Below, piece after piece: positions 1-64,000 of a stretch of DNA of 64,000 nt. The notes under the pieces are model-generated. The model did no database searches, was not told where the DNA came from, and saw only the letters and a program-made list of their open reading frames with translations. Position 1 is the first letter of the stretch; the number at the start of each line of letters is the position of its first letter. Source of the stretch: Halanaerobiales bacterium (GTDB taxonomy: Bacteria; Bacillota; Halanaerobiia; Halanaerobiales; DTU029); contig JARRCS010000002.1 of the NCBI GenBank assembly GCA_029981855.1, positions 62,001-126,000 on the forward strand. The letters are read 5' to 3'. The position numbers and the translations under genes were made by a program.

Positions 1-1010
<1,010 letters not shown>

Positions 1011-1030
1011 TTATTTATTTTTACAGATTT

Positions 1031-1059
1031 ATAATACCAGATTAAAATAGTTAAGTCAA
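1031..1059 (-). promoter_or_regulatory. Sigma-A promoter of the purD leader
   Basis: TTGACT (1059-1054), a 17-nt spacer and TATTAT (1036-1031) on the minus strand predict transcription from about 1024, just upstream of the guanine aptamer. Confidence 0.8.
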
Positions 1060-1130
1060 ATTAAAACCTAATTTTTATGTCAAAAATCTTCAGGGTAACC
1101 CGGGGTAACCCGAACCTAAATAAAATTAAA

Positions 1131-1226
1131 AAATCAAATTGGCCTAAAGACCATAATATTTAATATTAAAAATTTGATGATGCCGGAAATTATGTTATTT
1201 ATAATACATAATTTCCTCCAGGCATA
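1131..1226 (+). repeat. Composite palindromic repeat C+B, copy 1
   Basis: The C part begins with CAAATTGGCC at about 1135 and continues to AATTTGATG. The B part follows directly: ATGCCGG, then arms GGAAATTATGT/ACATAATTTCC around a short AT-rich loop, ending CAGGCAT. The same C+B order recurs at 39,661-39,745 (minus) and, decayed, at 52,308-52,376. It lies between the 3' end of queT and the purD promoter. The stretch 1060-1130 holds no gene; a short direct repeat of GGGTAACCC lies at 1093-1110. Confidence 0.7.
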
Positions 1227-1248
1227 AAAGCAATAAATAGCCCCCTTT

Positions 1249-1710
1249 TTAAAGGGTAACATCTAATCCTCGTTTTTTTAAGTAGTAGATCAAGGGATAT
1301 CCGAGCAAGAAGACAACTAATGCCTCACTAGCAGCTATCTCAATAGCCGTTAACCAGTAAGGTAGGTCAAATAAAACCTTGAGATAGATACTTATTAAAA
1401 GCCCGTTTAAGACAACCGGGCTGAGGTAGGCAAGGATACTACCGCGAAAATAATAAGTAAAATAGGCGGCTACCAGGGTTACAAGACTTCCCCCGATTAT
1501 ATCTACCAATCCCAATCCTCCAAAAATATTTGAGATTAAGCAGCCGATAAACAAAGCAGGAATAGCCTCCGGATAGATAATCGGTAAGACTGTAAGGGCC
1601 TCAGAAGCTCTAAACTGTAAAGGACCAAAACTAACCGGGGCCAGAATATATGTAATTACAATATATAATCCTGCTATTATAGCCCCTCTGGTTAACCTCT
1701 TTGTTGACAT
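1249..1710 (-). CDS. queT: QueT-family queuosine-precursor transporter (ECF S component)
   Basis: This is a 153-residue polytopic membrane protein that probably imports a queuosine precursor as the substrate-binding subunit of an ECF transporter. The segment QFRASEALTVLPIIYPEAIPA, the GCLISNIFGG stretch and the DIIGGSLVTLVAAY stretch match the QueT family. About five hydrophobic helices can be drawn. It starts 13 nt after the rnhB stop, so it is the last gene of the rpsP-rnhB run. No preQ1 riboswitch is visible before it, and no ECF ATPases are in the window, so it would use shared modules encoded elsewhere. Substrate specificity is inferred from the family. Confidence 0.8.
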   Translation of the reverse strand: MSTKRLTRGAIIAGLYIVITYILAPVSFGPLQFRASEALTVLPIIYPEAIPALFIGCLISNIFGGLGLVDIIGGSLVTLVAAYFTYYFRGSILAYLSPVVLNGLLISIYLKVLFDLPYWLTAIEIAASEALVVFLLGYPLIYYLKKRGLDVTL

Positions 1711-1723
1711 TTTTGAATCCCCC

Positions 1724-2659
1724 CTATTTATTATTTACTATTCTTTGATACTGGGCTCGATAAATCTCCCGTAATCTCTCTAGATTCTCCTCTGAAAAAC
1801 GCCCATATTTACTTATATCTTCCCCTAACTGGTAGAGTTTATTCTCATTCTGAACCTTGAGCAATTTTTCTTTGCACTTAAGAAAATTATATTTACTGAC
1901 AATAGAAAAGGAATAACGGTGGATCGGGGAAGGTCCGTGTTTCTTCAGGGCTTCAATATGCTCACTGGTTCCATAACCCTTATTCCGCAGAAAACCGTAC
2001 TCCGGATAGGTAGAATGATAATCATCTAGTATCCTGTCCCTGCTGACTTTGGCAATTATCGAGGCAGCAGCTATAGCGTTCACCTTGCTATCGCCATCAA
2101 CAACCGTCTCCTGTTGAATTTCGATACCCGGAAGTTCTCTATTCCCATCGATCAGTATGTAATCAGGCCGGGGTGTTAATTTATTGATAGCCTCCTGCAT
2201 AGCTCTAAAGGTAGCCTGCAAAATATTAATCCTGTCAATCACCTTATTATCAATAATACCAACACCAACCGCGACCGCTTTATCCTTTATCTCAGAAAAG
2301 AGCCTTTCCCGCTCCCTTTCGGTCAGTTTCTTGGAATCATCAAGCCCGATAATCTTAATCTCCGGCTTGAGAATAACCGCAGCTGCAACAACAGGCCCGG
2401 CCAGAGGTCCCCTACCGGCTTCATCAACACCGGCCACCAGTTTATATCCTTCTTCTTTAAGCTGCAACTCCCTTTTATTCATTTTATACCAGCGCTCTTC
2501 CTTATTCTTTTCCTGCTCCCTTATTCTTCTATATTTTTTTGCCAGCTCTCTAACCCCCTTGCGGGAGTCACCGGCTAATCTCTCAATAATATCAGCTGTT
2601 ACCTCTATCCCCTTTAAATACTCTTTAATCTCCTCTATACTATTTTCCTGCCAGTACAA
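1724..2659 (-). CDS. rnhB: Ribonuclease HII with N- and C-terminal extensions
   Basis: RNase HII cuts the RNA strand of RNA:DNA hybrids and removes single ribonucleotides from DNA. The core runs from about residue 74. VDEAGRGPLAGPV carries the catalytic Asp79-Glu80, LIDGN carries Asp171, and VVDGDSKVNAIAAASI carries the fourth acidic site near residues 188-190. At 311 residues it is longer than the roughly 255-residue Bacillus protein. A basic, helical N-terminal region of about 75 residues resembles that of other Firmicutes RnhB proteins. The C-terminal 50 residues or so are extra and do not resemble a domain I know. The gene starts 3 nt after the rbgA stop, so the two are cotranscribed. Confidence 0.95.
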   Translation of the reverse strand: MYWQENSIEEIKEYLKGIEVTADIIERLAGDSRKGVRELAKKYRRIREQEKNKEERWYKMNKRELQLKEEGYKLVAGVDEAGRGPLAGPVVAAAVILKPEIKIIGLDDSKKLTERERERLFSEIKDKAVAVGVGIIDNKVIDRINILQATFRAMQEAINKLTPRPDYILIDGNRELPGIEIQQETVVDGDSKVNAIAAASIIAKVSRDRILDDYHSTYPEYGFLRNKGYGTSEHIEALKKHGPSPIHRYSFSIVSKYNFLKCKEKLLKVQNENKLYQLGEDISKYGRFSEENLERLREIYRAQYQRIVNNK

Positions 2660-2662
2660 GTT

Positions 2663-3511
2663 TTACGCCTCCATTACAGGTTTTTCCAGGGTGACAGGGC
2701 CTAACTTACCCTTGCGGAAATCATTAATCAGGGTCCTGCTAGCCCTACTCCGGTCAACCTTACCCCCGCTCATCAAACAGCCCCGTTTCCGGCCAATCAG
2801 CGGTAAGATATCATAGGGCTGGTCGGTCTTAATCTCAATCCCGTAGCCCTCTTCTAAGATACCCCTATCGATAGCGAGAAGGTATTCGATTAATTTATAG
2901 GCAGCCAGTTCCTGATCAAAGATATCGTCACTGACAGCTCCGGTTAAGGCCAGTTTATAACCGACATCTTCATCCTCAAATTTTGGCCAGAGGATTCCCG
3001 GTGTATCCAGGAGCTGAATCCTCTCTCCAACCTTAATCCACTGCCTACCTCTGGTTACCCCGGGCTTATTACCGGTTTTAGTAATGCTTATGCCGGCCAG
3101 TACATTTATCAGGGCTGACTTTCCTACATTGGGTATTCCCAAAATCATAATCCTGATATCCCTGCTTCTTCTACCCCTTTTCTGTATAGCCCGGTTGATC
3201 ACCCGTCCCCTCTCCTCAATCAGACCTAGTAATTCCTGGACCCCTTCCCCCTCAAGGGAGTTGATCTTGACTACGGAAAACTTCCTCTGCAAAAATTCTT
3301 CCCAGCTTAAGGTTAAAGCCTTATCGGCCAGGTCAATCTTGTTCAGGACAACTATCCTTTCCTTATTTTGTAAAAGCTCATCCAGATCAGGGTTCCTGCT
3401 GCTTGAGGGAATACGGGCATCCAGAACCTCGACAACCAGATCAATCAGCTTTAAATCTTCCTTAAGTATTCTTTTTGCCTTGGCCATATGGCCCGGATAC
3501 CATTGAATCAT
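2663..3511 (-). CDS. rbgA: Ribosome biogenesis GTPase RbgA (YlqF)
   Basis: RbgA is a circularly permuted GTPase needed for late 50S subunit assembly. The order of G motifs is permuted as expected: NKID at residues 57-60 (G4), then GIPNVGKS at about 125-132 (G1), then DTPG at 169-172 (G3). The start MIQWYPGHMAKAKR matches the family and gives 282 residues, the usual length. A longer in-frame ORF reaches upstream to 3766 but only overlaps rplS in another frame, so I place the start at 3511. The ribosome binding site is weak, and a hairpin with a T-run separates the gene from rplS. Confidence 0.95.
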   Translation of the reverse strand: MIQWYPGHMAKAKRILKEDLKLIDLVVEVLDARIPSSSRNPDLDELLQNKERIVVLNKIDLADKALTLSWEEFLQRKFSVVKINSLEGEGVQELLGLIEERGRVINRAIQKRGRRSRDIRIMILGIPNVGKSALINVLAGISITKTGNKPGVTRGRQWIKVGERIQLLDTPGILWPKFEDEDVGYKLALTGAVSDDIFDQELAAYKLIEYLLAIDRGILEEGYGIEIKTDQPYDILPLIGRKRGCLMSGGKVDRSRASRTLINDFRKGKLGPVTLEKPVMEA

Positions 3512-3534
3512 AAGACCACATCCCATAAGGTATG

Positions 3535-3566
3535 AAAAAAGGGTGTAAGGAAAAGCCCCCCACCCT
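3535..3566 (-). terminator. Terminator between rplS and rbgA
   Basis: The minus strand has AAGGGTG/CACCCTT pairing around a GC-rich loop, followed by TTTTTT. It lies just after the rplS stop and probably gives partial termination, because rbgA, rnhB and queT have no clear promoter of their own here. Confidence 0.6.
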
Positions 3567-3572
3567 TTATGT

Positions 3573-3926
3573 TTAATCTCTTTTTTCCTTGATACGTGCA
3601 GCTTTACCTTTTCTGCCACGTAAGTAATATAATTTTGCTCTCCTGACATCGCCACGGCGGACCACCTTAAGGCTGGCAATCTTGGGTGAATGAACCGGGA
3701 AGGTCCTTTCAACCCCAACACCGTGAGAGATCTTACGCACGGTAAAGGTTTCTCTATTTCCACCATTCTGGCGTTTTATGACAACCCCTTCAAAGGGCTG
3801 TAGACGTTCTTTACCCCCTTCAACAACCTTAACCATTAAACGCACGGTGTCACCCGGAGCAAACTCAGGGATATCATCCCTTAACTGTTCCTTTTCAATA
3901 TCTCTAATTATATCGTTCACTTGCAT
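3573..3926 (-). CDS. rplS: Large ribosomal subunit protein bL19
   Basis: bL19 lies at the 30S-50S interface of the ribosome. The 117-residue sequence is of usual length, with [21 protein letters not shown] near the start and [15 protein letters not shown] in the middle, both hallmarks of the family. The ribosome binding site GGAAGGAGG precedes the ATG with good spacing. A promoter is predicted about 95-120 nt upstream, leaving a structured 5' leader of roughly 90 nt that could hold an autoregulatory L19 leader. Confidence 0.97.
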
Positions 3927-4020
3927 CTCTACCTCCTTCCTTAGACATGTATAGATCCGGCCTATTTATGAAAATAAAGTTATTAACTTAAGTCTGGTAA
4001 CCTTAAGATTCACAATTGGT

Positions 4021-4049
4021 ATTATACCACATAAAAGATAAAAAAACAA
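4021..4049 (-). promoter_or_regulatory. Sigma-A promoter of rplS
   Basis: TTGTTT, a 17-nt spacer and TATAAT are present on the minus strand. The -10 lies inside a perfect palindrome, TGGTATAATACCA. The leader downstream contains a CTTAAG...CTTAAG hairpin, a possible L19 leader structure. Confidence 0.6.
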
Positions 4050-4054
4050 TAATC

Positions 4055-4636
4055 TTATTCCCACCAGGCATCAGCCAGCAGCCGGTCGAGAATGATTGAA
4101 ACAGCACTTCTGACGGAGAGATGATTAAAATCCCCCCTGCCGTAAACCGGTGCCAGGATATAATCACATAAACTCAGGGTCTCCTCCGTCAAGCCCCAGC
4201 CGGTACCAAAGATGATTAAAAAGGGTTTAGTGGAGCCGGCAATAAGCTGCCTCATCTCCTTGAAAGAAACGGTATCGGGAGATCTTCTGGCACTTGTGGC
4301 TACCAGTCTGGGCCTCTTACCCATCTCTTCTTCTATCCTTTCAATAACCTCCTCGAGGGAACTGGCGATATCCAGAACCGAGAAAGCCTCCTGCCGGTTA
4401 GAGTTATATTCTGCCCCGTATTCACTGGTCCAGTATTTCTGCATCCGCCGGACAAGGGCCTGCTGTGACTTTAAGGGGTTAATCACGTAATACCGGTTAA
4501 TACTATAGGTCCTGCCGGCCCTGGCGATATCGTGCAGATCCATATTGGTAATTGTGGTAGTAATTTTTTCCTTCCGCTTATTGTAAACGGGTGAATGGAC
4601 TAAACCAAGGTAAATATCAGCATCTAATCTCCCCAT
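4055..4636 (-). CDS. SPOUT-superfamily RNA methyltransferase (trmD-rplS type)
   Basis: This 193-residue protein belongs to a small SPOUT-like family of predicted SAM-dependent RNA methyltransferases that sits between trmD and rplS in many Clostridia and Thermotogae. The N-terminal LDADIYLGLVHSPVYNK and the C-terminal FLIIFGTGWGLTEE, with YGRGDFNHLSVRSA close to the end, are characteristic; the latter is likely the knotted SAM-binding region. It overlaps the trmD stop by one base. The exact RNA target is not known to me. Confidence 0.8.
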   Translation of the reverse strand: MGRLDADIYLGLVHSPVYNKRKEKITTTITNMDLHDIARAGRTYSINRYYVINPLKSQQALVRRMQKYWTSEYGAEYNSNRQEAFSVLDIASSLEEVIERIEEEMGKRPRLVATSARRSPDTVSFKEMRQLIAGSTKPFLIIFGTGWGLTEETLSLCDYILAPVYGRGDFNHLSVRSAVSIILDRLLADAWWE

Positions 4637-5382
4637 TAATTGCCACCTTCTAATTCTGCCTTGATCTCCTTTAATAATTCCTGGTCCTCAGGATTTAGTT
4701 CCTTTTCTGCCAGCAGGTCAGGCCGGCGCAAAAGGGTCCTTTTTAAAGCCTGTTTTCGCCTCCATCTGGCAATCTCACCGTGATGTCCGCTGAGCAGGAT
4801 CTCCGGGACTTCCATACCTTTAAATTCCCTCGGTCTGGTATAATGAGGGTAATCAAGGAGCCCGTTATAAAAGGAATCCTCTATTCTGGATTGCTCATCC
4901 CCGAGTACACCAGGAATCATCCTGGCAACAGCATCTACCAGGACAATAGCGGCAATCTCTCCCCCGGTCAGGACATAATCACCGATCGATATCTCATCGG
5001 TTACTATACTCTGGCGGACCCTCTCATCGACACCTTCATAGTGTCCACAGATCAGTGTTAACCCCCTTTCCTTACTTAAATCCTTAACCAGGGTCTGATC
5101 CAATCGCCTACCCTGGGGACTGAGTAAGATAACCGGGGAATCCTCACCCCTCTGCTGCCGGATATCCTCCCAGGCCCGGTAGATAGGTTCGATCTTCATA
5201 ACCATTCCCGCCCCTCCACCGTAGGGATAATCATCGGCAACATTATGCTTATCATGGGTATAGTCCCTGATATTTATTAAATTTATCTCCAAAAGTCCTT
5301 TCTCCCGGGCTCTAGCCAGAATACTCTCACTGAAGGGGCTGGAGAATATCCCGGGAAATAGGGTCAGAATATCGAAATACAT
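4636..5382 (-). CDS. trmD: tRNA (guanine37-N1)-methyltransferase
   Basis: TrmD methylates G37 next to the anticodon and prevents +1 frameshifting. The start [13 protein letters not shown] at 5382 is preceded by GGGGGGTTAAGT, a well-spaced ribosome binding site, so it is preferred over an ATG seven codons upstream; this gives 248 residues. The SPOUT knot segments [24 protein letters not shown] and [11 protein letters not shown] are all present. It lies in the conserved order rpsP-khpA-rimM-trmD-rplS. Confidence 0.97.
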
Positions 5383-5399
5383 ACTTAACCCCCCGGATA

Positions 5400-5915
5400 T
5401 CATAGTTCCAAAAGTCCCGGAATCGGATTAATGATTATCTCCCCCGTTTGCTCATTTATCTCGGTAATAATCTCCCGGGCGGCAGGTATCATATACTCCT
5501 TCTTATCGCCCTTAACCAGAAAAATATCCGTTCCACCTGTAGTAATCACCTCTGCTAGCTCACCGATGGATTCACCCTTATTGGTAATCACCCTAAAACC
5601 GGTTAGCTGGTCGATATAGTATTCATCTTCCTTAAGAGGTAAGGCTTCGCTCTCGGGTATCTTTACCAGATAGTCCCGTAAATTCAGGGCCTCTCCAATA
5701 TCATTAATCCCATCCAGTTTTAAAATCACAAATTTTTTATGGAAACGAATCCCTTCAATTCTCTTTTCTAAAATATTCTCCCCTTTAACCAGATAAACCC
5801 TATCCAGAAACTCATATCTTTCAGGAAAATCGGTCAGGGGAATAACCCTGACTTCACCTCGATTACCCTGGTTTCGGGTTATTTTACCAATGGTAATCAG
5901 CTCTAAATCATTCAC
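5400..5915 (-). CDS. rimM: 16S rRNA processing protein RimM
   Basis: RimM helps mature the 3' domain of the 30S subunit and binds S19. The 171-residue protein has the usual two beta-barrels: an N-terminal [25 protein letters not shown] and a C-terminal PRC barrel with [11 protein letters not shown] and [19 protein letters not shown]. It lies between khpA and trmD with a short gap on each side, as in most Firmicutes. Confidence 0.95.
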
Positions 5916-5944
5916 TAAGCCTCAGCTCCCTTAAGGGGAAGGTA

Positions 5945-6178
5945 TTAGGACTCTTGAATATCGACAATTACCTTTTTCCCCTCTTTCGTGGCAGCAGCTT
6001 TAACCACGGTCCTGATTGCACGGGCAATCCTTCCTTGTTTGCCGATTATTTTACCCATATCATCATCAGCTACTGTAACTTCAAGAATTACTGATTTTTC
6101 ACCCTCAACCTGATTAACGCGAACCATCTCCGGCTGGTCTACGATTGCTTTAGCGATAGTCTCAACCAATTCCTTCAC
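5945..6178 (-). CDS. khpA: KH-domain RNA-binding protein KhpA
   Basis: This is a 77-residue single KH domain with the RNA-binding loop GKIIGKQGR at about residues 42-50. KhpA pairs with KhpB to bind RNA and influences cell elongation and division in Firmicutes. Its place between rpsP and rimM is the conserved one. No KhpB is in this window. Confidence 0.93.
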
Positions 6179-6193
6179 TGGAGTAATCCCCCT

Positions 6194-6460
6194 TTATTCT
6201 TTCTGTTCATTAAATTTAGCCAGAACACCTTCCTTTTTCAACAAACTGCGTACTGTATTAGAAGGTATAGCACCTTCCTTTAACCATTTCAGCGCCTTCT
6301 CCTCATTTATCTTGACGGTTGCAGGTTCGGTTGTAGGATTATAATAGCCAAGCTCCTCAATAAAACGGCCATCACGTGGTTTTCTGGAATCTGCAACAAC
6401 CAGGCGGTATGATGCATTCCTCTTGCTTCCCATCCTTCTTAAACGAATCTTGACAGACAA
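6194..6460 (-). CDS. rpsP: Small ribosomal subunit protein bS16
   Basis: bS16 is an early-assembling 30S protein. It has 88 residues and the family start [24 protein letters not shown] followed by [12 protein letters not shown]. It opens the rpsP-trmD-rplS run and is preceded by a strong GAAAGGGGGTGA ribosome binding site. Confidence 0.97.
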
Positions 6461-6516
6461 CTATCTCACCCCCTTTCAAGGAAAATAAATATAAGTCAAA
6501 TCTATAACACTTAGTT

Positions 6517-6545
6517 GATATATTTACCATGGTTGAACGTTACAA
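6517..6545 (-). promoter_or_regulatory. Candidate promoter of the rpsP operon
   Basis: TTGTAA, a 17-nt spacer and TATATC lie about 60 nt before rpsP on the minus strand. The -10 is imperfect, so the call is tentative. Confidence 0.4.
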
Positions 6546-6561
6546 ATTTTAGTCTGGATGA

Positions 6562-6639
6562 GGCTAAAAAATGGATAAGAAAGAATAACTGTTTGAACGA
6601 ACGATAGTAAGTGAGTTTTATTCTTTCCCGTTTTTAGCC
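6562..6639. repeat. Long imperfect inverted repeat between ffh and rpsP
   Basis: Outer arms GGCTAAAAA/TTTTTAGCC (6562-6570 and 6631-6639) enclose inner arms GAAAGAATAAC/GTTTTATTCTTTC and a loop of about 25 nt. On the minus strand it follows ffh and could act as a terminator or processing hairpin, though no clean U-tract follows it. Confidence 0.6.
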
Positions 6640-6681
6640 GAAGGAAGAGGTAAAAAATTCAGTGAAGAGAGTAATATTTAA

Positions 6682-8019
6682 CTAACCGAAGAAAGGTATT
6701 CTACCCCTCTTCCTTCCTCTAGGCATGTCACTTAACTGTTTCATCATCTTCTTTGTTTGTTTAAACTGTTTTAAGAGGCGGTTAACCTCCTGAATACTGG
6801 TGCCACTACCACGGGCAATCCTTCTTCTCCTGCTCCCGTTAATAATCTCGGGCTTACGCCTTTCTTCAGGAGTCATGGAGTTAATGATCGCCTCAATATG
6901 GTCAAGCTGTTTTTCATCAACTTGTAGATTCTTCAACTGACCTGCCCCGGCGAAACCAGGAATCATACCCAGTATCTGATCAAGTGGCCCCATATTCCTG
7001 ACCTGATCCATCTGCTCCAGGAAATCCTCCAGGGTAAACTCATTCTGCCTTAGCTTCTCTTCAAGCTCCTGGGCCTTCTGGGCATCGATACTGGCCTCCG
7101 CCTTCTCAATCAGGCTTAATACATCACCCATCCCCAGGATACGGGAGGCCATCCGGTCAGGATAAAAGGGCTCCAGGGCATCCAGTTTTTCACCCATACC
7201 GACAAACTTAATTGGTTTTCCGGTAACGGCCTTAATGGAAAGGGCAGCCCCACCACGGGCATCCCCGTCCAGTTTGGTCAGGATCACCCCGTCAATACCC
7301 AGGGCCTGATCGAAGTTTTTGGCCACATTGACGGCATCCTGGCCAGTCATGGCATCAACCACCAGCAGGATTTCGTGAGGATGGATATTTTCCTTGATGG
7401 CTTTAAGTTCCTCCATCATCTTCTCATCAATATGGAGCCTACCGGCCGTATCAAGGATAACAATATCATTACCGTGAGACCCGGCATAGCTGATACCCGC
7501 TTTAGCAATATCAACCGGGTCATGTTGATCTCCCATCGAAAAAACAGGAATATCAAGCCGGTCCCCCAGCACCTGTAACTGCTTGATGGCCGCAGGGCGA
7601 TAGATATCCCCGGCAACCAGCAGGGGCTGTTTACCCTGTTTTTTGAGTGTACGGGCCAGTTTACCGGCACTGGTCGTCTTACCGGCACCCTGTAAACCCG
7701 CCAGCATGATTACCGTTGGTGGCTCGGGAGAGAAAGTAAGATCACTCTTACTCCCACCCATCAGCTCTGTTAATTCATCATTAACAATCTTGATAACCTG
7801 TTGGCCGGGAGTCAGGCTCTGCATCACATCATGCCCGACGGCTCTTTCTTCAACCTTCTTGACAAACTTCTTAACCACTTTATAGTTTACATCGGCCTCA
7901 AGCAGGGCCAGTTTTACCTCTTTTAAGGCCGTCTTGACATCTTTTTCGCTCAATTTGCCCTTGCCGCGGAGTTTCTTTAAGGTTCCCTGTAGTTTTTCGG
8001 CTAATCCCTCAAAGATCAT
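6682..8019 (-). CDS. ffh: Signal recognition particle protein Ffh
   Basis: Ffh is the SRP54 GTPase that binds signal peptides on ribosomes and docks with FtsY at the membrane. The order is N domain (1-90), G domain with GLQGAGKTT at 108-116, DTAGR and TKLDGDARGG, then a Met-rich M domain with the RNA-binding GSGTSIQEVNRLLKQF. The 445-residue length is normal. It follows ylxM with a 14-nt gap, the standard ylxM-ffh pair. Confidence 0.97.
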   Translation of the reverse strand: MIFEGLAEKLQGTLKKLRGKGKLSEKDVKTALKEVKLALLEADVNYKVVKKFVKKVEERAVGHDVMQSLTPGQQVIKIVNDELTELMGGSKSDLTFSPEPPTVIMLAGLQGAGKTTSAGKLARTLKKQGKQPLLVAGDIYRPAAIKQLQVLGDRLDIPVFSMGDQHDPVDIAKAGISYAGSHGNDIVILDTAGRLHIDEKMMEELKAIKENIHPHEILLVVDAMTGQDAVNVAKNFDQALGIDGVILTKLDGDARGGAALSIKAVTGKPIKFVGMGEKLDALEPFYPDRMASRILGMGDVLSLIEKAEASIDAQKAQELEEKLRQNEFTLEDFLEQMDQVRNMGPLDQILGMIPGFAGAGQLKNLQVDEKQLDHIEAIINSMTPEERRKPEIINGSRRRRIARGSGTSIQEVNRLLKQFKQTKKMMKQLSDMPRGRKRGRIPFFG

Positions 8020-8033
8020 ATTTATTATCCTCC

Positions 8034-8375
8034 CTAAAGATGTTTTTTAATCTTCTCAACCCTCTCTAAAATCCCTTTTTTTATCTCATTCTCCAGCTGA
8101 TGTTTATCTATATAACTGGCTAAATCATCTATCTCTTCTTTAAGTCTTCTGTATTTAGCTACTAAACCCAGTTTCTTCTCATATTCTCTCAGTATATCCT
8201 CCCCGCGGTGCAGGTGATCATATACAGCCTGCCGGCTGATACCTAACCTTTCAGCAATCTCGCCCAGGGAAAGATCATCATAATAATATAACAGTATAGC
8301 CTCTTGCTGTTTTGCCGTTAAAATCTCTCCGTAAAAATCGAATAAAAGGCCTATTTCAACAACCTTCTCTAACAA
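8034..8375 (-). CDS. ylxM: SRP-associated helix-turn-helix protein YlxM
   Basis: YlxM is a small all-helical protein with a sigma-4-like HTH that is encoded with ffh and binds the SRP. LTAKQQEAILLYYYDDLSLGE and ISRQAVYDHLHRGE match the family. I place the start at TTG 8375 because CAGGTGA lies 5 nt upstream of it and the resulting 113 residues fit the usual length of about 110. A longer frame reaches to 8447 but lies inside the promoter. The ribosome binding site is one arm of an inverted repeat, described separately. Confidence 0.88.
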   Translation of the reverse strand: MLEKVVEIGLLFDFYGEILTAKQQEAILLYYYDDLSLGEIAERLGISRQAVYDHLHRGEDILREYEKKLGLVAKYRRLKEEIDDLASYIDKHQLENEIKKGILERVEKIKKHL

Positions 8376-8379
8376 AAAA

Positions 8380-8418
8380 ATCACCTGCTGTGTTAAGGAA
8401 ATTAACTTTACAGGTGAT
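8380..8418 (-). promoter_or_regulatory. Inverted repeat covering the ylxM ribosome binding site
   Basis: ATCACCTG (8418-8411) and CAGGTGAT (8387-8380) are exact 8-bp complements. An inner GTTAA/TTAAC stem lies between them. The inner arm contains the ylxM Shine-Dalgarno sequence and the outer arm starts right after the -10 box. Confidence 0.6.
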
Positions 8419-8447
8419 AGTTTACAATAATTATTACATCTTGTCAA
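8419..8447 (-). promoter_or_regulatory. Sigma-A promoter of ylxM-ffh
   Basis: TTGACA (8447-8442), a 17-nt spacer and TAAACT (8424-8419) on the minus strand give a near-consensus promoter just upstream of ylxM. Confidence 0.8.
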
Positions 8448-8480
8448 GTATTTTCACAAAGCAAATATAAATATATTCTA

Positions 8481-8566
8481 AACTACAAATAGATGTTGGA
8501 AAGATGTTCGGTAATTTTTTGTAAAAGTCTTGTTGAATCGGAGTTAAAAATCAGGTCGAGCCACCG
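8481..8566 (+). repeat. Dispersed repeat A, long form (left part)
   Basis: It begins AACTACAAATAGATGTTGG and continues through TTGAATCGGAG, AAAAATCAGGTCGAG and CCACCG up to the ftsY stop codon. The closing right arm is missing. The same long-form interior occurs at 38,340-38,423 and 23,893-24,056. Confidence 0.7.
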
Positions 8567-9646
8567 TTAAGATTCTTGTTCTGCAAAAAGGGCCTCGATA
8601 AACTCACCGGGTTTGAAGTCCTGCAGGTCCTCGGCTGCCTCACCGACTCCTATTAACTTGATCGGTATCCCCAGTTCATTTTTGATGGCAATAACTATTC
8701 CGCCCTTGGCCGTGCCATCGAGTTTGGTCAGAGCAATTCCGTCTACATTGACAGCTTCATTAAAGAGTCTGGCCTGGTTCAGAGCATTCTGGCCGGTGGT
8801 GGCATCAAGTACCAAAAGAACCTGGATATTCGCCCTTTCTGCCTCCCGATCGATAACTCTTTTTACCTTTTTTAACTCTTCCATCAGATTCTTCTGGGTA
8901 TGAAGGCGGCCGGCTGTATCGACGATTAATAGATCTAGTCCCCTTGCTTTAGCCGACTGAACCGCATCAAAGGCAACAGCCGCAGCATCTGAGCCCTCCT
9001 GCTGGGCAATTACATTGACACCTATTCTGTCACCCCAGACCTTTAGCTGATCAATCGCAGCCGCCCTGAAGGTATCGCCAGCAGCCAGGATAACCTTTTT
9101 CCCCTGTTCCTTATAACGCCGGGCTATCTTGGCAATAGTAGTAGTCTTGCCGGAACCATTAACCCCAACAACCATCAAGATATTTAATCCTTCCTTTAAT
9201 TCCAGCTCACCACCCTCATCCTGGAGCAGGGCACTTAGTTCCTCTTTAAAGATCCTGATTAACTCCTCAGGCTCACTGATACCCTCTTCTTCGACCCTCT
9301 CTTCCAGGTCTTCGATCAGTTCCATGGTGGTCTTGATCCCTACATCGGCCTGGATCAATATCTCTTCCAGCTCTTCAAAGAGTTCTTCATCAATCTTACC
9401 ATAACCAGTAAAGAGATTGGTCACCTGAAAAATAAAACCTCTTCTGGTCCTGGTTAAACCCTTCTTCAGACGGGAAAATAGACCCTTCTCCTTCTTCGTT
9501 TCTGCCTTTTCTTCATCCGGAAGAACATCTTTGGCCTTTTCTTCAGAGATTGGTATCTCTTTTGCCTCCTTCCCGGCAGGGGCCTCTTTTATCTCCTCAG
9601 CAGTATCTTCTTTTTTATCTTTCTTTTTCTTAAATAGATTAAACAT
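8567..9646 (-). CDS. ftsY: SRP receptor FtsY
   Basis: FtsY is the SRP receptor GTPase that receives ribosome-Ffh complexes at the membrane. The first 60 residues are highly charged (Lys and Glu rich), as in other FtsY A domains. The N domain spans about 70-150 and the G domain holds GVNGSGKTTT at 161-170, DTAGRLHTQKNLMEELKK and TKLDGTAKGG. The 359-residue length fits. The stop codon abuts a copy of repeat A. Gene order smc, JAMM-like gene, ftsY follows the usual smc-ftsY neighbourhood with one extra gene inserted. Confidence 0.96.
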   Translation of the reverse strand: MFNLFKKKKDKKEDTAEEIKEAPAGKEAKEIPISEEKAKDVLPDEEKAETKKEKGLFSRLKKGLTRTRRGFIFQVTNLFTGYGKIDEELFEELEEILIQADVGIKTTMELIEDLEERVEEEGISEPEELIRIFKEELSALLQDEGGELELKEGLNILMVVGVNGSGKTTTIAKIARRYKEQGKKVILAAGDTFRAAAIDQLKVWGDRIGVNVIAQQEGSDAAAVAFDAVQSAKARGLDLLIVDTAGRLHTQKNLMEELKKVKRVIDREAERANIQVLLVLDATTGQNALNQARLFNEAVNVDGIALTKLDGTAKGGIVIAIKNELGIPIKLIGVGEAAEDLQDFKPGEFIEALFAEQES

Positions 9647-9669
9647 AAAATACCTCCTGTCGTTAAATT

Positions 9670-9694
9670 AATCGGAAATATCTATTTGCAGTTT
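9670..9694 (+). repeat. Repeat A, right half only
   Basis: AATCGGAAATATCTATTTGCAGTT matches the right arm of repeat A (consensus AATCGGAAACATCTATTTG..). It lies in the 76-bp gap between ftsY and the JAMM-like gene. Confidence 0.6.
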
Positions 9695-9722
9695 TAAAAA
9701 AGGAATTTACTATAGTATATAT

Positions 9723-10871
9723 TTATTTAATGACAATCTCCCGGCAGAGGTCGGTAAACTCCTGGGCAATCTCATATCTGCGCTTCCTTAAATTTGCTTC
9801 CTCCTCAGGGGTATTGACCTGGAAAAACCTCTGTTCGATATCTTCATACTCATCGGCCAGCTGGCTGATTTTATCGCTGAACTCGATTACATTGGCCCCC
9901 TTAATCTGGCCCTTTTCATCATGGCCGATAGCCACAATCGGCCTCCCCCAGGTTCCGGGGCCAGCCATGGCATCCCCCATATGCATAACACCGGTACCTC
10001 CCGGGTGGGTATGGACGATTACGGCATCAGCTGGAATCAGGCTGGTATAGGCCTCCCTCAGTGAAATGGTGGAAATGTCCTTATAGCTTGAGACCAGGAG
10101 TCTTGAAGGGACATAACCCATTCCCCCGACTATAACCTCACCTACCTGTTCCACAAGGCCTTCCTGATTAATAATACCTATAGCAGCCACCTCTCTTCCC
10201 TGTTCAATCTCAATAGACTTATCGACCAGTTTCCGGGCAAAGCCCTTAGCAATCCCCTTAACTTTTCTCCTGGGCAAACTCCATCTCTTCCCGATTTTCC
10301 CGGGGGAATAATCCCCCTCAGCCTCTATATCAACCAGGGGGAGTTCCTCCGAAATTTCAAGAAACTTTAGCTGTAGATTGGTAGATTCGCGCATTGCCTG
10401 CCGCTCTTCCTCCATAGTTAAAGCAGCCAGGGATTTTAACTGCACCTTCTCCGAAATTGTTGCTAACTGAAAGAACTTGCTCTCGGGATACATGACACCT
10501 ACCCCAACAGCTTTTTTATTCTTGATACCGATCTTAATTATCGGCTGATCAAATATATTAATTCCACCTGTATTAGTAATTATTCCTGTTTTCCCCGGAG
10601 AAGTGGAGATCACTACCGCATTTTCGGGCAACTGGTTAATTAACTCCAGGAGCGAACCGGAGATCTTATCGATAACCCCGGATAATAGTTTGCGAAAGGG
10701 CAAACCTGAAAGACCGCCATCGATCACCCTGCCGTATTTAGATACATAACCCTGCTGATCGATAAATCCGATTACACCAACCGGACGCCCCTGTCCCAGT
10801 TGATTGCTCCTGACTACTAATTTATCGACAATTTTCTTTGAAATTCCCTTTATTTTCTGCAAGTTAAACAC
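9723..10871 (-). CDS. Duplicated JAMM/MPN-like protein, function unknown
   Basis: I do not recognise a named family with certainty. The 382 residues consist of two similar halves. Each opens with a stretch like GI(S/A)K.(I/F).(D/R)KLV and runs through (A/G).IG.I.Q.G, G.VI.GG and a P.R.L segment. The C-terminal half holds HTHPGGTGVMHMGD at 287-300, close to the metal site H-x-H-x7-S-x2-D of JAMM peptidases, but with His in place of Ser. In the N-terminal half the same place reads STSPGKTG, so the metal ligands are lost. This suggests a pseudo-domain plus a potentially active zinc domain, either a protease/isopeptidase or another hydrolase. It lies 3 nt after smc and before ftsY, so it is cotranscribed with smc. 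No signal peptide is seen. Confidence 0.6.
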   Translation of the reverse strand: MFNLQKIKGISKKIVDKLVVRSNQLGQGRPVGVIGFIDQQGYVSKYGRVIDGGLSGLPFRKLLSGVIDKISGSLLELINQLPENAVVISTSPGKTGIITNTGGINIFDQPIIKIGIKNKKAVGVGVMYPESKFFQLATISEKVQLKSLAALTMEEERQAMRESTNLQLKFLEISEELPLVDIEAEGDYSPGKIGKRWSLPRRKVKGIAKGFARKLVDKSIEIEQGREVAAIGIINQEGLVEQVGEVIVGGMGYVPSRLLVSSYKDISTISLREAYTSLIPADAVIVHTHPGGTGVMHMGDAMAGPGTWGRPIVAIGHDEKGQIKGANVIEFSDKISQLADEYEDIEQRFFQVNTPEEEANLRKRRYEIAQEFTDLCREIVIK

Positions 10872-10874
10872 TCC

Positions 10875-13800
10875 TTAAGCAATTTCCTCATCCAGCCTGA
10901 GGGATACGAGTTTTGATACCCCGGACTCTTCCATAGTAATCCCGTAGATAGTATTTGTTTCCGCCATCATATTTTTATTATGGGTAATCAGGATAAACTG
11001 AACATAATGGGAATATTCCTTAATAAAACGGGCAAACCTCAGGACATTGGCATCATCCAGAGGAGCATCGATCTCATCTAGGATATAGATAGGGCTCGGG
11101 TTAACCTTTAAAAAGGCAAAGACCAGAGCAATGGCTGTTAAAGCCCTCTCTCCTCCTGACATCAATGATAGTTTCTTAAGCTGTTTTCCCGGGGGCTGGG
11201 CAACAATCTCCACACCCGTTTCCAGTAAATTATCCGGCCGGGTCAGCTTTAATTCCGCCTGTCCACCGTTAAAGAGCTCCTTAAAGGTCTTTTCAAACTG
11301 GGTTTTAACCTCCAGGAAGGATTTATAAAATAGCTCACCCATATTCCTCTCAATTTCGGTAATTACCTTGGTGATAGAATCTTTAGCCTCCAGCAGGTCC
11401 CGGTGCTGGTTCTGTAGATAATCCAGGCGTGACTGTAGATCCTCTAATTCCTGAATAGCACCCTGATTAACCGTTCCCAACCCCCTGATCGCTTCTTTAA
11501 ATTCCTTAATCTTTTTTACCGCCCGGGAGTAATTACTGATTTCGATCCTTTCAGTAGTTGCTGAATCAGGGGTTACTTCATATTCCTCAAGCAACCTCTC
11601 CTCTATCTGTTCATTTTTATCCTCCAGGCGGGTTATCTTCAAATCAAGCCTGTGGTAGCTATCTTTAAAACTATCCAGCTCCTGCTGGGTCTCTTGTAAT
11701 CTATCCTGTAAACGCTCAACACCCTGCTGCAGCTCTTTTAGTAATTTGCTCTTTTCCTGGTACTGCCTGTCAATACAACTGGTTTTTGCTGCAAAACGCT
11801 CCTTTAATTCCTTCAGGTTATTTTTCTTATCCCTTATCTCCTGCAAGCCTGCTGTGATCTCATCCCGGCGCCGGCAGCTCTTTTCAATCTCTTCCTGATT
11901 ATTGGCCAGCTCCTTTAAGAGATCCTCCTTTTCTTTAACCAGGTTTTCTCTCTTCTGCCTAACAGTTGCGGCCTTAACCTTAAGCCCGGTTAAGTGCTGA
12001 TTGAATTCCTCTTCCCTGCCTTCTATCCTCTCAATCTCTTCCTCTAAAGCCTTTATTTTTTCCTTTTCTTTTGAGTAATCGTTATTGATCAGATCTATCT
12101 TTTGTTGTAACTCCTGTTTCCGGGAGTCAATGCTTCCCAGCTGATTATGATATTCAATAAAATCTTGATCTAACTGCTCTAACTCCCTTTCAAATCTGTA
12201 CTGTTCCTTTTTTAAGTTTGCCAGATCCTTATTAAGGTCATTCTTCTTAAACTTAAGTTGCTGTATTTGATCTTTAAGCTCTTCCTCTTGACCGGTTATC
12301 TTATCTAATTCAGCTGCCAGCTCTTTTTCTGCTGCCCCCTCTTCAGCAATAGTCTTTTTTAAGTAACTGATTTCATCTCTAAGTTCTGCCAGCTCCCGTG
12401 AACGCTGCAAAAGACCGGTATTAATACTGTTGCTTCCACCGGTGATAGCCCCTCCAGGGTTAATTAAATCACCGGAAAGGGTTACTATTTTCAGCCTGCT
12501 ATTTATCTTCTTAGCTATCCCGGTAGCATTCTTTAAATTATCGGCAACAATCGTTCTCCCCAGTAGATAATCAATTACCGGTCTCAGGCAGCTCTCGCAG
12601 GAAACAAAATCTGCAGCCAGCCCTAAAAAGCCTTCCATCTTCTCTATTCCCATTTTATCGACCTTAGCCCGGTTTCCCCTGACCATATTTAAGGGTAAGA
12701 AGGTAGCCCGTCCCCCATCGTTCTCTTTTAAAAATGCAATTCCCCTGCGGGCTGCCCGGTCATCCTCAACAATTATATTCTGCAACCTGCTCCCGAGGGC
12801 AGTTTCAACTGCCAGTTCATGCTCCTTAGCTACCTCAAGTTGATCGGCGACCACCCCGATAACACCGGGCAGGTCAGACACAGCCTTCATTATAGTCTTG
12901 ACACCGCGGTAATAACCTTCAAAATTATCCTCCATTTCGCTTAAAACACGTAGCCTGGAACTACTCCGGTTGAGCTTATCTTTAAGTTCCTCCCCATTTT
13001 CCCGGTGGTTTTTCAGACTGGCAGCTAATTCTTCCTTTCTGTTTTTCAGTTCTACAACTTCTTGAGCACACGTCTCAAGTTTCTCCGCAACCTGATTTAA
13101 ATCCTTCTTAAACCGGTCCTGTTGCAGGAGAGTTTCATCAAGCCCGGAGGCCAGCCCCTTTCTTTTTGCATGCATCTTTTCTATCTCGAGCTCCAGATAA
13201 TGGCTCTTTTCTTTCGCCTTCTCTAACTCCGTATTGATATTCTTTAATTCCACATTATCGTTTAAAATGGAATTACGCAGGGAGAATAATTCCATCTTCT
13301 TTTCCTTTAATATATGCTTAATCCCTTCCAGAGAGGATCTCTCGGTCTCCAGATTCCTGCTGATATTACTCTCCTCAACCCCGAGAGTAGTAAGCTGGCT
13401 CTCAAGGTTGTCCTTTTTCCTGTTGAGCTCTTCTTTCCTCTTCATTAGGGAGGCCAGCTGCTCCTCCAAACCCTGATCCTCCCTCTTAAGGCTGTAGTTG
13501 CGTTCTGCAAGTATCTTTAAGTTATTCTCTGCCTCTTCCTTTTTAGCCTTCGTTTGATAGTACTCGTTCTGCAAAGTATCTAAATTCTCCTGTTCCTGCT
13601 CAAGGTTACCCCTCTTCTCCTGCAGGAATTGATTAAGTTCCTCTATCTCTCCCTTTAATCTTTCCAGTTTTCTCTGAAATTCTGTCTTTTCTTCCCTCAA
13701 AGATAAAAGATTATTTAAATTCCTTTCCCATCTGTCTAAGAGAAGGCTAACCTCCAGCTCCTTAAGTTCCTTTTTCAGACGCTGATACTTCCTGGCCTTT

Positions 13801-14429
13801 TCGGCAGCCTTTTTTAAGGGTTTAACCTGCTTTTCTAACTCCCAGATCAGGTCCTTAACCCGCTGCAGGTCCTGATTTGTTTTATCCAGGCGTTTTTCCG
13901 CCTCCTCTTTACGCAGTTTATGCTTGCTGATACCTGCAGCTTCTTCAAAGAGTTCCCTTAGTTTTTCCGGTTTACTATTCAAGATAGAATCAATCTTACC
14001 CTGCCCTACAATGGAATAAGAATCCTTACCCATTCCTGTATCCAGCAGCAATTCCTCAATATCCTTTAATCTGCAGGGAGAGCCATTAATTAAGTAATCA
14101 CTCTGACCGTTATCAGTAACCCTGCGGCATATCCTCACCTCACGGGCATCGATAGGTAAAACATGATCGGAATTATCGAGAAAAAGGGTTACACTCGCTT
14201 TATGTAAAGGCTTATAATCATCACTGCCGGCAAAGATTACATCAGCCATTCGACTGCCCCTCAGGGTCTTGGCACTCTGCTCACCCAGGGCCCAGCGAAT
14301 AGCGTCAACAATATTACTCTTACCGCTGCCGTTAGGGCCAACAATAGCCGTCAGCGGTGATTGAAAATCAATTACAATCGGTTTAGCAAAGGATTTAAAG
14401 CCATCGATCTTCAGTTTTTTCAAGAACAT
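10875..14429 (-). CDS. smc: Chromosome partition protein Smc
   Basis: Smc is the ATPase arm of the SMC-ScpAB condensin that compacts and segregates the chromosome. From [17 protein letters not shown] at 14429, chosen because GAGGTGG lies 6 nt upstream, the protein has 1184 residues. It has a Walker [10 protein letters not shown] near residue 35 and two coiled-coil arms of several hundred residues around the hinge, which contains [12 protein letters not shown] and GGAITGGS. The C-terminal signature [17 protein letters not shown] and the Walker [16 protein letters not shown] follow. Its partners scpA and scpB are in the same window at 18.1-19.3 kb. Confidence 0.97.
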
Positions 14430-14489
14430 TCTCATCCACCTCACTTACTACGACTTCTATTTTATCAATCTATTGCTTAAAAGACAAGA

Positions 14490-14516
14490 GAAAAACCTAC
14501 CCCTGAGCGGTAGGTT
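14490..14516 (-). terminator. Terminator after spoVS
   Basis: The minus strand has AACCTACC/GGTAGGTT with a 7-nt loop, then TTTTTCTCTTG. It separates spoVS from smc. Confidence 0.8.
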
Positions 14517-14545
14517 GAATTCTCAAATATATACTTTCCAAAGCC

Positions 14546-14806
14546 CTATCTGGGCTCAACCAAAAACCTGATTGCGGTTCTTTTTTCATCTTCAATCTCA
14601 ATCTCCGTAAAAGCGGGAATCATAATTAAGTCCATTCCATTTGGAGCTACGTACCCCCTACAAATAGCTATCGCTTTAACCGCCTGATTAACGGCGCCGG
14701 CCCCGATAGCCTGCATCTCGGCCTTCCCATTTTCTCTAAGAACAGCAGCTAAAGCACCTGCTACAGATTTTGGATCTGAAAAAGATGATACCTTTAACAC
14801 TTCCAT
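14546..14806 (-). CDS. spoVS: Stage V sporulation protein S
   Basis: SpoVS is an Alba-like small protein needed for stage V of sporulation. All 86 residues match the family, including LKVSSFSDPKSVAGALAAVLRE, EMQAIGAGAVNQAVKAIAI and the DLIMIPAFTEIEI segment near the end. It is monocistronic here, with its own sigma-H-type promoter and terminator. Confidence 0.95.
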   Translation of the reverse strand: MEVLKVSSFSDPKSVAGALAAVLRENGKAEMQAIGAGAVNQAVKAIAICRGYVAPNGMDLIMIPAFTEIEIEDEKRTAIRFLVEPR

Positions 14807-14853
14807 ATATAGTTTCCTCCCCGATACTATGAATTATAGCTCTTTACATATAT

Positions 14854-14878
14854 ATTCGTTATTTTTCTATAAATTCCT
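14854..14878 (-). promoter_or_regulatory. Sigma-H-type promoter of spoVS
   Basis: AGGAATT (14878-14872), an 11-nt spacer and AACGAAT (14860-14854) fit the sigma-H consensus AGGAWWW-N11-12-RNNGAAT. In B. subtilis spoVS is a sigma-H gene. The spoIIA operon here has the same arrangement. Confidence 0.65.
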
Positions 14879-14889
14879 GCAAAAACCAT

Positions 14890-15600
14890 TTATTCCTTTA
14901 AATCTTTTAATCTCCTTACCTCCTGATCACTTAAAAAACGAAATTCCCCTTCGGGCAGCCCGTCCAGCCTGAGAAAGGCAAAGGCGATTCTTTTTAAATT
15001 AATAACAGGAAAACCGATCTTTTCACACATTCTCCTGACCTGCCTATTTCTTCCCTCATGGATGGTTATATTAAAAAGGGTAGTCTGTTTCCTTCTCCGG
15101 ATAGAATTCACCCTGGCCGGGGCGGTTATCCCATCCTCCAGTTCGACTCCCTCTGCCAGTTTGCGGAGGTCACTCCTTCCGGGATGCCCTTTAACCTCTA
15201 CCCGGTAGGTTTTATCGATCTGATGTGAGGGATGGGTCAGGAAATGGGTTAAATCCCCGTCATTTGTCAGGATTAGTAATCCGCTGGTATCATAATCCAG
15301 CCTGCCAACCGGATAGATTCGCTGGGAAACCCCTTTAATCAGGTCTAATACCGTCTTCCTCCCCTGGGGATCATCAACAGTTGTCACATAACCGGCCGGT
15401 TTATTTAAGAGAAGATAAATCTTTTTTTCCTCGGTAATAATCTTTCCATCGACCTCAATGATATCATCCGGAAAGACCTTTGTCCCCAGCTCGGTTACAA
15501 CCCTACCGTTAACCTTAACCCTCCCCTGAGCAATTATCTCTTCCGACTTGCGCCTGGAAGCAATTCCTGCATGGGCCATCACTTTCTGCAAACGCTCCAT
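14890..15600 (-). CDS. rluB: 23S rRNA pseudouridine synthase RluB-type
   Basis: This enzyme isomerises a uridine in 23S rRNA (U2605 in E. coli for RluB). An S4 RNA-binding domain (MERLQKVMAHAGIASRRKSEEII) opens the 236-residue protein. The catalytic region contains GRLDYDTSGLLILTNDG, whose Asp in DYDTSG is the nucleophile. HEGRNRQVRRMCEKIGFPV follows. Gene context near scpAB is common in Firmicutes. RluB versus another RsuA-family member is assigned from context. Confidence 0.9.
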   Translation of the reverse strand: MERLQKVMAHAGIASRRKSEEIIAQGRVKVNGRVVTELGTKVFPDDIIEVDGKIITEEKKIYLLLNKPAGYVTTVDDPQGRKTVLDLIKGVSQRIYPVGRLDYDTSGLLILTNDGDLTHFLTHPSHQIDKTYRVEVKGHPGRSDLRKLAEGVELEDGITAPARVNSIRRRKQTTLFNITIHEGRNRQVRRMCEKIGFPVINLKRIAFAFLRLDGLPEGEFRFLSDQEVRRLKDLKE

Positions 15601-15653
15601 AGATTAATCAACACCTCGTAGTAAGAATTAGTACTTCATTTCCCTTCAGCAAT

Positions 15654-15709
15654 AACTGCAAATAGATGTTGGAGAAGGTTTCTGCAATCGGAAACATCTA
15701 TTTGTAGTT
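15654..15709. repeat. Repeat A, complete short form
   Basis: AACTGCAAATAGATGTTGG at the left and AACATCTATTTGTAGTT at the right form a nearly perfect 56-bp palindromic element with GCAATCGG near the centre. The preceding GCAATA is also shared with other copies. Confidence 0.85.
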
Positions 15710-15761
15710 TTATACTTCCAGAAAGAACGGAAAAATCCTTCTTTCGGGCCTTATTGTAAAT

Positions 15762-16913
15762 CTATCTTTCCTTCAGAGAGATCACCCAGTGCCAGAATCT
15801 TAGGAAAATAGAATTATAATTTAGATCATTAAGGGCAATCAGCTCCGTCTTGCCGAGGAGTTGCTCACCGGCATAGAGATATAAACTCCCGATTATCTCA
15901 CCCTTTCTGATAGGGAGTTTAAGTTCAGGCTTTAAATAAACCTCCTTTCTGATCTTTATTTTACCCCCTACGGGAACGAGTACTGTTAAGGGCCTTTCGG
16001 CCAGAAAACTGATCTCACCCTCTCTGGAGCCTTCCCACTCTAATTGATGGATAATATCCCCCTTTTCAATCACCTTAACCCTTTTAAAATTATCCAGACC
16101 GTAATCCAGCAGGATTCTAACCTCAAGCCAGTCATTAGGGCTATTCAGGACAACAGCAATAACCTCCCGGCTGTTTCTTTTTGCTGAGGCAATTAAACAG
16201 CGGCCGGCAGCTCTGGTATAGCCGGTCTTTCCCCCGGTAATATCCGGATAGGACCAGAGTAGTTTATTATGGTTTCTTAACCCGCGGCCCCAGTCATTAT
16301 CGGCCCAGGAGATGGTTTTGTATTTTGTGGCGGTAATCCGGGCAAAAACCTCATTCTTCATCGCCTGCCTCATGATCATGGCCAGGTCATAAGCGGTCGA
16401 ATAATGGTCAGGATGGGGAAGGCCACTGGGGTTTACGAAATTACTATTTTTAGCCCCCATCTCTTTAGCCTTCTTATTCATCAGCCGGGCAAATTCCTCT
16501 ACTGAACCGGAGATATGCTCTGCCACTGCAACAGCTGCATCATTACCTGAAGCGAGCATCACTCCGTAGAGCAATTCCTCTAAAGAAAGTTCCTCACCCT
16601 CTTCCAGGTAGATCGAGGAACCCTCCTGATATGCCGCTCTGCGGGAGACCTTTACCTTTTCCTTAAGATTGCCTTCTTCAATGGCAATAATGGCAGTCAG
16701 CACCTTGGTCAAACTAGCCGGTGGCCGGCGCAGGTGTATCTGTTTTTCATATAAAACCTGTCCCGTCTCAACATCTACTACTGCTGCCGTTGTGGCAGTA
16801 ATCCGGGGTGGAGCAACCGCTCTGACCTCTAAGTCTGCCAGTAAAAATGCAAGGATCAGAATAATAAATATCACAAAAAAAATACTTAAAAAGGATAACT
16901 TCAAGTTTTTCAT
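15762..16913 (-). CDS. dacB: D-alanyl-D-alanine carboxypeptidase (DacB-type, S11)
   Basis: This penicillin-binding carboxypeptidase trims the terminal D-Ala from peptidoglycan stem peptides. An N-terminal hydrophobic segment at residues 5-25 acts as a signal peptide or anchor, so it works outside the membrane. The three active-site motifs are present: SLTK at 67-70, SGN at 122-124 and KTG at 229-231. A C-terminal beta domain from about residue 290 and a hydrophobic C-terminal helix complete the 383 residues. It lies next to ytfJ, DUF2953 and scpB, close to the dacB neighbourhood of spore formers. A role in the spore cortex is therefore likely, but dacA/dacF-like roles cannot be excluded. Confidence 0.88.
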   Translation of the reverse strand: MKNLKLSFLSIFFVIFIILILAFLLADLEVRAVAPPRITATTAAVVDVETGQVLYEKQIHLRRPPASLTKVLTAIIAIEEGNLKEKVKVSRRAAYQEGSSIYLEEGEELSLEELLYGVMLASGNDAAVAVAEHISGSVEEFARLMNKKAKEMGAKNSNFVNPSGLPHPDHYSTAYDLAMIMRQAMKNEVFARITATKYKTISWADNDWGRGLRNHNKLLWSYPDITGGKTGYTRAAGRCLIASAKRNSREVIAVVLNSPNDWLEVRILLDYGLDNFKRVKVIEKGDIIHQLEWEGSREGEISFLAERPLTVLVPVGGKIKIRKEVYLKPELKLPIRKGEIIGSLYLYAGEQLLGKTELIALNDLNYNSIFLRFWHWVISLKER

Positions 16914-16979
16914 AAGTTCACACCTTCAAGAAGTTACTCTTTTTAAGTATATGCGAAAAAGCCCATGATTATTATTATC

Positions 16980-17378
16980 CTATTTATTCTTCTCTTCCAG
17001 TATCTTCTGAATCTGCTGGAGTAGTTCAGGAGCAACATTGATCAGGCGCTCGGCAATTGCATTATTGGTAACCGGCAGCAGACGGACCTGTTCCTGACTA
17101 ACCACCAGAAAGGCCACCGGGCTTAGCATTACTCCGGCACCACTACCGCCAGCAAAGGGTTTAACATTATCTCCGTCTTCCTTTTTATTTCCCTTATTAC
17201 TGCTGGATTTAATCTCCCCTCCACCGGCAGCAAAGCCGAAACTAACCCTGGAGACGGGAATAATTACACTTCCATCAGGGGTCTCTACCGGATCCCCGAC
17301 AATTGTATTCACATCAACCATGCCTTTAATGTTGCTCATTGCCGTATCCATCAGTTTTTCAATTGGATGTTCTCCCAT
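16980..17378 (-). CDS. ytfJ: Sporulation protein YtfJ (GerW family)
   Basis: GerW/YtfJ is a spore protein needed for normal germination. The 132 residues carry the family features HPIEKLMDTAMSNIKGMVDVNTIVG, a VSFGFAAGGG stretch, a Gly-rich GGGSGAGVMLSPVAFLVV segment and a C-terminal helix. It overlaps the end of the DUF2953 gene by 28 nt, the same pairing as ytfI-ytfJ in Bacillus. Confidence 0.92.
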   Translation of the reverse strand: MGEHPIEKLMDTAMSNIKGMVDVNTIVGDPVETPDGSVIIPVSRVSFGFAAGGGEIKSSSNKGNKKEDGDNVKPFAGGSGAGVMLSPVAFLVVSQEQVRLLPVTNNAIAERLINVAPELLQQIQKILEEKNK

Positions 17379-18016
17379 GGCCTGTAACCCCCTTTTAGTT
17401 TATAAATAAGAACCCTGATGACTGTAAGTATAATATTACCTAAATATAGTGAAAATATACCCTTAAAACGGGTAGAGAACTTTTTATGATAAAAATCAGG
17501 GTAAACTGCTAAGTCGGGTTCTTTAAGAAAATGGATCTTACTATCTACCAGTCTGATAATTATCCCTTTAAGTGTCCAGATAAATCCATTAGTTACACCT
17601 GTTAAGGCGGGATTAGGCCAGCCGAAATCGGTTTCCCAGATAAACTCCCAGCACCGGAGATTTATACTGTTAAAAATAAGCGAGGTCATCTCCCTATCAG
17701 ACAGGATCTTTACTATCTTCTTGAGCCGCTTCAACTGAATATTTCTCCAGTCTATCTCCCGTTCTATCTCGAGCTCATTTTTCCAGGGCCAGAGATTTAA
17801 CAGGGTGCTATCAATCTCGGTAACAATCTCCGAAAAAAACTTAAAAACCTTATTCTGAAGATAGGGAACCTTAATTCGGAAACCCAGTATTTTAATTAAA
17901 ATGTAAACATCTAAGATAAAACTATCATCCTCGCCCTTTCGCTGATACTCAACTCTAATATATAAGGGCAGAAAAAATGTAATAAAAAAAAAGAGAATTA
18001 ATAAGATAAGTAACAT
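17351..18016 (-). CDS. DUF2953 family membrane protein (YtfI-like)
   Basis: This 221-residue protein has an N-terminal transmembrane segment (residues 1-20) and a second hydrophobic helix near residues 180-205. The central region fits DUF2953, whose members are encoded just before ytfJ in spore formers. The molecular role is unknown, but conserved linkage to the GerW gene suggests a sporulation job. It overlaps ytfJ by 28 nt, so translation is probably coupled. Confidence 0.75.
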   Translation of the reverse strand: MLLILLILFFFITFFLPLYIRVEYQRKGEDDSFILDVYILIKILGFRIKVPYLQNKVFKFFSEIVTEIDSTLLNLWPWKNELEIEREIDWRNIQLKRLKKIVKILSDREMTSLIFNSINLRCWEFIWETDFGWPNPALTGVTNGFIWTLKGIIIRLVDSKIHFLKEPDLAVYPDFYHKKFSTRFKGIFSLYLGNIILTVIRVLIYKLKGGYRPWENIQLKN

Positions 18017-18075
18017 GGAGTCTCACCCCTAACTACATACTTATTAATTCCCATTAATAAGAATAATATACCAAT

Positions 18076-18591
18076 TTATAACTCTTCTTCCTCAATCTCC
18101 GGCAGTTGAGAGAGGTCTTTTAAATCAAAGTGCTGTAAAAACTTTTTAGTGGTACCATAGACAATAGGGTTACCGATAGAATCCTTACGACCCAGTTCCT
18201 GAATCAGGTCGTATTTACTTAGGGTTAAGAGGGTCTTTTCAGCCTTAACCCCTCTGATCTCTTCAATCTCGGCCCTTGTTACCGGTTGCTTGTAAGCTAT
18301 AATTGCCAGAGTCTCCAGGGCGGCCTGGCTTAGATGTGCCAGTGACCTGTTATTATGTAATTCCTCGATAAAAGTGGCATACTCTGCTTTAGTAACAAAA
18401 AGATAACTCTGATCATATTCCCTGATCATAATACCATGCGAATTCTTATTATATTCCCTGATTAGAACCTCGATATGTTCCTTTACCTCTGCCGGAGATA
18501 AATCTGTTACCCGGGCCAAATCCTTCAGAGGAACCGGCTCATCTGCTGTAAATAAAAGGGCCTCTATCTTTGCTAAATTTTTAACATCCAT
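18076..18591 (-). CDS. scpB: Segregation and condensation protein B
   Basis: ScpB is a winged-helix dimer that bridges ScpA in the SMC complex. The 171 residues include KIEALLFTADEPVPLKDLARV at the start, then SQAALETLAIIAYKQPVTRAEIEEIRGV, the family hallmark. It follows scpA with an 8-nt gap. Confidence 0.95.
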   Translation of the reverse strand: MDVKNLAKIEALLFTADEPVPLKDLARVTDLSPAEVKEHIEVLIREYNKNSHGIMIREYDQSYLFVTKAEYATFIEELHNNRSLAHLSQAALETLAIIAYKQPVTRAEIEEIRGVKAEKTLLTLSKYDLIQELGRKDSIGNPIVYGTTKKFLQHFDLKDLSQLPEIEEEEL

Positions 18592-18599
18592 GATACCAC

Positions 18600-19340
18600 C
18601 TATCCTGTCTTTCCAATTAGATTAATACTGGCAAATAATTTATCCTGAACAACCCTGATTTTACAGAGTTTGGCCAGTTCAAGGATACTTAAAAAAGTAA
18701 CCACGATCTCCAGTCTATTACGACAGTTACGGCTAAGTTCTTTAAAGGAAATACCCCCAGGGTTTTCTGCTAATCTATTCATAATATACTCGACCTTATC
18801 CTCAATTTTGATATTTTCGGAATTAATCCTGTCCCAGTCTTCCTCCAGTGGTAGGTCTTCCTGCTTTGCTTTATCTCTGTATGCCGCCATCACCTTTTTA
18901 AAAGCCTCCACCAGCTCAGTTAGATCAACCGCCAGATCCAGTTCTTCCCTGCCGGCAGATGCAGGTTCATAACCGGAGGGCCTGGTAAATCTCTTAGCGG
19001 CCTTCTCCTGATAGTCCTGTAAAATCCGTGATAGTCTTTTAAAGTAATGGTATTCCTTCAACCGGTGAACCAGGTCACCTCCTCCTTCATCTTCTTGATC
19101 ATCATTTTCAGCCTGCGGCAGGAGACTACGCACCTTTAATTCGATCAATTCAGAGGCAATAACCATAAACTCACTGGCCAGATCCAGATCGAAATCCTTT
19201 AGCTCCTCCAGATATTCTAAATACTGTTCTGTAACCCTGGCCAGTGAGATCTCACTTATCTCAATCTTATTCTTTTTAACAAGCTGGTACAGGAGCTCCA
19301 GAGGCCCCTGAAATGTATCCAGTTGAACCTGATAAACCAT
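18600..19340 (-). CDS. scpA: Segregation and condensation protein A (kleisin)
   Basis: ScpA is the kleisin subunit that links Smc heads and ScpB. The N-terminal VQLDTFQGPLELLYQLVKKNKIEI, with EQYLEYLEELKDFDLDLASEFMVIAS following, is highly typical. The C-terminal winged helix includes VVTFLSILELAKLCKIRVVQ. The length of 246 residues is normal. It forms an operon with scpB, and the M50 protease gene lies upstream. Confidence 0.95.
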   Translation of the reverse strand: MVYQVQLDTFQGPLELLYQLVKKNKIEISEISLARVTEQYLEYLEELKDFDLDLASEFMVIASELIELKVRSLLPQAENDDQEDEGGGDLVHRLKEYHYFKRLSRILQDYQEKAAKRFTRPSGYEPASAGREELDLAVDLTELVEAFKKVMAAYRDKAKQEDLPLEEDWDRINSENIKIEDKVEYIMNRLAENPGGISFKELSRNCRNRLEIVVTFLSILELAKLCKIRVVQDKLFASINLIGKTG

Positions 19341-19356
19341 TTATAATTCACCCTTC

Positions 19357-20007
19357 TTAAAGTAATAAATTCATCAACAGAGAGATAACAGGTCTAATGA
19401 TACTCCAGAGGATACCTGTATAGGCCAGTAACAGAAGGACAATCATTCCTACCGGTCCTTCCAGTTTAAGAAAATATCTATCATATCTGGGAGGAAGGAA
19501 CCCGCGCAGTATCTTTGAACCATCCAGGGGAGGAATCGGAATCAGATTAAAGACTGCCAGACTCAGGTTCACCAGAACGGCCAGATAAAAAAAGCTAATT
19601 GTTGTCTTGACTATAGTAGATACCTGTCCGTAGCCGTAAAGATACGAATGCCTCAGGGTTAATCCGGTCAGCTGGAGGATAATCTTAACTAAAAGGGCAA
19701 AGAGGATTGCCAGGATAATATTGGCTCCAGGACCGGCAAGTCCCACCAGCAGCATCCCCTGGCGGGGGTTTTTATAATAACGGGGATTAATGGGAACCGG
19801 TTTAGCCCAGCCAATTCTCCTAGTTAAAACCAGGACCAGGCTACCCATCAAATCTAGATGGGCCAGGGGGTTAAGGGTTAACCGCCCCATCATCTTCGGA
19901 GTGGGATCCCCCAGCATATATGAAACCTTTCCATGAGAATATTCATGAAAGGACAGAGACAGTAATAGTATCGGGATAATGAAGATTAACTCCTGAATAG
20001 AAGACAC
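19357..20007 (-). CDS. Site-2 protease family (M50) membrane metalloprotease
   Basis: This 216-residue intramembrane zinc protease has the HEYSH site at 21-25 inside the first membrane helix. The third ligand lies in NLIPIPPLDGSKIL near residue 163. About five to six hydrophobic helices are visible. Homologues sit upstream of scpAB in many Firmicutes, and their substrates are mostly unknown. It starts 9 nt after the upstream nucleotidyltransferase gene. Confidence 0.88.
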   Translation of the reverse strand: MSSIQELIFIIPILLLSLSFHEYSHGKVSYMLGDPTPKMMGRLTLNPLAHLDLMGSLVLVLTRRIGWAKPVPINPRYYKNPRQGMLLVGLAGPGANIILAILFALLVKIILQLTGLTLRHSYLYGYGQVSTIVKTTISFFYLAVLVNLSLAVFNLIPIPPLDGSKILRGFLPPRYDRYFLKLEGPVGMIVLLLLAYTGILWSIIRPVISLLMNLLL

Positions 20008-20016
20008 TTTAACTAA

Positions 20017-21465
20017 TCACTCCCATCTTTTTATCAGTTTCTCAGCAAAGGCAAGCTCCTCCCGGCGATTCTTAAGCTCACCTCTTAACTTAGCATGATA
20101 GACCTTCTGTAAGATATCTTTTATCTCCGGTCCCGGTTTTAAACCCATCTCCTGCAGGTCAAAACCGTTAATCTCAATTTCTCTATCTGCCAGCTCTTCC
20201 AGATGATAGAGGAGATTCTCCTTAATCTTTCCCTTACCACTCTTGACCAGGAGAAGGATAATCTCCTCAGTAGTAAGTCCCTTTAACAACTTAACCAGTT
20301 CTACAGGATCAAGCTCCCGGTTCAGCCGGGATAAAATACCCCTGTTTCTCGCATAGGAAGAGAGGATTCTCTGATTGAGAGCAGAAAGCCCCCATTCTTC
20401 AATCTCCTGTTTATGTATATCCTCCAAAAAAACCGCCATTCTCAGCAACCATACTTTTATATTATAATTCTTTTCTTGAAAATATTCAAGATAGGCCTCC
20501 AGCTCTTTAAACTGGCGAAAAAAATCAGCCTTAATCTCTATCTCCAGGTTTAGCAATTTAAAGAGGGGAAATTCCTGCATCATCCTTAACAGGCCTGGCG
20601 TTACCCTGTCAGCAAAAAGGAGTCTTAATTCCTTCAACACTCTGGATGTGGAAAGTATGGAGAAATCAGCTACTGTCAGGGCCTCTTTCAGGAGGGCTTT
20701 TGTTTCTCTTGCAAAAGCAAAGCCCAATCCGACCGCTAATCTAATTCCCCTAATAATCCGGGTCGGATCATCCAGAAAGCTGAAACGATGCAGAACCCTT
20801 AATAACCCTCTTTCAACATCCTTACTACCCTGAAAAAAATCTAATATCCTTCCCCATCCATCCGGTTTGAGAACCAAAAGAAGGGTATTAACGGTAAAAT
20901 CACGTCGAAAGAGATCCTCCAGCAGGTCCGCCGGTTCCACCTCCGGCAGCGCTCCGGACCGGGGGTAGTACTCCCTTCTGCTCTCTGCCAGATCGAGGTT
21001 AAAACCGGTAGAAAGTTGAATATTCCCTGTATGAAATTCCCGGTTATAGGACCATTCTCCTCCCAGTCTGTCAGCCAGGGCCCTGATAAAATTCTCCAGA
21101 TCACCGGTAATTACCAGATCAAGGTCCTTATTATTCCGCCTTAGGAGAAGGTCCCTGACGAATCCCCCGGTTACATAGGCCTCAATTTGATACTTTTCAG
21201 CCAGTTTACCGGTTACTCTGAATATATTTATGACCTCCCGCGGAAAATTGTTCATCTCTCTGCTCAGGCCGATTATCTCAGGCCTGAGATCAACAAGACT
21301 ATTTCCGTAGCGATTTAAACACTGGTGGTAAGGTTTACTATCATAATAAGCAGATAATAAGTCACTCCTGATAGGTATTTCCGGAGAGACGTTTTTAAGA
21401 GGCAATGACTTTATCCCTTTTAATTTCCTATAATGGGTCTTTAACAGCTTCCTCTGAATCTCCAA
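20017..21465 (-). CDS. CCA tRNA nucleotidyltransferase / poly(A) polymerase family protein
   Basis: Class II nucleotidyltransferases of this type add or repair the CCA end of tRNA; some add only A or only CC. The head domain begins near residue 90 with VTGGFVRDLLLRRNNKDLDLVITG, which gives the G-G motif and the DxD metal pair. RRDFTVNTLL and DDPTRIIRGIRLAVGLGF (RNA and nucleotide binding) follow. About 75 residues precede the head domain and show no domain I recognise; this may be a remnant of the CBS-DHH fusion seen in other bacteria. Adding versus CCA-repair activity cannot be told from sequence by eye. Confidence 0.85.
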   Translation of the reverse strand: MEIQRKLLKTHYRKLKGIKSLPLKNVSPEIPIRSDLLSAYYDSKPYHQCLNRYGNSLVDLRPEIIGLSREMNNFPREVINIFRVTGKLAEKYQIEAYVTGGFVRDLLLRRNNKDLDLVITGDLENFIRALADRLGGEWSYNREFHTGNIQLSTGFNLDLAESRREYYPRSGALPEVEPADLLEDLFRRDFTVNTLLLVLKPDGWGRILDFFQGSKDVERGLLRVLHRFSFLDDPTRIIRGIRLAVGLGFAFARETKALLKEALTVADFSILSTSRVLKELRLLFADRVTPGLLRMMQEFPLFKLLNLEIEIKADFFRQFKELEAYLEYFQEKNYNIKVWLLRMAVFLEDIHKQEIEEWGLSALNQRILSSYARNRGILSRLNRELDPVELVKLLKGLTTEEIILLLVKSGKGKIKENLLYHLEELADREIEINGFDLQEMGLKPGPEIKDILQKVYHAKLRGELKNRREELAFAEKLIKRWE

Positions 21466-21560
21466 AAAAATACCCCCTAATCTTTAACGCTCTCCTAATT
21501 AATTATATTGTAAATTTTAAATAATGTCTAATGAAGAAATTAATCCCTGAAATTAGCAGA

Positions 21561-21581
21561 GCCACCGCGTAAAACGGTGGC
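21561..21581 (-). terminator. Hairpin after lysA
   Basis: GCCACCG/CGGTGGC with a 7-nt loop lies 18 nt after the lysA stop. No T-run follows, so it is a weak terminator or a remnant of repeat A, whose long form also carries GAGCCACCG. Confidence 0.4.
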
Positions 21582-21598
21582 TTCCTGTTTCCATCTAT

Positions 21599-22915
21599 CT
21601 ATTTTGTAAACCGCTCCGGTATCACATCGTTTTTTAGTAAATCATCATAACTCTCACGTTTGATAATCAGATCAGCCCTGCCATCATTGACCAGAACTAC
21701 AGCCGGACGGGGCAGGCCATTATAATTACTGGCCATAGCATAGGAATAGGCTCCGGTACAGGAAATAGCCAGGATATCGTCGGGTCGGGCCTCGGGCAGT
21801 TTAATATCATGGATCAGGATATCACCTGATTCACAGCACTTACCGGCAATAGTAACCAGTTCTTTTCCCTCCTCCAGCGCCCTGTTGGCCAGAATGGCCT
21901 CATACTCAGCACCGTAAAGAGCGGGTCTGATATTATCGGTCATACCGCCATCAACAGCCAGATATTTTCTAACTGCCGGAATATCCTTAATTGTACCGAT
22001 AGTATAAAGGGTTGTTCCGGCAGTACCAATAATCGAGCGCCCGGGCTCATTAATAATTACCGGCAGTGGGTAATTCAGCATATGGGCCTTCTCCCGGACC
22101 TTATCCCCGATTAAGCGGGCATATTCTTCAATATCCGGATGAATATCATCCTCCGTATAGGCTATCCCTAGACCACCACCAAGATCCAGTTCATCCAAAA
22201 TATAACCGGTTTTATCCCTTACCTCAGCCATAAAATCCAGCAGAACATCGACTTCTCTGGCAAAGGATGTCAGGTTGAAGATCTGGGATCCAATATGGGC
22301 ATGAATACCCTTCAGCTTTAACCTCTCCAGAGAAAGGATCTCTTTGATTACCTCCAGGGCCTGACCCCTGTAAATACTTACTCCGAATTTAGAGTCAATC
22401 TGGCCGGTCTGGATGAATTCATGAGTATGGGCCTCAATCCCCGGTGTTACCCTTAAAATTACTTTGACCTTACTATCGTTATTTCCGGCAAGTTTATTAA
22501 GCAAATGCGCCTCCTGTAAATTATCGACCATAAAACGACCAATACCGGCTTTTAAGGCCATATCAAGCTCGCTGATGGATTTATTATTACCGTGGAAATA
22601 GATCCTCTCTGGGGGAAAACCGGCCTTTAAAGCTACATATAGCTCTCCGCCGGAGACTACATCTAGACCCAGGCCCTCTTCTTCAATGATCCTGCAAAAG
22701 GTCCGGTTGATAAAGGCCTTACCGGCATAGGCTGTCCTTGATTTGGGGTAGTATTTTTTAAAGGATTCAACATACTTCCGGGCATTATTACGAATCTCCT
22801 TTTCATCTAAAACCAGTAAGGGACTACCAAATCTATTTACCAGCTCAACTGTACTGATACCTCCGATATTTAAAACTCCTTCTTCATCTATCGCCATTGT
22901 TCCGTATAATCTCAA
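21599..22915 (-). CDS. lysA: Diaminopimelate decarboxylase
   Basis: LysA is a PLP enzyme that decarboxylates meso-diaminopimelate to lysine, the last step of the pathway. The 438-residue protein has the PLP lysine in AYAGKAFIN (Lys66), then GIHAHIGSQI, GGGLGIAYTEDD and the C-terminal CCESGDIL with the partner-subunit cysteine. It starts with TTG at 22915 preceded by AAGGAG. It appears to be a single gene; I see no lysine riboswitch or T-box upstream. Confidence 0.95.
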   Translation of the reverse strand: MRLYGTMAIDEEGVLNIGGISTVELVNRFGSPLLVLDEKEIRNNARKYVESFKKYYPKSRTAYAGKAFINRTFCRIIEEEGLGLDVVSGGELYVALKAGFPPERIYFHGNNKSISELDMALKAGIGRFMVDNLQEAHLLNKLAGNNDSKVKVILRVTPGIEAHTHEFIQTGQIDSKFGVSIYRGQALEVIKEILSLERLKLKGIHAHIGSQIFNLTSFAREVDVLLDFMAEVRDKTGYILDELDLGGGLGIAYTEDDIHPDIEEYARLIGDKVREKAHMLNYPLPVIINEPGRSIIGTAGTTLYTIGTIKDIPAVRKYLAVDGGMTDNIRPALYGAEYEAILANRALEEGKELVTIAGKCCESGDILIHDIKLPEARPDDILAISCTGAYSYAMASNYNGLPRPAVVLVNDGRADLIIKRESYDDLLKNDVIPERFTK

Positions 22916-23003
22916 ATGAATTCAGCTCCTTTCAAAGATTACTTCCTTATTAATTTTTAAGTACATAAGTACATTCAATTAATGCCTAATATTCTTAAGC
23001 AAT

Positions 23004-23060
23004 AACTGCAAATAGATGTCGAAGAGATGTTTGAATAATTTACTTGATATTAACATAATC
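23004..23060 (+). repeat. Repeat A, degenerate left part
   Basis: AACTGCAAATAGATGTCGAAGAGATGTTTG begins the element (shared prefix GCAATA), then it diverges through AATTTACTTGATATTAACATAATCGGGCCTG, which resembles the long-form interior. It lies in the 397-bp gap between lysA and the plus-strand HD gene. The rest of that gap holds only the promoter listed next. Confidence 0.6.
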
Positions 23061-23223
23061 GGGCCTGAAAGTCAAAGGAAAATCAAACTGGTACCAGAAT
23101 AAAAAAGTAATCCTATTTCCTGATCATATTAGATCTCCTCAATTTTCAGGATAAATGAAGTTAGCAAATATTTGTATTAATATCATACCAAATTATTTAA
23201 CAGAAAAACAAGCCCTGTAATCA

Positions 23224-23252
23224 TTGACCCCCGGCAATTATTACTTTATAAT
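23224..23252 (+). promoter_or_regulatory. Promoter of the HD-domain gene with overlapping dyad
   Basis: TTGACC, a 17-nt spacer and TATAAT are on the plus strand. An inverted repeat CCGGCAATTAT (23231-23241) / ATAATTACCGG (23258-23268), 10 of 11 bp matching, brackets the -10 box and is a candidate repressor operator. Confidence 0.7.
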
Positions 23253-23312
23253 ATAAGATAATTACCGGTCTTAAATAAATATATTTATCTCTTATCGAAA
23301 ATCTTTCAGGGG

Positions 23313-23816
23313 GTGGTCAATATTTTTGAAAAAGAAATCATTCAAAAAATGAAGGAATACTTTGGCGAGGATAAGAAAAGAATTAATCATGCCTTACAGG
23401 TAACGGATTATGCCAGAACCTTAATTAAAAATTCCTGGAATCAGGATTTAAACCCAGAGGTTATTATCTATGCTGCTATCCTACATGATATTGGAATTAA
23501 ACAGGCTGAAGAAAAGTACAATAGTACTGCAGGCAGGTTTCAGGAAATAGAGGGTCCGCCGATTGCCCGCAGGATATTAAACTCCTTCCCTATCTCAGAA
23601 GAGATTATTAACGAGGTTTGTGAAATTATTGCTCACCATCATTCCCCGGGAAAAATAGATACTTATAATTTTAAGCTTCTATATGATGCAGACTGGCTGG
23701 TTAACCTTCCTGCAGAATATGATTTAACAGCAAACAGGGATAAAATTAATAATATCATCGATAGGCTCTATTTAACTGAGGTGGGAAAAGAACTGGCAAG
23801 TAAATTATTTAATTAA
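23313..23816 (+). CDS. HD-domain phosphohydrolase, substrate unknown
   Basis: This is a 167-residue HD-superfamily metal hydrolase. Motifs are in order: H in RINHALQVTDYA near residue 26, HD in AAILHDIG near 54-55, HHH in IIAHHHSPGKID near 109-111 and D in LLYDADWLVN near 124. The family includes phosphatases of nucleotides and small phosphate esters; no substrate can be named. It is one of only two plus-strand genes here, with its own promoter. The GTG start at 23313 directly abuts the AGGGGG ribosome binding site. The true start may be a few codons later, possibly at a non-ATG codon. Confidence 0.75.
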   Translation: MVNIFEKEIIQKMKEYFGEDKKRINHALQVTDYARTLIKNSWNQDLNPEVIIYAAILHDIGIKQAEEKYNSTAGRFQEIEGPPIARRILNSFPISEEIINEVCEIIAHHHSPGKIDTYNFKLLYDADWLVNLPAEYDLTANRDKINNIIDRLYLTEVGKELASKLFN

Positions 23817-23892
23817 TCCTTTATCTTTTTCCTATAGTCACTTTTTCTATGACCTCTTCAACCTTTTTCTGGGTTTCAACCCATAAGGGCAT

Positions 23893-24056
23893 TAATCTAC
23901 AGTGTTGTTTAGGAATTTTTGCAAATGAGCCTTAGTGAATCGGAGCTAAAAATCAGGCCAGACCACAGGAGGTGCGTCCCTCATACCGCTGCGTCCTTAA
24001 GCATTCGGAACACTAGGACCTCCTGTCTACTGAATCGAAATCATCTATTTATAGTT
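23893..24056 (+). repeat. Repeat A, long form
   Basis: The right end CTGAATCGAAATCATCTATTTATAGTT is clear. The left end is eroded, but GTGAATCGGAG and AAAAATCAGG match the interior at 8,481-8,566. The interior includes a GC-rich hairpin ACAGGAGGT/ACCTCCTGT not present in short copies. Confidence 0.6.
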
Positions 24057-24058
24057 AT

Positions 24059-25013
24059 TTAAACCGCCTCCCAGCGGGGACATTTGGAGCCCCAGCGGGC
24101 AATCAGTTCACCGTTCTGATAGATGTTGACAATTTCACACCTATTTGGGCAGCCAGAACATTCAAAACTATTTGTTTTAAAGTCAAATCCTGTGATGGCA
24201 AATCCCTTAAAGGTAGTCTTATGCCCTTTTCTCCTGGCAACCTCTTCTCTGGCTAACATGGCAGCCCCAATGGCCCCCATTATGATGCTCCGGAACATGG
24301 ATCTCATATCCAAGTTCCTTTTCAAAGGCCTTTTTGATTCCTACATTGGCGGCAACCCCACCCTGAAAAACAACCGGGGGTTCAATATCCTTCCCCTTAG
24401 CCACATTATTAAGATAGTTTCTGACCATAGCCTCACAGAGCCCGGCTATAATCTCCTGAATCTCATGGCCTAACTGCTGTTTATGAATCATATCCGACTC
24501 TGCAAATACCGAGCACCTACCGGCTATTCTCACCGGGGATTCCGCTTTGAGGGCATATTCACCAAAGTCTTCAATCGGTATCTCCAGTCTGGCAGCCTGT
24601 TGATCGAGAAAAGAACCTGTTCCGGCCGCACAGACGGTGTTCATGGCAAAATCCACAGCAACACCATCCCTGATAATAATTATCTTCGAGTCCTGCCCGC
24701 CAATCTCTAACACCGTCCGGACTTCTGGAATTAGATGAGCCGCAGCTACTGCATGGGCGGTAATCTCATTTTTGATGACATCCGCCCCCAGTATTACTCC
24801 GGCCAGATTACGGCCACTACCTGTTGTACCTACCCCTCCGATCTCGAGGCCGGAATATTTTTCGGCAATCCGGTTTAAACCCTCTTTAATCACCTGAACC
24901 GGCTGACCCTTTGTCCTGAGATAGATTTTATCAACTAAAGTTCCGAATTGATCAAGCAAAGCCAGGTCAGTACTGACCGAGCCAACATCAACACCCAAAA
25001 AGTATTTATCCAT
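24059..25013 (-). pseudogene. BadF/BcrA-type CoA-dehydratase activase, split by a frameshift
   Basis: Intact members are ASKHA-fold ATPases with a [4Fe-4S] cluster that activate 2-hydroxyacyl-CoA dehydratases or benzoyl-CoA reductases. From ATG 25013 the frame gives GVDVGSVSTDLALLD, EIGGQDSKII, AMNTVCAAGTGSFLDQQ (cluster cysteine) and FQGGVAANVGIKKAFEKELGY up to VPEHHN. It then shifts frame within AATGGGGGCC near 24274-24284. The other frame continues with MGAIGAAMLAREEVARRKG and a C-terminal CSGCPNRCEI down to a stop at 24059. The shift is +1 relative to the first frame. Removing one G from the five-G run restores a continuous frame. It may be a real loss of function, a sequencing error in a homopolymer, or programmed frameshifting. 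The two DUF2229 genes upstream are its usual partners. Confidence 0.8.
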
Positions 25014-25110
25014 AATTTTTTCTGCCCCTCTCTTTTTTACATTAATCTTATAGACAATTTAACAGTATACTTGACCTTCCCCATTTTTAATGTCTCATTC
25101 CCTTAGCAAT

Positions 25111-25210
25111 AACTACAAATAGATGAAATTTGATTTTAATGATTATGGCCGAAGGCCAATTTGATTATTCAGGGTCAGATTTCTGCAATCGGAGACATCT
25201 ATTTGTAGTT
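25111..25210. repeat. Repeat A interrupted by repeat C
   Basis: The left arm AACTACAAATAGATG (25111-25125) and the right part GCAATCGGAGACATC to TTTGTAGTT (ending 25210) are repeat A. Between them lies a C element containing AAATTTGATTTTAATG and TTATGGCCGAAGGCCAATTTG (about 25126-25170). The right arm also supplies the last codons of the DUF2229 gene (Asn-Tyr-Lys-stop). Confidence 0.75.
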
Positions 25211-26275
25211 CACTATTTTCTTCCTTCGCCCAATTAAATCAATAAAGGCCTCCAGCCGGGTGATCAAACCGGCATCACCGCTATGTTCATCAAAAAAAAG
25301 AGATATAAACGGGATTCCTTCCCTTTGACTGACTTCGGGCAAAATAGTCTGGGCCACAATCTCTGGCATACAGGTAAAGGGGCCGATATGAATAACCCCA
25401 TCAAACCCCCTCCTGGCATATCTGACAGCATTACCGACACTATCAATACCGTGACCACCTACAAAGCTCCTTAGATACGGTTCTGCTGCTTTTGTGATTG
25501 TTTCCATTTCATTATCCAGATGGAGAAAATGACTAAGCCAGTTACTGATATAGACCTCCTTTTCCACCGTAGCCCCCAGCTGGCCCAGTTTCTTTTCAAT
25601 CTCCAGATTCACAAAGGGTTCTATAATTAGATAGATCTCACCAACAAGCCCTATCTTTATCTCCATACCCCTTTTAAACTTACCTCTGGTATCATCGATT
25701 AGCTCGCGGTACTCTCTTTTTAATCTATTAATTCCATCTACCGACATTGTCTGATCGAGCTTAGCTAAGAAAGCATTGTAAAGTTTATCAACCTGACCTG
25801 CCATCCTTTCGGTAGCCCTTCTCTTTAATACCAGCCGGTGGATCTTATCCATGGCCAGAATCTTATTCCAGGCCAGTTTACCGGCATTAAAGAGTCTCTT
25901 TAAAGGAAAACCGCCGAATAAATCACGCAGCTCTCTATAACCCTGAATTAAGTCCGGTTCCAGGACAATCATCCTGACATCATAACCGAGTTCTTTCAGA
26001 ATGGCCTGCTGCACCTCGCCATAATACCCGAAACGGCAGGGGCCACATCCCCCACCCATTACAATCGTATCCGCTCCTCTCTCCAGGGCTTCAATAAAAT
26101 TCCCCAGGTTTATTTTTAGAGGTAGACAGGCAAATTCCGGGCTATATTTGATGCCCAGGTCCAGGGTTTTCTTGGAATTTTTCGGTGGAACTACTACTTC
26201 CAGGCCCATCTCCTGAAAAAAAGCCCTGGCCGGAATCCATAAATTTCCCATATGGGGAAAGGTTACTCTCTTCAT
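25199..26275 (-). CDS. DUF2229 acyl-CoA dehydratase activase-related protein (second)
   Basis: This 358-residue protein belongs to DUF2229, related to the 2-hydroxyacyl-CoA dehydratase/benzoyl-CoA reductase family. VTFPHMGNLWIPARAFFQEMGL at the start, YSPEFACLPLKINLGNFIEAL and MGGGCGPCRFGYYGE carry the conserved cysteines, and IGPFTCMPEIVAQTI plus DEHSGDAGLITRLEAFIDL close the protein. The last sequence recurs almost exactly in the neighbouring DUF2229 protein. The function is not established; members occur with BcrA-type activases. Its start overlaps the upstream gene's stop (ATGA). The final codons, Asn-Tyr-Lys-stop, come from the arm of a repeat A element. Confidence 0.82.
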   Translation of the reverse strand: MKRVTFPHMGNLWIPARAFFQEMGLEVVVPPKNSKKTLDLGIKYSPEFACLPLKINLGNFIEALERGADTIVMGGGCGPCRFGYYGEVQQAILKELGYDVRMIVLEPDLIQGYRELRDLFGGFPLKRLFNAGKLAWNKILAMDKIHRLVLKRRATERMAGQVDKLYNAFLAKLDQTMSVDGINRLKREYRELIDDTRGKFKRGMEIKIGLVGEIYLIIEPFVNLEIEKKLGQLGATVEKEVYISNWLSHFLHLDNEMETITKAAEPYLRSFVGGHGIDSVGNAVRYARRGFDGVIHIGPFTCMPEIVAQTILPEVSQREGIPFISLFFDEHSGDAGLITRLEAFIDLIGRRKKIVNYK

Positions 26276-27255
26276 GCCATCTTCCTTCTTTCCAGCAGGT
26301 CAATAAAGGCTTCCAATCTGGTAATTAAACCGGCCTGACCGCTATGCTCATCGATATTTATATTTAAAAATGAGATATCCTGATGTTTTTTACTATTTAT
26401 ACTTACCAGTTCATTGACCAGGGAATCGGGACCGCAGCCGAAGGCGGTGACCTGAATAATCCCCTGAACCCTCTCTTTTGATTCAAATAATAGATGATAA
26501 GCCGCCCCCATAACCTCCCGGTTATAGATCCAGAATAATTTCTTTGGCTGTCTTTCAGCGGCCTTCTCTAATAATCCGGGCCTGAACATCTCCAGGGTAA
26601 CCACCTTTACCCCCATCTTTCTTAAATGACCTACTATATCCATGCTGAGGTATTTATCATTAGTAATATAGGAGTGGCCGAGAACAGCCACCCTTAATCC
26701 ATTATCTCTACCGGCCTGTGATTCTACAGAACCATTCTTTAAAATTCTCATTGCCTCTGCAGGGGTAAAACCCCTTTGTTGAATCTCTGCAAACTCCCTC
26801 TGTTTTTTTAAAGCCTTCCAGTAAGCCTTTTCAACCCTCCAGTAATTAACTTTGAGTTTTTCTCCTATTTGATGGGCAATCCTCCTTAAAGGAAATAGTC
26901 CCTTTCTTAAATCCACAACTGGCTCTATCAGTGGGGGAACCTGCTTAAAGGTTGCTCTGACCATATCCGGTAGTCCCATAAATTTTGGGCAGACGGCATT
27001 ACCCTTGCCAAGGCTGATTAAGCGGGGAACAAAGAGATAATTTACTCGGTCAAGCAGCTCTAATACATGGCCGTAGTAGACCTTAAAGGGCAAACAGAGG
27101 TCATCAACCGCTCTCTTTACCCCCTCATCGAGTATCCTTTTATTTGTTTCCGGAGAGAGAACCACTTCCATCCCCATCTCCTGAAAAAAAACCTCCCAGG
27201 ATGGGTAATAATAGTGAAACATCAGGGCCCTGGGAATCCCTATCTTATAACTCAT
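26272..27255 (-). CDS. DUF2229 acyl-CoA dehydratase activase-related protein (first)
   Basis: This 327-residue paralogue has YKIGIPRALMFHYYYPSWEVFF at the N-terminus, DDLCLPFKVYYGHVLELL, a KGNAVCPKFMGLPD cysteine segment, FGCGPDSLVNEL and the DEHSGQAGLITRLEAF close. It is related to CoA-dehydratase subunits and probably forms a complex with the following DUF2229 protein and the activase. It begins 6 nt after the spoVAF-type gene and overlaps the next gene by 4 nt, so it is part of the spoVAD operon transcriptionally. The reaction is unknown. Confidence 0.82.
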   Translation of the reverse strand: MSYKIGIPRALMFHYYYPSWEVFFQEMGMEVVLSPETNKRILDEGVKRAVDDLCLPFKVYYGHVLELLDRVNYLFVPRLISLGKGNAVCPKFMGLPDMVRATFKQVPPLIEPVVDLRKGLFPLRRIAHQIGEKLKVNYWRVEKAYWKALKKQREFAEIQQRGFTPAEAMRILKNGSVESQAGRDNGLRVAVLGHSYITNDKYLSMDIVGHLRKMGVKVVTLEMFRPGLLEKAAERQPKKLFWIYNREVMGAAYHLLFESKERVQGIIQVTAFGCGPDSLVNELVSINSKKHQDISFLNINIDEHSGQAGLITRLEAFIDLLERRKMA

Positions 27256-27261
27256 TAGAGA

Positions 27262-28752
27262 TCACTCCCTATTCTTTTCCTTTTCTTTATCATCCTCTTT
27301 AACAGCCCTGTCCCGATCTTTAGACTTTAAGGCAGCCGGTCTCATATGGGAGAGATCCAGTATGGTCTGCCTGATTAGATAAGATTTCAGGGCATGATAA
27401 TCAAAGGGAATCAGGGGCCAGAGATAGTAAACCCCGAAGGATTTAGTTAAAACCACCCAGAAGAAGATGATGATAAACATAATTATAAAACCCCAGATAT
27501 TACCTATTATTGCCGCCAGTAGAAATAAAACCCGGAAAAACTTTAAAACCAGGGCCATCTCATAGCCGGGAATGGAAAAGTTACCGATGGCCGCAATGGC
27601 CATATAGAGAATTACCTCCGGTGAAAATAAGCCGACTTTAACGGCAAAATCCCCCAGGAGTAAGGCACCGATTAAACTGAGAGATGTGGCCAGGGTAGTC
27701 GGTGTCTGTATTGAAGCTATGCGAATCAGGTCTATACCGAAACTGGCCAGAATAAACTGCACCCCGAGATTAATGGTACTCTCCTTTTTTACCCCGATAA
27801 ATTGAAGATATTCCGGCAGGTACTCCTTATTGGTAGCCATTAGAAACCAGATGGCAGGTAATAAAACCGAGATAAAGATGGCCAGAATTCTTAACAGAGA
27901 AAAATAGGTGCCTACCAACGGACTCTTTCTATAATCTTCTAAGGTCTGGATATGGGAGAAAAAGGGTGCCGGTAAAATAAGGGCAGTTGGTGAATTATCA
28001 ACTATAATCGCTAAATTTCCCTCAAGGATGTGAGCAGCAACAATATCCGGTCTTTCTGTATACCGGACTAAAGGCAGTGGATTAATCGTTCCCCCGGTAA
28101 TAATCTCTTCTACCGATTTATCGGCCAGGGACAACCCATCGATATCAATACCCTCCAGTTTTTCCCTGACAGCCTTCACCAGATCGAGATTAACAATATC
28201 CTTAATATACACTAAGGCAACATCATTCTTTGACCTTTTACCGACCTGAACCACTTCTGCCCGGAAATTTGCATCTCTGATCCTTCTTCTAACTGCATTA
28301 ACATTAAAGAGCATTGTTTCCACAAAGCCATCGGCCGGCCCCCGGGTTGCCTTTTCTAACTCCGGTTCATCAGGAGACCTTGACAGCGAGGTTCTAGCAT
28401 CTATAACTATCGCCTCATCCTGACCATCAATCAATAATACCTGCGGTCCTGCAAGCACCTCCTGCACGACCTCATCAAGGGTCTTAACTAAACTAACCTC
28501 ATAGTAAGGTAGACGGTTATTTAAGATCTTCTTAATAATATCGACCGAGATATCCTCCCTCTCCGTCTCCATCAGATACCAGATAGGCAGGATAAGTTCA
28601 TCCTTAATAAATCCGTCAATATAGATCAGGCCGGCTTCCCTGCCACCTATTTCAAATTTCCGGACCAGAATATCAAAGCTCTCATCTGCCCCTAATTTCT
28701 TTTTTAAAATCTCTATATTGTCATCTAACTTCTTTTTAATTGGATTCTGCAT
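27262..28752 (-). CDS. spoVAF: SpoVAF / GerA-family spore membrane protein
   Basis: GerA-family proteins form germinant receptor or SpoVA-associated complexes in the spore inner membrane. Residues 1-280 are soluble, with IYIDGFIKDELILPI and ILEGNLAIIVDNSPTALILP. The C-terminal part has about five membrane helices, with PTTLATSLSLIGALLLGDFAVKVG among them. A charged tail ends the 496 residues. Placement directly after spoVAD favours SpoVAF over a GerAA homologue. It is followed by the DUF2229 genes with a 6-nt gap. Confidence 0.85.
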   Translation of the reverse strand: MQNPIKKKLDDNIEILKKKLGADESFDILVRKFEIGGREAGLIYIDGFIKDELILPIWYLMETEREDISVDIIKKILNNRLPYYEVSLVKTLDEVVQEVLAGPQVLLIDGQDEAIVIDARTSLSRSPDEPELEKATRGPADGFVETMLFNVNAVRRRIRDANFRAEVVQVGKRSKNDVALVYIKDIVNLDLVKAVREKLEGIDIDGLSLADKSVEEIITGGTINPLPLVRYTERPDIVAAHILEGNLAIIVDNSPTALILPAPFFSHIQTLEDYRKSPLVGTYFSLLRILAIFISVLLPAIWFLMATNKEYLPEYLQFIGVKKESTINLGVQFILASFGIDLIRIASIQTPTTLATSLSLIGALLLGDFAVKVGLFSPEVILYMAIAAIGNFSIPGYEMALVLKFFRVLFLLAAIIGNIWGFIIMFIIIFFWVVLTKSFGVYYLWPLIPFDYHALKSYLIRQTILDLSHMRPAALKSKDRDRAVKEDDKEKEKNRE

Positions 28753-28784
28753 CTTGCCACCTCATTATCGATATGGGTACATAA

Positions 28785-29798
28785 TCATCCCGGAATCTTT
28801 TCAATTACCACGGCATGGGCAATACTGGGGATACTCTCATTTTGTAGAGTAGAAAGAGAACTCAATAGGGCCCCGGTTCCTACCGCCAGTACCCTGTTTA
28901 GTTCTCCGGCAATTATCTTTGGTATGATAACACTACCTATAATTACAGCCGAGGCAGCACAACCGCTACCACCGGTGCCATATTTTTTATCTTCACCAAA
29001 GATCATTGCCCCGCAATCATTTAGCTTTTGACCCAGTTTTACATTTTTCTCCTCTAACATGGAATTTAATATATCAAGACCGGCCCTGCCCAGATCTCCT
29101 GTCAGGATTAAATCATAATCCTGCGGCCCCCGGCTTAGATCCATAAAATGTTGTAGGATAGTATCGGCTGCCGCCGGGGCCATTACTGAACCCATATCAT
29201 TAGGGTCTTTAATTCCCAGGTCCAGTACCTTACCGAAGGTGCTGTGGGTAATCCAGACCTGACCGCCTAACCATCCCAAAATATAGGCACCTGTTCCTGT
29301 AACCGTCCACTGTTTATAGGGAGGATACTGGTTACCGTACTCTAGCGGTGTTCTGTACTGCCTCTCTGCAGTCTGGTAATGACTGGAACTAAAAGCCAGA
29401 ATACAATCGGCAAATCCCCCATCCAGATATGAACTTCCCAGAGCCAGGGCTTCAATCATAGTTGAACAGGCTCCATAGATACCGACAAAGGCAATATCAT
29501 AATCTCTGGCGATAAAATTGGCCGTAATAATCTGATCCAGTAAGTCTCCGGCAATAATAAAGTCTATATCAGAGGGGGAAACTGAGGCCTTTCCCAGGGC
29601 CAGGCCAATAGCATCCGAGACCATCTTCTTTTCTCCCTTTTCCCAGGTCTGTTTTCCGCATTTGGCATCTTCGTAGACCAGATCAAAGCTTTTTCCAAAA
29701 GGTCCCTTCCCTTCCTCAGGCCCAACTACCGAGGCTTGACTAACAATATGGGGAGGGTTCTTATAGATTAAGGTTTGTCCGGTTAATTTATCAGCCAT
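28785..29798 (-). CDS. spoVAD: Stage V sporulation protein AD
   Basis: SpoVAD binds dipicolinic acid and is needed for its movement into the spore. The thiolase-like 337-residue protein shows GQTLIYKNPPHIVSQASVVGP, DFIIAGDLLDQIITANFIARD, a GIYGACSTMIEALALGSSYLDGG segment and YDLILTGDLGRAGLDIL, all typical. SpoVAC and SpoVAEb normally flank it; neither is seen here, so they must be elsewhere or absent. Confidence 0.95.
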   Translation of the reverse strand: MADKLTGQTLIYKNPPHIVSQASVVGPEEGKGPFGKSFDLVYEDAKCGKQTWEKGEKKMVSDAIGLALGKASVSPSDIDFIIAGDLLDQIITANFIARDYDIAFVGIYGACSTMIEALALGSSYLDGGFADCILAFSSSHYQTAERQYRTPLEYGNQYPPYKQWTVTGTGAYILGWLGGQVWITHSTFGKVLDLGIKDPNDMGSVMAPAAADTILQHFMDLSRGPQDYDLILTGDLGRAGLDILNSMLEEKNVKLGQKLNDCGAMIFGEDKKYGTGGSGCAASAVIIGSVIIPKIIAGELNRVLAVGTGALLSSLSTLQNESIPSIAHAVVIEKIPG

Positions 29799-29865
29799 CT
29801 CTTCTCCTCCTGATTTATAAATTAATACCTCACTCTGTTCGGCAACTTACTTTTTACCTTCAAAC

Positions 29866-29920
29866 AACTGCAAATAGATGTTGAAGAGATGTTTGCAATC
29901 GAAAACATCTATTTGTAGTT
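29866..29920. repeat. Repeat A, complete short form
   Basis: A 55-bp palindromic element with left arm AACTGCAAATAGATGTTG and right arm AAACATCTATTTGTAGTT. An inner AGATGTTT can pair with the same right arm, so two alternative hairpins are possible. Confidence 0.85.
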
Positions 29921-29953
29921 TTCTTATCCACAGAAAATGATTAATTAACAAGT

Positions 29954-29982
29954 AGAGCCTGTTATCAAATCAAAACAGGCTC
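29954..29982 (-). terminator. Terminator after the dodecin gene
   Basis: GAGCCTGTT/AACAGGCTC pairs on the minus strand around a 10-nt AT-rich loop, followed by TACTTGTTAATT. The T-tract is weak. Confidence 0.55.
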
Positions 29983-29993
29983 CGGAGGTAAAG

Positions 29994-30203
29994 CTATCTG
30001 TTTTTAACTGGAAAGGCTATCTGTACATTGACCTTATAGTCGTATAACTCTCCGTCCTTTACATCAGCAGTCATGTTCAGAATCTCGACTCCGGTTATCC
30101 CTTCTATGGTCTTACTGGCTTCCCGGACGACATTCTGAACAGCATCTTCCCAGCTCTTATCAGATTCCCCAACTAGCTCAATGATTTTTACCGTTGTAGA
30201 CAA
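29994..30203 (-). CDS. Dodecin family flavin-binding protein
   Basis: Dodecins are small dodecameric proteins that store or buffer flavins. The 69-residue sequence matches: KIIELVGESDKSWEDAVQNVVREASKTI, then GVEILNMTADVKDGELYDYKVNVQIAF. The usual binding Trp is in SWEDA. It is expressed separately, with a hairpin after it; a gap with a small membrane ORF separates it from sigF. Confidence 0.9.
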   Translation of the reverse strand: MSTTVKIIELVGESDKSWEDAVQNVVREASKTIEGITGVEILNMTADVKDGELYDYKVNVQIAFPVKNR

Positions 30204-30302
30204 TATTTAATTCCTCCTTTGTTCGTTAATGCTCAGAAAATTTCCCTTAACTTTTTTCTCTTATTGCTTATTATGGCCAAAAAGCTACTTTGTTATCCAA
30301 AC

Positions 30303-30428
30303 CTATATTTTCAGGGCATCTGTAGGAATCTCCTGGTGCAAACCCGGCATCATAAACCAGAAAATTGCTATAACTAAAATTCCCAGAAGTAATGTCAGAA
30401 TAAATTCCACTAAAAATTCTTTAATCAC
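30303..30428 (-). CDS. Small single-pass membrane protein (41 aa), unknown
   Basis: GTG 30428 follows GCGGGG by about 5 nt and opens 41 codons. The product has a charged start (MIKEF), one hydrophobic helix of about 20 residues (LTLLLGILVIAIFWFMM) and a short polar tail ending TDALKI. I recognise no family. It lies between sigF and dodecin in a sporulation neighbourhood. The reading frame, RBS and helix support it, but codon evidence alone cannot prove it. Confidence 0.5.
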   Translation of the reverse strand: MIKEFLVEFILTLLLGILVIAIFWFMMPGLHQEIPTDALKI

Positions 30429-30486
30429 TATCACCCCGCTATCTATTCTAAATTATATTATTATTTAATCTCCAGGAAATTATACA

Positions 30487-30513
30487 TAAAAAAACACCCG
30501 AAAAATCGGATGT
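30487..30513 (-). terminator. Terminator of the spoIIA operon
   Basis: ACATCCGA/TCGGGTGT followed by TTTTTTTATG on the minus strand begins at the sigF stop codon. Confidence 0.85.
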
Positions 30514-31274
30514 CAAAGTGATTGCCGTAATTCGGCCAGTATTTTCTTTTCCAGCCGCGAGACCTGAACCTGGGAGATTCCCAGATAGTCCGCAATCTCC
30601 TGTTGAGTCTTATCCTCAAAATATCGTAAAAAGATCAGCAAACGGGACCTCTCATCCAGTTTTTTTAGGACTTCAACCAGTTCCAGCTTATCCAGATTCG
30701 ATATCCCGGACTCAGCTGTATTTTCCTCTAGACTATCAACAAGGAACAGGTTGTTTCCATCATCCTCATGAATAGTCTGATAGATCGATGTCGGACTTTT
30801 ACTGGCCTCCATAGCCTGGATGATCTCGCTTTTAGTATACCCGGTCTCTTTAGCCAGCTCACCGATACTGGGAGACCGGTTCAAATTCTTCTTCATCTCC
30901 TCTTCCTTCTGTTTGACTTCCCGGGCAATCTTTTTTAGGGAGCGGCTGACTTTTATTAAACCATCATCCCTGAGATGGAGACGTATCTCTCCGATAATCC
31001 TGGAAACCGCATAGGTAGAAAACCTGATATCTCTACTCAGGTCAAAACCCTTAACCGCCTTAATCAAACCAATAACCCCTATCTGGAAGAGATCCTGGAG
31101 GTCGTAACCGGAATTCTTGAAGCGGTAAGTTACCTTTAAGACTAATTTCAGATTATGCTTAACAAGTTTATCCAGGGCATTTTTATCCCCCTCCTGGGCC
31201 AGTTTAATATTATAGCGGGTTTCTTCCCGGCTCAAAAGTTCCACATCGGGAAGATCAATCATACTATAATTCAT
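30513..31274 (-). CDS. sigF: RNA polymerase sigma-F factor
   Basis: Sigma-F is the first forespore-specific sigma factor. The 253 residues have regions 2 to 4 in order: LVKHNLKLVLKVTYRF and DLFQIGVIGLIKAVKGFD (region 2), LRDDGLIKVSRSLKKIAREV (region 3) and QQEIADYLGISQVQVSRLEKKIL (region 4 HTH). It is the third gene of the canonical spoIIAA-spoIIAB-sigF operon and is held inactive by SpoIIAB until engulfment begins. Confidence 0.97.
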   Translation of the reverse strand: MNYSMIDLPDVELLSREETRYNIKLAQEGDKNALDKLVKHNLKLVLKVTYRFKNSGYDLQDLFQIGVIGLIKAVKGFDLSRDIRFSTYAVSRIIGEIRLHLRDDGLIKVSRSLKKIAREVKQKEEEMKKNLNRSPSIGELAKETGYTKSEIIQAMEASKSPTSIYQTIHEDDGNNLFLVDSLEENTAESGISNLDKLELVEVLKKLDERSRLLIFLRYFEDKTQQEIADYLGISQVQVSRLEKKILAELRQSL

Positions 31275-31287
31275 ATCTCACCTCTCC

Positions 31288-31719
31288 CTACTCTACCGCA
31301 TGATTGAGCTGTTGAGGTATCTTGACCATAGTCACGGTTGTCCCCTTATTAACTTCCGATTCAAGTTTAAATTCATCCATAAAGGAATCTATAAAAGCCA
31401 GGCCTAGTCCCATATGATCATCTTTGGTAGAATAGGAAGGTTGTAAAACGGCCTCAACATCCTCTATCCCCACACCTTTATCAGTTACTTTAATTATCAG
31501 CTTATTGTTATCTATTTTTAAGCTAATATCAATTAGACCCTCTTCAAAGGGATAACCATGAATGATACAATTGGTTACTGCCTCCGAAACAGCAACCTTA
31601 ATCTCTTCCAGCTCACTTAAGGTAAAATCGAGTTCTGAGGCAAAGGTTGCTGCTGTAATTCTGGCTAATCCTACATTACTACTCTTACTTAAGATAGTTA
31701 AATGGGCCTGATTATTCAA
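31288..31719 (-). CDS. spoIIAB: Anti-sigma F factor / SpoIIAA kinase
   Basis: SpoIIAB binds sigma-F and phosphorylates SpoIIAA. It is a GHKL ATPase with VSEAVTNCIIHGYP (N box), KVTDKGVGIEDV (G1 box) and HMGLGLAFIDSFMDE (G2 box). I place the start at TTG 31719 because AAAGGAGG lies 8 nt upstream, giving 143 residues, close to the usual length. It overlaps the spoIIAA stop by 8 nt, so the two are translationally coupled. Confidence 0.95.
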   Translation of the reverse strand: MNNQAHLTILSKSSNVGLARITAATFASELDFTLSELEEIKVAVSEAVTNCIIHGYPFEEGLIDISLKIDNNKLIIKVTDKGVGIEDVEAVLQPSYSTKDDHMGLGLAFIDSFMDEFKLESEVNKGTTVTMVKIPQQLNHAVE

Positions 31720-32071
31720 GGTTATAACCTCCTTTATTAACATCCTCCAGGGCTTGTCCTTCATCATCATATTCCTGCATTATCTTTAATAGACCTGCCA
31801 GGGTAAAGACCTTTTTTACCTGGGGTTTTAGATTAACCAGGGCGACCTTGCCACCACGTTTTTTCAGATATCGATATCTCCCTAGTATGGCCCCTAATCC
31901 GGAACTATCTATAAACTTCACACCCTTGAAATTTAGAATTAAATTCTTTAAGTTACTTTTTTCCATCTTTTCAACTATCTTTTCTTTAAACTGGGGAACG
32001 GTGTGCATATCAAGTTCACCACGTAATTTCACAATTAAAGAATCCCCAGCAATTTTAGTTGATAAATCCAA
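31712..32071 (-). CDS. spoIIAA: Anti-sigma F factor antagonist
   Basis: SpoIIAA is the STAS-domain antagonist that frees sigma-F when unphosphorylated. FIDSSGLGAILGRYR holds the phosphorylated serine (Ser56 or Ser57) in a 119-residue protein. It also starts with TTG, 6 nt after AGGAGG. It opens the spoIIA operon behind a sigma-H-type promoter. Confidence 0.95.
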   Translation of the reverse strand: MDLSTKIAGDSLIVKLRGELDMHTVPQFKEKIVEKMEKSNLKNLILNFKGVKFIDSSGLGAILGRYRYLKKRGGKVALVNLKPQVKKVFTLAGLLKIMQEYDDEGQALEDVNKGGYNLE

Positions 32072-32118
32072 ATTTATTCCTCCTTTTTCTAGATTTTTCC
32101 TGGAGTTTATAATTTTAT

Positions 32119-32143
32119 ATTCTCTATTATTTTAGAAATTCCT
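32119..32143 (-). promoter_or_regulatory. Sigma-H-type promoter of spoIIA
   Basis: AGGAATT (32143-32137), an 11-nt spacer and AGAGAAT (32125-32119) match the sigma-H consensus. The -35 lies in one arm of a hairpin AATTCCTGC/GCAGGAATT. The operon is a classic sigma-H target in B. subtilis. Confidence 0.7.
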
Positions 32144-32164
32144 GCCTGCAAGCAGGAATTTTTG

Positions 32165-32193
32165 GAAAAAAGAAAAAGGCAGGTTTCCCTGCC
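32165..32193 (-). terminator. Terminator after NAPRTase
   Basis: GGCAGG-GAAA-CCTGCC is followed by TTTTTCTTTTTT on the minus strand, a strong stem with a GNRA loop. Confidence 0.92.
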
Positions 32194-32229
32194 AAATACT
32201 TTAAAAAGATATTTAGCTGCATATTTCCA

Positions 32230-33552
32230 TTAATAATCAGCCGGAATGGGCAGAAGTTTGTCGTTATTACAAGCCCTCCGGCCCACCTTGGCCATGTTTA
32301 TCCATTCCCCATCCTTCTTGACCTTGACCACATCTGCAGTAAAGTCATTGTTTGTCCCTTCTACAGAGCTATTAGATAAAAGCCAGCTACCCACCCCGTA
32401 GATATCTACCGGTACCTTAGAACGTTCAAAATCCCTGATTTTATCCGGGTTAAAGCCACCTGTGGCAATGATCTTAACATCCTGACAGTAGCTCCGGGCA
32501 AGCTCAATATCTTCTTCAGGGAGATTCCAGTCCAGGTAGGCATTATCCAGAGCCTTTCTTAACCTGTAGATTAAGCGGGCATTAACTCCGTTATCCAGCC
32601 TCTTGTCACCCAATGGCTCAACACTTATATCCCTGAGGCTCGAGGAGGTATCCGGGCGAACACCAAATAGTTTATAACGTTTGGCCTCCTTCACCTCTCC
32701 TTTTTTAAATAAGGCAAGATACTTTTCAAACATGGTCTTAAGAACCTTCAGGCTTGTACCAATACAGTCATTGTCAAAATCCACCAGGGCTATCCTGTTG
32801 ACATTTAGAGGCATATGCCGGCAGAACTGAATGGTTGCCTCGGCGGTATTCCCGAAAAAGGTAGCAATATAGGAGTGGCTGATGGTACCCCCGCCTTTAC
32901 CACCCCACCAGCTTCCCTGCTCATCAGTGGAAACATAACGGTTGCTGCTGGCTCCGTAGTCCTTATTATAGGCACTGACACCGAGGGTATAGGCATAACC
33001 GTGGAGGGCCTGAAGTTTATAATGGGCGAAACGGGCCGGGAAAAAGAGAATATCCTTTCCCCTGGCCGCTTCTAACACCTGATAAACATTAGTAGCTATC
33101 CGGCTTGCCTCCGTCAGGGAACCCAAAATCGGGGTTTCCAGAATGGCAAAATCACGGTAACGCCCCCTGATCTTCATTACGGGCTCAACATTCATCGGGT
33201 CACCATAGTAGTAAGCCTTTACCCCATCATGACAGGCCTCAACCTCAAGCTGATCAAAGGTGTTGATAAAATTACCATCATCATCAAAATAACCGGTGCA
33301 TTCCTTAAGGATAGCTAAAGCCTCATCTATTCCCCCGATAATCGAATAGGGCTTTCTCCTGGTAAAAATCTGCATCTCCACCTCAATATTTCCTATATCT
33401 TCCCCCTTAAACTTATACCCTTCCTGAGAAAGCTTCTCTAAAATCCTGGAAATATTACGAAAGTAAACATCAGAATACCAGCCTTTAACCATTCTCTCTT
33501 TATCTAATTGAAAGATTTCTACAGGTAATCTCTCACCATTAAATACTGTCAA
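32230..33552 (-). CDS. pncB: Nicotinate phosphoribosyltransferase
   Basis: This enzyme makes nicotinate mononucleotide from nicotinate and PRPP for NAD salvage. WYSDVYFRN near the start and EGTNNDFTADVVKV near the end are typical, and FPARFAHYKLQALHGYAYTLG lies in the catalytic half. I use TTG 33552 (AAGGAG 9 nt upstream) rather than the TTG at 33561, giving 440 residues. It belongs to the shorter bacterial/archaeal NAPRTase subgroup. Confidence 0.9.
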   Translation of the reverse strand: MTVFNGERLPVEIFQLDKERMVKGWYSDVYFRNISRILEKLSQEGYKFKGEDIGNIEVEMQIFTRRKPYSIIGGIDEALAILKECTGYFDDDGNFINTFDQLEVEACHDGVKAYYYGDPMNVEPVMKIRGRYRDFAILETPILGSLTEASRIATNVYQVLEAARGKDILFFPARFAHYKLQALHGYAYTLGVSAYNKDYGASSNRYVSTDEQGSWWGGKGGGTISHSYIATFFGNTAEATIQFCRHMPLNVNRIALVDFDNDCIGTSLKVLKTMFEKYLALFKKGEVKEAKRYKLFGVRPDTSSSLRDISVEPLGDKRLDNGVNARLIYRLRKALDNAYLDWNLPEEDIELARSYCQDVKIIATGGFNPDKIRDFERSKVPVDIYGVGSWLLSNSSVEGTNNDFTADVVKVKKDGEWINMAKVGRRACNNDKLLPIPADY

Positions 33553-33634
33553 TCCTATCAACTCCTTAAGCTGCTGCAGATTTGAATAATAATTCTACGT
33601 AAATCCTGTTATTCCTGCTTTATTATCCATTGAT

Positions 33635-34819
33635 CTAAGAGAAAATATTGATCAGGCTCTTAATCAACTGTTTGATGATCCGATAGATCATCTGAAAAAT
33701 TGAGGCCTTTTCCACATCACGGTCGATGACGATATCAGCCTTTTTCAAGAGTAGATTGCCCTTAAATACCTTAAGTTCACCGATTTTATCTCCCCTTTTC
33801 AGAGGAGCACGGATCTTTTTGTCAATACTAACCACCTTTTTGATCTTATCCTCTTCTCCCTTCTTAACCGGAACAATTAGTTTTTCTTTGATAATTCCGT
33901 TAGCCAGTTCCTCTCTTCCATTATTAACCCTGATCTCCCGGATAATTTCCCCCTGCTCGGCTATCGGCAGGCTCCTGTAGGAACCGAAACCGTAGGTTAA
34001 TAGCTGGGCTGCTTCATTAAATCTTATCTTTGAGCTATCAGCCCCCATAATAACGGCGATAAAGCGTAATCCATCCCTCTCTGCTGTACTGGTTACACAC
34101 CACTTTGCTGCCTCGGTATGACCGGTTTTAAGCCCGTCAGCCCCCTGATAGTGTCTAACCAAACGGTTAGTATTATTTAAAACCGATTCACCATCTCTTA
34201 AATAATCGATCCAGGTAGAGGTCCATTCCAGAACCTTGGGGTATTTTAAGATCTCTCTGGCCATAATTGCCAGGTCGTAAGCAGAGGTATAATTGCCCTG
34301 AACAGAAAGATCATCAGGTGGTAGACCGTTGGTGTTATAAAAGTATGTATTTTTTAATCCCAGTTCTTTAGCCCGTTCGTTCATCCTTTCTACAAAGGCC
34401 TCTTCACTACCATAGAGGTATTCTGCCACCGCCACCGAGGCATCATTGGCTGAAACTATAGCGATAGCCTTCATCATCTCCTCCAGAGTCATCTCTTCTC
34501 CCGGTTCCAGCCAGATCTGTGAGCCGCCCATACTGGCTGCAAAATCACTAACAACGATTTTATCTTCCAGACTAACCCTCCCCTCTTCAAGAGCTTCCAT
34601 TACCAGTAACATGGTCATTATCTTGGTCATACTAGCGGGAGGTAGTTCAAGGTGAGGGTTTTTTTCATAAAGGATCTCCCCGGTCTCATATTCCATCAGC
34701 AGGGCTGATTTGGCAGTTAGTTCAAAAGAAGGCTGCTCAGCTTCAACCGAAATAACAAGTAATAAAATTAGCAATATTGTTACAAGGCTGCTCTTAAGCC
34801 ATTTAAAATTCAGATACAT
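33635..34819 (-). CDS. dacF: D-alanyl-D-alanine carboxypeptidase DacF
   Basis: This S11 penicillin-binding protein trims peptidoglycan and in spore formers affects cortex cross-linking. A signal peptide covers about residues 8-28. The active-site motifs are SMTK at 63-66, SAN at 123-125 and KTG at 231-233. The 394-residue protein ends in a short amphipathic tail. DacF is usually encoded just before spoIIA; here one gene (pncB) lies between. Divergence from the dacB-type copy at 15.8 kb shows two paralogues with different contexts. Confidence 0.9.
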   Translation of the reverse strand: MYLNFKWLKSSLVTILLILLLVISVEAEQPSFELTAKSALLMEYETGEILYEKNPHLELPPASMTKIMTMLLVMEALEEGRVSLEDKIVVSDFAASMGGSQIWLEPGEEMTLEEMMKAIAIVSANDASVAVAEYLYGSEEAFVERMNERAKELGLKNTYFYNTNGLPPDDLSVQGNYTSAYDLAIMAREILKYPKVLEWTSTWIDYLRDGESVLNNTNRLVRHYQGADGLKTGHTEAAKWCVTSTAERDGLRFIAVIMGADSSKIRFNEAAQLLTYGFGSYRSLPIAEQGEIIREIRVNNGREELANGIIKEKLIVPVKKGEEDKIKKVVSIDKKIRAPLKRGDKIGELKVFKGNLLLKKADIVIDRDVEKASIFQMIYRIIKQLIKSLINIFS

Positions 34820-34912
34820 AATATACCCTCCTTTTCCTTTATAATAGATATTTATTATCTATCATTTTAGATTATGCAGGAGGGTTCTTAAAAGGAAATT
34901 AAGAAAAGTGCA

Positions 34913-36217
34913 TTAGCTAATTATCTCATAAATAAATGGCCTCTCTTCTGGTTTTTTTTCTTTAATCTCAAAGGAACTCCTCAAACGCTTCCGGGCCTCC
35001 TCTACAAGTTCATGATCATTTAGATGAAGAACAGCCAGGGTCTCCCCTCTTGCTACCTCTTCTCCGTACTTTTTATTTAATACAATACCGACGGCAGGAT
35101 CGATATCTTCTTCTTTGGTTGCCCTACCTGCACCGAGGGACATGGCAAGGAGCCCAACCTCCCGGGCCTTGATTCCATTAATATAACCGGATCTATCGCT
35201 CTTTAGCTCTATCTGATATTTGGCCTCCGGAAGTAATCCGGTATCATCAATAACTGCCGGGTCACCGCCCTGGGCCGAAATAAACCTTCCAAATTGTTCC
35301 AGGGCCTTACCGGAAACTAATGTTTCCTGGAGAAGGTTATAACCTTCTGTAAAATCTTTAGCCTTTCCGGCAATAAGCAGCATATTAGCCCCCAGAGTTA
35401 GACATAGTTCCTCTAGATCAGGAGGCCCTTCACCCTTAAGGGTAGTAATAGCCTCCCTGACCTCCAGGGCATTGCCCACTGCTAGGCCGAGGGGCTGATT
35501 CATATCGGTGATAACCGCAATGGTTTTCCGGCCAACCTCCCTGCCGATCTCAACCATGGCTTCTGCCAGTTTACGGGAATCCTCAAGTTTCTTCATAAAA
35601 GCACCTTCACCGGTTTTAACATCGAGGACGATTCCATCGGCACCACCGGCAATCTTCTTGCTCATGATACTGCTGGCAATCAAGGGAATGGAATCTACTG
35701 TAGCTGTTACATCACGCAAGGCATAGAGTTTCTTATCGGCCGGGGTAAGATTACCCGTCTGACCGATGACCGCCACCCCAATGGAATTAACATTATGTAT
35801 AAACTCCTCCATAGTAAGGTCCACCTTAAACCCCGGGATAGACTCCAGCTTATCGATGGTTCCCCCCGTATGGCCCAGACCCCTGCCCGACATTTTGGCT
35901 ACTGGTACACCGGCTGCTGAAACTAGCGGGGCCAGCACCAGGGTGGTGGTATCACCTACCCCGCCGGTACTGTGTTTGTCAACCTTAACCCCGGAAATAG
36001 GACTTAAATCCACCTGATCACCCGATTCGGCCATGGCCAGGGTAAGCTCCGCTGTCTCCATAGCATCCATCCCCTGAAAAAAAACTGCCATTGCCCAGGC
36101 AGACATCTGGTAATCAGGGATTTCACCCCTGGTATAACCGTCTATCAAAAACCTGATCTCTTTAGCAGAAAGCCTCTCTCCTTCCCTTTTTTTATAGATT
36201 ATGTCATAGGCGCGCAT
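34913..36217 (-). CDS. pdp: Pyrimidine-nucleoside phosphorylase
   Basis: It splits uridine or thymidine with phosphate to base and (deoxy)ribose-1-phosphate. The conserved [19 protein letters not shown] phosphate segment, [17 protein letters not shown] and [23 protein letters not shown] (nucleoside-binding lysine) are all present in 434 residues. It follows punA with a 14-nt gap in a nucleoside salvage operon with deoB. Pdp versus DeoA specificity is inferred from the Firmicutes pattern. Confidence 0.94.
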
Positions 36218-36231
36218 CAGCTTCCCCTCCT

Positions 36232-37044
36232 TTAAATCTTCTTTAATATACCGCGAACCAGGGTAATGAATTTCGGTTTAACCCTCTCAGCCGTCTCCAT
36301 AACCTCTTCATGGTTTAAGGGCCGGGCCAGTATACCGGCAGCCATATTGGTAATACAGGAGATACCCAGGACATCAAGTCCCATGTGATTGGCCACAATT
36401 ACCTCCGGAACAGTAGACATACCAACCGCATCAAAACCGTTGCTGGCTAGAAAGCGGATCTCAGCCGGGGTCTCATAACTAGGTCCTGAAAGGGCAGCAT
36501 AGACCCCCTTTCTGGTCATTATTCCCTTTTCCGCTCCTACCCTTTCTGCCAGCTTAATTAACTCATGATTATAGGCCTCGGTCATATCGGGAAAACGCGG
36601 TCCGAACTCTTCTAGATTCTGTCCCCGGAGGGGATTATCCCCCATCAAATTAACATGGTCGGTGATAATCATAAAATCCCCCGGATTAAAATTACGATTT
36701 ACCCCGCCGGCTGCATTGGTAACCAGCAGTTTTTCCACGCCTAGCATCTTCATAACCCTGACCGGAAGAGTAAGCTTCTGCATTGAGTAACCCTCATAAT
36801 AATGGAAACGACCCTGCATAGCCACCACTGGTTTACCTTCCAGCCGGCCGATAACCAGCCGCCCGGCATGGCCTTCAACCGTCGATACGGGAAAATTCGG
36901 TATCTCCTGATAGGGTATAACTATGGAGTCTTCAATCTCTTCAGCTAAAATGCCCAGTCCTGAACCCAGAATTAAACCGACCTCCGGTTCCAGGTCGATC
37001 TTTTGTTTAATATATTCCGCCGCCTCTTTTATCTCTACAAACAT
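36232..37044 (-). CDS. punA: Purine-nucleoside phosphorylase
   Basis: This trimeric PNP cleaves inosine and guanosine to base plus ribose-1-phosphate. GLILGSGLG, the [18 protein letters not shown] segment, [14 protein letters not shown] and [20 protein letters not shown] are signatures of the family. ATG 37044 (5-6 nt after AAGGGGTGG) is preferred over the upstream TTG, giving 270 residues. It lies between deoB and pdp. Confidence 0.94.
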
Positions 37045-37083
37045 CAAACCACCCCTTTAATATATTAAAAAACCCTTCCCTAA

Positions 37084-37117
37084 AACTTCCACCAAATAGA
37101 TACATCTATTTGTCGTT
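37084..37117 (+). repeat. Repeat A, shortened copy at the deoB stop
   Basis: AACTTCCACCAAATAGAT and ACATCTATTTGTCGTT are eroded arms of repeat A with almost no interior. The right arm encodes the last codons of deoB on the other strand (Asn-Asp-Lys-stop). Confidence 0.55.
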
Positions 37118-38290
37118 GAGAATTTCCCTTGCAAAACTCGTTCCATGATTAACCGGTTCCGTTCCTAACAATTCAGTAATGGTTGCTGCCAGGTCAGCAT
37201 AGGTTACCCGGGTATTTAAATCATAATCCTTTTTTATTCTTTCTCCATAGAGCAAAAGCGGTACATATTCCCTGGTATGGTCAGTACCTTTATAGGTGGG
37301 GTCACAGCCGTGATCGGCGGTAATAACCAGTAGATCATCCTTATCCATTTTAGCAATTAACTCAGGCAATCTTTGATCAAATTCTTTGAGGGCCCGGGCA
37401 TAACCCTCCGGATCCCGGCGGTGTCCGTAGACCATATCAAATTCCACCAGATTGGTAAAGATTAAACCCTCCTGCTCCAGCTGTATATAATCGAGGGTAG
37501 CATCAACACTATCCATATTATCGACCGTATGATTATACCTGGTAATACCCTTACCGGCAAAAATATCGACAATCTTACCTACCGCCAGTACCGGTTTACC
37601 TGCCTGCTTGATCTTATCGAGCATCGTCTCCTCCGGAGGTTCCAGGGAAAAATCCTCTCTCCTCTCCGTTCTAGTAAAACTACCCGGCTCACCGATAAAG
37701 GGTCGGGCAATAACCCTGCCAACAGCATGCTTCCCGGTAAGAATCTTTCTGGCCTTTCTACACATATCATAGAGGCTTTCTACCGGTATCACCTCTTCAT
37801 GGGCAGCTATCTGAAAGACACTATCGGCAGAGGTGTAAACGATCGGTTTGGCAGTTTTGATATGCTCCTCCCCCAGTTCCTCAATTATCTTGGTACCGGA
37901 GGCAGGCTTGTTTCCCAAGACCTCCCGGTTTATTGCCTTCTGGAAGGCCTCGATAACCTCATCAGGAAAACCATCCGGATATGTGGGGAAGGGTTCTTCA
38001 AGGATAATGCCCGCAAGCTCCCAGTGGCCGGTTGTTGTATCCTTTCCGGCAGAAGCCTCGGCCATTCTACCATAAACCCCTCCAGCCTTTATATCTGAGG
38101 ACAGGCCCTTAATCTTTCCGATCTTACCCAGGCCCAGTTCCTCTAAATGAGGTAGATTTAGACCACCAACAGCCTTAGCAATATGGCCCAGAGTATTGGC
38201 TCCCTCATCACCATAATTAGCAGCATCAGGCAGGGCACCTATTCCAACACTATCAAGAACTATTAAAACTATTCTATTAATTTTTGACAA
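37106..38290 (-). CDS. deoB: Phosphopentomutase
   Basis: DeoB interconverts (deoxy)ribose-1-phosphate and -5-phosphate, linking nucleoside breakdown to central metabolism. It is an alkaline-phosphatase-superfamily enzyme with [13 protein letters not shown] at the start, a DTTTGHWE segment holding the phosphorylated Thr near residue 86, then [19 protein letters not shown]. The length of 394 residues is normal. It is the first gene of deoB-punA-pdp. The stop codon lies in an eroded repeat A arm. Confidence 0.96.
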
Positions 38291-38339
38291 TAATATCCCC
38301 CTTTCAACTTTAACTTAGTGTTTCACTTCTTTCCGCAAT

Positions 38340-38423
38340 AACTACAAATAAATGTTGTAGAGATGTTTGGAAATTTTTTGGATATAACTCTTGGTGAATC
38401 GAAAGGAAAAATTAGGTCGAGCT
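38340..38423 (+). repeat. Repeat A, long form left part
   Basis: AACTACAAATAAATGTTG, then GATGTTTGG and AATTTTTTGG, GGTGAATCGAAAGG and ATTAGGTCGAGC match the copy at 8,481. No right arm follows. It lies between the deoB promoter region and the pfkA terminator. Confidence 0.65.
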
Positions 38424-38471
38424 TTATAGTATAAATCTAGGTTTTCCTGATTATTAGTTATGTATTCTAAA

Positions 38472-38503
38472 AATATTCATCCCCACCTCAGTAGATGGGG
38501 ATG
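38472..38503 (-). terminator. Terminator of pfkA
   Basis: CATCCCCA/TGGGGATG with a 10-nt loop is followed by AATATTTTTAG on the minus strand. Confidence 0.8.
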
Positions 38504-38530
38504 AGAAAATCTATAACATAGTCCTTAAGT

Positions 38531-39625
38531 TTAATCACCAAAACTGATTCCAATACTCCTGGCAACATTGACGAGTTCTCCTTCAGGGTCAACATTCTTC
38601 TGCTGCCCGATAACATCCTCAAGGGGAGCATAAGATATCTTACCACCTCTGAGGCTGACCATATTACCGAACTTGCCTTCCATGATTAAATCGACTGCTG
38701 CCTTACCGTATCTGGTAGATAGGATCCTGTCATAGGCTGTAGGCTTACCACCCCTCTGTAGATGACCGAGAATGGTTGCCCTTGTTTCCAGCTCTACCAA
38801 TTCCTCTAAGTCGCGAGCAATTTTTTGACCAATGCCACCCAGGCGGATCGGGTCAGGACTATCCTCTACTACCTGACTGACCACAACATCACCGGACTTA
38901 GGCTTTGCTCCTTCGGCAACTACCACAATGCTGAAGTCCTTACCGGCGCGTCTCCTCTCAACAATCTTCTCGGCTACCTTTTCGATATCATAGGGAATCT
39001 CCGGGATCAGGATAACATCTGCCCCACCGGCAATCCCGGCATGAAGGGCAATCCAGCCGGCATATCTACCCATAACCTCCAGGCACATAATCCGGTGATG
39101 GGATTCGGCAGTAGTATGCAGCCTGTCCAAAGCCTCGGTAGCAACCGACACGGCAGTATCAAAACCGAAGGTAACATCAGTTAAAGCCAGGTCATTATCA
39201 ATTGTCTTGGGTACACCGACAACCTTAACCCCTTTTCTGGCAAAATCCCTACCACTGGTCAGGGTTCCATCTCCACCGATGATAATCATGGCATCAATTC
39301 CGGCTTCTTCAATATTCTTTACCCCAACATCGGAAACATCCCGATAAACCGTTTTTCCATCCTCTTCAAAGGGGAACTTAAAGAGATTGGTCTTATTAGA
39401 AGTATAAAGGATGGTTCCTCCCAGGGGGAGTATTCCAGAGATTGCATCCATGTCCAGTTTCACCGTCTGCCCCAGGTACAGGCCGCGGTAACCGTTTTTA
39501 AAGCCGACAACCTCCAACCCGTATTTAAGAATGGCAGTCCTGGTAGCAGCCCTGATGACGGCATTTAAGCCGGGACAATCACCCCCGCCGGTTAGAATTC
39601 CTATCTTTTTAATCTTATTACCCAT
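38531..39625 (-). CDS. pfkA: 6-phosphofructokinase, group III-like
   Basis: It phosphorylates fructose-6-phosphate in glycolysis. The 364 residues include GILTGGGDCPGLNAVIR at 9-25, GGDGT at 117-121, PKTIDND at 139-145 and LEVMGRYAGWIALHAGIAGGAD. Classical ATP enzymes have PGTIDND, whereas a lysine there is found in PPi enzymes and in mixed group III enzymes. The Gly in GGDGT is the ATP-type residue. The Gly/Lys pair leaves the phosphoryl donor open (ATP or PPi). It is a single gene with a long leader holding a C+B repeat and a terminator. Confidence 0.9.
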   Translation of the reverse strand: MGNKIKKIGILTGGGDCPGLNAVIRAATRTAILKYGLEVVGFKNGYRGLYLGQTVKLDMDAISGILPLGGTILYTSNKTNLFKFPFEEDGKTVYRDVSDVGVKNIEEAGIDAMIIIGGDGTLTSGRDFARKGVKVVGVPKTIDNDLALTDVTFGFDTAVSVATEALDRLHTTAESHHRIMCLEVMGRYAGWIALHAGIAGGADVILIPEIPYDIEKVAEKIVERRRAGKDFSIVVVAEGAKPKSGDVVVSQVVEDSPDPIRLGGIGQKIARDLEELVELETRATILGHLQRGGKPTAYDRILSTRYGKAAVDLIMEGKFGNMVSLRGGKISYAPLEDVIGQQKNVDPEGELVNVARSIGISFGD

Positions 39626-39660
39626 AAAAAAATACCTCCCTAGACTATTATTTAAATGTA

Positions 39661-39745
39661 ATGCCTGGGAATTTATGTTATTAAGATAACATAAATTCCG
39701 GCATCAACAAATGGCGAAACCAATTTGTTTTATTTTTTTGCCAAT
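39661..39745 (-). repeat. Composite repeat C+B, copy 2, in the pfkA leader
   Basis: Read on the minus strand: AAAACAAATTGGTTTCGCCATTTG, then TTGATGCCGG, arms GAATTTATGTTAT/ATAACATAAATTC, and CAGGCAT. The order and the junction ATGCCGG match copy 1 at 1,131-1,226. With the predicted promoter at 39.8 kb, the whole element is transcribed in the pfkA 5' leader and ends about 30 nt before the start codon. Confidence 0.75.
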
Positions 39746-39797
39746 TCATGGAATATTCATTGCCCTGTGGAGCACGGATTTACTCCCTTATGGTGTT

Positions 39798-39826
39798 ATT
39801 ATAAATTAGACTCGAGATTAAGTCAA
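39798..39826 (-). promoter_or_regulatory. Sigma-A promoter of pfkA
   Basis: TTGACT (39826-39821), a 17-nt spacer and TATAAT (39803-39798) form a near-consensus promoter about 170 nt before pfkA. Confidence 0.85.
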
Positions 39827-39856
39827 GAAAAGAAAGATAATATACAACAAAATATT

Positions 39857-39943
39857 CTACCAGGCCTGATCCTGCCGGTCCCAGCAACCGGTAAGAAAGA
39901 TTAAAGCTATGATGATTAAACCAGCAATTAATCTGCAGTACAT
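39857..39943 (-). CDS. Tiny lipoprotein ORF (28 aa)
   Basis: ATG 39943 is preceded by GGGGG 8 nt upstream. The 28 codons encode a short basic start (MYCR), a hydrophobic helix (LIAGLIIIALIF) and a perfect lipobox LTGC, then only eight residues, WDRQDQAW, before TAG. If processed by signal peptidase II, the mature product is a lipidated nonapeptide starting at Cys20. It could be a micro-lipoprotein, a peptide signal derived from its leader, or the N-terminal relic of a lost lipoprotein. No partner gene is next to it; it lies between the phased repeat array and the pfkA promoter. Confidence 0.5.
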   Translation of the reverse strand: MYCRLIAGLIIIALIFLTGCWDRQDQAW

Positions 39944-39969
39944 TATTGATTCCCCCTTATCTTCCTGAT

Positions 39970-40502
39970 GAGAACCTGATACCATAGGCCAACCAGAGGA
40001 TCACCAGGGGCTTCCGTTCGCTCGATTAGGGGAAAGAGGGTAAAAATGTTCATCCCTTAAAAGACAAAGAAGCCAACAGTGATCTTCGCTCCGGCTACTG
40101 CAGATCCTAAGCTACCCGCAGCAATCTTTCGACTACTACGAATAGGTTCCGGACCTACAATAACCTTTGCTCGACCATAGCAGATCCAACATGGCATTAC
40201 CTACATCAATCTTCAATCTCCATTGAACACCAATGAGCTAAACACCATTCTCGACACCTGTAATGATCTCCCGACCATTACAGATACCTACTGGACCTAC
40301 TATGATCTTAGCTCGACCACCATAGATCGGTGACGAACCTGCCCCAATCTCCTCGACTGCAGGACAGATCCTTAGCGACCTATGATGATCTGCGCGCCGG
40401 CCATTACAGATCCCATCCGAACCTGTAATGACCTTTGCCCGACCAGTTCAGACCCGTCATACGAGCCTGAACCAGTCTGCGCTCAACCACTGTTGACCTC
40501 AC
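39970..40502. repeat. Phased degenerate repeat array (about 21/42 bp) between galK and pfkA
   Basis: About twenty units follow the pattern ACC-N6-GATC-N8, starting weakly near 39,970 and clear from 40,072. GATC or a one-base variant (GACC, AATC, GATA) falls near 40081, 40103, 40123, 40162, 40183, 40265, 40283, 40304, 40325, 40367, 40387, 40409, 40430, 40451, 40474 and 40495, mostly 20-23 bp apart. The variable 6-mers of neighbouring units are often complementary (TGTAAT/ATTACA, AGTTCA/TGAACC), and the outermost pair AACAGT/ACTGTT is exactly complementary. GC content is higher than in the other gaps. No gene is supported inside it, and 40,503-40,652 shows nothing further. Confidence 0.7.
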
Positions 40503-40652
40503 GTTAAATAGTTTATCCACTATCCAGATTAATATACATAAAAAATGAAAAACACAGAAAAATTTTTTCCGGTTTACAAAACATACCTGTTTCCAGGATA
40601 AAAAGAGGCTATTATTAACAAACTATATTGCATCACTAACAGTAACTTATTT

Positions 40653-41828
40653 TTATTCCTTATTAAGCATTTTTGCTCCATCAGCAGGACTGCTGACATA
40701 GATCTCGGGTCTAATCCCGGTCTCCTGCTCATAACCACTGCTAATCGCATCCATAAAATGGTCAACATTATTCTTTCTGACTAAATTAACGGTACATCCA
40801 CCGAAACCAGCCCCTGTCATCCGGGCCCCTAAAACTCCTTCCTGATTCAGAGCCAGGTCAACCAGCAGATCCAGTTCCCGGCAGCTAACCTCATAGTCAT
40901 CCCTCAGGCTCTTATGGGATTCAATCATTAGCCGGCCGAAAGTAGCAAAATCATTGTTCTTCAGAGCAGCTATACTGGTTAGAACCCTGTTATTCTCGGT
41001 GATGACATGTCTAGCTCGCCGGTAAACGGTGTCAGGTAATTCCGTTCCGAATTCCTCAAGTTCCTCTATAGTCACATCCCTTAAAGCCTCTACCCTGCGG
41101 TCTAATCTCTCTGCAAAAAATTTAGCAGCCTGATTGCATTCCTCCCGGCGCTGATTGTACTCCGAATCGACCAGGCCGCGCTCTACCTTCGAATTACAGA
41201 TAACAACCCTGAAGTCTTTATTTTTAAAGGGGATCAGCTCATACTCCTTTGTTCGACAATCGATCATCAGGGCATGGTCCTTCCGGCCCAGGCGGGAGAT
41301 ATACTGGTCCATAATCCCGCAATTAACCCCAACAAAGTTATTCTCGGCCCGTTGACAGAGAAGGGCCATCTCTACCGGCTCTATCTCTAGATTATTCAAA
41401 TTTGCCAGGGTAAAGGCAGTTACCACCTCCAGGGCGGCTGAAGAGCTTAAACCGGAACCCTGAGGTACATTGCCGGTAAAGGCCAGATTTGCTCCGGTCA
41501 GATGATAACCCATCTTCTCCAGTTCATCGGCCACCCCCTTTAGGTAATTAACCCAGATATTTTCCTGATCAAAGGTAAGGTTATCGAGGGAAAACTTAAG
41601 CTCACTATCATAATCCAGAGAATAAACCTTTAGTAGCTGGTCATCCCTCAGCTGACCTACCATAGTAATCTCTTTTTCAATAGCCATGGGCAGAACAAAT
41701 CCATCATTATAATCAGTATGTTCTCCAATAAGGTTAACCCGGCCCGGAGCGGAAAATGCTCCTTTTTCCCGGCCCGTATCCTTAAATCTTTCTTGAAAAA
41801 ACTGCCATAAGTGCTTAACTATCTCCAA
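40653..41828 (-). CDS. galK: Galactokinase
   Basis: GalK phosphorylates galactose at C1, the first step of the Leloir pathway. The 391-residue GHMP kinase has the galactose signature APGRVNLIGEHTDYNDGFVLPMAI near residues 27-46, PQGSGLSSSAALEVV (ATP loop) and MTGAGFGGCTVNLV. It is the last gene of the gal operon. Confidence 0.97.
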   Translation of the reverse strand: MEIVKHLWQFFQERFKDTGREKGAFSAPGRVNLIGEHTDYNDGFVLPMAIEKEITMVGQLRDDQLLKVYSLDYDSELKFSLDNLTFDQENIWVNYLKGVADELEKMGYHLTGANLAFTGNVPQGSGLSSSAALEVVTAFTLANLNNLEIEPVEMALLCQRAENNFVGVNCGIMDQYISRLGRKDHALMIDCRTKEYELIPFKNKDFRVVICNSKVERGLVDSEYNQRREECNQAAKFFAERLDRRVEALRDVTIEELEEFGTELPDTVYRRARHVITENNRVLTSIAALKNNDFATFGRLMIESHKSLRDDYEVSCRELDLLVDLALNQEGVLGARMTGAGFGGCTVNLVRKNNVDHFMDAISSGYEQETGIRPEIYVSSPADGAKMLNKE

Positions 41829-41867
41829 AAAAAATCACCCCTGTCCCTAATTTTAATATTATTCTAG

Positions 41868-42845
41868 CTAAGTTACCGGCTCGGTCATCCTTAATTCCCC
41901 GGCCTTATCTTCCGCCAGTGAGCCATTAATAAAGGTACCTGCTCCTGCTTCACTCCCGGCCAGATACTTCAGTTTATCCCTTGTCCGGTAAGGAGGGTAA
42001 AACTCAATATGAAAATGGGAGTAATCTTCACCTGAGCCGTCAGTAGGCTGCTGATGAATAGCCATAATATAGGGAAAAACAAATCCGAAGAGATTATCAT
42101 ACTTCAGCAAGACAGTCTTCAAGATATCTGCCAGGTCCCGCTCCTCCTTCTCCGTAAAATCGTTGAAAGAAGGCAGATGCCGGCTGGCATAAATATGAAC
42201 CTCATAGGTATAGCGGGCAAAAAAGGGTATAAAGGCGTTAAAGGAATCATTACTATAAATTATTCTCTGCCCATCCTTCTTTTCCTCCCTAAGAACTTTA
42301 CAGAAAAGACACTCCCCCTGCTCTTCAAGGTATTCCTTACTAGAATCCAGTTCCTTTTTAATAACCGGCGGTATAAATGGGTAGGCATAGATCTGTCCAT
42401 GGGGATGCTCTAAGGTAACCCCAACCTCCTCTCCCTTATTTTCAAAGATATAGACATAATCAATAAAATCCTTTTCACCCAGCTCCCGGTACCTATCTCG
42501 CCAGACCTTGACCAGTTTAACAAACCTGTTTAAGGGTTCCCTTGACATAATACCGTTATGTTTAGAGGTAAAAAGGACAACCTCACAGATTCCCCGGGCC
42601 TGATCCACTGGATACAGACCTGTACCCTCTACAGCCGGTTCCGGTGGTTCGGACTGTAATGAAGGAAATTTATTCTCAAAGACCACCAGGTCGTAATCCT
42701 CTGCCGGCACCTCTGTCGGGAATCCCCCCTCTTTAGTCGGGCATAAGGGACAGTAGTCCTTCGGTGGTTTAAAGGTTCTATTCTGGCGGTGGGTCGCGGT
42801 AATAACCCATTCTTTCATAATCGGGTTCCATCTCAGTTCTGACAT
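41868..42845 (-). CDS. galT: Galactose-1-phosphate uridylyltransferase (class I)
   Basis: GalT exchanges UMP between UDP-glucose and galactose-1-phosphate. FENKFPSLQ and the catalytic HPHGQIYAYPF with its nucleophile His are present, along with FCKVLREE (zinc cysteine) and HFHIEFYPP. ATG 42845 lies about 8 nt after GGGGG and is preferred over the ATG two codons upstream, giving 325 residues. Two zinc-binding Cys are also seen in YCPLCP near residue 34. Confidence 0.95.
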   Translation of the reverse strand: MSELRWNPIMKEWVITATHRQNRTFKPPKDYCPLCPTKEGGFPTEVPAEDYDLVVFENKFPSLQSEPPEPAVEGTGLYPVDQARGICEVVLFTSKHNGIMSREPLNRFVKLVKVWRDRYRELGEKDFIDYVYIFENKGEEVGVTLEHPHGQIYAYPFIPPVIKKELDSSKEYLEEQGECLFCKVLREEKKDGQRIIYSNDSFNAFIPFFARYTYEVHIYASRHLPSFNDFTEKEERDLADILKTVLLKYDNLFGFVFPYIMAIHQQPTDGSGEDYSHFHIEFYPPYRTRDKLKYLAGSEAGAGTFINGSLAEDKAGELRMTEPVT

Positions 42846-42917
42846 CGGCATTTCCCCCTTTTAATCACTGCAACATTATGACTAATAGGCCAATTTGTTC
42901 TTATCTTCAAAGAAAGA

Positions 42918-43067
42918 TTAATCAAGATTATCATCAGAAAAAGAATTGTTTTGAATATCATCATCGCTCGGTTCACCGGAAGCCGTTTCAGCCTCCTCAC
43001 CGTCAAAGGTATAGTAGATGAGATAACGCCTGTCCGCCTTTATAATCCTCTTCTTATTCATCTTCAT
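42918..43067 (-). CDS. Small acidic-tailed protein (49 aa) between galE and galT
   Basis: ATG 43067 follows GAGGTGG by 5 nt and overlaps the end of galE by 14 nt. The product is basic at the N-terminus (MNKKRIIKADRRYL), has a central YYTFDGEE and a strongly acidic, Ser/Asp-rich tail ending DDNLD. I recognise no family. The excellent ribosome binding site and position inside the gal operon support expression. Confidence 0.6.
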   Translation of the reverse strand: MKMNKKRIIKADRRYLIYYTFDGEEAETASGEPSDDDIQNNSFSDDNLD

Positions 43068-44040
43068 GAAATCCACCTCGCTTCTGCCAGTTCCAGGCTG
43101 TTTCGATGATCGTTTTTAAATCGGGATAACGGGGTTCCCAGCCCAGTTCGGTCCTGATTTTCTCCGAACTTGCTACCAGTACGGCCGGGTCACCGGGCCT
43201 TCTCTCCCCAATCTCGGCCACAATCTCCCGGCCGACAACCTCACCGGCCGTTTCGATTACCTCCTTAACGGAATAACCCTCACCATTACCAAGATTAAAG
43301 ATACTGCTATCTATACCACCGGCCAGTCCATTGATAGCCAGGATATGGGCCCGGGCCAGGTCACTGACATGGATATAATCCCTGATACAGCTTCCATCCC
43401 TGGTGGGGTAATCATCACCGAAGATATAAAATTTTTCCCTTTGACCCAGGGCCTTCTGCAGGACGATAGGAATCAGGTGGGTCTCCGGGTTATGGGCCTC
43501 TCCGATTCTGCCCTCCGGGTCAGCTCCGGCAGCATTAAAATAACGGAGGGAGATATATTTCAGGCCATAAATCTGTTCATAGCGGTCCAGTATCTTTTCA
43601 AAAAAGAGTTTGCTCTCACCGTAAGTATTTGTTGGTTGGGTTGGGTGATCTTCCGGGATCGGTATTTCTTCAGGCTCCCCATAGACAGCTGCAGTGGAGG
43701 AAAAGACAATATATTTGACCCCATGATTAACCATGGCCTCCAGGAGATTAAGCCCGTTGGCCACATTATTATAATAGTATTTTCCGGGGTCTTCCATCGA
43801 TTCCCCGACCAGGCTGTGGGCAGCCAGGTGAATCACTCCCTCTATCTCCTCTTCCGCCATTATCCGGTTTAATAATTTGCTATCTTCCAGGTCCCCTTCA
43901 ATAAACCTGCCTCCGAGCACCGCCTCCCGGTGGCCCTTACTGAGATTATCCAGGGTCACAACACTGTTTCCTGCCTCAATTAGACTCTTTACCACATGAC
44001 TGCCAATATAACCAGCACCACCGGTTACCAGTATTTTCAT
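43054..44040 (-). CDS. galE: UDP-glucose 4-epimerase
   Basis: GalE interconverts UDP-galactose and UDP-glucose. The 328-residue SDR protein starts MKILVTGGAGYIGSHVVKSL (NAD-binding) and has SSTAAVYGEPEEIPI with the catalytic Ser, and TNTYGESKLFFE with the YxxxK pair. RDYIHVSDLARAH follows. Its start overlaps the regulator's stop by 4 nt, so it is the second gene of the operon. Confidence 0.96.
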   Translation of the reverse strand: MKILVTGGAGYIGSHVVKSLIEAGNSVVTLDNLSKGHREAVLGGRFIEGDLEDSKLLNRIMAEEEIEGVIHLAAHSLVGESMEDPGKYYYNNVANGLNLLEAMVNHGVKYIVFSSTAAVYGEPEEIPIPEDHPTQPTNTYGESKLFFEKILDRYEQIYGLKYISLRYFNAAGADPEGRIGEAHNPETHLIPIVLQKALGQREKFYIFGDDYPTRDGSCIRDYIHVSDLARAHILAINGLAGGIDSSIFNLGNGEGYSVKEVIETAGEVVGREIVAEIGERRPGDPAVLVASSEKIRTELGWEPRYPDLKTIIETAWNWQKRGGFHEDE

Positions 44041-45215
44041 TCGTTATTATCCCCCTCTTCTAGCTTAAATAATTTCTGTAAAACCATTGTTGCCGCACCG
44101 ACTGCTCCGGCATTTTCCCCGAAAACCGTAGGCATAATCTTTAGTTTCCTGCTCGGAATACTGAGGGCCTTTTTACTAACCTGTTCTTTAATCAGCGGGA
44201 AGATAATCTTTTCTGCTACTATAAAGTCTCCTCCGATAATAATTGATTCAGGATTTAGCAGGTTAACCAGATTGGCTATCCCTGTTCCCAGGTACCTGGC
44301 AGCATCTGTAAGGATCTCCCTGGCCTTATTCTGACCCTTTTTTGCAGTCATAATTAATCTCCCCCATTCTTCCTTTAAACCCCCGTAAGAGAGCCCCTGG
44401 TGTAAATCCGGATTAAATTCCCTTACCAACCTGTCTACAGATATTAGAGCCTCTAAACAGCCAAAATTGCCACAGCTACAGAGCGGACCTTCTTCCACAA
44501 TGGTCATATGACCAAACTCACCGGCACTAAAGTCCCGTCCGAAATGCAGTCTGCCATCCAGAACAATAGCGGCACCGATTCCGGGACCGGTATTAATAAA
44601 GATAAAGTTATCCTTACCATCCCATTTCTCGGCCAGGGCCATCATCCTGACATCATTATCAAGCAGAACCGGGTAACCCATTCTCTTTCTCAGGTACTCC
44701 TTGATGGGAACATCCTCCCATTTGAAATGGGGAGCAAACAAAGAGACACCCTTTTCCGGATTAACCAGGCCATGAACACCGATACCCACCCCATATATTC
44801 TCTCCGGATGGTCAACCTTGTGGGAAAAAATATCGATTATTTCGAGGGTTGAGTCGATAAAATCACCGACCTGATATGTATCTACCGGCATATCCCTTAC
44901 TGCCTTTACCCTTTTACTCAAGTCCATTAATACACCCTTGATCTCGGCTATCCCCCATTCAAGACCGATTAGATAAGCACCGGAGGGGTTCAATTCCAGT
45001 AAAACCGGTTTTCTACCACCCCGGGACTCTCCCCTGCTTGTTTCTCTGACTAATTCCATTTCCAGTAGCTCTTTAACAATATTAGAAACGGTAGCAGGAG
45101 ATAAACCTGTAACCTCAGCAATCCTGGCCCTGGAGATAGGGCTAGTTTTATGGATAATCTCCAGGATCACTTGCATATTTAACTTTTTCATTAACTCAAA
45201 ACTGCCCCGCTGCAA
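44037..45215 (-). CDS. ROK-family transcriptional regulator of the gal operon
   Basis: ROK regulators (XylR/NagC type) repress sugar genes and respond to a sugar ligand. An N-terminal winged HTH (ISRARIAEVTGLSPATVSNIVKELL) precedes a ROK sugar-binding domain with INTGPGIGAAIVLDG and the zinc motif CSCGNFGCLEA, where CxCGxxGCxE is intact. ATP binding of a kinase is not implied. At 392 residues the length is typical. It is the first gene of the operon and so probably autoregulates it. The TTG start at 45215 has only a weak RBS, so an ATG eight codons later is possible. Confidence 0.85.
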   Translation of the reverse strand: MQRGSFELMKKLNMQVILEIIHKTSPISRARIAEVTGLSPATVSNIVKELLEMELVRETSRGESRGGRKPVLLELNPSGAYLIGLEWGIAEIKGVLMDLSKRVKAVRDMPVDTYQVGDFIDSTLEIIDIFSHKVDHPERIYGVGIGVHGLVNPEKGVSLFAPHFKWEDVPIKEYLRKRMGYPVLLDNDVRMMALAEKWDGKDNFIFINTGPGIGAAIVLDGRLHFGRDFSAGEFGHMTIVEEGPLCSCGNFGCLEALISVDRLVREFNPDLHQGLSYGGLKEEWGRLIMTAKKGQNKAREILTDAARYLGTGIANLVNLLNPESIIIGGDFIVAEKIIFPLIKEQVSKKALSIPSRKLKIMPTVFGENAGAVGAATMVLQKLFKLEEGDNNE

Positions 45216-45237
45216 ACCCTACTACCCCTTCCCTGAC

Positions 45238-45295
45238 TTTGTTTATTTAATAAATTAACTATCTTTATTATAGCAAATTTTCGGGTAAAAGTAAA
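45238..45295 (-). promoter_or_regulatory. Promoter and candidate operator of the gal operon
   Basis: TTTACT (45295-45290), a 17-nt spacer and TATAAT (45272-45267) lie before the regulator gene. Immediately downstream, AGTTAATTTATTAAATAAACAAA (45238-45260 region) is a near-palindrome resembling ROK/XylR operators. The operator is inferred. Confidence 0.45.
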
Positions 45296-45507
45296 GGTAA
45301 ATTTTTTCTTTTAACCCTCTTTTTTTACCCCTTTATCCTTACTGGCTGTTCATTTCAACTGGGTAAGGCTTTCTTGGTGAAATTTAAGTAACGTTATTCT
45401 GCGGCAACTCATACTATAATAGAGAATCCTTCGAACTATATAGAGAATCTTTTGGAAAGAAGGGGTAAAAAATTATTACATCATATAAATTACTGAATAA
45501 TATTTTT

Positions 45508-45879
45508 ATGGCAAAGATCCAACAATCTGCAGGCCCGGAATTATTTCAAGCACTGAATCTATCCCGGATACCAGTATACTCTCTTAAGGTCCATCTTCAG
45601 GAATTAACCCTTTTTTTTAAAAAAAGATATCTTAAGCAGGTAAAAACAATCTTTGAGGAAAACAATATCGAGCATTTATTAGAGGAAGACCTATCTGTCC
45701 TAAAGATCATGGTCAGGGATTCGGCAGAAAAACTGGCCTTCACTATTAAAGTAATCGAATTAATTAATGCTAAAAAGATTAGGCTGATTGAGGTAGATGA
45801 TTTTCAGGACAGAATTATTTTTATCTTAGAAAAAAAAGAAAGAGGAGAAATTATTAATCTCCTCAAATCTATATTTTAA
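45508..45879 (+). CDS. Orphan protein with ACT-like C-terminus, unknown
   Basis: This 123-residue protein is on the plus strand, divergent from the gal operon. I recognise no family. The C-terminal 65 residues or so (DLSVLKIMVRDSAEKLAFTIK to KERGEIINLLKSIF) have the alternating strand-helix pattern and final helix of ACT domains in aspartate kinases, but this is only a pattern resemblance. ATG 45508 has no ribosome binding site. AGAAGGGG lies upstream of in-frame ATT codons at 45472 and 45475, so an unusual start is possible. A 22-bp tandem duplication lies just upstream (45,413-45,456). Confidence 0.45.
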   Translation: MAKIQQSAGPELFQALNLSRIPVYSLKVHLQELTLFFKKRYLKQVKTIFEENNIEHLLEEDLSVLKIMVRDSAEKLAFTIKVIELINAKKIRLIEVDDFQDRIIFILEKKERGEIINLLKSIF

Positions 45880-45922
45880 TATCGTCTTGTTTAAAGACCG
45901 TTCTCCTTTGTACCTGGCTTTT

Positions 45923-47026
45923 TTAAACAATAAATTCTCCATCCTGATAGATTAACTCCCCATCGGCATAGATCCTACCACCTTTTTTCATATCACAGAG
46001 CATATCCCAGTGAATTGAAGAAATATTCTTGGCTCCGGTTTCCGGATAACTCCTGCCCAGGGCCAGGTGAATGGTGCCGCCAATCTTTTCATCAAATAAC
46101 ATATTCCGGCTGAAGGTCTTAATGCCATAATTACAGCCGATAGCAACCTCACCAACATAGCGGGCACCTTCATCAGTATCCAGCAGGGTCTGTAGTAACT
46201 TTTCACCTTTTGCAGCACTGGCCTCAATAACTTTGCCATCTTTAAAGGTAAGACGGATATCCTCAATTTCCCTTCCCTGAAAAATACCGGGAAAAGAAAA
46301 GCGGATATGACCCTCTACAGAGTCCTCAACCGGACCGGTAAAGACCTCTCCTCCGGGGTAGTTTTCCTTACCCTGGTCAGCAACCCAGGTACGTCCCCCT
46401 GTCTTGCACTTTAAATTAGTATCCTCGGAAACAAAATGTAACTCTGATTTAGTATTCAGGATTTCGGCAATCCTCTTCAGTTCATTACCAAATTCCTCCC
46501 AGTAGGCCACAGGGTCTTCCTTATCTAGATGACAGGCCTTGAAGACAAACTCCTCATATTCAGCCAGGGACATTTGGGCTTCCTGGGCATCAGCCAGGGT
46601 CGGAAATTGACAGATATTCCAGTGCAGTTCCCCCGCACCGGTCCTTTTCATAAAGATATCCATTATCTCCTGATTGGCCTTTGTATTGATTTTGATCTTC
46701 TCGGGGTCAACACCGGTTAAACCTTTTGTATTATAATTTCCTCTTATGTAGATCCGGGCATCCATATTTTGATAGAGGTATTTGAGAAAAGGTGACTGAT
46801 ATTTTAACTGTTCTATAGAGGCATTTTTATAAAAGATCTCCTCCTGCCCTTCAAAGCTGGTTAGTACTAAAGGATGCCCGCCTGCAGCCAGAACCTCCTT
46901 ATAGACGGCTTTAATAAGGGGTTCGGTAATCATATTTCCCTGAATAACCACGGACTGACCTGCTTCTACCCCAAGTGAGTAATTTACAAGAACCTTCGCA
47001 TATTTTTCCAGCATGGGATTAATCAT
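45923..47026 (-). CDS. M29-family aminopeptidase
   Basis: This thermophilic-type metal aminopeptidase (AmpS/PepS/aminopeptidase T family) removes N-terminal residues from peptides. NYSLGVEAGQSVVIQGNMITEPL at the start, then GRTWVADQGKENYPGGEVFTGPVEDSVEG with metal-binding Glu residues, and LALGRSYPETGAKNISSIHWDML near the end are characteristic. The length of 367 residues is normal. It begins 12 nt after the DUF2089-partner gene. Confidence 0.9.
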   Translation of the reverse strand: MINPMLEKYAKVLVNYSLGVEAGQSVVIQGNMITEPLIKAVYKEVLAAGGHPLVLTSFEGQEEIFYKNASIEQLKYQSPFLKYLYQNMDARIYIRGNYNTKGLTGVDPEKIKINTKANQEIMDIFMKRTGAGELHWNICQFPTLADAQEAQMSLAEYEEFVFKACHLDKEDPVAYWEEFGNELKRIAEILNTKSELHFVSEDTNLKCKTGGRTWVADQGKENYPGGEVFTGPVEDSVEGHIRFSFPGIFQGREIEDIRLTFKDGKVIEASAAKGEKLLQTLLDTDEGARYVGEVAIGCNYGIKTFSRNMLFDEKIGGTIHLALGRSYPETGAKNISSIHWDMLCDMKKGGRIYADGELIYQDGEFIV

Positions 47027-47038
47027 GAAATCAACTCC

Positions 47039-47407
47039 TTATTCAACTTTTATAACTACTCTGGTATCTCCGTCATTGATATTAACCAGGGTCTGGGTTT
47101 CTTCTAGATCACCCTCTACTGAGTTTAAGAGTTCTTCAAGGTTTATCTCCTGTTCATTCAGACTATCCTTGGCACTCTTCGGCATAAATTTCAGCGCTGT
47201 TTTGGCCAGGGAAAAGGGAATGGATATATCGACCTTCTCCTCCCCCTCTTCATCCACCAGGATTTTAATAAATCTGGCCTTTCCCTTTTTAACCTCCCTT
47301 TCTTTTTCCGGAGCAGCATTGAGAGTATTTAATAACTCATCTGCTTCCTCGACAGAAATCTTTCCTTCTTCCAACATCTTCAGTATTCTGATCCTCTCTT
47401 CATTCAA
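47039..47407 (-). CDS. SHOCT-like/DUF2089-partner protein
   Basis: This 122-residue protein opens with a short helical module, ERIRILKMLEEGKISVEEADELLNTL, that also ends the neighbouring DUF2089 protein (LERGEISSQEAVKLLQKI). The rest is a small mixed domain, with RFIKILVDEEGEEKVDISIPF and INDGDTRVVIKVE, as in YvlB-like proteins. Such pairs behave as regulators of envelope genes in Firmicutes, but no direct evidence is available here. Confidence 0.6.
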   Translation of the reverse strand: MNEERIRILKMLEEGKISVEEADELLNTLNAAPEKEREVKKGKARFIKILVDEEGEEKVDISIPFSLAKTALKFMPKSAKDSLNEQEINLEELLNSVEGDLEETQTLVNINDGDTRVVIKVE

Positions 47408-47420
47408 TTAGATCCCTCCC

Positions 47421-47798
47421 CTAAATTTTCTGCAATAACTTCACAGCTTCCTGTGAACTAATCTCTCCTCTTTCCAGTGAATCCAGAATCTCCTTCCTCT
47501 TGGCCGCCGAGCTATCATCAGGGCTATCCTGCACACTATAACCTAATGCCTCGATAACATCATCTAATTTATTCCTAACTGTGGGGTAGGATATCCCCAT
47601 CTCCCGCTCAACCTCTTTAATATTTCCCCTTGATTTAATAAAAACCTCGACAAAGTGTAACTGCTCAGAATTCAGGCGAGAAAATTTATCGAGTCTAAAG
47701 TTACCGCTGATCGATGTCTGGCAACTGGGACATTTTAAGGTGGTTATTCTGAGATTATCTCCACAAACCGGACATTTACCGAGTAATTTATTGGCCAT
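47421..47798 (-). CDS. DUF2089 zinc-ribbon regulator
   Basis: This 125-residue protein has a zinc ribbon with CPVCGDNL and CPSCQ at residues 9-28, then an HTH-like REMGISYPTVRNKLDDVIEALGY. The C-terminal helical module is shared with the next gene. DUF2089 is a predicted transcription regulator family. It is the first gene of a small operon with a near-perfect promoter. Confidence 0.75.
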   Translation of the reverse strand: MANKLLGKCPVCGDNLRITTLKCPSCQTSISGNFRLDKFSRLNSEQLHFVEVFIKSRGNIKEVEREMGISYPTVRNKLDDVIEALGYSVQDSPDDSSAAKRKEILDSLERGEISSQEAVKLLQKI

Positions 47799-47897
47799 GG
47801 TTTTCCCTGGTTTTTAAAACCTATGCAAACTTAAGTATAGTCGTACCAACCAGGTCTTTCACCACCTTTCTTTTTAATTAAACTTCCGTACATTAAT

Positions 47898-47926
47898 ATT
47901 ATAAATCAATACATAAAATATGTCAA
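47898..47926 (-). promoter_or_regulatory. Sigma-A promoter of the DUF2089 operon
   Basis: TTGACA (47926-47921), a 17-nt spacer and TATAAT (47903-47898) are a consensus match. The rest of the 307-bp gap to spoIIM is very AT-rich (about 47,930-48,060) and shows no gene. Confidence 0.88.
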
Positions 47927-48063
47927 GTGTATCTTTAATATTTATTAAAATTATAATTAAATATTTTAATATCTCTCTAATATATTTTATTGATTTTTAA
48001 TATAAAACAACATGACCTATTTGGGCCTCATATCAATGGAATTTATTGAATAATTTACCAAAG

Positions 48064-48092
48064 ATTAAAGAAAACCTGCCATTAAGGCAGGT
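48064..48092 (-). terminator. Terminator of spoIIM
   Basis: ACCTGCC/GGCAGGT with a 5-nt loop, followed by TTTCTTTAATCTTT on the minus strand. Confidence 0.75.
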
Positions 48093-48106
48093 AGAATAAT
48101 AATAGT

Positions 48107-48712
48107 TTAATATATTAACCTGAGCACTAGTTTAAATAGAAAGGGACTGGCATAGGTTTCAATTAACGAACCGCCCAGTAGAATACCAGCCAGAAGTACC
48201 ATCTCCATAGTATAGGTGATAAAGTCCTGAAAGTTAAGCCTTTCCCTACCGCGGTAATACTTTATTATTCTAACACTGAAATATATCCCGATAACAGCGG
48301 CCAGAATATAGGCAGGAATGATTAAAACATTTTGGGGAAAGATTGCCGACAGAGCAACAAAGATCCCCTTATAACTGTATTCACTGACCAGGAAACCAAC
48401 GGTGAAACCCAGAACAAAACCCTTGAAAAAGATCAGCACGGTGATCAAAGGCATGATAATAACCGAGAGACCAAAAGCCCAGATAATAAAAATATTTAGC
48501 AGGTTAAACTTGATACTCTCACTGACCAGGCTTTTCTGATTATATTCAAGTCCTTCCAAGCCCTTCATAAAGTCATTAAAGTAATTAAAGAGATTATTTT
48601 TAACGCTATATTCCAGAGTCTTAACGGCAATAGCCCCGAAACCTATCCCCAGGATAAAGATAACAACCACAAAGGTAAGCAGTGGCAACCTATTTCTTAC
48701 AAAAGAGTTCAT
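48107..48712 (-). CDS. spoIIM: Stage II sporulation protein M
   Basis: SpoIIM is an integral membrane part of the SpoIID-IIM-IIP complex that drives engulfment. The 201-residue protein has about five membrane helices, with FNLLNIFIIWAFGLSVIIMPL and FFKGFVLGFTVGFLVSEYSYKG in the middle and a helix before the end. It is monocistronic, ahead of a terminator. Confidence 0.9.
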   Translation of the reverse strand: MNSFVRNRLPLLTFVVVIFILGIGFGAIAVKTLEYSVKNNLFNYFNDFMKGLEGLEYNQKSLVSESIKFNLLNIFIIWAFGLSVIIMPLITVLIFFKGFVLGFTVGFLVSEYSYKGIFVALSAIFPQNVLIIPAYILAAVIGIYFSVRIIKYYRGRERLNFQDFITYTMEMVLLAGILLGGSLIETYASPFLFKLVLRLIY

Positions 48713-48770
48713 ATCCAGCCCCCCGAAAAATTACCTGTTTAATACTATGCAGCAGGGGGACAAGATATAC

Positions 48771-49457
48771 TCATTCCATATTTAAAAAACCCTCCTTTAA
48801 GATCTCCTGAGCGATATACTGGGCAGCCTGAACATCCTCTATTGAGTTAGAGCTTGCAGCTACAACGGTTATTCCCCTTTTAAATTTTACGGCCTTCTTA
48901 ATCGCTCTTTCAACCGCTACCCGGGCAGGTTGAGAGCCCTTCATCCCCTTTGTTCTAGCTACAGTTCCGGTAATCACCTCCGGGGCACCGTAATTATAGG
49001 CGGCATCAAAGGCTGAACCACCTGCCGGGCTAACGATTACCAGAATCCTGTCCTTAAAATCAACCAGCTCCACTACTTCTCTGCCGATATTGGGAATTAC
49101 CTTAATCAGCTTGGCGCCGGCCCTCTCTATCCCTTTGAGAACCTGTTTAATATCATTCCTTTGCCCCTCTTCAACAATATATCTGGGTTCGGCCGCTACA
49201 ATTACACCTGTATCATGTTTCAGGGCCTTTTTACCGGCATAATAACCGATCTTCTCAGGATTAACGGTTACCGGCACCTTATGCTGATCCGGGGAAGCCC
49301 CCAAAACATCGATAGCACCGGCCTCCAGGGCCGCCTCTGCGGTTGTTGACATATCGATAACATCTACTATCATTACCACATTCCCCTGGCGGGCCGCTGC
49401 TGCCGCCCCTGAGGCATTAAAGGATATATTAAGGGTTTTAACCCATAACTTTACCAT
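48771..49457 (-). CDS. Conserved hypothetical, ComB-like pattern
   Basis: This 228-residue protein starts at ATG 49457, preceded by GGAGGTGGTATTT. I cannot name it securely. The segment VVMIVDVIDMSTTAEAALEAGA resembles the opening strand-helix of 2-phosphosulfolactate phosphatase (ComB) folds, and SPAGGSAFDAAYNYGAPEVITG near residue 150 is a Gly-rich loop. It overlaps the EndoQ-like gene by 20 nt, so the two are coupled. A phosphatase role is a guess. Confidence 0.45.
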   Translation of the reverse strand: MVKLWVKTLNISFNASGAAAAARQGNVVMIVDVIDMSTTAEAALEAGAIDVLGASPDQHKVPVTVNPEKIGYYAGKKALKHDTGVIVAAEPRYIVEEGQRNDIKQVLKGIERAGAKLIKVIPNIGREVVELVDFKDRILVIVSPAGGSAFDAAYNYGAPEVITGTVARTKGMKGSQPARVAVERAIKKAVKFKRGITVVAASSNSIEDVQAAQYIAQEILKEGFLNME

Positions 49458-50619
49458 AAATACCACCTCCACCAGGTTTAATCTCCGCTTTCCCCGAGCG
49501 GGCCCTTGCTATATTCTCTGCTACCCGGGGATTAACGATGCTCTTCAACTCATCTATTTCCACCCTGTGCAGAATATTCATCTCCGTACCGAAGTTCTCC
49601 AGCAGTAATTTCAGGGTTTTAGACCCGACCCCGGGGACATCGGTTAGCGGGACCTGGTGAATATAGGGCGGACGCCCTTCGGGTGACTCGGATTTATCCC
49701 GGTCAGCAATCTTTAAGATCCTATCTTTGACCCCGATGATCAGGTCCTCTTTACCGCAAAGCGGGCAGGTATAAACCGGGCTGTTCAGAGGAAAACTCTC
49801 CTCACATTGCAGACAGTAAGAACGGTGGTATTTGCCCAGTCTGGGATCGAGGCCGTAATTGGAAACAACTTCACGGCCTGCTTTTCCCTCCAGGGCCAGT
49901 TTAAACTCCTTAAAATTCAACTTCTCCATCCTGAGCTGATTATATTCACGGGCTATCTTACCGAGGGAATGGGCGTCGGAATTGCTGATAAAGGTTTTAT
50001 CCCTTAATTCAGCCAGGTAATCGGCCAGTTCGGTATCAGCACTTAAACCCAGCTCAATTGCCGGGATCTTCTTCCATTCCTCAGCAGAGAACACCTCCCG
50101 GTAGGATGTAAAGGAACGGCCGTAAAAACTCTTATGGGGGGTAAAGGCATGGGCGGGAACCAGGATCCCCCCGGTACTATCAACTATCTGCAGAATCTGG
50201 CCACCGTTTAAACCGGTTGACTGGGAGCTTAAGTTAATATTGGTAATATACTGTTTCATGATATCGCTAAATTCCTTGAGCTCTTCTAAATGGGGAAAAT
50301 AGGCCAGATAATGGGCCTGACCGCCATTCTCCTCCCGGCTCTCTACCTCGGCCCCCAGAATTACAACCAGATGGTCATGATATTTAATACCACCCTCAGG
50401 TAGTTCTACCATCTCTCCCCTGGCTAACAGATTCTCTATATCCCTGATTACTACCGGGGAAGCGCAGTCGATGATCCCAACCATATCCAGGCCCTTTCTC
50501 CCTGCTGATTCCTCCAGGATATTGGCAAAGTTCAGCTGCCTGGAGGCAGTAATTTTTACCGGTTCCCCCTTCTCTCCTGCACCGATATGAATATGTAGAT
50601 CTGCAAAATAGTTCTCCAT
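49438..50619 (-). CDS. Endonuclease Q-like PHP-domain nuclease
   Basis: EndoQ cuts DNA 5' of deaminated bases such as uracil and hypoxanthine. The N-terminal PHP domain shows FADLHIHIG at 5-13, IIDCASPVV, VVILGAEVES, VPAHAFTPHKS and FISNSDAHSLG, which hold the metal ligands. A zinc ribbon follows (CLQCEESF and CPLCGKED), then a helix-hairpin-helix VPGVGSKTLKLLLENFG. The three-part order and 393 residues fit the family (TIGR00375-type). It overlaps nudF by one base and the following gene by 20 nt. Confidence 0.8.
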   Translation of the reverse strand: MENYFADLHIHIGAGEKGEPVKITASRQLNFANILEESAGRKGLDMVGIIDCASPVVIRDIENLLARGEMVELPEGGIKYHDHLVVILGAEVESREENGGQAHYLAYFPHLEELKEFSDIMKQYITNINLSSQSTGLNGGQILQIVDSTGGILVPAHAFTPHKSFYGRSFTSYREVFSAEEWKKIPAIELGLSADTELADYLAELRDKTFISNSDAHSLGKIAREYNQLRMEKLNFKEFKLALEGKAGREVVSNYGLDPRLGKYHRSYCLQCEESFPLNSPVYTCPLCGKEDLIIGVKDRILKIADRDKSESPEGRPPYIHQVPLTDVPGVGSKTLKLLLENFGTEMNILHRVEIDELKSIVNPRVAENIARARSGKAEIKPGGGGIYGKVMG

Positions 50620-51152
50620 TAATAATCCCCTCTGAGAAAATATAATAACCCCATGATAGTCTTCCCATCCTTAATCCTGCCGGTTTTAATATTTTTAATG
50701 ATCTCATCCTTTTTGATTCGATGGACCCTGATAATCTCATCTTCATCGGGATTTATACCTACCTCCTTCAGCTCTCTGGCCAAAAAGAGATGCAGAACTT
50801 CATCGGTAAAGCCCGGAGAGGTATAAAAAGGAAAAAGATACTCCATTTTTCCGGCCTGAAAACCGGTCTCCTCAATCAGTTCCCTCCTGGCAGAAGATAA
50901 GGGTTCCTCACCTGGCTCCAGCTTGCCGGCCGGTAATTCCAGCAAGGTCTCTTCCACAGGCTTCCTGAACTGCTCAACCAGTAAAACCTCACTCTTATTA
51001 GTTACGGGAATGATCGTTACACCACCGGGGTGCTCAACCACCTCCCTGGTCGAAACGGTACCATTAGGCAGTTTAACCTCATCGACCCTAAGATTAATAA
51101 TCTTACCCTGATATATATCCCTGGAACTTATTGTCTCTTCTATAAAATCCAT
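50619..51152 (-). CDS. nudF: ADP-ribose pyrophosphatase (Nudix)
   Basis: This hydrolyses ADP-ribose to AMP and ribose-5-phosphate. The 177-residue Nudix protein has the full box GKLEPGEEPLSSARRELIEETGF with RRELIEETGF as the metal helix and LLVEQFRKPVEETLLELPAG before it. It lies in an operon between the DUF3866 and EndoQ-like genes, a common arrangement in Clostridia. Confidence 0.92.
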   Translation of the reverse strand: MDFIEETISSRDIYQGKIINLRVDEVKLPNGTVSTREVVEHPGGVTIIPVTNKSEVLLVEQFRKPVEETLLELPAGKLEPGEEPLSSARRELIEETGFQAGKMEYLFPFYTSPGFTDEVLHLFLARELKEVGINPDEDEIIRVHRIKKDEIIKNIKTGRIKDGKTIMGLLYFLRGDY

Positions 51153-51156
51153 AGGC

Positions 51157-52245
51157 TCACTCCTTTATTAAATTCTCTAATCTATAGACTGCCAGACCTG
51201 CTGTAATAAAAAAGAGCGGGTCATCCGCCAGTCTTCTCCCCATGCTGTAAAAGTTAAAACCACTCTCTTCGAGAACCCCGGCCACTTCATCTATCCGGTA
51301 AAAAAAGATATCATGTCGCTGTAAAAGCCCGTTTTCTTCCAGCTGGCTTTGTAATAAATCATGCTCGGGTAAGGCCAACTCAACCCGGTTATCAATTAAA
51401 TCCTTTAAAAGGGTTACCGAATGATGGCTCAGGCCGTAATGGCGCCGCCGTTTATCGGCAAAACTGACCCGGGGCACAATAATGCTTCTACCCTGCAATA
51501 TCCGGACAGCATAATTAATAAAGGCATTCTCTACCCCGCTAAAACCGAGCCTTGTTCCCGTACCGGCAATTCCGGGCCCCATACCTGCTATGATCAGATC
51601 TCCTCCAGCAACCTCCCTGGCAGCAGCCAGGGCAGTAAAGATATTAATTGCCTCAAAATCCCCGCCGAAAGCCTGACCGGCAGTAATAGTCCTGTCGAGA
51701 AACCCCCTCTCGAGCAAATTCCTGACCAGATCGCTTAGTTCAAGGGTCAAACTTCCGCCCTCGCTCATAATATAAACAACCCTCTTTTTTGGGTAAAGTT
51801 TCTTAAAGACAATTGCCAGCGGGGCCAGCAGACTATGTAGGGGTATAATGACTACCGGGTGGCCACCGAGGTCTTTAAAATTTTTGATTACCTCATGATG
51901 AGGGCTCTCTTTTTCTTCCACACTCAAGGTTCTCACCTGGAGAGGAGTATATCTCAATTTCATGATATGGCCGGAGGTTTTTTGCCCGGGTTTTTCCTGA
52001 GGCCCCTTCCCCTGATTAGTCAGGTTACAGCTGACAAAATGGTAACCACCTGTACCCAGTTTAAGCTCCACAGCGGTAGTATTTAACATAACCCTGTCAC
52101 CGGAATTTACCTCACCGGTCAGGACCGGGTAGTTAATCGCTTTAGCTCTTCCCTCACCGGGGATACTGACCTCAAGAAGGGTCATCCCCGGATACTCTTT
52201 AATAATTTTGAGAACCTCTCCTGTTTTCAGGGATAGATCGTACAT
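51157..52245 (-). CDS. DUF3866 family protein
   Basis: This 362-residue protein belongs to DUF3866, which has no known activity. An N-terminal beta-rich part (ITGEVNSGDRVMLNTTAVELKLGTGGYHFV-like region, about residues 45-75) is followed by a larger alpha/beta part with VVYIMSEGGSLTLELSDLV and IIAGMGPGIAGTGTRLGFSG. It is the first gene of a run with nudF and EndoQ. Confidence 0.8.
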   Translation of the reverse strand: MYDLSLKTGEVLKIIKEYPGMTLLEVSIPGEGRAKAINYPVLTGEVNSGDRVMLNTTAVELKLGTGGYHFVSCNLTNQGKGPQEKPGQKTSGHIMKLRYTPLQVRTLSVEEKESPHHEVIKNFKDLGGHPVVIIPLHSLLAPLAIVFKKLYPKKRVVYIMSEGGSLTLELSDLVRNLLERGFLDRTITAGQAFGGDFEAINIFTALAAAREVAGGDLIIAGMGPGIAGTGTRLGFSGVENAFINYAVRILQGRSIIVPRVSFADKRRRHYGLSHHSVTLLKDLIDNRVELALPEHDLLQSQLEENGLLQRHDIFFYRIDEVAGVLEESGFNFYSMGRRLADDPLFFITAGLAVYRLENLIKE

Positions 52246-52307
52246 CCTATTTTAATCCTTTACTAAAAATGTAATCCTCTAAACTGTAGATATTTTAGTA
52301 AATTTTG

Positions 52308-52448
52308 GAACAAATTGGCCTTTAGCCATAATTAAAAATCAAATTTTCATTACATATCATGGTTTCCTTGGCATTAAAAGAGTCCTGGTAAAACAAATCT
52401 AAACTAATTAAAAATTATCTACTGAATCAAAAAACATTTATTTATATT
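52308..52448 (+). repeat. Decayed composite repeat C+B next to a repeat A arm
   Basis: GAACAAATTGGCC and AAAAATCAAATTTT (C part), then TACATATCATGGTTTCCTTGGCAT (B remnant), lie at about 52,308-52,376. CTGAATCAAAAAACATTTATTTATATT (52,422-52,448) is the right arm of repeat A and encodes the last codons of the M20 peptidase (Glu-Tyr-Lys-stop). The 192-bp gap holds nothing else. Confidence 0.5.
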
Positions 52449-53559
52449 CTTTACTGTTTTTAATAATATTAATAGTAAACTCAACTAACCTTACCAGGTT
52501 CTCGATCTTAACCCTTTCATCAGTTGAATGAACCTTTTCCATACCTGTACCTAGGTTTACTGTAGGTAATCCCCGTTGATTAAAGATATTGGCATCACTT
52601 CCTCCCCCGCTTACCATATATTTAACAGGTATTCCTAACCGGGCTGCCGAATTAGCAACCAGTCTTATTATATCACTTTCTCTATCTAAAACAAAACCGG
52701 AATATAGTCTTTCTATCTCAAAATTTACCTGACCGTGATATTTAGCTGCAGCCCTCTCGATTATAGTCTGCATATGCTCTTGCTGTCTCAAGAGATTCTC
52801 TTCCCGGTGGCTTCTGATCTCACCCTCCAGTTCAACCAGGTCAGGGACGATATTGATAGCCCTACCGCCCTTGATAACCCCGATATTGACTGTAGTCTCC
52901 TCATCAACCCGGCCGAGTTTCATCTCTGATATAGCTTTACTGGCTATCTTGATGGCATTTATCCCTTCCTCAGGATTCATTCCGGCATGGGCAGCCCTAC
53001 CCCTGATAACAGCATTAAACTTTACCTGAGAAGGTGCCTGATAAACTATTGTTCCCACATCACCATCAACATCATAAACGAACCCATAATCAGCCTTTAG
53101 TTCGGAGGGGTCAAGCTCCTTGGCCCCCAGCAGTCCTACCTCCTCCGCCACCGAAAAAATAACCTTCAGCGGGCCATGTGCGATCCCATTCTCCTTCAGA
53201 ATCTTCAGGGCTTCGATAATCGAGGTAATCCCAATGACATCATCCCCTGCCAAAATAGTATTTCCCTCGCTCATAATATAATTATCCCTGATTACTGGCT
53301 TAATACCTCTGCCGGGCTCCACCCGGTCCATATGGGCCGATAAAATCAAGACCGGATAATTACTGCTTCCGGAGAATTCGGCAATCAGGTTCCCGGCACT
53401 TCCCTGAATCCTCTCTCCGGTATTATCCTCCCTGACCTTTCCGCCCAGGGTTTTAAGTTCTTCAGTCAAACGGTCGGCCATTAACCGTTCCTCCCGGGAA
53501 ACACTATCTATCTGAACCAGTTCCATAAAAAGCTTTATCAATCTATCTCTATTTACCAT
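52438..53559 (-). CDS. M20-family tripeptide/dipeptide peptidase (PepT-like)
   Basis: This zinc aminopeptidase of the M20 family (TIGR01883/PepT-like) has 373 residues. Metal ligands are seen in LSAHMDRVEPGRGI (His), ILAGDDVIGITSIIEAL (Asp), SVAEEVGLLGAKEL (Glu-Glu) and YDVDG (Asp), with VHSTDE (last His) near the end. A dimerisation lid lies between about 180 and 290, with AAHAGMNPEEGINAIKIAS. It is a single gene; the stop codon lies in a repeat A arm. Confidence 0.88.
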   Translation of the reverse strand: MVNRDRLIKLFMELVQIDSVSREERLMADRLTEELKTLGGKVREDNTGERIQGSAGNLIAEFSGSSNYPVLILSAHMDRVEPGRGIKPVIRDNYIMSEGNTILAGDDVIGITSIIEALKILKENGIAHGPLKVIFSVAEEVGLLGAKELDPSELKADYGFVYDVDGDVGTIVYQAPSQVKFNAVIRGRAAHAGMNPEEGINAIKIASKAISEMKLGRVDEETTVNIGVIKGGRAINIVPDLVELEGEIRSHREENLLRQQEHMQTIIERAAAKYHGQVNFEIERLYSGFVLDRESDIIRLVANSAARLGIPVKYMVSGGGSDANIFNQRGLPTVNLGTGMEKVHSTDERVKIENLVRLVEFTINIIKNSKEYK

Positions 53560-53728
53560 CCGGAATCCCCCTTAATCCCTTGCAGCCCAAACCGGTACTA
53601 TATCATCTTATAAATTCAACATAAATAATAAAATTCCTTCTATTATATATAACCCTGTTTTTGCAGGACAAATCAAGTAGGGTAAAAAGGCTTCTTTCAA
53701 CCTATCGACTCAGCAGACATGCCAGGCA

Positions 53729-53760
53729 AACAAAAAGCCAGGTCAGTTAAGACCTGGCTT
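53729..53760 (-). terminator. Terminator of the ptb-VOR operon
   Basis: AAGCCAGGTC/GACCTGGCTT with a 6-nt loop is followed by TTTGTTTG on the minus strand. It ends the long branched-chain operon. The rest of 53,560-53,870 shows only a candidate promoter for the M20 gene (TTGTCC, 18 nt, TATAAT near 53,645-53,675). Confidence 0.85.
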
Positions 53761-53870
53761 AAGGTTTACAATTACTCACATCATATTTACATATATTAAC
53801 ATCAGAAATATCGGTCCAGTAAACCCTTTAACATGCCTGGCATGCCGGGACTCATCTTCTGAATGCTTCA

Positions 53871-54407
53871 TTATTTTACCAGGGCGGCTCCGCGGTCAAG
53901 GGCCTCCTCGTTAATTGGTATGAGGTCATGTCTCCTTTCCGGGAGTACGTCCTTCAGGGATTTTTTTACCGTATCCAGCTTAACGATATTTTTTCGGGCT
54001 AGATAGGCTCCCAGCATAACCATATTGGCAACCCGGCTATTTCCCAGTTCATTGGCAATCTCATTGGCAGGCACCTTAATAACCTCAATATCATCGCGTT
54101 CCACCTCTTTAGCAATCAAAGAAGAGTTTATCAAGATGGTGCCTCCCTCTTTAACCATGGGGGCAAATTTTTCCAATGAGGGCAGATTCATCACCATTAC
54201 CGTATCCGGCCGGGAAGATAGGGGTGATGGTATCTTTTCAGAAGAGATGATAACCGTACAGTTGGCAGTACCACCTCTCATCTCCGGTCCGTAAGAGGGC
54301 ATCCAGGAGACCTCATCACCTTCCTTCATTCCGGCATAGGCCAGCAGTTTACCCATAGACATAACCCCCTGGCCGCCAAAACCGGCCATAATAATCTCTT
54401 CCTTCAT
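53871..54407 (-). CDS. vorC: 2-oxoacid:ferredoxin oxidoreductase, gamma subunit
   Basis: The gamma subunit is one chain of the four-subunit enzyme that oxidises 2-oxoacids to acyl-CoA with ferredoxin as acceptor. The 178 residues open MAGFGGQGVMSMGKLLAYAGM and continue WMPSYGPEMRGGTANCTVIIS, both diagnostic of this subunit. It abuts the beta-subunit gene. Operon context with ptb, buk and leucine dehydrogenase points to branched-chain 2-oxoacids (VOR) rather than 2-oxoglutarate, but specificity is inferred. Confidence 0.88.
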   Translation of the reverse strand: MKEEIIMAGFGGQGVMSMGKLLAYAGMKEGDEVSWMPSYGPEMRGGTANCTVIISSEKIPSPLSSRPDTVMVMNLPSLEKFAPMVKEGGTILINSSLIAKEVERDDIEVIKVPANEIANELGNSRVANMVMLGAYLARKNIVKLDTVKKSLKDVLPERRHDLIPINEEALDRGAALVK

Positions 54408-55145
54408 CTACTCCACCTCCTTAAATTCACCTAAGGGATAGGTGGGAACCATATTATCTGCTAACCATTTAACGGCCTCCACAGGAGCCATCCCCCAGTT
54501 TGTCGGACAGGCAGATAATACTTCAACCAGAGCAAAACCCTTTCCCTCTATCTGAACCTGAAAGGCCTTTTTAATGGCCTTTTTAGCCTGTCTGATATGT
54601 TTCGGGTCATGGACCGAGACCCTGGCAATATAGGCGGAACCATCCAGAACACTCAGCATCTCGGAGATTTTGATCGGGTGACCGGCAGTATTAGTATCCC
54701 TCCCGAAGGGAGAGGTGGTGGTCTTCTGCCCGACCAGGGTTGTCGGAGCCATCTGCCCACCGGTCATACCGTAGATGGCATTATTGACAAAGATGGTGGT
54801 AATCTTTTCACCGCGGTTAGCGGCATGGATAATCTCAGCGGTACCGATAGAAGCCAGGTCGCCATCTCCCTGATAGGTAAAAACAATCTTATCCGGGTGG
54901 ACTCTTTTGACACCGGTGGCTACAGCAGGTGCCCTACCATGGGAAGCCTCAAACATATCAACATCAAAGTACTCATAAGCCAGAACCGAACAGCCAACCG
55001 GGGCAACCCCGATAGTCTCTTCCCTGATACCGAGTTCATCTATAACCTCGGCAACTAGCCGGTGGATAATACCATGGGTACAACCGGGACAGTAATGGAA
55101 AGGTTTTTCGGTTAGTGAATCAGGATAGCCGGCAACTAATTTCAT
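54408..55145 (-). CDS. vorA: 2-oxoacid:ferredoxin oxidoreductase, beta subunit (TPP)
   Basis: This is the thiamine-diphosphate subunit. [24 protein letters not shown] carries a conserved Cys pair for the cluster, [23 protein letters not shown] is the TPP-binding motif (GDG...), and [17 protein letters not shown] follows. The 245-residue length is normal. It overlaps the alpha gene by 4 nt. Confidence 0.9.
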
Positions 55146-56206
55146 TTAATAGCACCCCCTATTTTAACAATCTCTTCAACTATCTCTTCTGGTGATGGAA
55201 CCATGCCACCGGTTCTACCATAGAAATAAACTTCCTTCTTGCCGTTAACGGCCAGCCGGACATCCTCCACCATCTGGCCGGCACTCATCTCAACTACCAG
55301 AAAGCTGTTCACTTTACCGGCGGCCTCTGCGATGATTTTCTCCGGAAAGGGGAAAAGGGAGATCGGTCTGATTAACCCTACCTTTATTCCCTTTTCCCGG
55401 GCAAGCTCAATCGCGCTTAAAGCAATCCGGGCAGTTGTACCATAGGCTACGATAACCAGTTCGGCATCATCCATTTTATAGGTCTCATACCTGACCTCCT
55501 TCTCCTTCATCTTGTCGTACTTGGCTTTTAATTTGAGATTATGTTTCTCCAGCTCCCTGGGGTCAAGAAACAGAGAATTGATTACATTCTTCTCCCTGCC
55601 TTTAGCCCCGTCGGTAGCCCAATCCTTTTTAGGTAAATCTGCGGGATCAATCTCTTTTTTAAATTCTACGGGCTCCATCATCTGACCAATAATTCCATCA
55701 CCGACGATCATAACGGGATTGCGGTATCTATCGGCAATCTCAAAGGCCTCCATGGTAAGATCTACCGCCTCCTGAACAGAAGAAGGTGCCAGAACGACTA
55801 AACGGTAATCACCATGGCCTCCGCCCTTGGTGGCCTGGAAGTAATCGGATTGAGAGGGCTGAATTCCACCTAAACCGGGGCCGCCTCTCATCATATTAAC
55901 AATGACAGCCGGTAGCTCTGCCCCAGCGATATAGGAAATCCCCTCCATCTTAAGACTAATTCCGGGACTGGATGACGAGGTTAAAACCCTGGCCCCGGCA
56001 CCGGCAGCGCCGTAAACCATATTACTGGCTGCCACCTCACTCTCTGCCTGTAAAAAGACACCCCCAACTTCCGGTAAACGGCGGGACATATATTCTGGCA
56101 GGGCATTCTGTGGGGTTATTGGATAACCAAAGAAATATCTACAACCGGCTTTAATAGCCGCTTCTGCTATTGCTTCATTACCTTTCATCAGAATCTTTTC
56201 ACCCAT
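55142..56206 (-). CDS. vorB: 2-oxoacid:ferredoxin oxidoreductase, alpha subunit
   Basis: The alpha subunit carries the pyrimidine-binding and substrate domains. It has [28 protein letters not shown], a [30 protein letters not shown] motif, and a C-terminal swivelling domain with [19 protein letters not shown]. The 354 residues match VorB/KorA proteins. It follows the ferredoxin gene with a 97-bp gap that holds a partial repeat A. Confidence 0.9.
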
Positions 56207-56276
56207 TTGATAACCTCCTTAATCTAAATTGGGCTTTTAATCATATTAAATTAGTATCTTACTTTCGTTCGGCAAT

Positions 56277-56305
56277 AACTGCAAATAGATGTTGGAGAGA
56301 TGTTT
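56277..56305 (+). repeat. Repeat A, left arm at the ferredoxin stop
   Basis: AACTGCAAATAGATGTTGG and AGAGATGTTTAC match the left part of repeat A (shared prefix GCAATA). It ends in the stop codon of the ferredoxin-subunit gene on the minus strand. Confidence 0.65.
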
Positions 56306-56522
56306 ACTCCGGTCTATACACCCTAATGACCACATCCGGACAGATCATAGCACAGAGGCCGCAGCTGATACACTCCTCCTGGGCGGCCACCTCTGCAGGA
56401 TGGTAGCCATGGCTGTTAATCCTGTCCGCCATTTTAACTATATTTTTGGGGCAGACGGTGGTACATAACTCACATCCCTTACACCTCTCCTCATCAAAAA
56501 CCACTCTTTTTACCTGCTCCAT
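56304..56522 (-). CDS. vorD: 2-oxoacid:ferredoxin oxidoreductase, delta (2[4Fe-4S]) subunit
   Basis: A 72-residue ferredoxin-like chain with two CxxCxxCxxxCP clusters, CKGCELCTTVCPKN and CISCGLCAMICPDV. It passes electrons out of the complex. It is the first of the four subunit genes, 179 bp after buk. The VOR labels follow operon context. Confidence 0.9.
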   Translation of the reverse strand: MEQVKRVVFDEERCKGCELCTTVCPKNIVKMADRINSHGYHPAEVAAQEECISCGLCAMICPDVVIRVYRPE

Positions 56523-56701
56523 TGAATAAAAACCCCCTTAATTATGCAAGATTTCAGATCCTTTCTTAACCTGTATTCCCTTCCACAAAAAGATATAAAA
56601 TACCCCGAAAGAAATGAATAAGCTGAGCATTAAAAGATGAAAAAACCTCACTAAACAGATAATTATATAATATATATTTCTCTAAAAAAGGTGCAAATCC
56701 T

Positions 56702-57772
56702 CTATTTATATATACGGGCTTTTTCTTCACCGGTTAATACCCTGTAGGCACCAGCTACCAGTGCAGCCAGTTCCTCTTCCCCGGGGTAGACCTTAACAGG
56801 GGCAATAAATTCGATCATCTGAGTGAGCTGGGTAATAAACCGGTTAGAACGGGCAATCCCCCCGGTCAGGATAATGGCATCTATTTTACCATTAAGAACC
56901 GGGGCCAGAGAGCCGATCTCCTTGCCGACCTGATAAACCATGGCATTAAAGATTAATTTAGCCTTTTTATCACCCTGCCCGATCATCTCTTCAACCTTAC
57001 GGATATCGGTTGTACCAAGATAGGCGTTCAGGCCTCCATCTTTAAGTAGCTTTCTTCTCATCTCTTCATAGGAATACTTTCCTGAATAACATAGTTGGAC
57101 GAGATCAAAAACCGGTAATCCACCAGCCCGGTTAGGTGAAAAGGGGCCTTCCCCACATAAGGCATTATTGACATCGATTACCCTTCCCTGATGGTGAAGT
57201 CCAACAGAAATCCCACCACCTAAATGGGCGATAATCAGGCTTAGTTCCGTATATTTTTTACCGACTTCCCGGGCATATTTCCTGGCTACTGCCTTCTGGT
57301 TCAAAGCATGAAAAATACTTCTTCTCTCCAGTTCGGGCAGCCCGGAGATACGGGCCACCGGTTCGAGCTCATCAACGATTACAGGATCGACAATATAGGC
57401 CGGACAGTTTGCTTTATCGGCCAGTGCCCGGGCCAGTATCCCACCGAGATTGCTGGCATGTTCCTCAACCTTTTTGGCCTGTAGATCCTCGATCATCCTG
57501 TCATTAACCTCATAAGTTCCGCCGGGGATGGGCTTAAGTAACCCTCCCCGGCCAACTACCGCCTTTAAATCGGCTAGATCAATCTGATTTCTTCTCAGGA
57601 AATCATAAATATACTTTAAGCGCAGGTCTTTCTGGTCAATAATCTTACGAAAACCCGTAAGTTCACTGGCCTTATGGTTAATAGTCTCGGTAATAAGCAC
57701 AGTAAATCCGTCAAATAACCCTAGTTTGGTTGAGGTAGAACCCGTATTGATTGCTAAGATCAAGTCGGCCAT
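56702..57772 (-). CDS. buk: Butyrate kinase
   Basis: Buk makes ATP from butyryl- or branched-chain acyl-phosphate. It is an ASKHA kinase of 356 residues, with AINTGSTSTKLGLFD at 6-20, IIAHLGGGISVGLHHQGRVIDVNNAL and GEGPFSPNRAGGLPVF, then DAIILTGGIARS. It is separated by 8 nt from the dehydrogenase gene. In this operon it probably acts on isobutyryl-, 2-methylbutyryl- and isovaleryl-phosphate. Confidence 0.95.
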   Translation of the reverse strand: MADLILAINTGSTSTKLGLFDGFTVLITETINHKASELTGFRKIIDQKDLRLKYIYDFLRRNQIDLADLKAVVGRGGLLKPIPGGTYEVNDRMIEDLQAKKVEEHASNLGGILARALADKANCPAYIVDPVIVDELEPVARISGLPELERRSIFHALNQKAVARKYAREVGKKYTELSLIIAHLGGGISVGLHHQGRVIDVNNALCGEGPFSPNRAGGLPVFDLVQLCYSGKYSYEEMRRKLLKDGGLNAYLGTTDIRKVEEMIGQGDKKAKLIFNAMVYQVGKEIGSLAPVLNGKIDAIILTGGIARSNRFITQLTQMIEFIAPVKVYPGEEELAALVAGAYRVLTGEEKARIYK

Positions 57773-57780
57773 AAAATCAC

Positions 57781-58842
57781 CTACCTGGGAATAAAATTAC
57801 TGTGCAGCTTACCGATTCTGGCAATCCTCTCTTCAGCCATAATATCGGCAGCCTTATAGGTTGGTATATTATCCCTCTTGCTTATCTCAATAACCTTCTT
57901 AATATTATCATAGATCTTGCTGGCTTTATTCAGAGCACGTTCATGGTTATATCCCTGTAATTCCTCATATACATTGATTACCCCACCGGCATTAATTACA
58001 TAATCGGGGGCATAGAAAATACCCTTTTCTTCCAGGATATCGCCGTGCCGCTCTTCGGCCAGCACATTATTAGCTGCTCCGGCCACAATCTGACACTTCA
58101 ACCGGGGAATGGTATTATCATTAATCACGGCACCCAGGGCACAGGGAGCAAAGATATCACAGTCAACACCGTAGATTTCATCGGGTTTTACCGCCTCAGC
58201 ACCAAAATCTTTAACCACCCGGTTTACCCTCTCCTTATCGATATCGGTAACGATCAGCTTTCCACCCTCTTCACTGATGTGTTTGGCTAAATGGTAGCCT
58301 ACATGCCCGAGCCCCTGAATGGCTACTACCCTTCCTTGCAGATCGGGAGAACCAAAAACCTCATCAGCAGCAGCTTTCATCCCCCGCCAGACTCCGAAGG
58401 CGGTTACCGGAGAGGGGTCACCGCTGGTCCCTGGTAGGCCGGTAACGTAATCGGTCTCTTCAGCAATGATTGTCATATCATCTACGGTAGTCCCTACATC
58501 CTCTGCCGTAATATAACGGCCGTTCAGGCTCTGGATAAAACGGCCGTAGGCCCGTAACAGCTCTTCACTCTTGATCTTCCTGGCATCACCGATAATTACA
58601 GCCTTTCCTCCCCCGAGATTTAAGCCGGCAGCAGCTGACTTATAGGTCATACCCCTGGCTAATCTCAAAGCGTCCAGTAAGGCCTCTTCTTCGGTCCGGT
58701 AATTCCAGATCCTGGTTCCACCTAAAGCCGGTCCCAGTGTTGTATCATGGATGGCAATAATCGCCTTTAAACCGGATACCTCATCATAATTAAAGACAAC
58801 CTGTTCATAATCATACTTCTCCATATATGCAAAGAGTTCCAT
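57781..58842 (-). CDS. ldh: Leucine dehydrogenase (branched-chain amino acid dehydrogenase)
   Basis: It deaminates Leu, Val and Ile with NAD to 2-oxoacids. The 353 residues have [12 protein letters not shown], the catalytic region [22 protein letters not shown] with Lys68 and Lys80, an NAD fold with [22 protein letters not shown], and [21 protein letters not shown]. Leu versus Phe or Val preference is set by context. A decayed second copy lies at 59,785-60,059. Confidence 0.93.
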
Positions 58843-58863
58843 TTAATATCCTCCTTTCACAAT

Positions 58864-59769
58864 TCACCTCATTCTTTCTACAACCACCTTAGCCAGAGCA
58901 ATGGAATTAAGTTTAGTCTCTACTCTATCCGCTCTGGAGGTAATAACAAGTGGTACCCTGGCCCCATAGACCAGGCTGGCCGCCTTAAGTCCGGAATAGA
59001 ATACTAATGATTTATAAAGAATATTACCTGCTTCAATATCGGGCACAAGCAGGATATCCGCCCTGCCGGCAACCGGGCTATCTATCCCCTTATGTCTAGC
59101 AGCCTCGATACTGATGGCATTATCAAGGGCCAGCGGACCATCAATAATGGCGTTTTTAATCTGTCCCCTGTCAGCCATCTTGGACAGGATTGCTGCATCA
59201 AGGGTAGCCGGCATGGCCGGATTAACCTTTTCCACGGCTGCCAGCGGTGCAACCCTTGGTTTCTCAAACCCCAGGGCCCTGGCTACCTCAACAGCATTAT
59301 TAATAATTTCAACCTTTTCCTCCAGATTAGGAGCTATATTCATACCTCCGTCGGTCATCAGGATAAGCCTCTTTTCCTTATCCAGATAGATTAAGGTTAC
59401 CAGGCTCAACAACCTGCCCTGTCTTAACCCATATTCTTCCGCTAACATTGCCTTTAAGATTGCCTTCGTACTGAGTAATCCCTTCATCGGTAGGTCAGCT
59501 CTTCCTGCAGCAATTAATTCCATAGCCACACGGGCAGATTCCCGGTTTGAACCTGTAGCAATTATCTCACCGTTGAAATCGTAATCTAAATCCTTTAATA
59601 CCTCTTCTATCCTTTGCCGTTCACCTATGAGAACCGGTTTAACCAGGCCCCTTTGCTGGGCCTGCTGAAGACTTTTCAGTACCAGGGGGTCTCCGGCAGC
59701 AGCAACCGCCAGCCTGAGGGGCGGGGTCTTTTTTGCCTCTTCAATTATTTCCTCAATATTCTTAAACAT
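58864..59769 (-). CDS. ptb: Phosphate butyryltransferase
   Basis: Ptb turns acyl-CoA plus phosphate into acyl-phosphate for Buk. The 301 residues from ATG 59769 (AGGAGG 7 nt upstream, preferred over the ATG two codons earlier) include LRLAVAAAGDPLVLKSLQQA, DLPMKGLLSTKAILKAML, MTDGGMNIAPNLEEKVEI and VAGRADILLVPDIEAGNILYKSL. It precedes the dehydrogenase by 21 nt. Confidence 0.94.
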   Translation of the reverse strand: MFKNIEEIIEEAKKTPPLRLAVAAAGDPLVLKSLQQAQQRGLVKPVLIGERQRIEEVLKDLDYDFNGEIIATGSNRESARVAMELIAAGRADLPMKGLLSTKAILKAMLAEEYGLRQGRLLSLVTLIYLDKEKRLILMTDGGMNIAPNLEEKVEIINNAVEVARALGFEKPRVAPLAAVEKVNPAMPATLDAAILSKMADRGQIKNAIIDGPLALDNAISIEAARHKGIDSPVAGRADILLVPDIEAGNILYKSLVFYSGLKAASLVYGARVPLVITSRADRVETKLNSIALAKVVVERMR

Positions 59770-59784
59770 AGCCATACCTCCTGT

Positions 59785-60059
59785 CTATCTAATTCTATTG
59801 ATTGCAGCAATTATTGCTAGCCTTTCCTCAACCAGCTGAGCTGCCTGATTGGTAGATATGCCCTTTTCTTCTGAAATTCTAAAGATCTCCAGCAGCTGGT
59901 TAAAAATGCCTTCACACCGTGACGTGGTTCAGCCAGGACATTATTGGCAGCTCCGGCAACAATATCACAGTTTAAAAGATCGATAGTCTCGTCATTTATT
60001 ACCGCACCAAGGGCATTAGGAGAAAAAACCTCACATTTACATTCGAAAAATATTCTCAC
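59785..60059 (-). pseudogene. Leucine dehydrogenase remnant
   Basis: A short frame from 60059 gives [21 protein letters not shown] and [17 protein letters not shown], close to the intact dehydrogenase ([20 protein letters not shown] and [16 protein letters not shown]). After that the homologous frame is broken. A second frame carries [22 protein letters not shown] and [17 protein letters not shown] to a stop at 59785, matching the intact C-terminus. The N-terminal two-thirds and about 50 residues in between are deleted. It lies directly upstream of ptb, so the operon once had two dehydrogenase genes. Confidence 0.85.
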
Positions 60060-60084
60060 CTAAAACATCCTCACTTATATTAAA

Positions 60085-60100
60085 TGCATAAATCATTCCA
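60085..60100 (-). promoter_or_regulatory. Candidate sigma-54 (-24/-12) promoter of the ptb operon
   Basis: TGGAATGATTTATGCA has GG and GC exactly 10 nt apart, with TGG at -24 and TGCA at -12 as in the consensus TGGCAC-N5-TTGCA. It is upstream of the operon and next to a sigma-54 activator gene. Confidence 0.6.
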
Positions 60101-60203
60101 GCTTTTCCGGCTCAGCACATCTGACCTCCTTTCCCGAGCTACCGGGCTTTTTATCTTCTTCATCATCAAATAATCAGGCATTTTTCCGAATATTTTTATG
60201 CAA

Positions 60204-60242
60204 TAAAAAACATGCCTGCAAAAAATTGCAGGCATGTTTTTT
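60204..60242. terminator. Bidirectional terminator after the sigma-54 activator gene
   Basis: ACATGCCTGCAA/TTGCAGGCATGT is a perfect 12-bp stem with runs of A on the left and T on the right, so it can work on both strands. On the minus strand it ends the regulator gene. Confidence 0.9.
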
Positions 60243-60283
60243 CAGGCAAAATTAGATGAGTGATATTAAATCCCCCTAAGCTT

Positions 60284-62029
60284 TTAATCAATCCCGTACT
60301 TATCGAGCTTATAGTAAAGGCTCCTGATAGCAATTCCCAGGATTTTAGCCGCCTCGGTCTTGTTGCCATCAGTTTTTTTCAGGGCCTGAATAATTGCCTT
60401 TTTTTCCGTCTCATTCATAATCTCCTTTAGAGAACGGTTATCCAGATCAAACTGGTTTAGATCAAAGCGTCCTTCCTGCCCCTTATTCTTTTTGCCCCTT
60501 AAAAATGGTAAATGCTCCAATTTAATCATATCATTTTCCAGACCGAGGTTAATCATAGCCCGGCCGATTATATTCTCCAGCTCCCGGACATTACCCGGCC
60601 AGTCATAAAGCATTAATTTATCCAGGGCCTCATCAGTAATTCCCCTGACCGAGCGGCCGTATTCCTGATTAAACTTATGGATTATATGATAGGCAAGATG
60701 GGGGATATCTTCCTTTCTATCCCTCAGGGGTGGTAAAAAGAGGGGGAAAACATTGAGGCGGTAGTAGAGATCTTCCCTGAAATTACCTTCCTGAATAGCC
60801 CTCTCTAAATTTATATTGGTAGCTACAATTACCCGGACATCGATCTCTATCGGTCTTGCTCCGCCGACCCTGATGATCTCCTTTTCCTGTAATACCCGGA
60901 GTAATTTCGCCTGGAGATTCAGGCTGATCTTACCGATCTCATCAAGAAAGATGGTGCCTCCATCAGCTTCTTCAAAGAGACCCTTCTTGCCACCCTTCCT
61001 GGCCCCGGTAAAGGCCCCCTCTTCATAACCGAAGAGCTCGCTCTCAAGAATACTGTCAGCCAGGGCAGAACAGTTAACCCGAATAAATTTTTGCTCTTTT
61101 CTTGGGCTGGCATTATGGATGGCATGGGCGAATAACTCCTTACCGGTACCGCTCTCACCCCTGAGAAGGACGGTAACTGGTGTTTGAGAGGCCTTTTGGG
61201 CCTGTTTAATTACCGCCCTGATGGTATCACTAACACCAATTATATCATCAAAACTATATTTGGCATTTAAGTGCCTGATCATCCGGCGGGCATGATCCAG
61301 TTCCTCGGTAAGTTTTTTTATCTCAGAAACATCGTGAATAACCCCGACACTCCCCTTAAGCTCACCGTCAACCAGGATAGGGGCCACATTGACAATCACA
61401 TCCTTTTTGGATGGGCCGACCTTCATCCTGACACCGTGAACCGGTTTTTTCGTCTTGAGGACCTGATAATGCATACTCTCTCCCTCGGCAATATCAACTG
61501 TTGCCGGTTTACCGATAACATCCTCCTCCGTCAGGCCGGTTAATTTAGTATATTCGGGATTGATCATCATCCCGATGCCGTTTTTATCTACTACTGAGAT
61601 GGCATCCTGAGTGGAGTTGATAATGGCCTCCAGCAGAACCCTCATTTCCTTTAGGTTAGTGAGTTCCTCGGCCAGCTTTTTAACTTCGGTAATATCCCGG
61701 AAAAGTGCCACAGCACCAATGACATTTGAATTATTATCTTTAACAGGTACCCTGTTGGTGATAATAGTCGTCTCCCCTGTGTGCTGAATCTGATTAATCT
61801 CGGGCTTACCCGTTTTAAGCACAATGTGTAAACGAGTGTTAGGGATAACCTCCCTGACATTTTTACCCAAAACATCTTCCCGTTTTAAATCCATTATCTC
61901 TTCAGCAGCCTTATTAAAGATCTCGATTCTCTCATTTTGATCTATAAAGATTAAACCATCATGAGTAGAATTGATGATTACATCCTTCTTTCTATTCTCC
62001 TTAATTAATTCTTCTATACTACCCATCAT
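60284..62029 (-). CDS. Sigma-54-dependent PAS-PAS-AAA activator (BkdR-like)
   Basis: Enhancer-binding proteins of this kind open sigma-54 promoters. The 581 residues hold two PAS domains (about 15-115 and 135-235), a AAA domain with Walker A GESGTGKE at 291-298 and the sigma-54-contact GAFTGA at 338-343, then a Fis-type HTH at the end (NKTEAAKILGIAIRSLYYKL). The layout matches BkdR of B. subtilis, which activates the bkd operon. Its place upstream of ptb, ldh, buk and the oxoacid ferredoxin oxidoreductase supports the same job. It is preceded by the P-loop protein gene with a 1-nt gap. Confidence 0.9.
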   Translation of the reverse strand: MMGSIEELIKENRKKDVIINSTHDGLIFIDQNERIEIFNKAAEEIMDLKREDVLGKNVREVIPNTRLHIVLKTGKPEINQIQHTGETTIITNRVPVKDNNSNVIGAVALFRDITEVKKLAEELTNLKEMRVLLEAIINSTQDAISVVDKNGIGMMINPEYTKLTGLTEEDVIGKPATVDIAEGESMHYQVLKTKKPVHGVRMKVGPSKKDVIVNVAPILVDGELKGSVGVIHDVSEIKKLTEELDHARRMIRHLNAKYSFDDIIGVSDTIRAVIKQAQKASQTPVTVLLRGESGTGKELFAHAIHNASPRKEQKFIRVNCSALADSILESELFGYEEGAFTGARKGGKKGLFEEADGGTIFLDEIGKISLNLQAKLLRVLQEKEIIRVGGARPIEIDVRVIVATNINLERAIQEGNFREDLYYRLNVFPLFLPPLRDRKEDIPHLAYHIIHKFNQEYGRSVRGITDEALDKLMLYDWPGNVRELENIIGRAMINLGLENDMIKLEHLPFLRGKKNKGQEGRFDLNQFDLDNRSLKEIMNETEKKAIIQALKKTDGNKTEAAKILGIAIRSLYYKLDKYGID

Positions 62030-62030
62030 C

Positions 62031-62711
62031 TCACCTCAACCAGGGGGGAGTCATAAAGATATCAATGGGAAAAATTTCCTCATCAACTTTAAAATCCTCA
62101 TCTATTAAAGGCAGCAGATCCCTTCTGACAGCAATAAATTTTACCGGCAGGCCCATTTTCTGCGCAGCTTCTTTAACTATGGGGTACCCTTCTTTTATCT
62201 CCTCTATCCCTGTTTCTACCCCCAGGTTTGTGTTACAGATAATGTTATCCACCTTTAACCTGCTTCGCATCTCTATCCTTTCCTTAGCCTCCATAATCCC
62301 CTCAACATTACCAGTAAAAGTCCTTAAGGTGTTGACAACCAGGTTCATCTCGTAGTCATCTTCTGCCAGCTTACGTGATACACTGCTCAGGGCAATGGCC
62401 CCTTCTTCATCTCCCCCGACATCGATTACCCCCCGGTAATCGATGTTCTGAATCAATTTTTGCACCCTGGCAGAAATAATCGGCAGATCGGCATGAAGTA
62501 AATTTTTGGGAAAAATAACCTCAACACCCTTTTCTTCAAGAAACTCTGCCTTCTCCCTGGACCTGAAATAGGGATTGAGCACATCTAAATCTACCAGTAA
62601 AATATTAGAAAACTGTTCGGCCAGCAGCAGAGAATAGTTAATCGATATCTCCGTCTTGCCGCTTCCGTAATTGCCGGTAAAGATAGTTACTCTACTGAAA
62701 TCCATAGGCAT
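62031..62711 (-). CDS. MinD/CobQ-like P-loop ATPase, unknown
   Basis: This 226-residue protein has a P-loop GNYGSGKTEISINYSLL at 13-20 and on, DLDVLNPYFRSREKAEFLEEKGV (a deviant Walker/switch), and IDVGGDEEGAIALSSVSRKL. It resembles CobQ/MinD-type ATPases that load or partition cofactors or proteins. It is cotranscribed with the sigma-54 activator. A role in the same pathway is possible but not shown. Confidence 0.65.
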   Translation of the reverse strand: MPMDFSRVTIFTGNYGSGKTEISINYSLLLAEQFSNILLVDLDVLNPYFRSREKAEFLEEKGVEVIFPKNLLHADLPIISARVQKLIQNIDYRGVIDVGGDEEGAIALSSVSRKLAEDDYEMNLVVNTLRTFTGNVEGIMEAKERIEMRSRLKVDNIICNTNLGVETGIEEIKEGYPIVKEAAQKMGLPVKFIAVRRDLLPLIDEDFKVDEEIFPIDIFMTPPWLR

Positions 62712-63111
62712 CCCCTCTATCCTGTATTAATCCTATGCAGTTATTTTACAAATTATTTTAACCTCAAACCATTTCTTTCCAATTCCTTTATTAATGCAAA
62801 GAAGTTTTCGCACCAAACCATTTCGAAAGCTGGTAAAAGACAAATTACCCTCTTTTATAATACTATTTCGATAAATAAAAATAAAATCCTTTATGAAGGA
62901 AAAAAGGATTTTCCCTTTCCCTGTAGAAACTATGATAAAACGGTTAATTTACATATAGGGACCATGAGGGATTATACTATCCGCTAAATGCATTTTCATA
63001 ACGATATAGCACTTGGACCTCCTATCTGTCTGAGCTAATCCAAAAGACCCGTAAATAAAAAAAGAGATAAGGAGTAAAAAACTCCTTATCCCTAAAAAGA
63101 GGTGTTTACAG
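62712..63111. other. 400-bp intergenic region with a hairpin
   Basis: An AT-rich gap between the P-loop ATPase gene and the small membrane protein gene. AAAATCCTTT/AAAGGATTTT (62,883-62,912) forms a hairpin followed on the minus strand by ATTTTTATTT, a possible terminator. A stretch near 62,950-63,040 with ACTTGGACCTCCTATCT weakly resembles part of the long repeat A at 23.9-24.0 kb. No gene is seen. Confidence 0.5.
63066..63090 (-). terminator. Terminator after the arcC-linked small gene
   Basis: GATAAGGAGT/ACTCCTTATC with a T-rich loop is followed by TCTTTTTTT on the minus strand. Confidence 0.9.
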
Positions 63112-63330
63112 CTAATGCTCCCTTACTATAGGTCTTAGACGGTCCAACTGGCCGAGAAGGACATGGGCAAGACCAAATCCCAGGATACCCGCACCGAACT
63201 TCTTCTTCAATAGCTTGGTTCCAAGGACAGATACGGCTAATCCCAGTCCGCTTATTAACCAGCTAGTAGTTGTTGGGTCCATTGCTTTTTTCTTCTTTTT
63301 CGAGATCATTAAGTTCATTAAGCTCTTCAA
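63112..63330 (-). CDS. Small membrane protein after carbamate kinase
   Basis: TTG 63330 lies 7 nt after GGAGGTG, making a 72-residue protein. A basic KKKKK segment near residue 11 precedes a hydrophobic helix (SWLISGLGLAVSVLGTKLL) and a second weaker one (GAGILGFGLAHVLLGQL). I recognise no family. It starts 19 nt after the arcC stop and probably shares its transcript. Confidence 0.55.
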   Translation of the reverse strand: MKSLMNLMISKKKKKAMDPTTTSWLISGLGLAVSVLGTKLLKKKFGAGILGFGLAHVLLGQLDRLRPIVREH

Positions 63331-63349
63331 AAGTAAACACCTCCAACTA

Positions 63350-64000
63350 CTATTTTGCCATAATTGGAGATAATTTATGTTCAAATGTAATCAAGGTACC
63401 CGTCCGACCCGCCAGACCTTCCCTGGCTTTCTCTAAAGATGTTATTAAAGTCTTTCTACCCGGTTTACTGGAAGCGAATTTAACAGCCGCCTTAACCTTG
63501 GGCAACATGCTCCCCGGGGCAAAATGCCCCTCACTAATATACTTTTGAGTGGTTACAATATCCATTTCATCCAACCACTTCTCATTCTCTTTACCGAAAT
63601 TAATAGCTACCTTTTCTACAGCAGTCAAAATAACCAGAAATTCCGCATCAAGTAGCTCTGCCAGTTTCTCGCTAGCCAGATCCTTATCTATGACCGCCGG
63701 TACACCCTTCAGAGCGACCCCTTCCCTTACAACAGGAATACCGCCACCCCCACAGGCTATTACCAGATAACTATTCTCCACCAGAGTCTTAATAATATCC
63801 TTTTCCACAATATCAACCGGCTCGGGACTGGGTACAGCCCTGCGGTAGCCCCTGCCTGAATCCTCAACCATAATATAACCCTTCTCCTGATGCAGTTTTT
63901 TAGCCTCTTCCCTGGTATAGAATCTACCTACCGGTTTGGTTGGATTTCTGAAGGCCGGGTCATTCTCCTCAACAACAACCTGGGTTATAATTGTAGCAAT
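63350..64000 (-). CDS. arcC: Carbamate kinase (N-terminal part beyond the window)
   Basis: Carbamate kinase makes ATP from carbamoyl phosphate (or the reverse). The visible C-terminal 216 residues include AVPSPEPVDIVE, VIACGGGGIPVV, DKDLASEKLAELLDAEFLVILTAVEKV and GHFAPGSMLPKVKAA, all family signatures. The frame is open to the window end, so the start is missing. Linkage to the arginine deiminase pathway is expected but cannot be checked here. Confidence 0.95.
   Translation of the reverse strand: MATIITQVVVEENDPAFRNPTKPVGRFYTREEAKKLHQEKGYIMVEDSGRGYRRAVPSPEPVDIVEKDIIKTLVENSYLVIACGGGGIPVVREGVALKGVPAVIDKDLASEKLAELLDAEFLVILTAVEKVAINFGKENEKWLDEMDIVTTQKYISEGHFAPGSMLPKVKAAVKFASSKPGRKTLITSLEKAREGLAGRTGTLITFEHKLSPIMAK

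Follow-up and report, generated by a model that had tools for sequence, protein, structure and literature searches.

A gene for a large structured RNA, with a promoter of forespore type, beside a probable severed gerC head in a Halanaerobiales genome

Bvs196 of B. velezensis is a 294-nt forespore RNA that is under the control of sigma-F and sigma-G, and its deletion lowers the resistance of spores to heat and UV (PMC9147052). CsfG, a forespore-restricted ncRNA under the same two sigma factors, is present in endospore formers (Marchais et al. 2011, cited in PMC9147052). Other bacterial RNAs are larger. OLE, ROOL and GOLLD are large, highly structured RNAs without a known protein product (PMC12286853), and OLE occurs in extremophilic Gram-positives according to a published abstract. 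The raiA motif, or ModT RNA, is a conserved structured RNA in Bacillota (PMC11706538).

We analysed a 64,000-nt stretch of a Halanaerobiales genome, hereafter the window, in which a small open reading frame (ORF) lies next to a large structured RNA gene (Table 1). It is very probable in our judgement that the minus strand of this locus encodes a trans-acting structural RNA of the forespore and, next to it, the severed head of a gerC gene. Bvs196 appears to be the closest described analogue of the RNA, the two being set beside each other by description only. Like our RNA, Bvs196/S357 is free-standing, has a sigma-F/sigma-G promoter a few nucleotides upstream and has a conserved fold (PMC9147052). 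Forespore-restricted expression and a rho-independent terminator are Bvs196/S357's own (PMC9147052), whereas our RNA has a forespore-type promoter and a T-rich end. Again by description only, Bvs196 has a length of 294 nt, a folding energy of −82.3 kcal/mol and a distribution over 253 Bacillus genomes (PMC9147052), as against 350–446 nt, −245 kcal/mol (in the window) and 120 of 267 genera for the RNA reported here. CsfG is small by its title and is likened to our RNA by description only. OLE, ROOL and GOLLD resemble it in size and ornateness (PMC12286853); unlike those RNAs, which are families in Rfam 15, it matches no Rfam 15 model and no phage record. The likeness to the raiA motif is that of a conserved structured RNA in Bacillota. 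No description of our RNA was found in Rfam 15 or in the literature searched, in which the full texts were those under open licence; what we report would thus be a new RNA family with a forespore-type promoter and with predicted expression and function.

Table 1. Features of the RNA gene, the ORF and their surroundings, in window coordinates
Feature	Position	Strand	Basis
GTATA, −35 element in the RNA's sigma-F/G-type promoter	40533..40537	-	
−10 element GGATAAACTA; spacer 14, sigma-F consensus 12/12, ends 10 nt before the RNA	40509..40518	-	
Gene of the 429-nt large structured RNA, the phased array (P1 closing helix, hairpins P2/P3, two-tier arms P4/P5/P6)	40070..40498	-	fold, covariation, distribution
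P1 5′ strand, pairs with 40084-40071	40485..40498	-	
3′ domain (arm P6 and P1 3′ strand), basis of covariance models R1 and R2	40070..40172	-	
T-rich tail CTTTGTCTTTTA after the closing helix, terminator-like	40058..40069	-	
36-aa frame; its TAA overlaps the ATG of the ORF (TAATG); no Pfam or NCBIfam match	39943..40053	-	
In-frame upstream extension of the ORF, alternative ATG 39985 (42 aa in all; the 28 codons are its 3′ part)	39944..39985	-	
Shine-Dalgarno-like AAGGGGG, 8 nt 5′ of the ATG	39952..39958	-	
28-codon ORF: signal peptide, LTGC lipobox, CWDRQDQAW, stop; Ger(x)C-type lipoprotein N-terminal head	39857..39943	-	sequence and Ger(x)C profile match
pfkA promoter TTGACT-17-TATAAT (11/12), 3′ of the ORF stop	39798..39826	-	
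pfkA (6-phosphofructokinase) reading frame; syntenic anchor common with G004	38531..39625	-	

An earlier, sequence-only reading of this DNA had suggested that the ORF be viewed together with a neighbouring phased array, which we took to be nucleotides 40070-40498. The suggestion was valuable, as the array is a structured RNA gene. Its minus strand had a minimum free energy of −245 kcal/mol (z −19.9), and none of 100 shuffled sequences folded as well; the z value of the plus strand was only −4.3. DNA identity with three related genomes (G004, G012 and G010) was 77-83% over 385-486 nt. Of the 92 homologues in which the 5′ end was placed, 51 full-length sequences remained after near-duplicates were thinned; they were aligned by MAFFT from sequence alone, and the structure was derived by RNAalifold from that same alignment. 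The resulting 148 pairs were standard in 96.0% of 7418 cells, compared with 76.1% in 500 shuffles and 30.5-43.2% when the partners were slid by one to three columns. Two-sided changes occurred in 118 of the 148 pairs, in 1517 cells as opposed to 411 in the shuffled controls. The pairing of P1 (99.7%) is inflated, since complementarity with the 3′ end was used to locate each 5′ end; the other helices are not affected by this. The conserved structure of the RNA and the strand that carries it are thus results of direct computation.

The helix lengths are 14 bp in P1, 16 bp in P2, 15 bp in P3 and 16 + 15 bp in P4, while P5 consists of 19 bp, a variable insert and 16 bp with a GAGA-type loop, and P6 of 16 + 15 bp with a GAAA-type loop. 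Because the strands of the arms resemble each other, the array appears phased, and model R1, which was built on the last arm, also matches inner arms of the same RNA. These arms explain what had looked like an oddity of the sequence. Tandem Repeats Finder reported no repeat, and a tandem repeat was therefore rejected. The most variable part of the RNA is the P5 arm (A3 alignment columns 288-348 and 387-454), in which an insertion of variable length differs in position among lineages.

Rfam includes the raiA family, and the Rfam search gave no raiA match. Against Rfam 15 the window yielded a single hit (E 0.49), outside the RNA, and the three hits in 17 loci from relatives concerned unrelated families and lay away from the position of the RNA. 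Membership in a known RNA family was rejected because the RNA had no Rfam 15 match in the window or at these 17 loci.

Promoter motifs were sought in the 60 nt upstream of the RNA by scoring against sigma consensus strings from the literature, including the sigma-F/G core GNATA-N13..16-GGNNANNHTA, and the expected numbers were obtained from 30 dinucleotide shuffles of each sequence. The 5′ end was placed in 92 of 100 homologues (350-446 nt, median 395); the other eight hits, for which no 5′ end could be assigned at 345-450 nt, are left out of the count, and two loci cut by contig ends (L054 in G010 and L166 in G085) lie outside the 100 or the 92. The sigma-F/G core matched at nine or more of 10 positions in 87 of the 92 homologues (3.3 expected) and at all 10 in 42 (0.2 expected). 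The spacer was nearly always 14-15 nt, and the −10 element ended 6-14 nt before the RNA. Matches to the strict sigma-F consensus at 12 of 12 positions were present in 16 homologues (0.07 expected), the window included, while at least 10 of 11 sigma-G positions matched in 44 (2.4 expected). The window sequence, GTATA-14-GGATAAACTA, therefore has the form of a forespore regulon promoter, the 12/12 score being relative to the consensus string used. A sigma-A or sigma-H promoter for the RNA was rejected for want of any excess: none of the 92 homologues had a sigma-A match of at least 11/12 (0.1 expected), and none had a sigma-H match. Sigma-E was in slight excess (at least 10/12 in nine homologues, 3.2 expected), of which the shared −35 element may be the cause. 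At the other end of the gene, at least five of eight nucleotides were T in 72 of 100 homologues, with a T content of 0.50 versus a background of 0.28. The promoter motif, like the fold, is a computed property of the family.

We also compared the surroundings of the RNA at 34 loci. No neighbour family was common to most of them, the largest cluster containing nine members that look like generic ABC ATPases, and the nearest downstream frame was on the opposite strand in 26 of the 34. A cis-regulatory role was rejected on these two grounds. The neighbour and promoter results together therefore identify the RNA as a free-standing gene with a forespore-type promoter. A large covarying fold and a free-standing gene are two attributes that it shares with the large ornate trans-acting RNAs. 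At three loci (L053, L054 and L162, in G012, G010 and G093) the RNA lies near one common cluster that is phoU-pst-like by eye.

Covariance model R1, of 103 positions, detected the RNA in 10 of 59 genomes of the class and in 134 of 398 genomes sampled from the phylum. Model R2, rebuilt from 103 matches, raised these counts to 11 and 172, respectively, and its positive genomes in the phylum span 120 of the 267 genera sampled. Both sets of counts are likely lower bounds because the filters were strict. Carriers include G004 (a Halanaerobiales MAG of the same family), Candidatus Frackibacter WG13 and a Clostridium sp. MAG. Genomes of the class contain one or two full copies. Two copies, each with a sigma-F/G-type promoter, were seen at L044/L045 (G046 C73, about 6.7 kb apart), L046/L047 (G048) and L043/L048 (G038). 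G039 has, at a distance from its main copy, a second and weak R1 match (C1:801491-801587, 37.6 bits) that may represent an RNA that has degenerated or diverged.

A blastn search with the RNA of 50,697 phage and 72,556 plasmid records gave no match, and one RNA pattern had no match in viral contigs. A shorter, 17-base pattern occurred in 14 viral contigs, none of which matched R1, and these occurrences are therefore attributed to chance. Since the phage and plasmid records and the viral contigs were without a true match, location of the array on mobile DNA was rejected. These searches bear on the idea that the array is not a gene but repetitive DNA of a mobile or minisatellite-like kind, as the likeness of its internal units, the inverted repeats at its ends and the two copies in several genomes could suggest. 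However, a repeat of that kind would leave unexplained why the class has just one or two full copies per genome, why the promoter and the T-rich end are conserved, why compensatory changes affect 118 of 148 pairs and why folding is so asymmetric between strands (z −19.9 minus, −4.3 plus). Together with the empty phage and plasmid searches, this makes a DNA repeat hardly credible.

As a marker of sporulation we searched these genomes for SpoIVA (PF09547), and the lists of RNA and SpoIVA genomes were compared by hand. SpoIVA was found in 27 of the 59 genomes of the class and in 336 of the 398 of the phylum. Within the class, the RNA was present in 11 of 27 SpoIVA-positive genomes and in none of the 32 SpoIVA-negative ones (Fisher 5e-5, phylogeny ignored); within the phylum, it was present in 167 of 336 and 5 of 62, respectively (Fisher 7e-11, phylogeny ignored). 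Thus 167 of the 172 RNA-positive genomes of the phylum had SpoIVA, and the phyletic link of the RNA to sporulation is shown computationally. As half of the SpoIVA-positive genomes had no detected RNA, the RNA is not universal. RNA-positive genomes without detected SpoIVA were G134, G176, G287, G333 and G380, with completeness values of 97, 80, 75, 61 and 90%. A distance of only about 1-1.5 kb separates the RNA from spoIVA in the genomes of one family (G348 C1:956695-958359, G101 C6:228698-230332 and G409 C27:50949-52596).

Our proposal is that 40498-40070 would be a free-standing large non-coding RNA gene with its own sigma-F/sigma-G-type promoter and T-rich 3′ end. In the product, a closing helix of 14 bp would hold together five arms, three of which are two-tier, with helices of about 15 bp. 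This RNA would most likely be transcribed in the forespore and act in trans as a structural RNA, perhaps serving the developing spore as a scaffold or RNP core, and not as a cis-regulator. A regulatory sRNA that mainly pairs with mRNAs, as the Bvs196 model would have it, is the principal competitor: that 294-nt forespore RNA is likewise under sigma-F/sigma-G, and its deletion alters spore resistance (PMC9147052). Our RNA, however, is about three quarters helical, and its conserved unpaired positions form short purine-rich linkers and GNRA-like loops instead of a long single-stranded seed. Because the molecule is mostly helical, we favour a structural or RNP role, which would be roughly twice as probable as base-pairing regulation; the latter we regard as unlikely.

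A broader form of the structural proposal, which we put forward tentatively and to which we give well below an even chance, is that this large RNA is ancient, hitherto undescribed and a dedicated endospore component. It would be made under sigma-F/sigma-G in the forespores of widely differing Bacillota as a rigid multi-arm molecule of roughly 15-bp helices with GNRA-like caps, and would be incorporated into the dormant spore as a scaffold or RNA-only assembly. Many lineages that sporulate would have retained it, and it would have disappeared where sporulation did. Although the genes of sporulation have been dissected one by one, protein-centred screens miss RNA genes. An RNA of 350-446 nt with 148 supported pairs, a forespore-type promoter that is near-universal among placed 5′ ends and a presence in 172 of 398 genomes is a candidate for a missing part of the spore programme, and it is a candidate with defined coordinates, promoter and structure.

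The neighbours of the ORF are the RNA gene and two frames that, by eye, we take to be galK and pfkA. The sequence-only reading had described a 28-codon frame at 39857-39943 with a strong RBS, an ATG, an LTGC lipobox and an eight-residue remainder. Its coordinates were exact, and the strand, which it had left unstated, is minus; the plus-strand translation of the interval is closed by many stops. The translation reads MYCRLIAGLIIIALIFLTGCWDRQDQAW in full. The product can be divided as MYCRLIAGLIIIALIFLTG/CWDRQDQAW, the slash preceding the lipid cysteine, with the ATG at 39943 and the stop at 39857. The RBS, the lipobox and the remainder WDRQDQAW were all found as described. When the 64-kb window was filtered for small ORFs that combine a lipobox with a hydrophobic run and an RBS-like motif, this ORF alone was recovered, and dinucleotide-shuffled windows gave a mean of 0.025 per window (40 shuffles), the filter having been composed after the ORF was seen. 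This combination of RBS, hydrophobic run and lipobox is more than chance.

A search of 18,950 NCBIfam families gave TIGR02887, Ger(x)C, as the best match of the ORF (E 0.0025, profile positions 7-22) and NF052517, GerXC, as the second best (E 0.046, profile positions 6-22). The better of these is weak in absolute terms, falling far short of the family cut-off, but both alignments fall at the profile's own N-terminus, where the lipobox belongs. When the 28-residue query was run against 61 genomes, its own included, matches at E up to 10 were obtained in 30. The best matches outside its own genome were the starts of open frames of about 370-430 aa, and all nine of these proteins that were scanned contained PF25198 as well as PF05504, the two domains of Ger(x)C. 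N-termini in these relatives read ...LTG/CWDRRD..., ...LSG/CWDRRD... and ...LTG/CWDLQD.... On a profile of 17 Ger(x)C N-termini the ORF scored 35.5 bits, compared with 11.0 for the best of 89,399 shuffled-window peptides. There is some circularity in this test, as all but one of the 17 profile sequences were themselves retrieved through their similarity to the ORF; the NCBIfam search is an independent test of identity.

Thus the ORF resembles Ger(x)C/GerAC germinant-receptor lipoproteins (TIGR02887, PF25198 and PF05504), as the computation shows directly, in having a signal peptide, an L-T-G-C lipobox and, immediately thereafter, CWDR[QR]D, with the family's conserved CW after the lipobox. Unlike them, it stops eight residues past the lipid cysteine, lacks the GerAC_N and GerAC domains and has no adjacent ger operon, gerA and gerB being absent beside it. 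Neither the 28-aa nor the 42-aa form had a Pfam match; the Pfam GerAC_N profile begins near the mature N-terminus. A chance frame without history would have to be reconciled with this resemblance. It is true that the ORF has a mere 28 codons, is unconserved and is without a Pfam match. Yet a signal peptide, a lipobox and CWDRxD occur jointly in it, its 35.5 bits being far above the 11.0 that no shuffled peptide exceeded, and Ger(x)C families take ranks 1 and 2 among the 18,950 at the correct profile positions. We therefore consider a chance origin quite improbable.

The ORF is most likely a severed gerC head, its status as a relic being suggested by comparison with relatives. The sequence-only reading had held that lack of conservation of the frame in relatives would tell against it, and that is what we found in the genomes searched, which come from outside the genus. 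G004 is the only relative found with the same order of RNA and pfkA; its 323-nt spacer has no clear similarity to that of the window, and the frame is absent between the two genes. The region upstream of pfkA in four other genomes of the family (G003, G005, G006 and G007) gave no match to the ORF, and G001 (pfkA start not located) and G002 (cut) were left out of this comparison. A conserved micro-gene was rejected on these results. The frame downstream of the ORF, in which the rest of a Ger(x)C protein was looked for, had no family match, and a gerC remnant there was rejected, as was a gerA or gerB remnant in the 36-aa upstream frame, again with no family match. An overlap such as TAATG, which joins that frame to the ORF, would be expected of a former operon junction. 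Elsewhere, the same genome encodes a single complete Ger(x)C.

The gap of 126 nt that separates the RNA from the start codon of the ORF contains no sigma-F/G match and only one sigma-A-like site (8/12). With no good promoter of either type in the gap, the ORF would be translated at most from read-through. pfkA has a strong promoter of its own, which lies 3′ of the ORF stop; a transcript initiated at that promoter does not include the ORF. The start, RBS and lipobox are intact, and the ORF may still be translated. An alternative is a functional micro-lipoprotein, in which read-through from the RNA promoter in the forespore would yield a lipidated CWDRQDQAW that imitates Ger(x)C in miniature or as a decoy. 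Such a product would fit an ORF that has its RBS, start, signal peptide and lipobox all intact and is the sole one of its kind in the window, that lies 126 nt downstream of a forespore-type RNA on the same strand, and whose genome retains a complete Ger(x)C. Against it, the syntenic place in G004 has no frame, the best matches in relatives begin long frames and not 28-aa ones (Ger(x)C in nine of nine checked), the 126 nt before the ORF lack a good promoter and the T-rich 3′ end of the RNA should halt transcription. We judge it improbable. Of the three readings offered earlier, the surviving head of a lost lipoprotein held up, Ger(x)C being that lipoprotein, while a conserved micro-lipoprotein and a peptide signal were not supported. 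As a severed gerC head the ORF itself is minor, although it would illustrate that the loss of a germinant-receptor gene can produce a stub that looks convincingly like a lipoprotein gene.

The interval from the ORF to pfkA contains a palindromic segment of about 50 bp (39661-39712) that includes a perfect 14-nt inverted repeat (39668-39699). It belongs to a short dispersed repeat family, for which the copies listed are a lower bound, and it recurs in its own genome (G000) at C28:45957, C4:14526, C19:108831, C20:13266, C1:63172 (window position 1172) and C5:2200.

Follow-up and report, generated by a model that had tools for sequence, protein, structure and literature searches.

A large, free-standing structured RNA of an apparently new class with a predicted forespore promoter in a Halanaerobiales bacterium and other Bacillota

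Classes of large structured RNA are rare in bacteria, and the known ones (OLE, ROOL and GOLLD) are poorly understood. ROOL and GOLLD have been described as RNA-only homo-oligomers (PMC12286853). In the forespore of Bacillus, the RNAs Bvs196 and CsfG are transcribed independently under the control of sigma-F/sigma-G (PMC9147052). Furthermore, the raiA motif RNA (ModT) is reported to be linked to sporulation in C. difficile (PMC11706538).

Here, we analysed a window of 64,000 nucleotides from the genome of a Halanaerobiales bacterium (contig JARRCS010000002.1, positions 62,001 to 126,000), in which one locus is almost certainly a single gene for a large structured non-coding RNA that is read on the minus strand. 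Like OLE RNA (RF01071), this RNA is large, highly structured and free-standing, and occurs in anaerobic or extremophilic Bacillota, while it shares with ROOL and GOLLD the character of a large ornate RNA without an obvious coding role. Its predicted independent transcription and the putative forespore-type promoter directly upstream recall CsfG and Bvs196, and it resembles the raiA motif RNA in being a widespread structured non-coding RNA of Bacillota. A comparison with Rfam 15 (4227 families) gave no match at positions 39600-40700, whether at the gathering score or at E<=10, and the RNA was equally without a match to Rfam 15 in seven homologous loci. The only Rfam match of the window was a purine riboswitch (RF00167, 97.8 bits) at 923-1024 on the minus strand. 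In the open-access literature, no named class was found for RNAs of Moorella, Desulfotomaculum, Halanaerobiales or the forespore. The RNA thus has no counterpart in Rfam 15 or in the open-access papers searched, and apparently forms a new class. In a loose sense it joins the known kind of "large ornate RNA", with no homology to any family tested.

The initial annotation of this DNA had described positions 39970-40502 as an array of ACC-N6-GATC units of about 21 bp. Match autocorrelation of this segment peaked at a lag of 42 (z 5.4, with a maximum z below 3.2 in 95% of shuffles) and rose more weakly at a lag of 21 (z 2.6), which bears out the proposed repetition. The exact ACC-N6-GATC pattern was found 5 times vs 0.12 in shuffles, and the reported clustering of GATC was equally borne out (10 vs 3.6 in shuffles). 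Tandem Repeats Finder did not detect the array at this locus, because its units have only their ends in common. These common ends (G[AG]UC, GGUC) correspond to the termini of helices, beside conserved linkers, and the "21-bp units" are the helix arms and linkers of a folded RNA. The variable 6-mers, which had been noted as complementary, are indeed paired: TGTAAT/ATTACA represents the two sides of P3 and also of P5b, AGTTCA/TGAACC is P2, and the exact outermost pair AACAGT/ACTGTT is P1. The spacing corresponds to the length of an arm (15-16 nt) plus a loop or linker, and not to a phasing by two turns of the DNA helix as had been supposed. The left part of the annotated span, from 39970 to about 40050, lies outside the repeat structure, and on the right the element runs on beyond the assigned border into the putative promoter, which reaches 40538. 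A protein-coding gene at this locus was rejected, in agreement with the earlier statement that no coding frame explains the array: the longest stop-free stretch had a median of 72 aa, compared with 62 aa in shuffles.

On the minus strand, the RNA folds with -258.6 kcal/mol (z -12.8, no shuffle being equally good), whereas the fold of the plus strand is far weaker (z -4.4). Overall, a closing helix leads into a junction from which five arms branch off; the main helices number eleven and measure about 15-16 bp (range 14-16). The features are collected in Table 1. In the window copy, 144 of the 145 consensus pairs are canonical and the remaining pair coincides with a gap in the alignment. A hairpin array in an RNA had been among the options raised for this locus; the RNA part of this option was correct, but the molecule is one branched RNA and not a row of hairpins. 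The six junction linkers share a common theme, GRGC-NAAG, and contribute the extra co-varying pairs P3x, P6x, PJ and P5x, so that the six-way junction resolves into two linked four-way halves. In addition, the sequence of the 3x3 loops under P3 and P6 (AAA opposite GGA) suggests putative sheared G-A stacks.

Table 1. Features of the RNA locus and the genes sigF, spoIIAB and spoIIAA in the window (positions of the window; all on the minus strand).
Feature	Position	Strand	Remarks
RNA gene, ~434-nt branched non-coding RNA	40069..40502	-	fold z -12.8, covariation; predicted start and end
P1 5' strand, closing helix of 16 bp, partner 40069-40084	40485..40500	-	99.0% of cells paired, 84 sequences
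P1 3' strand	40069..40084	-	U-rich tract downstream, 40068-40060
Arm P2, 16 bp hairpin	40441..40477	-	97.5% paired
Arm P3, 15 bp	40394..40438	-	2-bp extension P3x (40438-40437/40395-40394) below the 3x3 loop
Arm P4, 15 bp, bearing P4a (15 bp, 40371-40355/40349-40335)	40315..40390	-	96.7% and 97.3% paired
Arm P5, 16 bp (40307-40292/40188-40173)	40171..40310	-	bears P5b and a variable hairpin; extra pair P5x 40310-40171
P5b in arm P5	40287-40273/40268-40254	-	GNRA-type loop
Variable lineage-specific hairpin in arm P5	~40253-40189	-	
Arm P6, ~15-16 bp, most conserved arm	40088..40170	-	basis of covariance model R1
P6a in arm P6, 15 bp, GAAA loop	40145-40131/40126-40112	-	
P6x, 2-bp extension of P6	40170-40169/40089-40088	-	
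PJ, 2-bp junction helix (40482-40481/40312-40311)	40311..40482	-	links the halves P2/P3/P4 and P1/P5/P6
Weak terminator-like hairpin after the RNA	40033..40057	-	strong counterpart in the closest relative (L022)
Putative sigma-F-type forespore promoter: -35 TGTATA (40538-40533), 14-nt spacer, -10 GGATAAACTA (40518-40509)	40509..40538	-	motif match
sigF	30513..31274	-	TIGR02885 SigF, E 5e-91, 304.6 bits, just under the 321-bit cut-off
spoIIAB	31288-31770	-	TIGR01925 SpoIIAB
spoIIAA	31712-32071	-	TIGR02886 SpoIIAA

The fold was assessed in an alignment of 84 copies from 45 families with a consensus of 142 pairs. In this alignment, 96.9% of the cells were paired, and changes on both sides were observed at 125 pairs (2715 cells). 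In controls in which the partners were slid by 1-3 columns, pairing dropped to 32-43% with about 400-600 cells showing both-side changes. The 50 column pairs with the strongest MI-APC signal in the whole alignment all lie within the structure. When the P6 arm was counted independently, it was 98.7% paired, with double changes at 10 pairs vs 3.2 in shuffles. The extra pairs of the linkers vary in the same manner: P3x pair 65-110 reads CG in 44 sequences, GC in 31 and GU in 4, PJ pair 22-191 reads CG in 72 and GC in 5, and P5x pair 193-292 reads UA in 62 and CG in 14. RNA folding with covariation across related loci, named earlier as a check, thus yielded strand-specific pairing and strong covariation across the 84 homologues, and this support is about as good as sequence alone allows. 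Conservation is highest in the junction linkers (0.84) and in the two GNRA loops of P5b (0.89) and P6a (0.92), while the loops of P2 and P3 vary freely and show the lowest values in the RNA (0.40-0.42).

G-U pairs account for 23.8% of the consensus pairs, compared with 0.7% for C/A mismatches at these positions; therefore, selection acts on the minus-strand RNA. This asymmetry also bears on a DNA-level element, namely a protein-binding array or recombination platform phased by two helical turns. Although the autocorrelation at 42 and 21 bp and the clustered GATC would fit such an element, C/A mismatches would be expected if the other strand mattered, the variable 6-mers co-vary as base pairs, and the plus strand folds far worse. 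The single copy in the genome, the intact architecture in 45 families, the conserved promoter and the strand asymmetry likewise speak against the protein-bound DNA platform that the initial annotation had considered. We give a DNA-level element next to no probability.

The RNA gene is free-standing and has its own predicted promoter. Across the homologous loci, the upstream neighbour was on the opposite strand in 52 of 72 cases and the downstream neighbour in 45 of 66. A terminator-like hairpin followed by a T-run was present within 75 nt of 20 of 72 homologues, compared with 12 of 360 control pieces. No conserved neighbouring gene was found across families, and synteny was restricted to the family level, as in the Moorella family, where radA and a PHP-domain gene lie nearby, and in family f54 with spoIVA. 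In the window, the RNA is flanked by galK and pfkA. These are the two sugar genes of the initial annotation, and their identity has no bearing on function because the neighbours vary between lineages. The position of pfkA downstream on the same strand would be compatible with a cis-regulatory, riboswitch-like leader of the downstream gene. However, the prevailing opposite orientation of the downstream neighbour, the terminators after the RNA and the lack of any downstream gene recurring across families make such a leader extremely unlikely.

The free-standing gene is preceded by a motif of the sigma-F type. A strict regular expression for this promoter matched in 43 of the 84 homologues and in 26 of the 45 families, while shuffles predicted 0.10 matches and the match rate in random 70-nt windows drawn from these loci was 0.23%. 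Over the 84 loci, the promoter consensus has a -35 element GHATA, a spacer of 14 nt (59/84) and a -10 element GGNNATAATA, and is located about 16 nt from P1 (14-18 nt in most loci). It resembles the sigma-F consensus of B. subtilis, WGHATA-N14-GGNNAHWHTR. In C. difficile, the sigma-F and sigma-G consensus sequences differ little from their B. subtilis counterparts, and sigma-F promoters are told apart from sigma-G promoters by a G that precedes the -10 element (PMC3789822); the two regulons overlap in this organism (PMC7438776). The same expression gave nothing convincing upstream of spoIIR in 24 genomes (L184-L207), which had been intended as a positive control. The regions upstream of SASP genes mainly contained GTATA/GCATA-N15-CATAATA-like sites, which are of the sigma-G type and lack the GG, and the strict sigma-F pattern was found upstream of 3 of 30 SASP genes. 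Taken together, the spoIIR result and the sigma-G-like SASP sites leave the sigma-F consensus without independent calibration in these genomes. Nevertheless, the motif points strongly to forespore sigma factors, probably sigma-F/sigma-G, and the RNA is likely to be expressed in the forespore, as predicted from this promoter.

Related elements, for which the initial annotation had proposed a search in other genomes, were found. BLASTN revealed relatives of almost full length (77-83% identity) in three genomes from this order and partial relatives in more distant genomes, and all complete relatives share the same fold. With the covariance model of the P6 arm (R1), matches were obtained in 10 of the 59 genomes of the class (E<=0.01) and in 138 of 398 sampled genomes of the phylum (E<=1e-3), which is about a third. 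Among 80 distant homologues that were fetched, 72 close with P1 and span 346-442 nt. An exact-pattern scan identified carriers such as Moorella thermoacetica, Desulfofundulus thermosubterraneus and Desulfovirgula thermocuniculi, together with a Pelotomaculum and a Tepidanaerobacteraceae genome. In one genome (G039, locus L033), a shrunken copy at about 8498-8587 keeps parts of P1 and P6 and has lost most arms; it is possibly decayed or minimal.

The window genome contains one copy of the RNA, and three genomes (G038, G046 and G048) contain two intact copies each. The latter, together with the patchy distribution and the lack of a conserved neighbourhood, would agree with a selfish or mobile element that propagates as a structured RNA and carries no protein gene, as would the contigs that often end at the RNA. 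Contig ends lie a few hundred bases from it in L109, L114, L118, L153, L154, L156, L167 and others, which suggests near-identical copies or trouble in sequencing through strong hairpins. In the latter case, the contig ends would not favour a selfish element. Moreover, local synteny is kept within families such as that of Moorella, and the RNA possesses a conserved core and a dedicated developmental promoter. Searches of phage, plasmid and viral-contig collections, both by DNA comparison and by exact pattern, gave no match. A repeat of the transposon or integron type is equally at odds with one copy in the genome and no neighbouring gene recurring across families. The idea of a mobile-element relic, raised for the array at first, does not agree with the single copy here, the intact architecture across 45 families and the conserved promoter. 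A selfish RNA is, in our view, highly unlikely.

The distribution of the RNA is associated with spore formation. Within the class, SpoIVA is encoded by all 10 carriers vs 17 of 49 non-carriers (Fisher p 1.3e-4, phylogeny ignored), and all 32 SpoIVA-negative genomes are without the RNA. In the phylum sample, SpoIVA was found in 133 of 138 carriers vs 201 of 260 non-carriers (Fisher p 1.2e-7, phylogeny ignored). Three of the five carriers without a SpoIVA match are clearly incomplete (61-80% complete), and the other two are 90% and 97% complete. Many SpoIVA-positive genomes have no detectable copy, and the RNA is therefore not a universal part of sporulation.

In the window, spoIIAA, spoIIAB, sigF and spoVAD are located on the same strand as the RNA, about 8-12 kb downstream. 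The sigF gene scores much lower with the SigG equivalog than with TIGR02885 SigF, and is a candidate source of the sigma factor, outside the RNA locus proper. The surrounding segment (27262-34819, minus strand) also contains a dacF-like D-Ala-D-Ala carboxypeptidase gene and a GerXA-like (SpoVAF-type) gene, and it comes after a stretch formed by the RNA, pfkA, drm, punA and pdp on the same strand. In family f54, the distance between the RNA gene and spoIVA is about 1 kb, with the two convergent, in each of three genomes (L111, L123 and L158). A gene for a SpoVT-like AbrB-type regulator, identified by eye, immediately adjoins the RNA in three loci of two families (L141, L168 and L172).

The putative forespore promoter and the near-confinement to spore formers are the clue to function within the RNA's own data. 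Combined with the fold, they make it likely that this is a free-standing structural RNA of an apparently new class with a forespore promoter; as its role, we favour that of a rigid scaffold in trans. Transcription from the sigma-F promoter (probably sigma-F/sigma-G) would place the RNA in the forespore after asymmetric division. There, the RNA of about 400-440 nt would fold into a compact branched body formed by P1 and the arms P2-P6 with their helices of 15-16 bp. The conserved core of six GRGC-NAAG-like linkers would join the arms via the short extra pairs and the probable sheared G-A stacks, and the GNRA tetraloops on two arms could lock the arms together. A rigid scaffold of this kind could work in trans, in the form of an RNP or possibly of a homo-oligomer, during sporulation or inside the spore.

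The conserved core, the variable loops, the helix-locked body and the dockable GNRA loops point to a role based on shape, either as a scaffold of a protein complex or as a self-assembling particle. Pairing with mRNAs is less likely. It would be the mode of a trans-acting forespore sRNA like CsfG or Bvs196, which would pair with sporulation mRNAs through its loops; the promoter is of the same class, transcription is predicted to be likewise independent, and Bvs196 (294 nt, sigma-F/sigma-G) is reported to contact the spo0A and sspN-tlp mRNAs (PMC9147052). However, conservation within the RNA is lowest in the candidate pairing loops, P2 and P3, and highest in the junction core, and nearly the whole RNA is held in stable helices. 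We consider such an sRNA unlikely. The scaffold role itself is proposed tentatively, and no protein partner was found. It is conceivable, though by no means assured, that the developing endospore has this RNA as one of its dedicated structural components. The RNA would then be made only in the forespore, form a particle or RNP via the six-linker junction and the tetraloops, persist in the spore, and occur in many anaerobic spore-forming Bacillota. This raises the question of whether the endospore contains a large RNA machine or scaffold.

Comparison with the known systems places the novelty in the RNA class. Many of the genomes with this RNA also contain OLE RNA, among them the window genome, where it lies outside the window (G000:C1:139933-140476, minus strand). 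However, it is longer (~600 nt), and the RF01071 model gave no match at this locus. Furthermore, OLE RNA occurs in two SpoIVA-negative genomes of family f3 (G014 and G020) that both lack the RNA described here, and was not found in the f8 genomes G038, G046 and G048, which all carry it. Co-occurrence with OLE RNA was rejected as an explanation of the distribution of this RNA, since the two distributions differ. ROOL and GOLLD are encoded by prophages or phages near tRNA islands and are longer (659 nt and over 800 nt), whereas this RNA came up in no collection searched other than bacterial genomes, measures about 430 nt and has a putative sigma-F-type promoter. Since the searches against Rfam and against phages, plasmids and viral contigs were all negative, nothing assigns it to ROOL or GOLLD. 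Bvs196, with 294 nt and a location between hinT and ecsA, has been reported from Bacillus (PMC9147052). Judged by the descriptions of CsfG and Bvs196, this RNA is set apart by its larger size, its branched fold of eleven helices and its lack of fixed neighbours. The raiA motif RNA differs as well, given that this RNA matches none of the 4227 Rfam families. Compared with OLE, ROOL and GOLLD, the RNA described here is smaller, chromosomal and tied to development.
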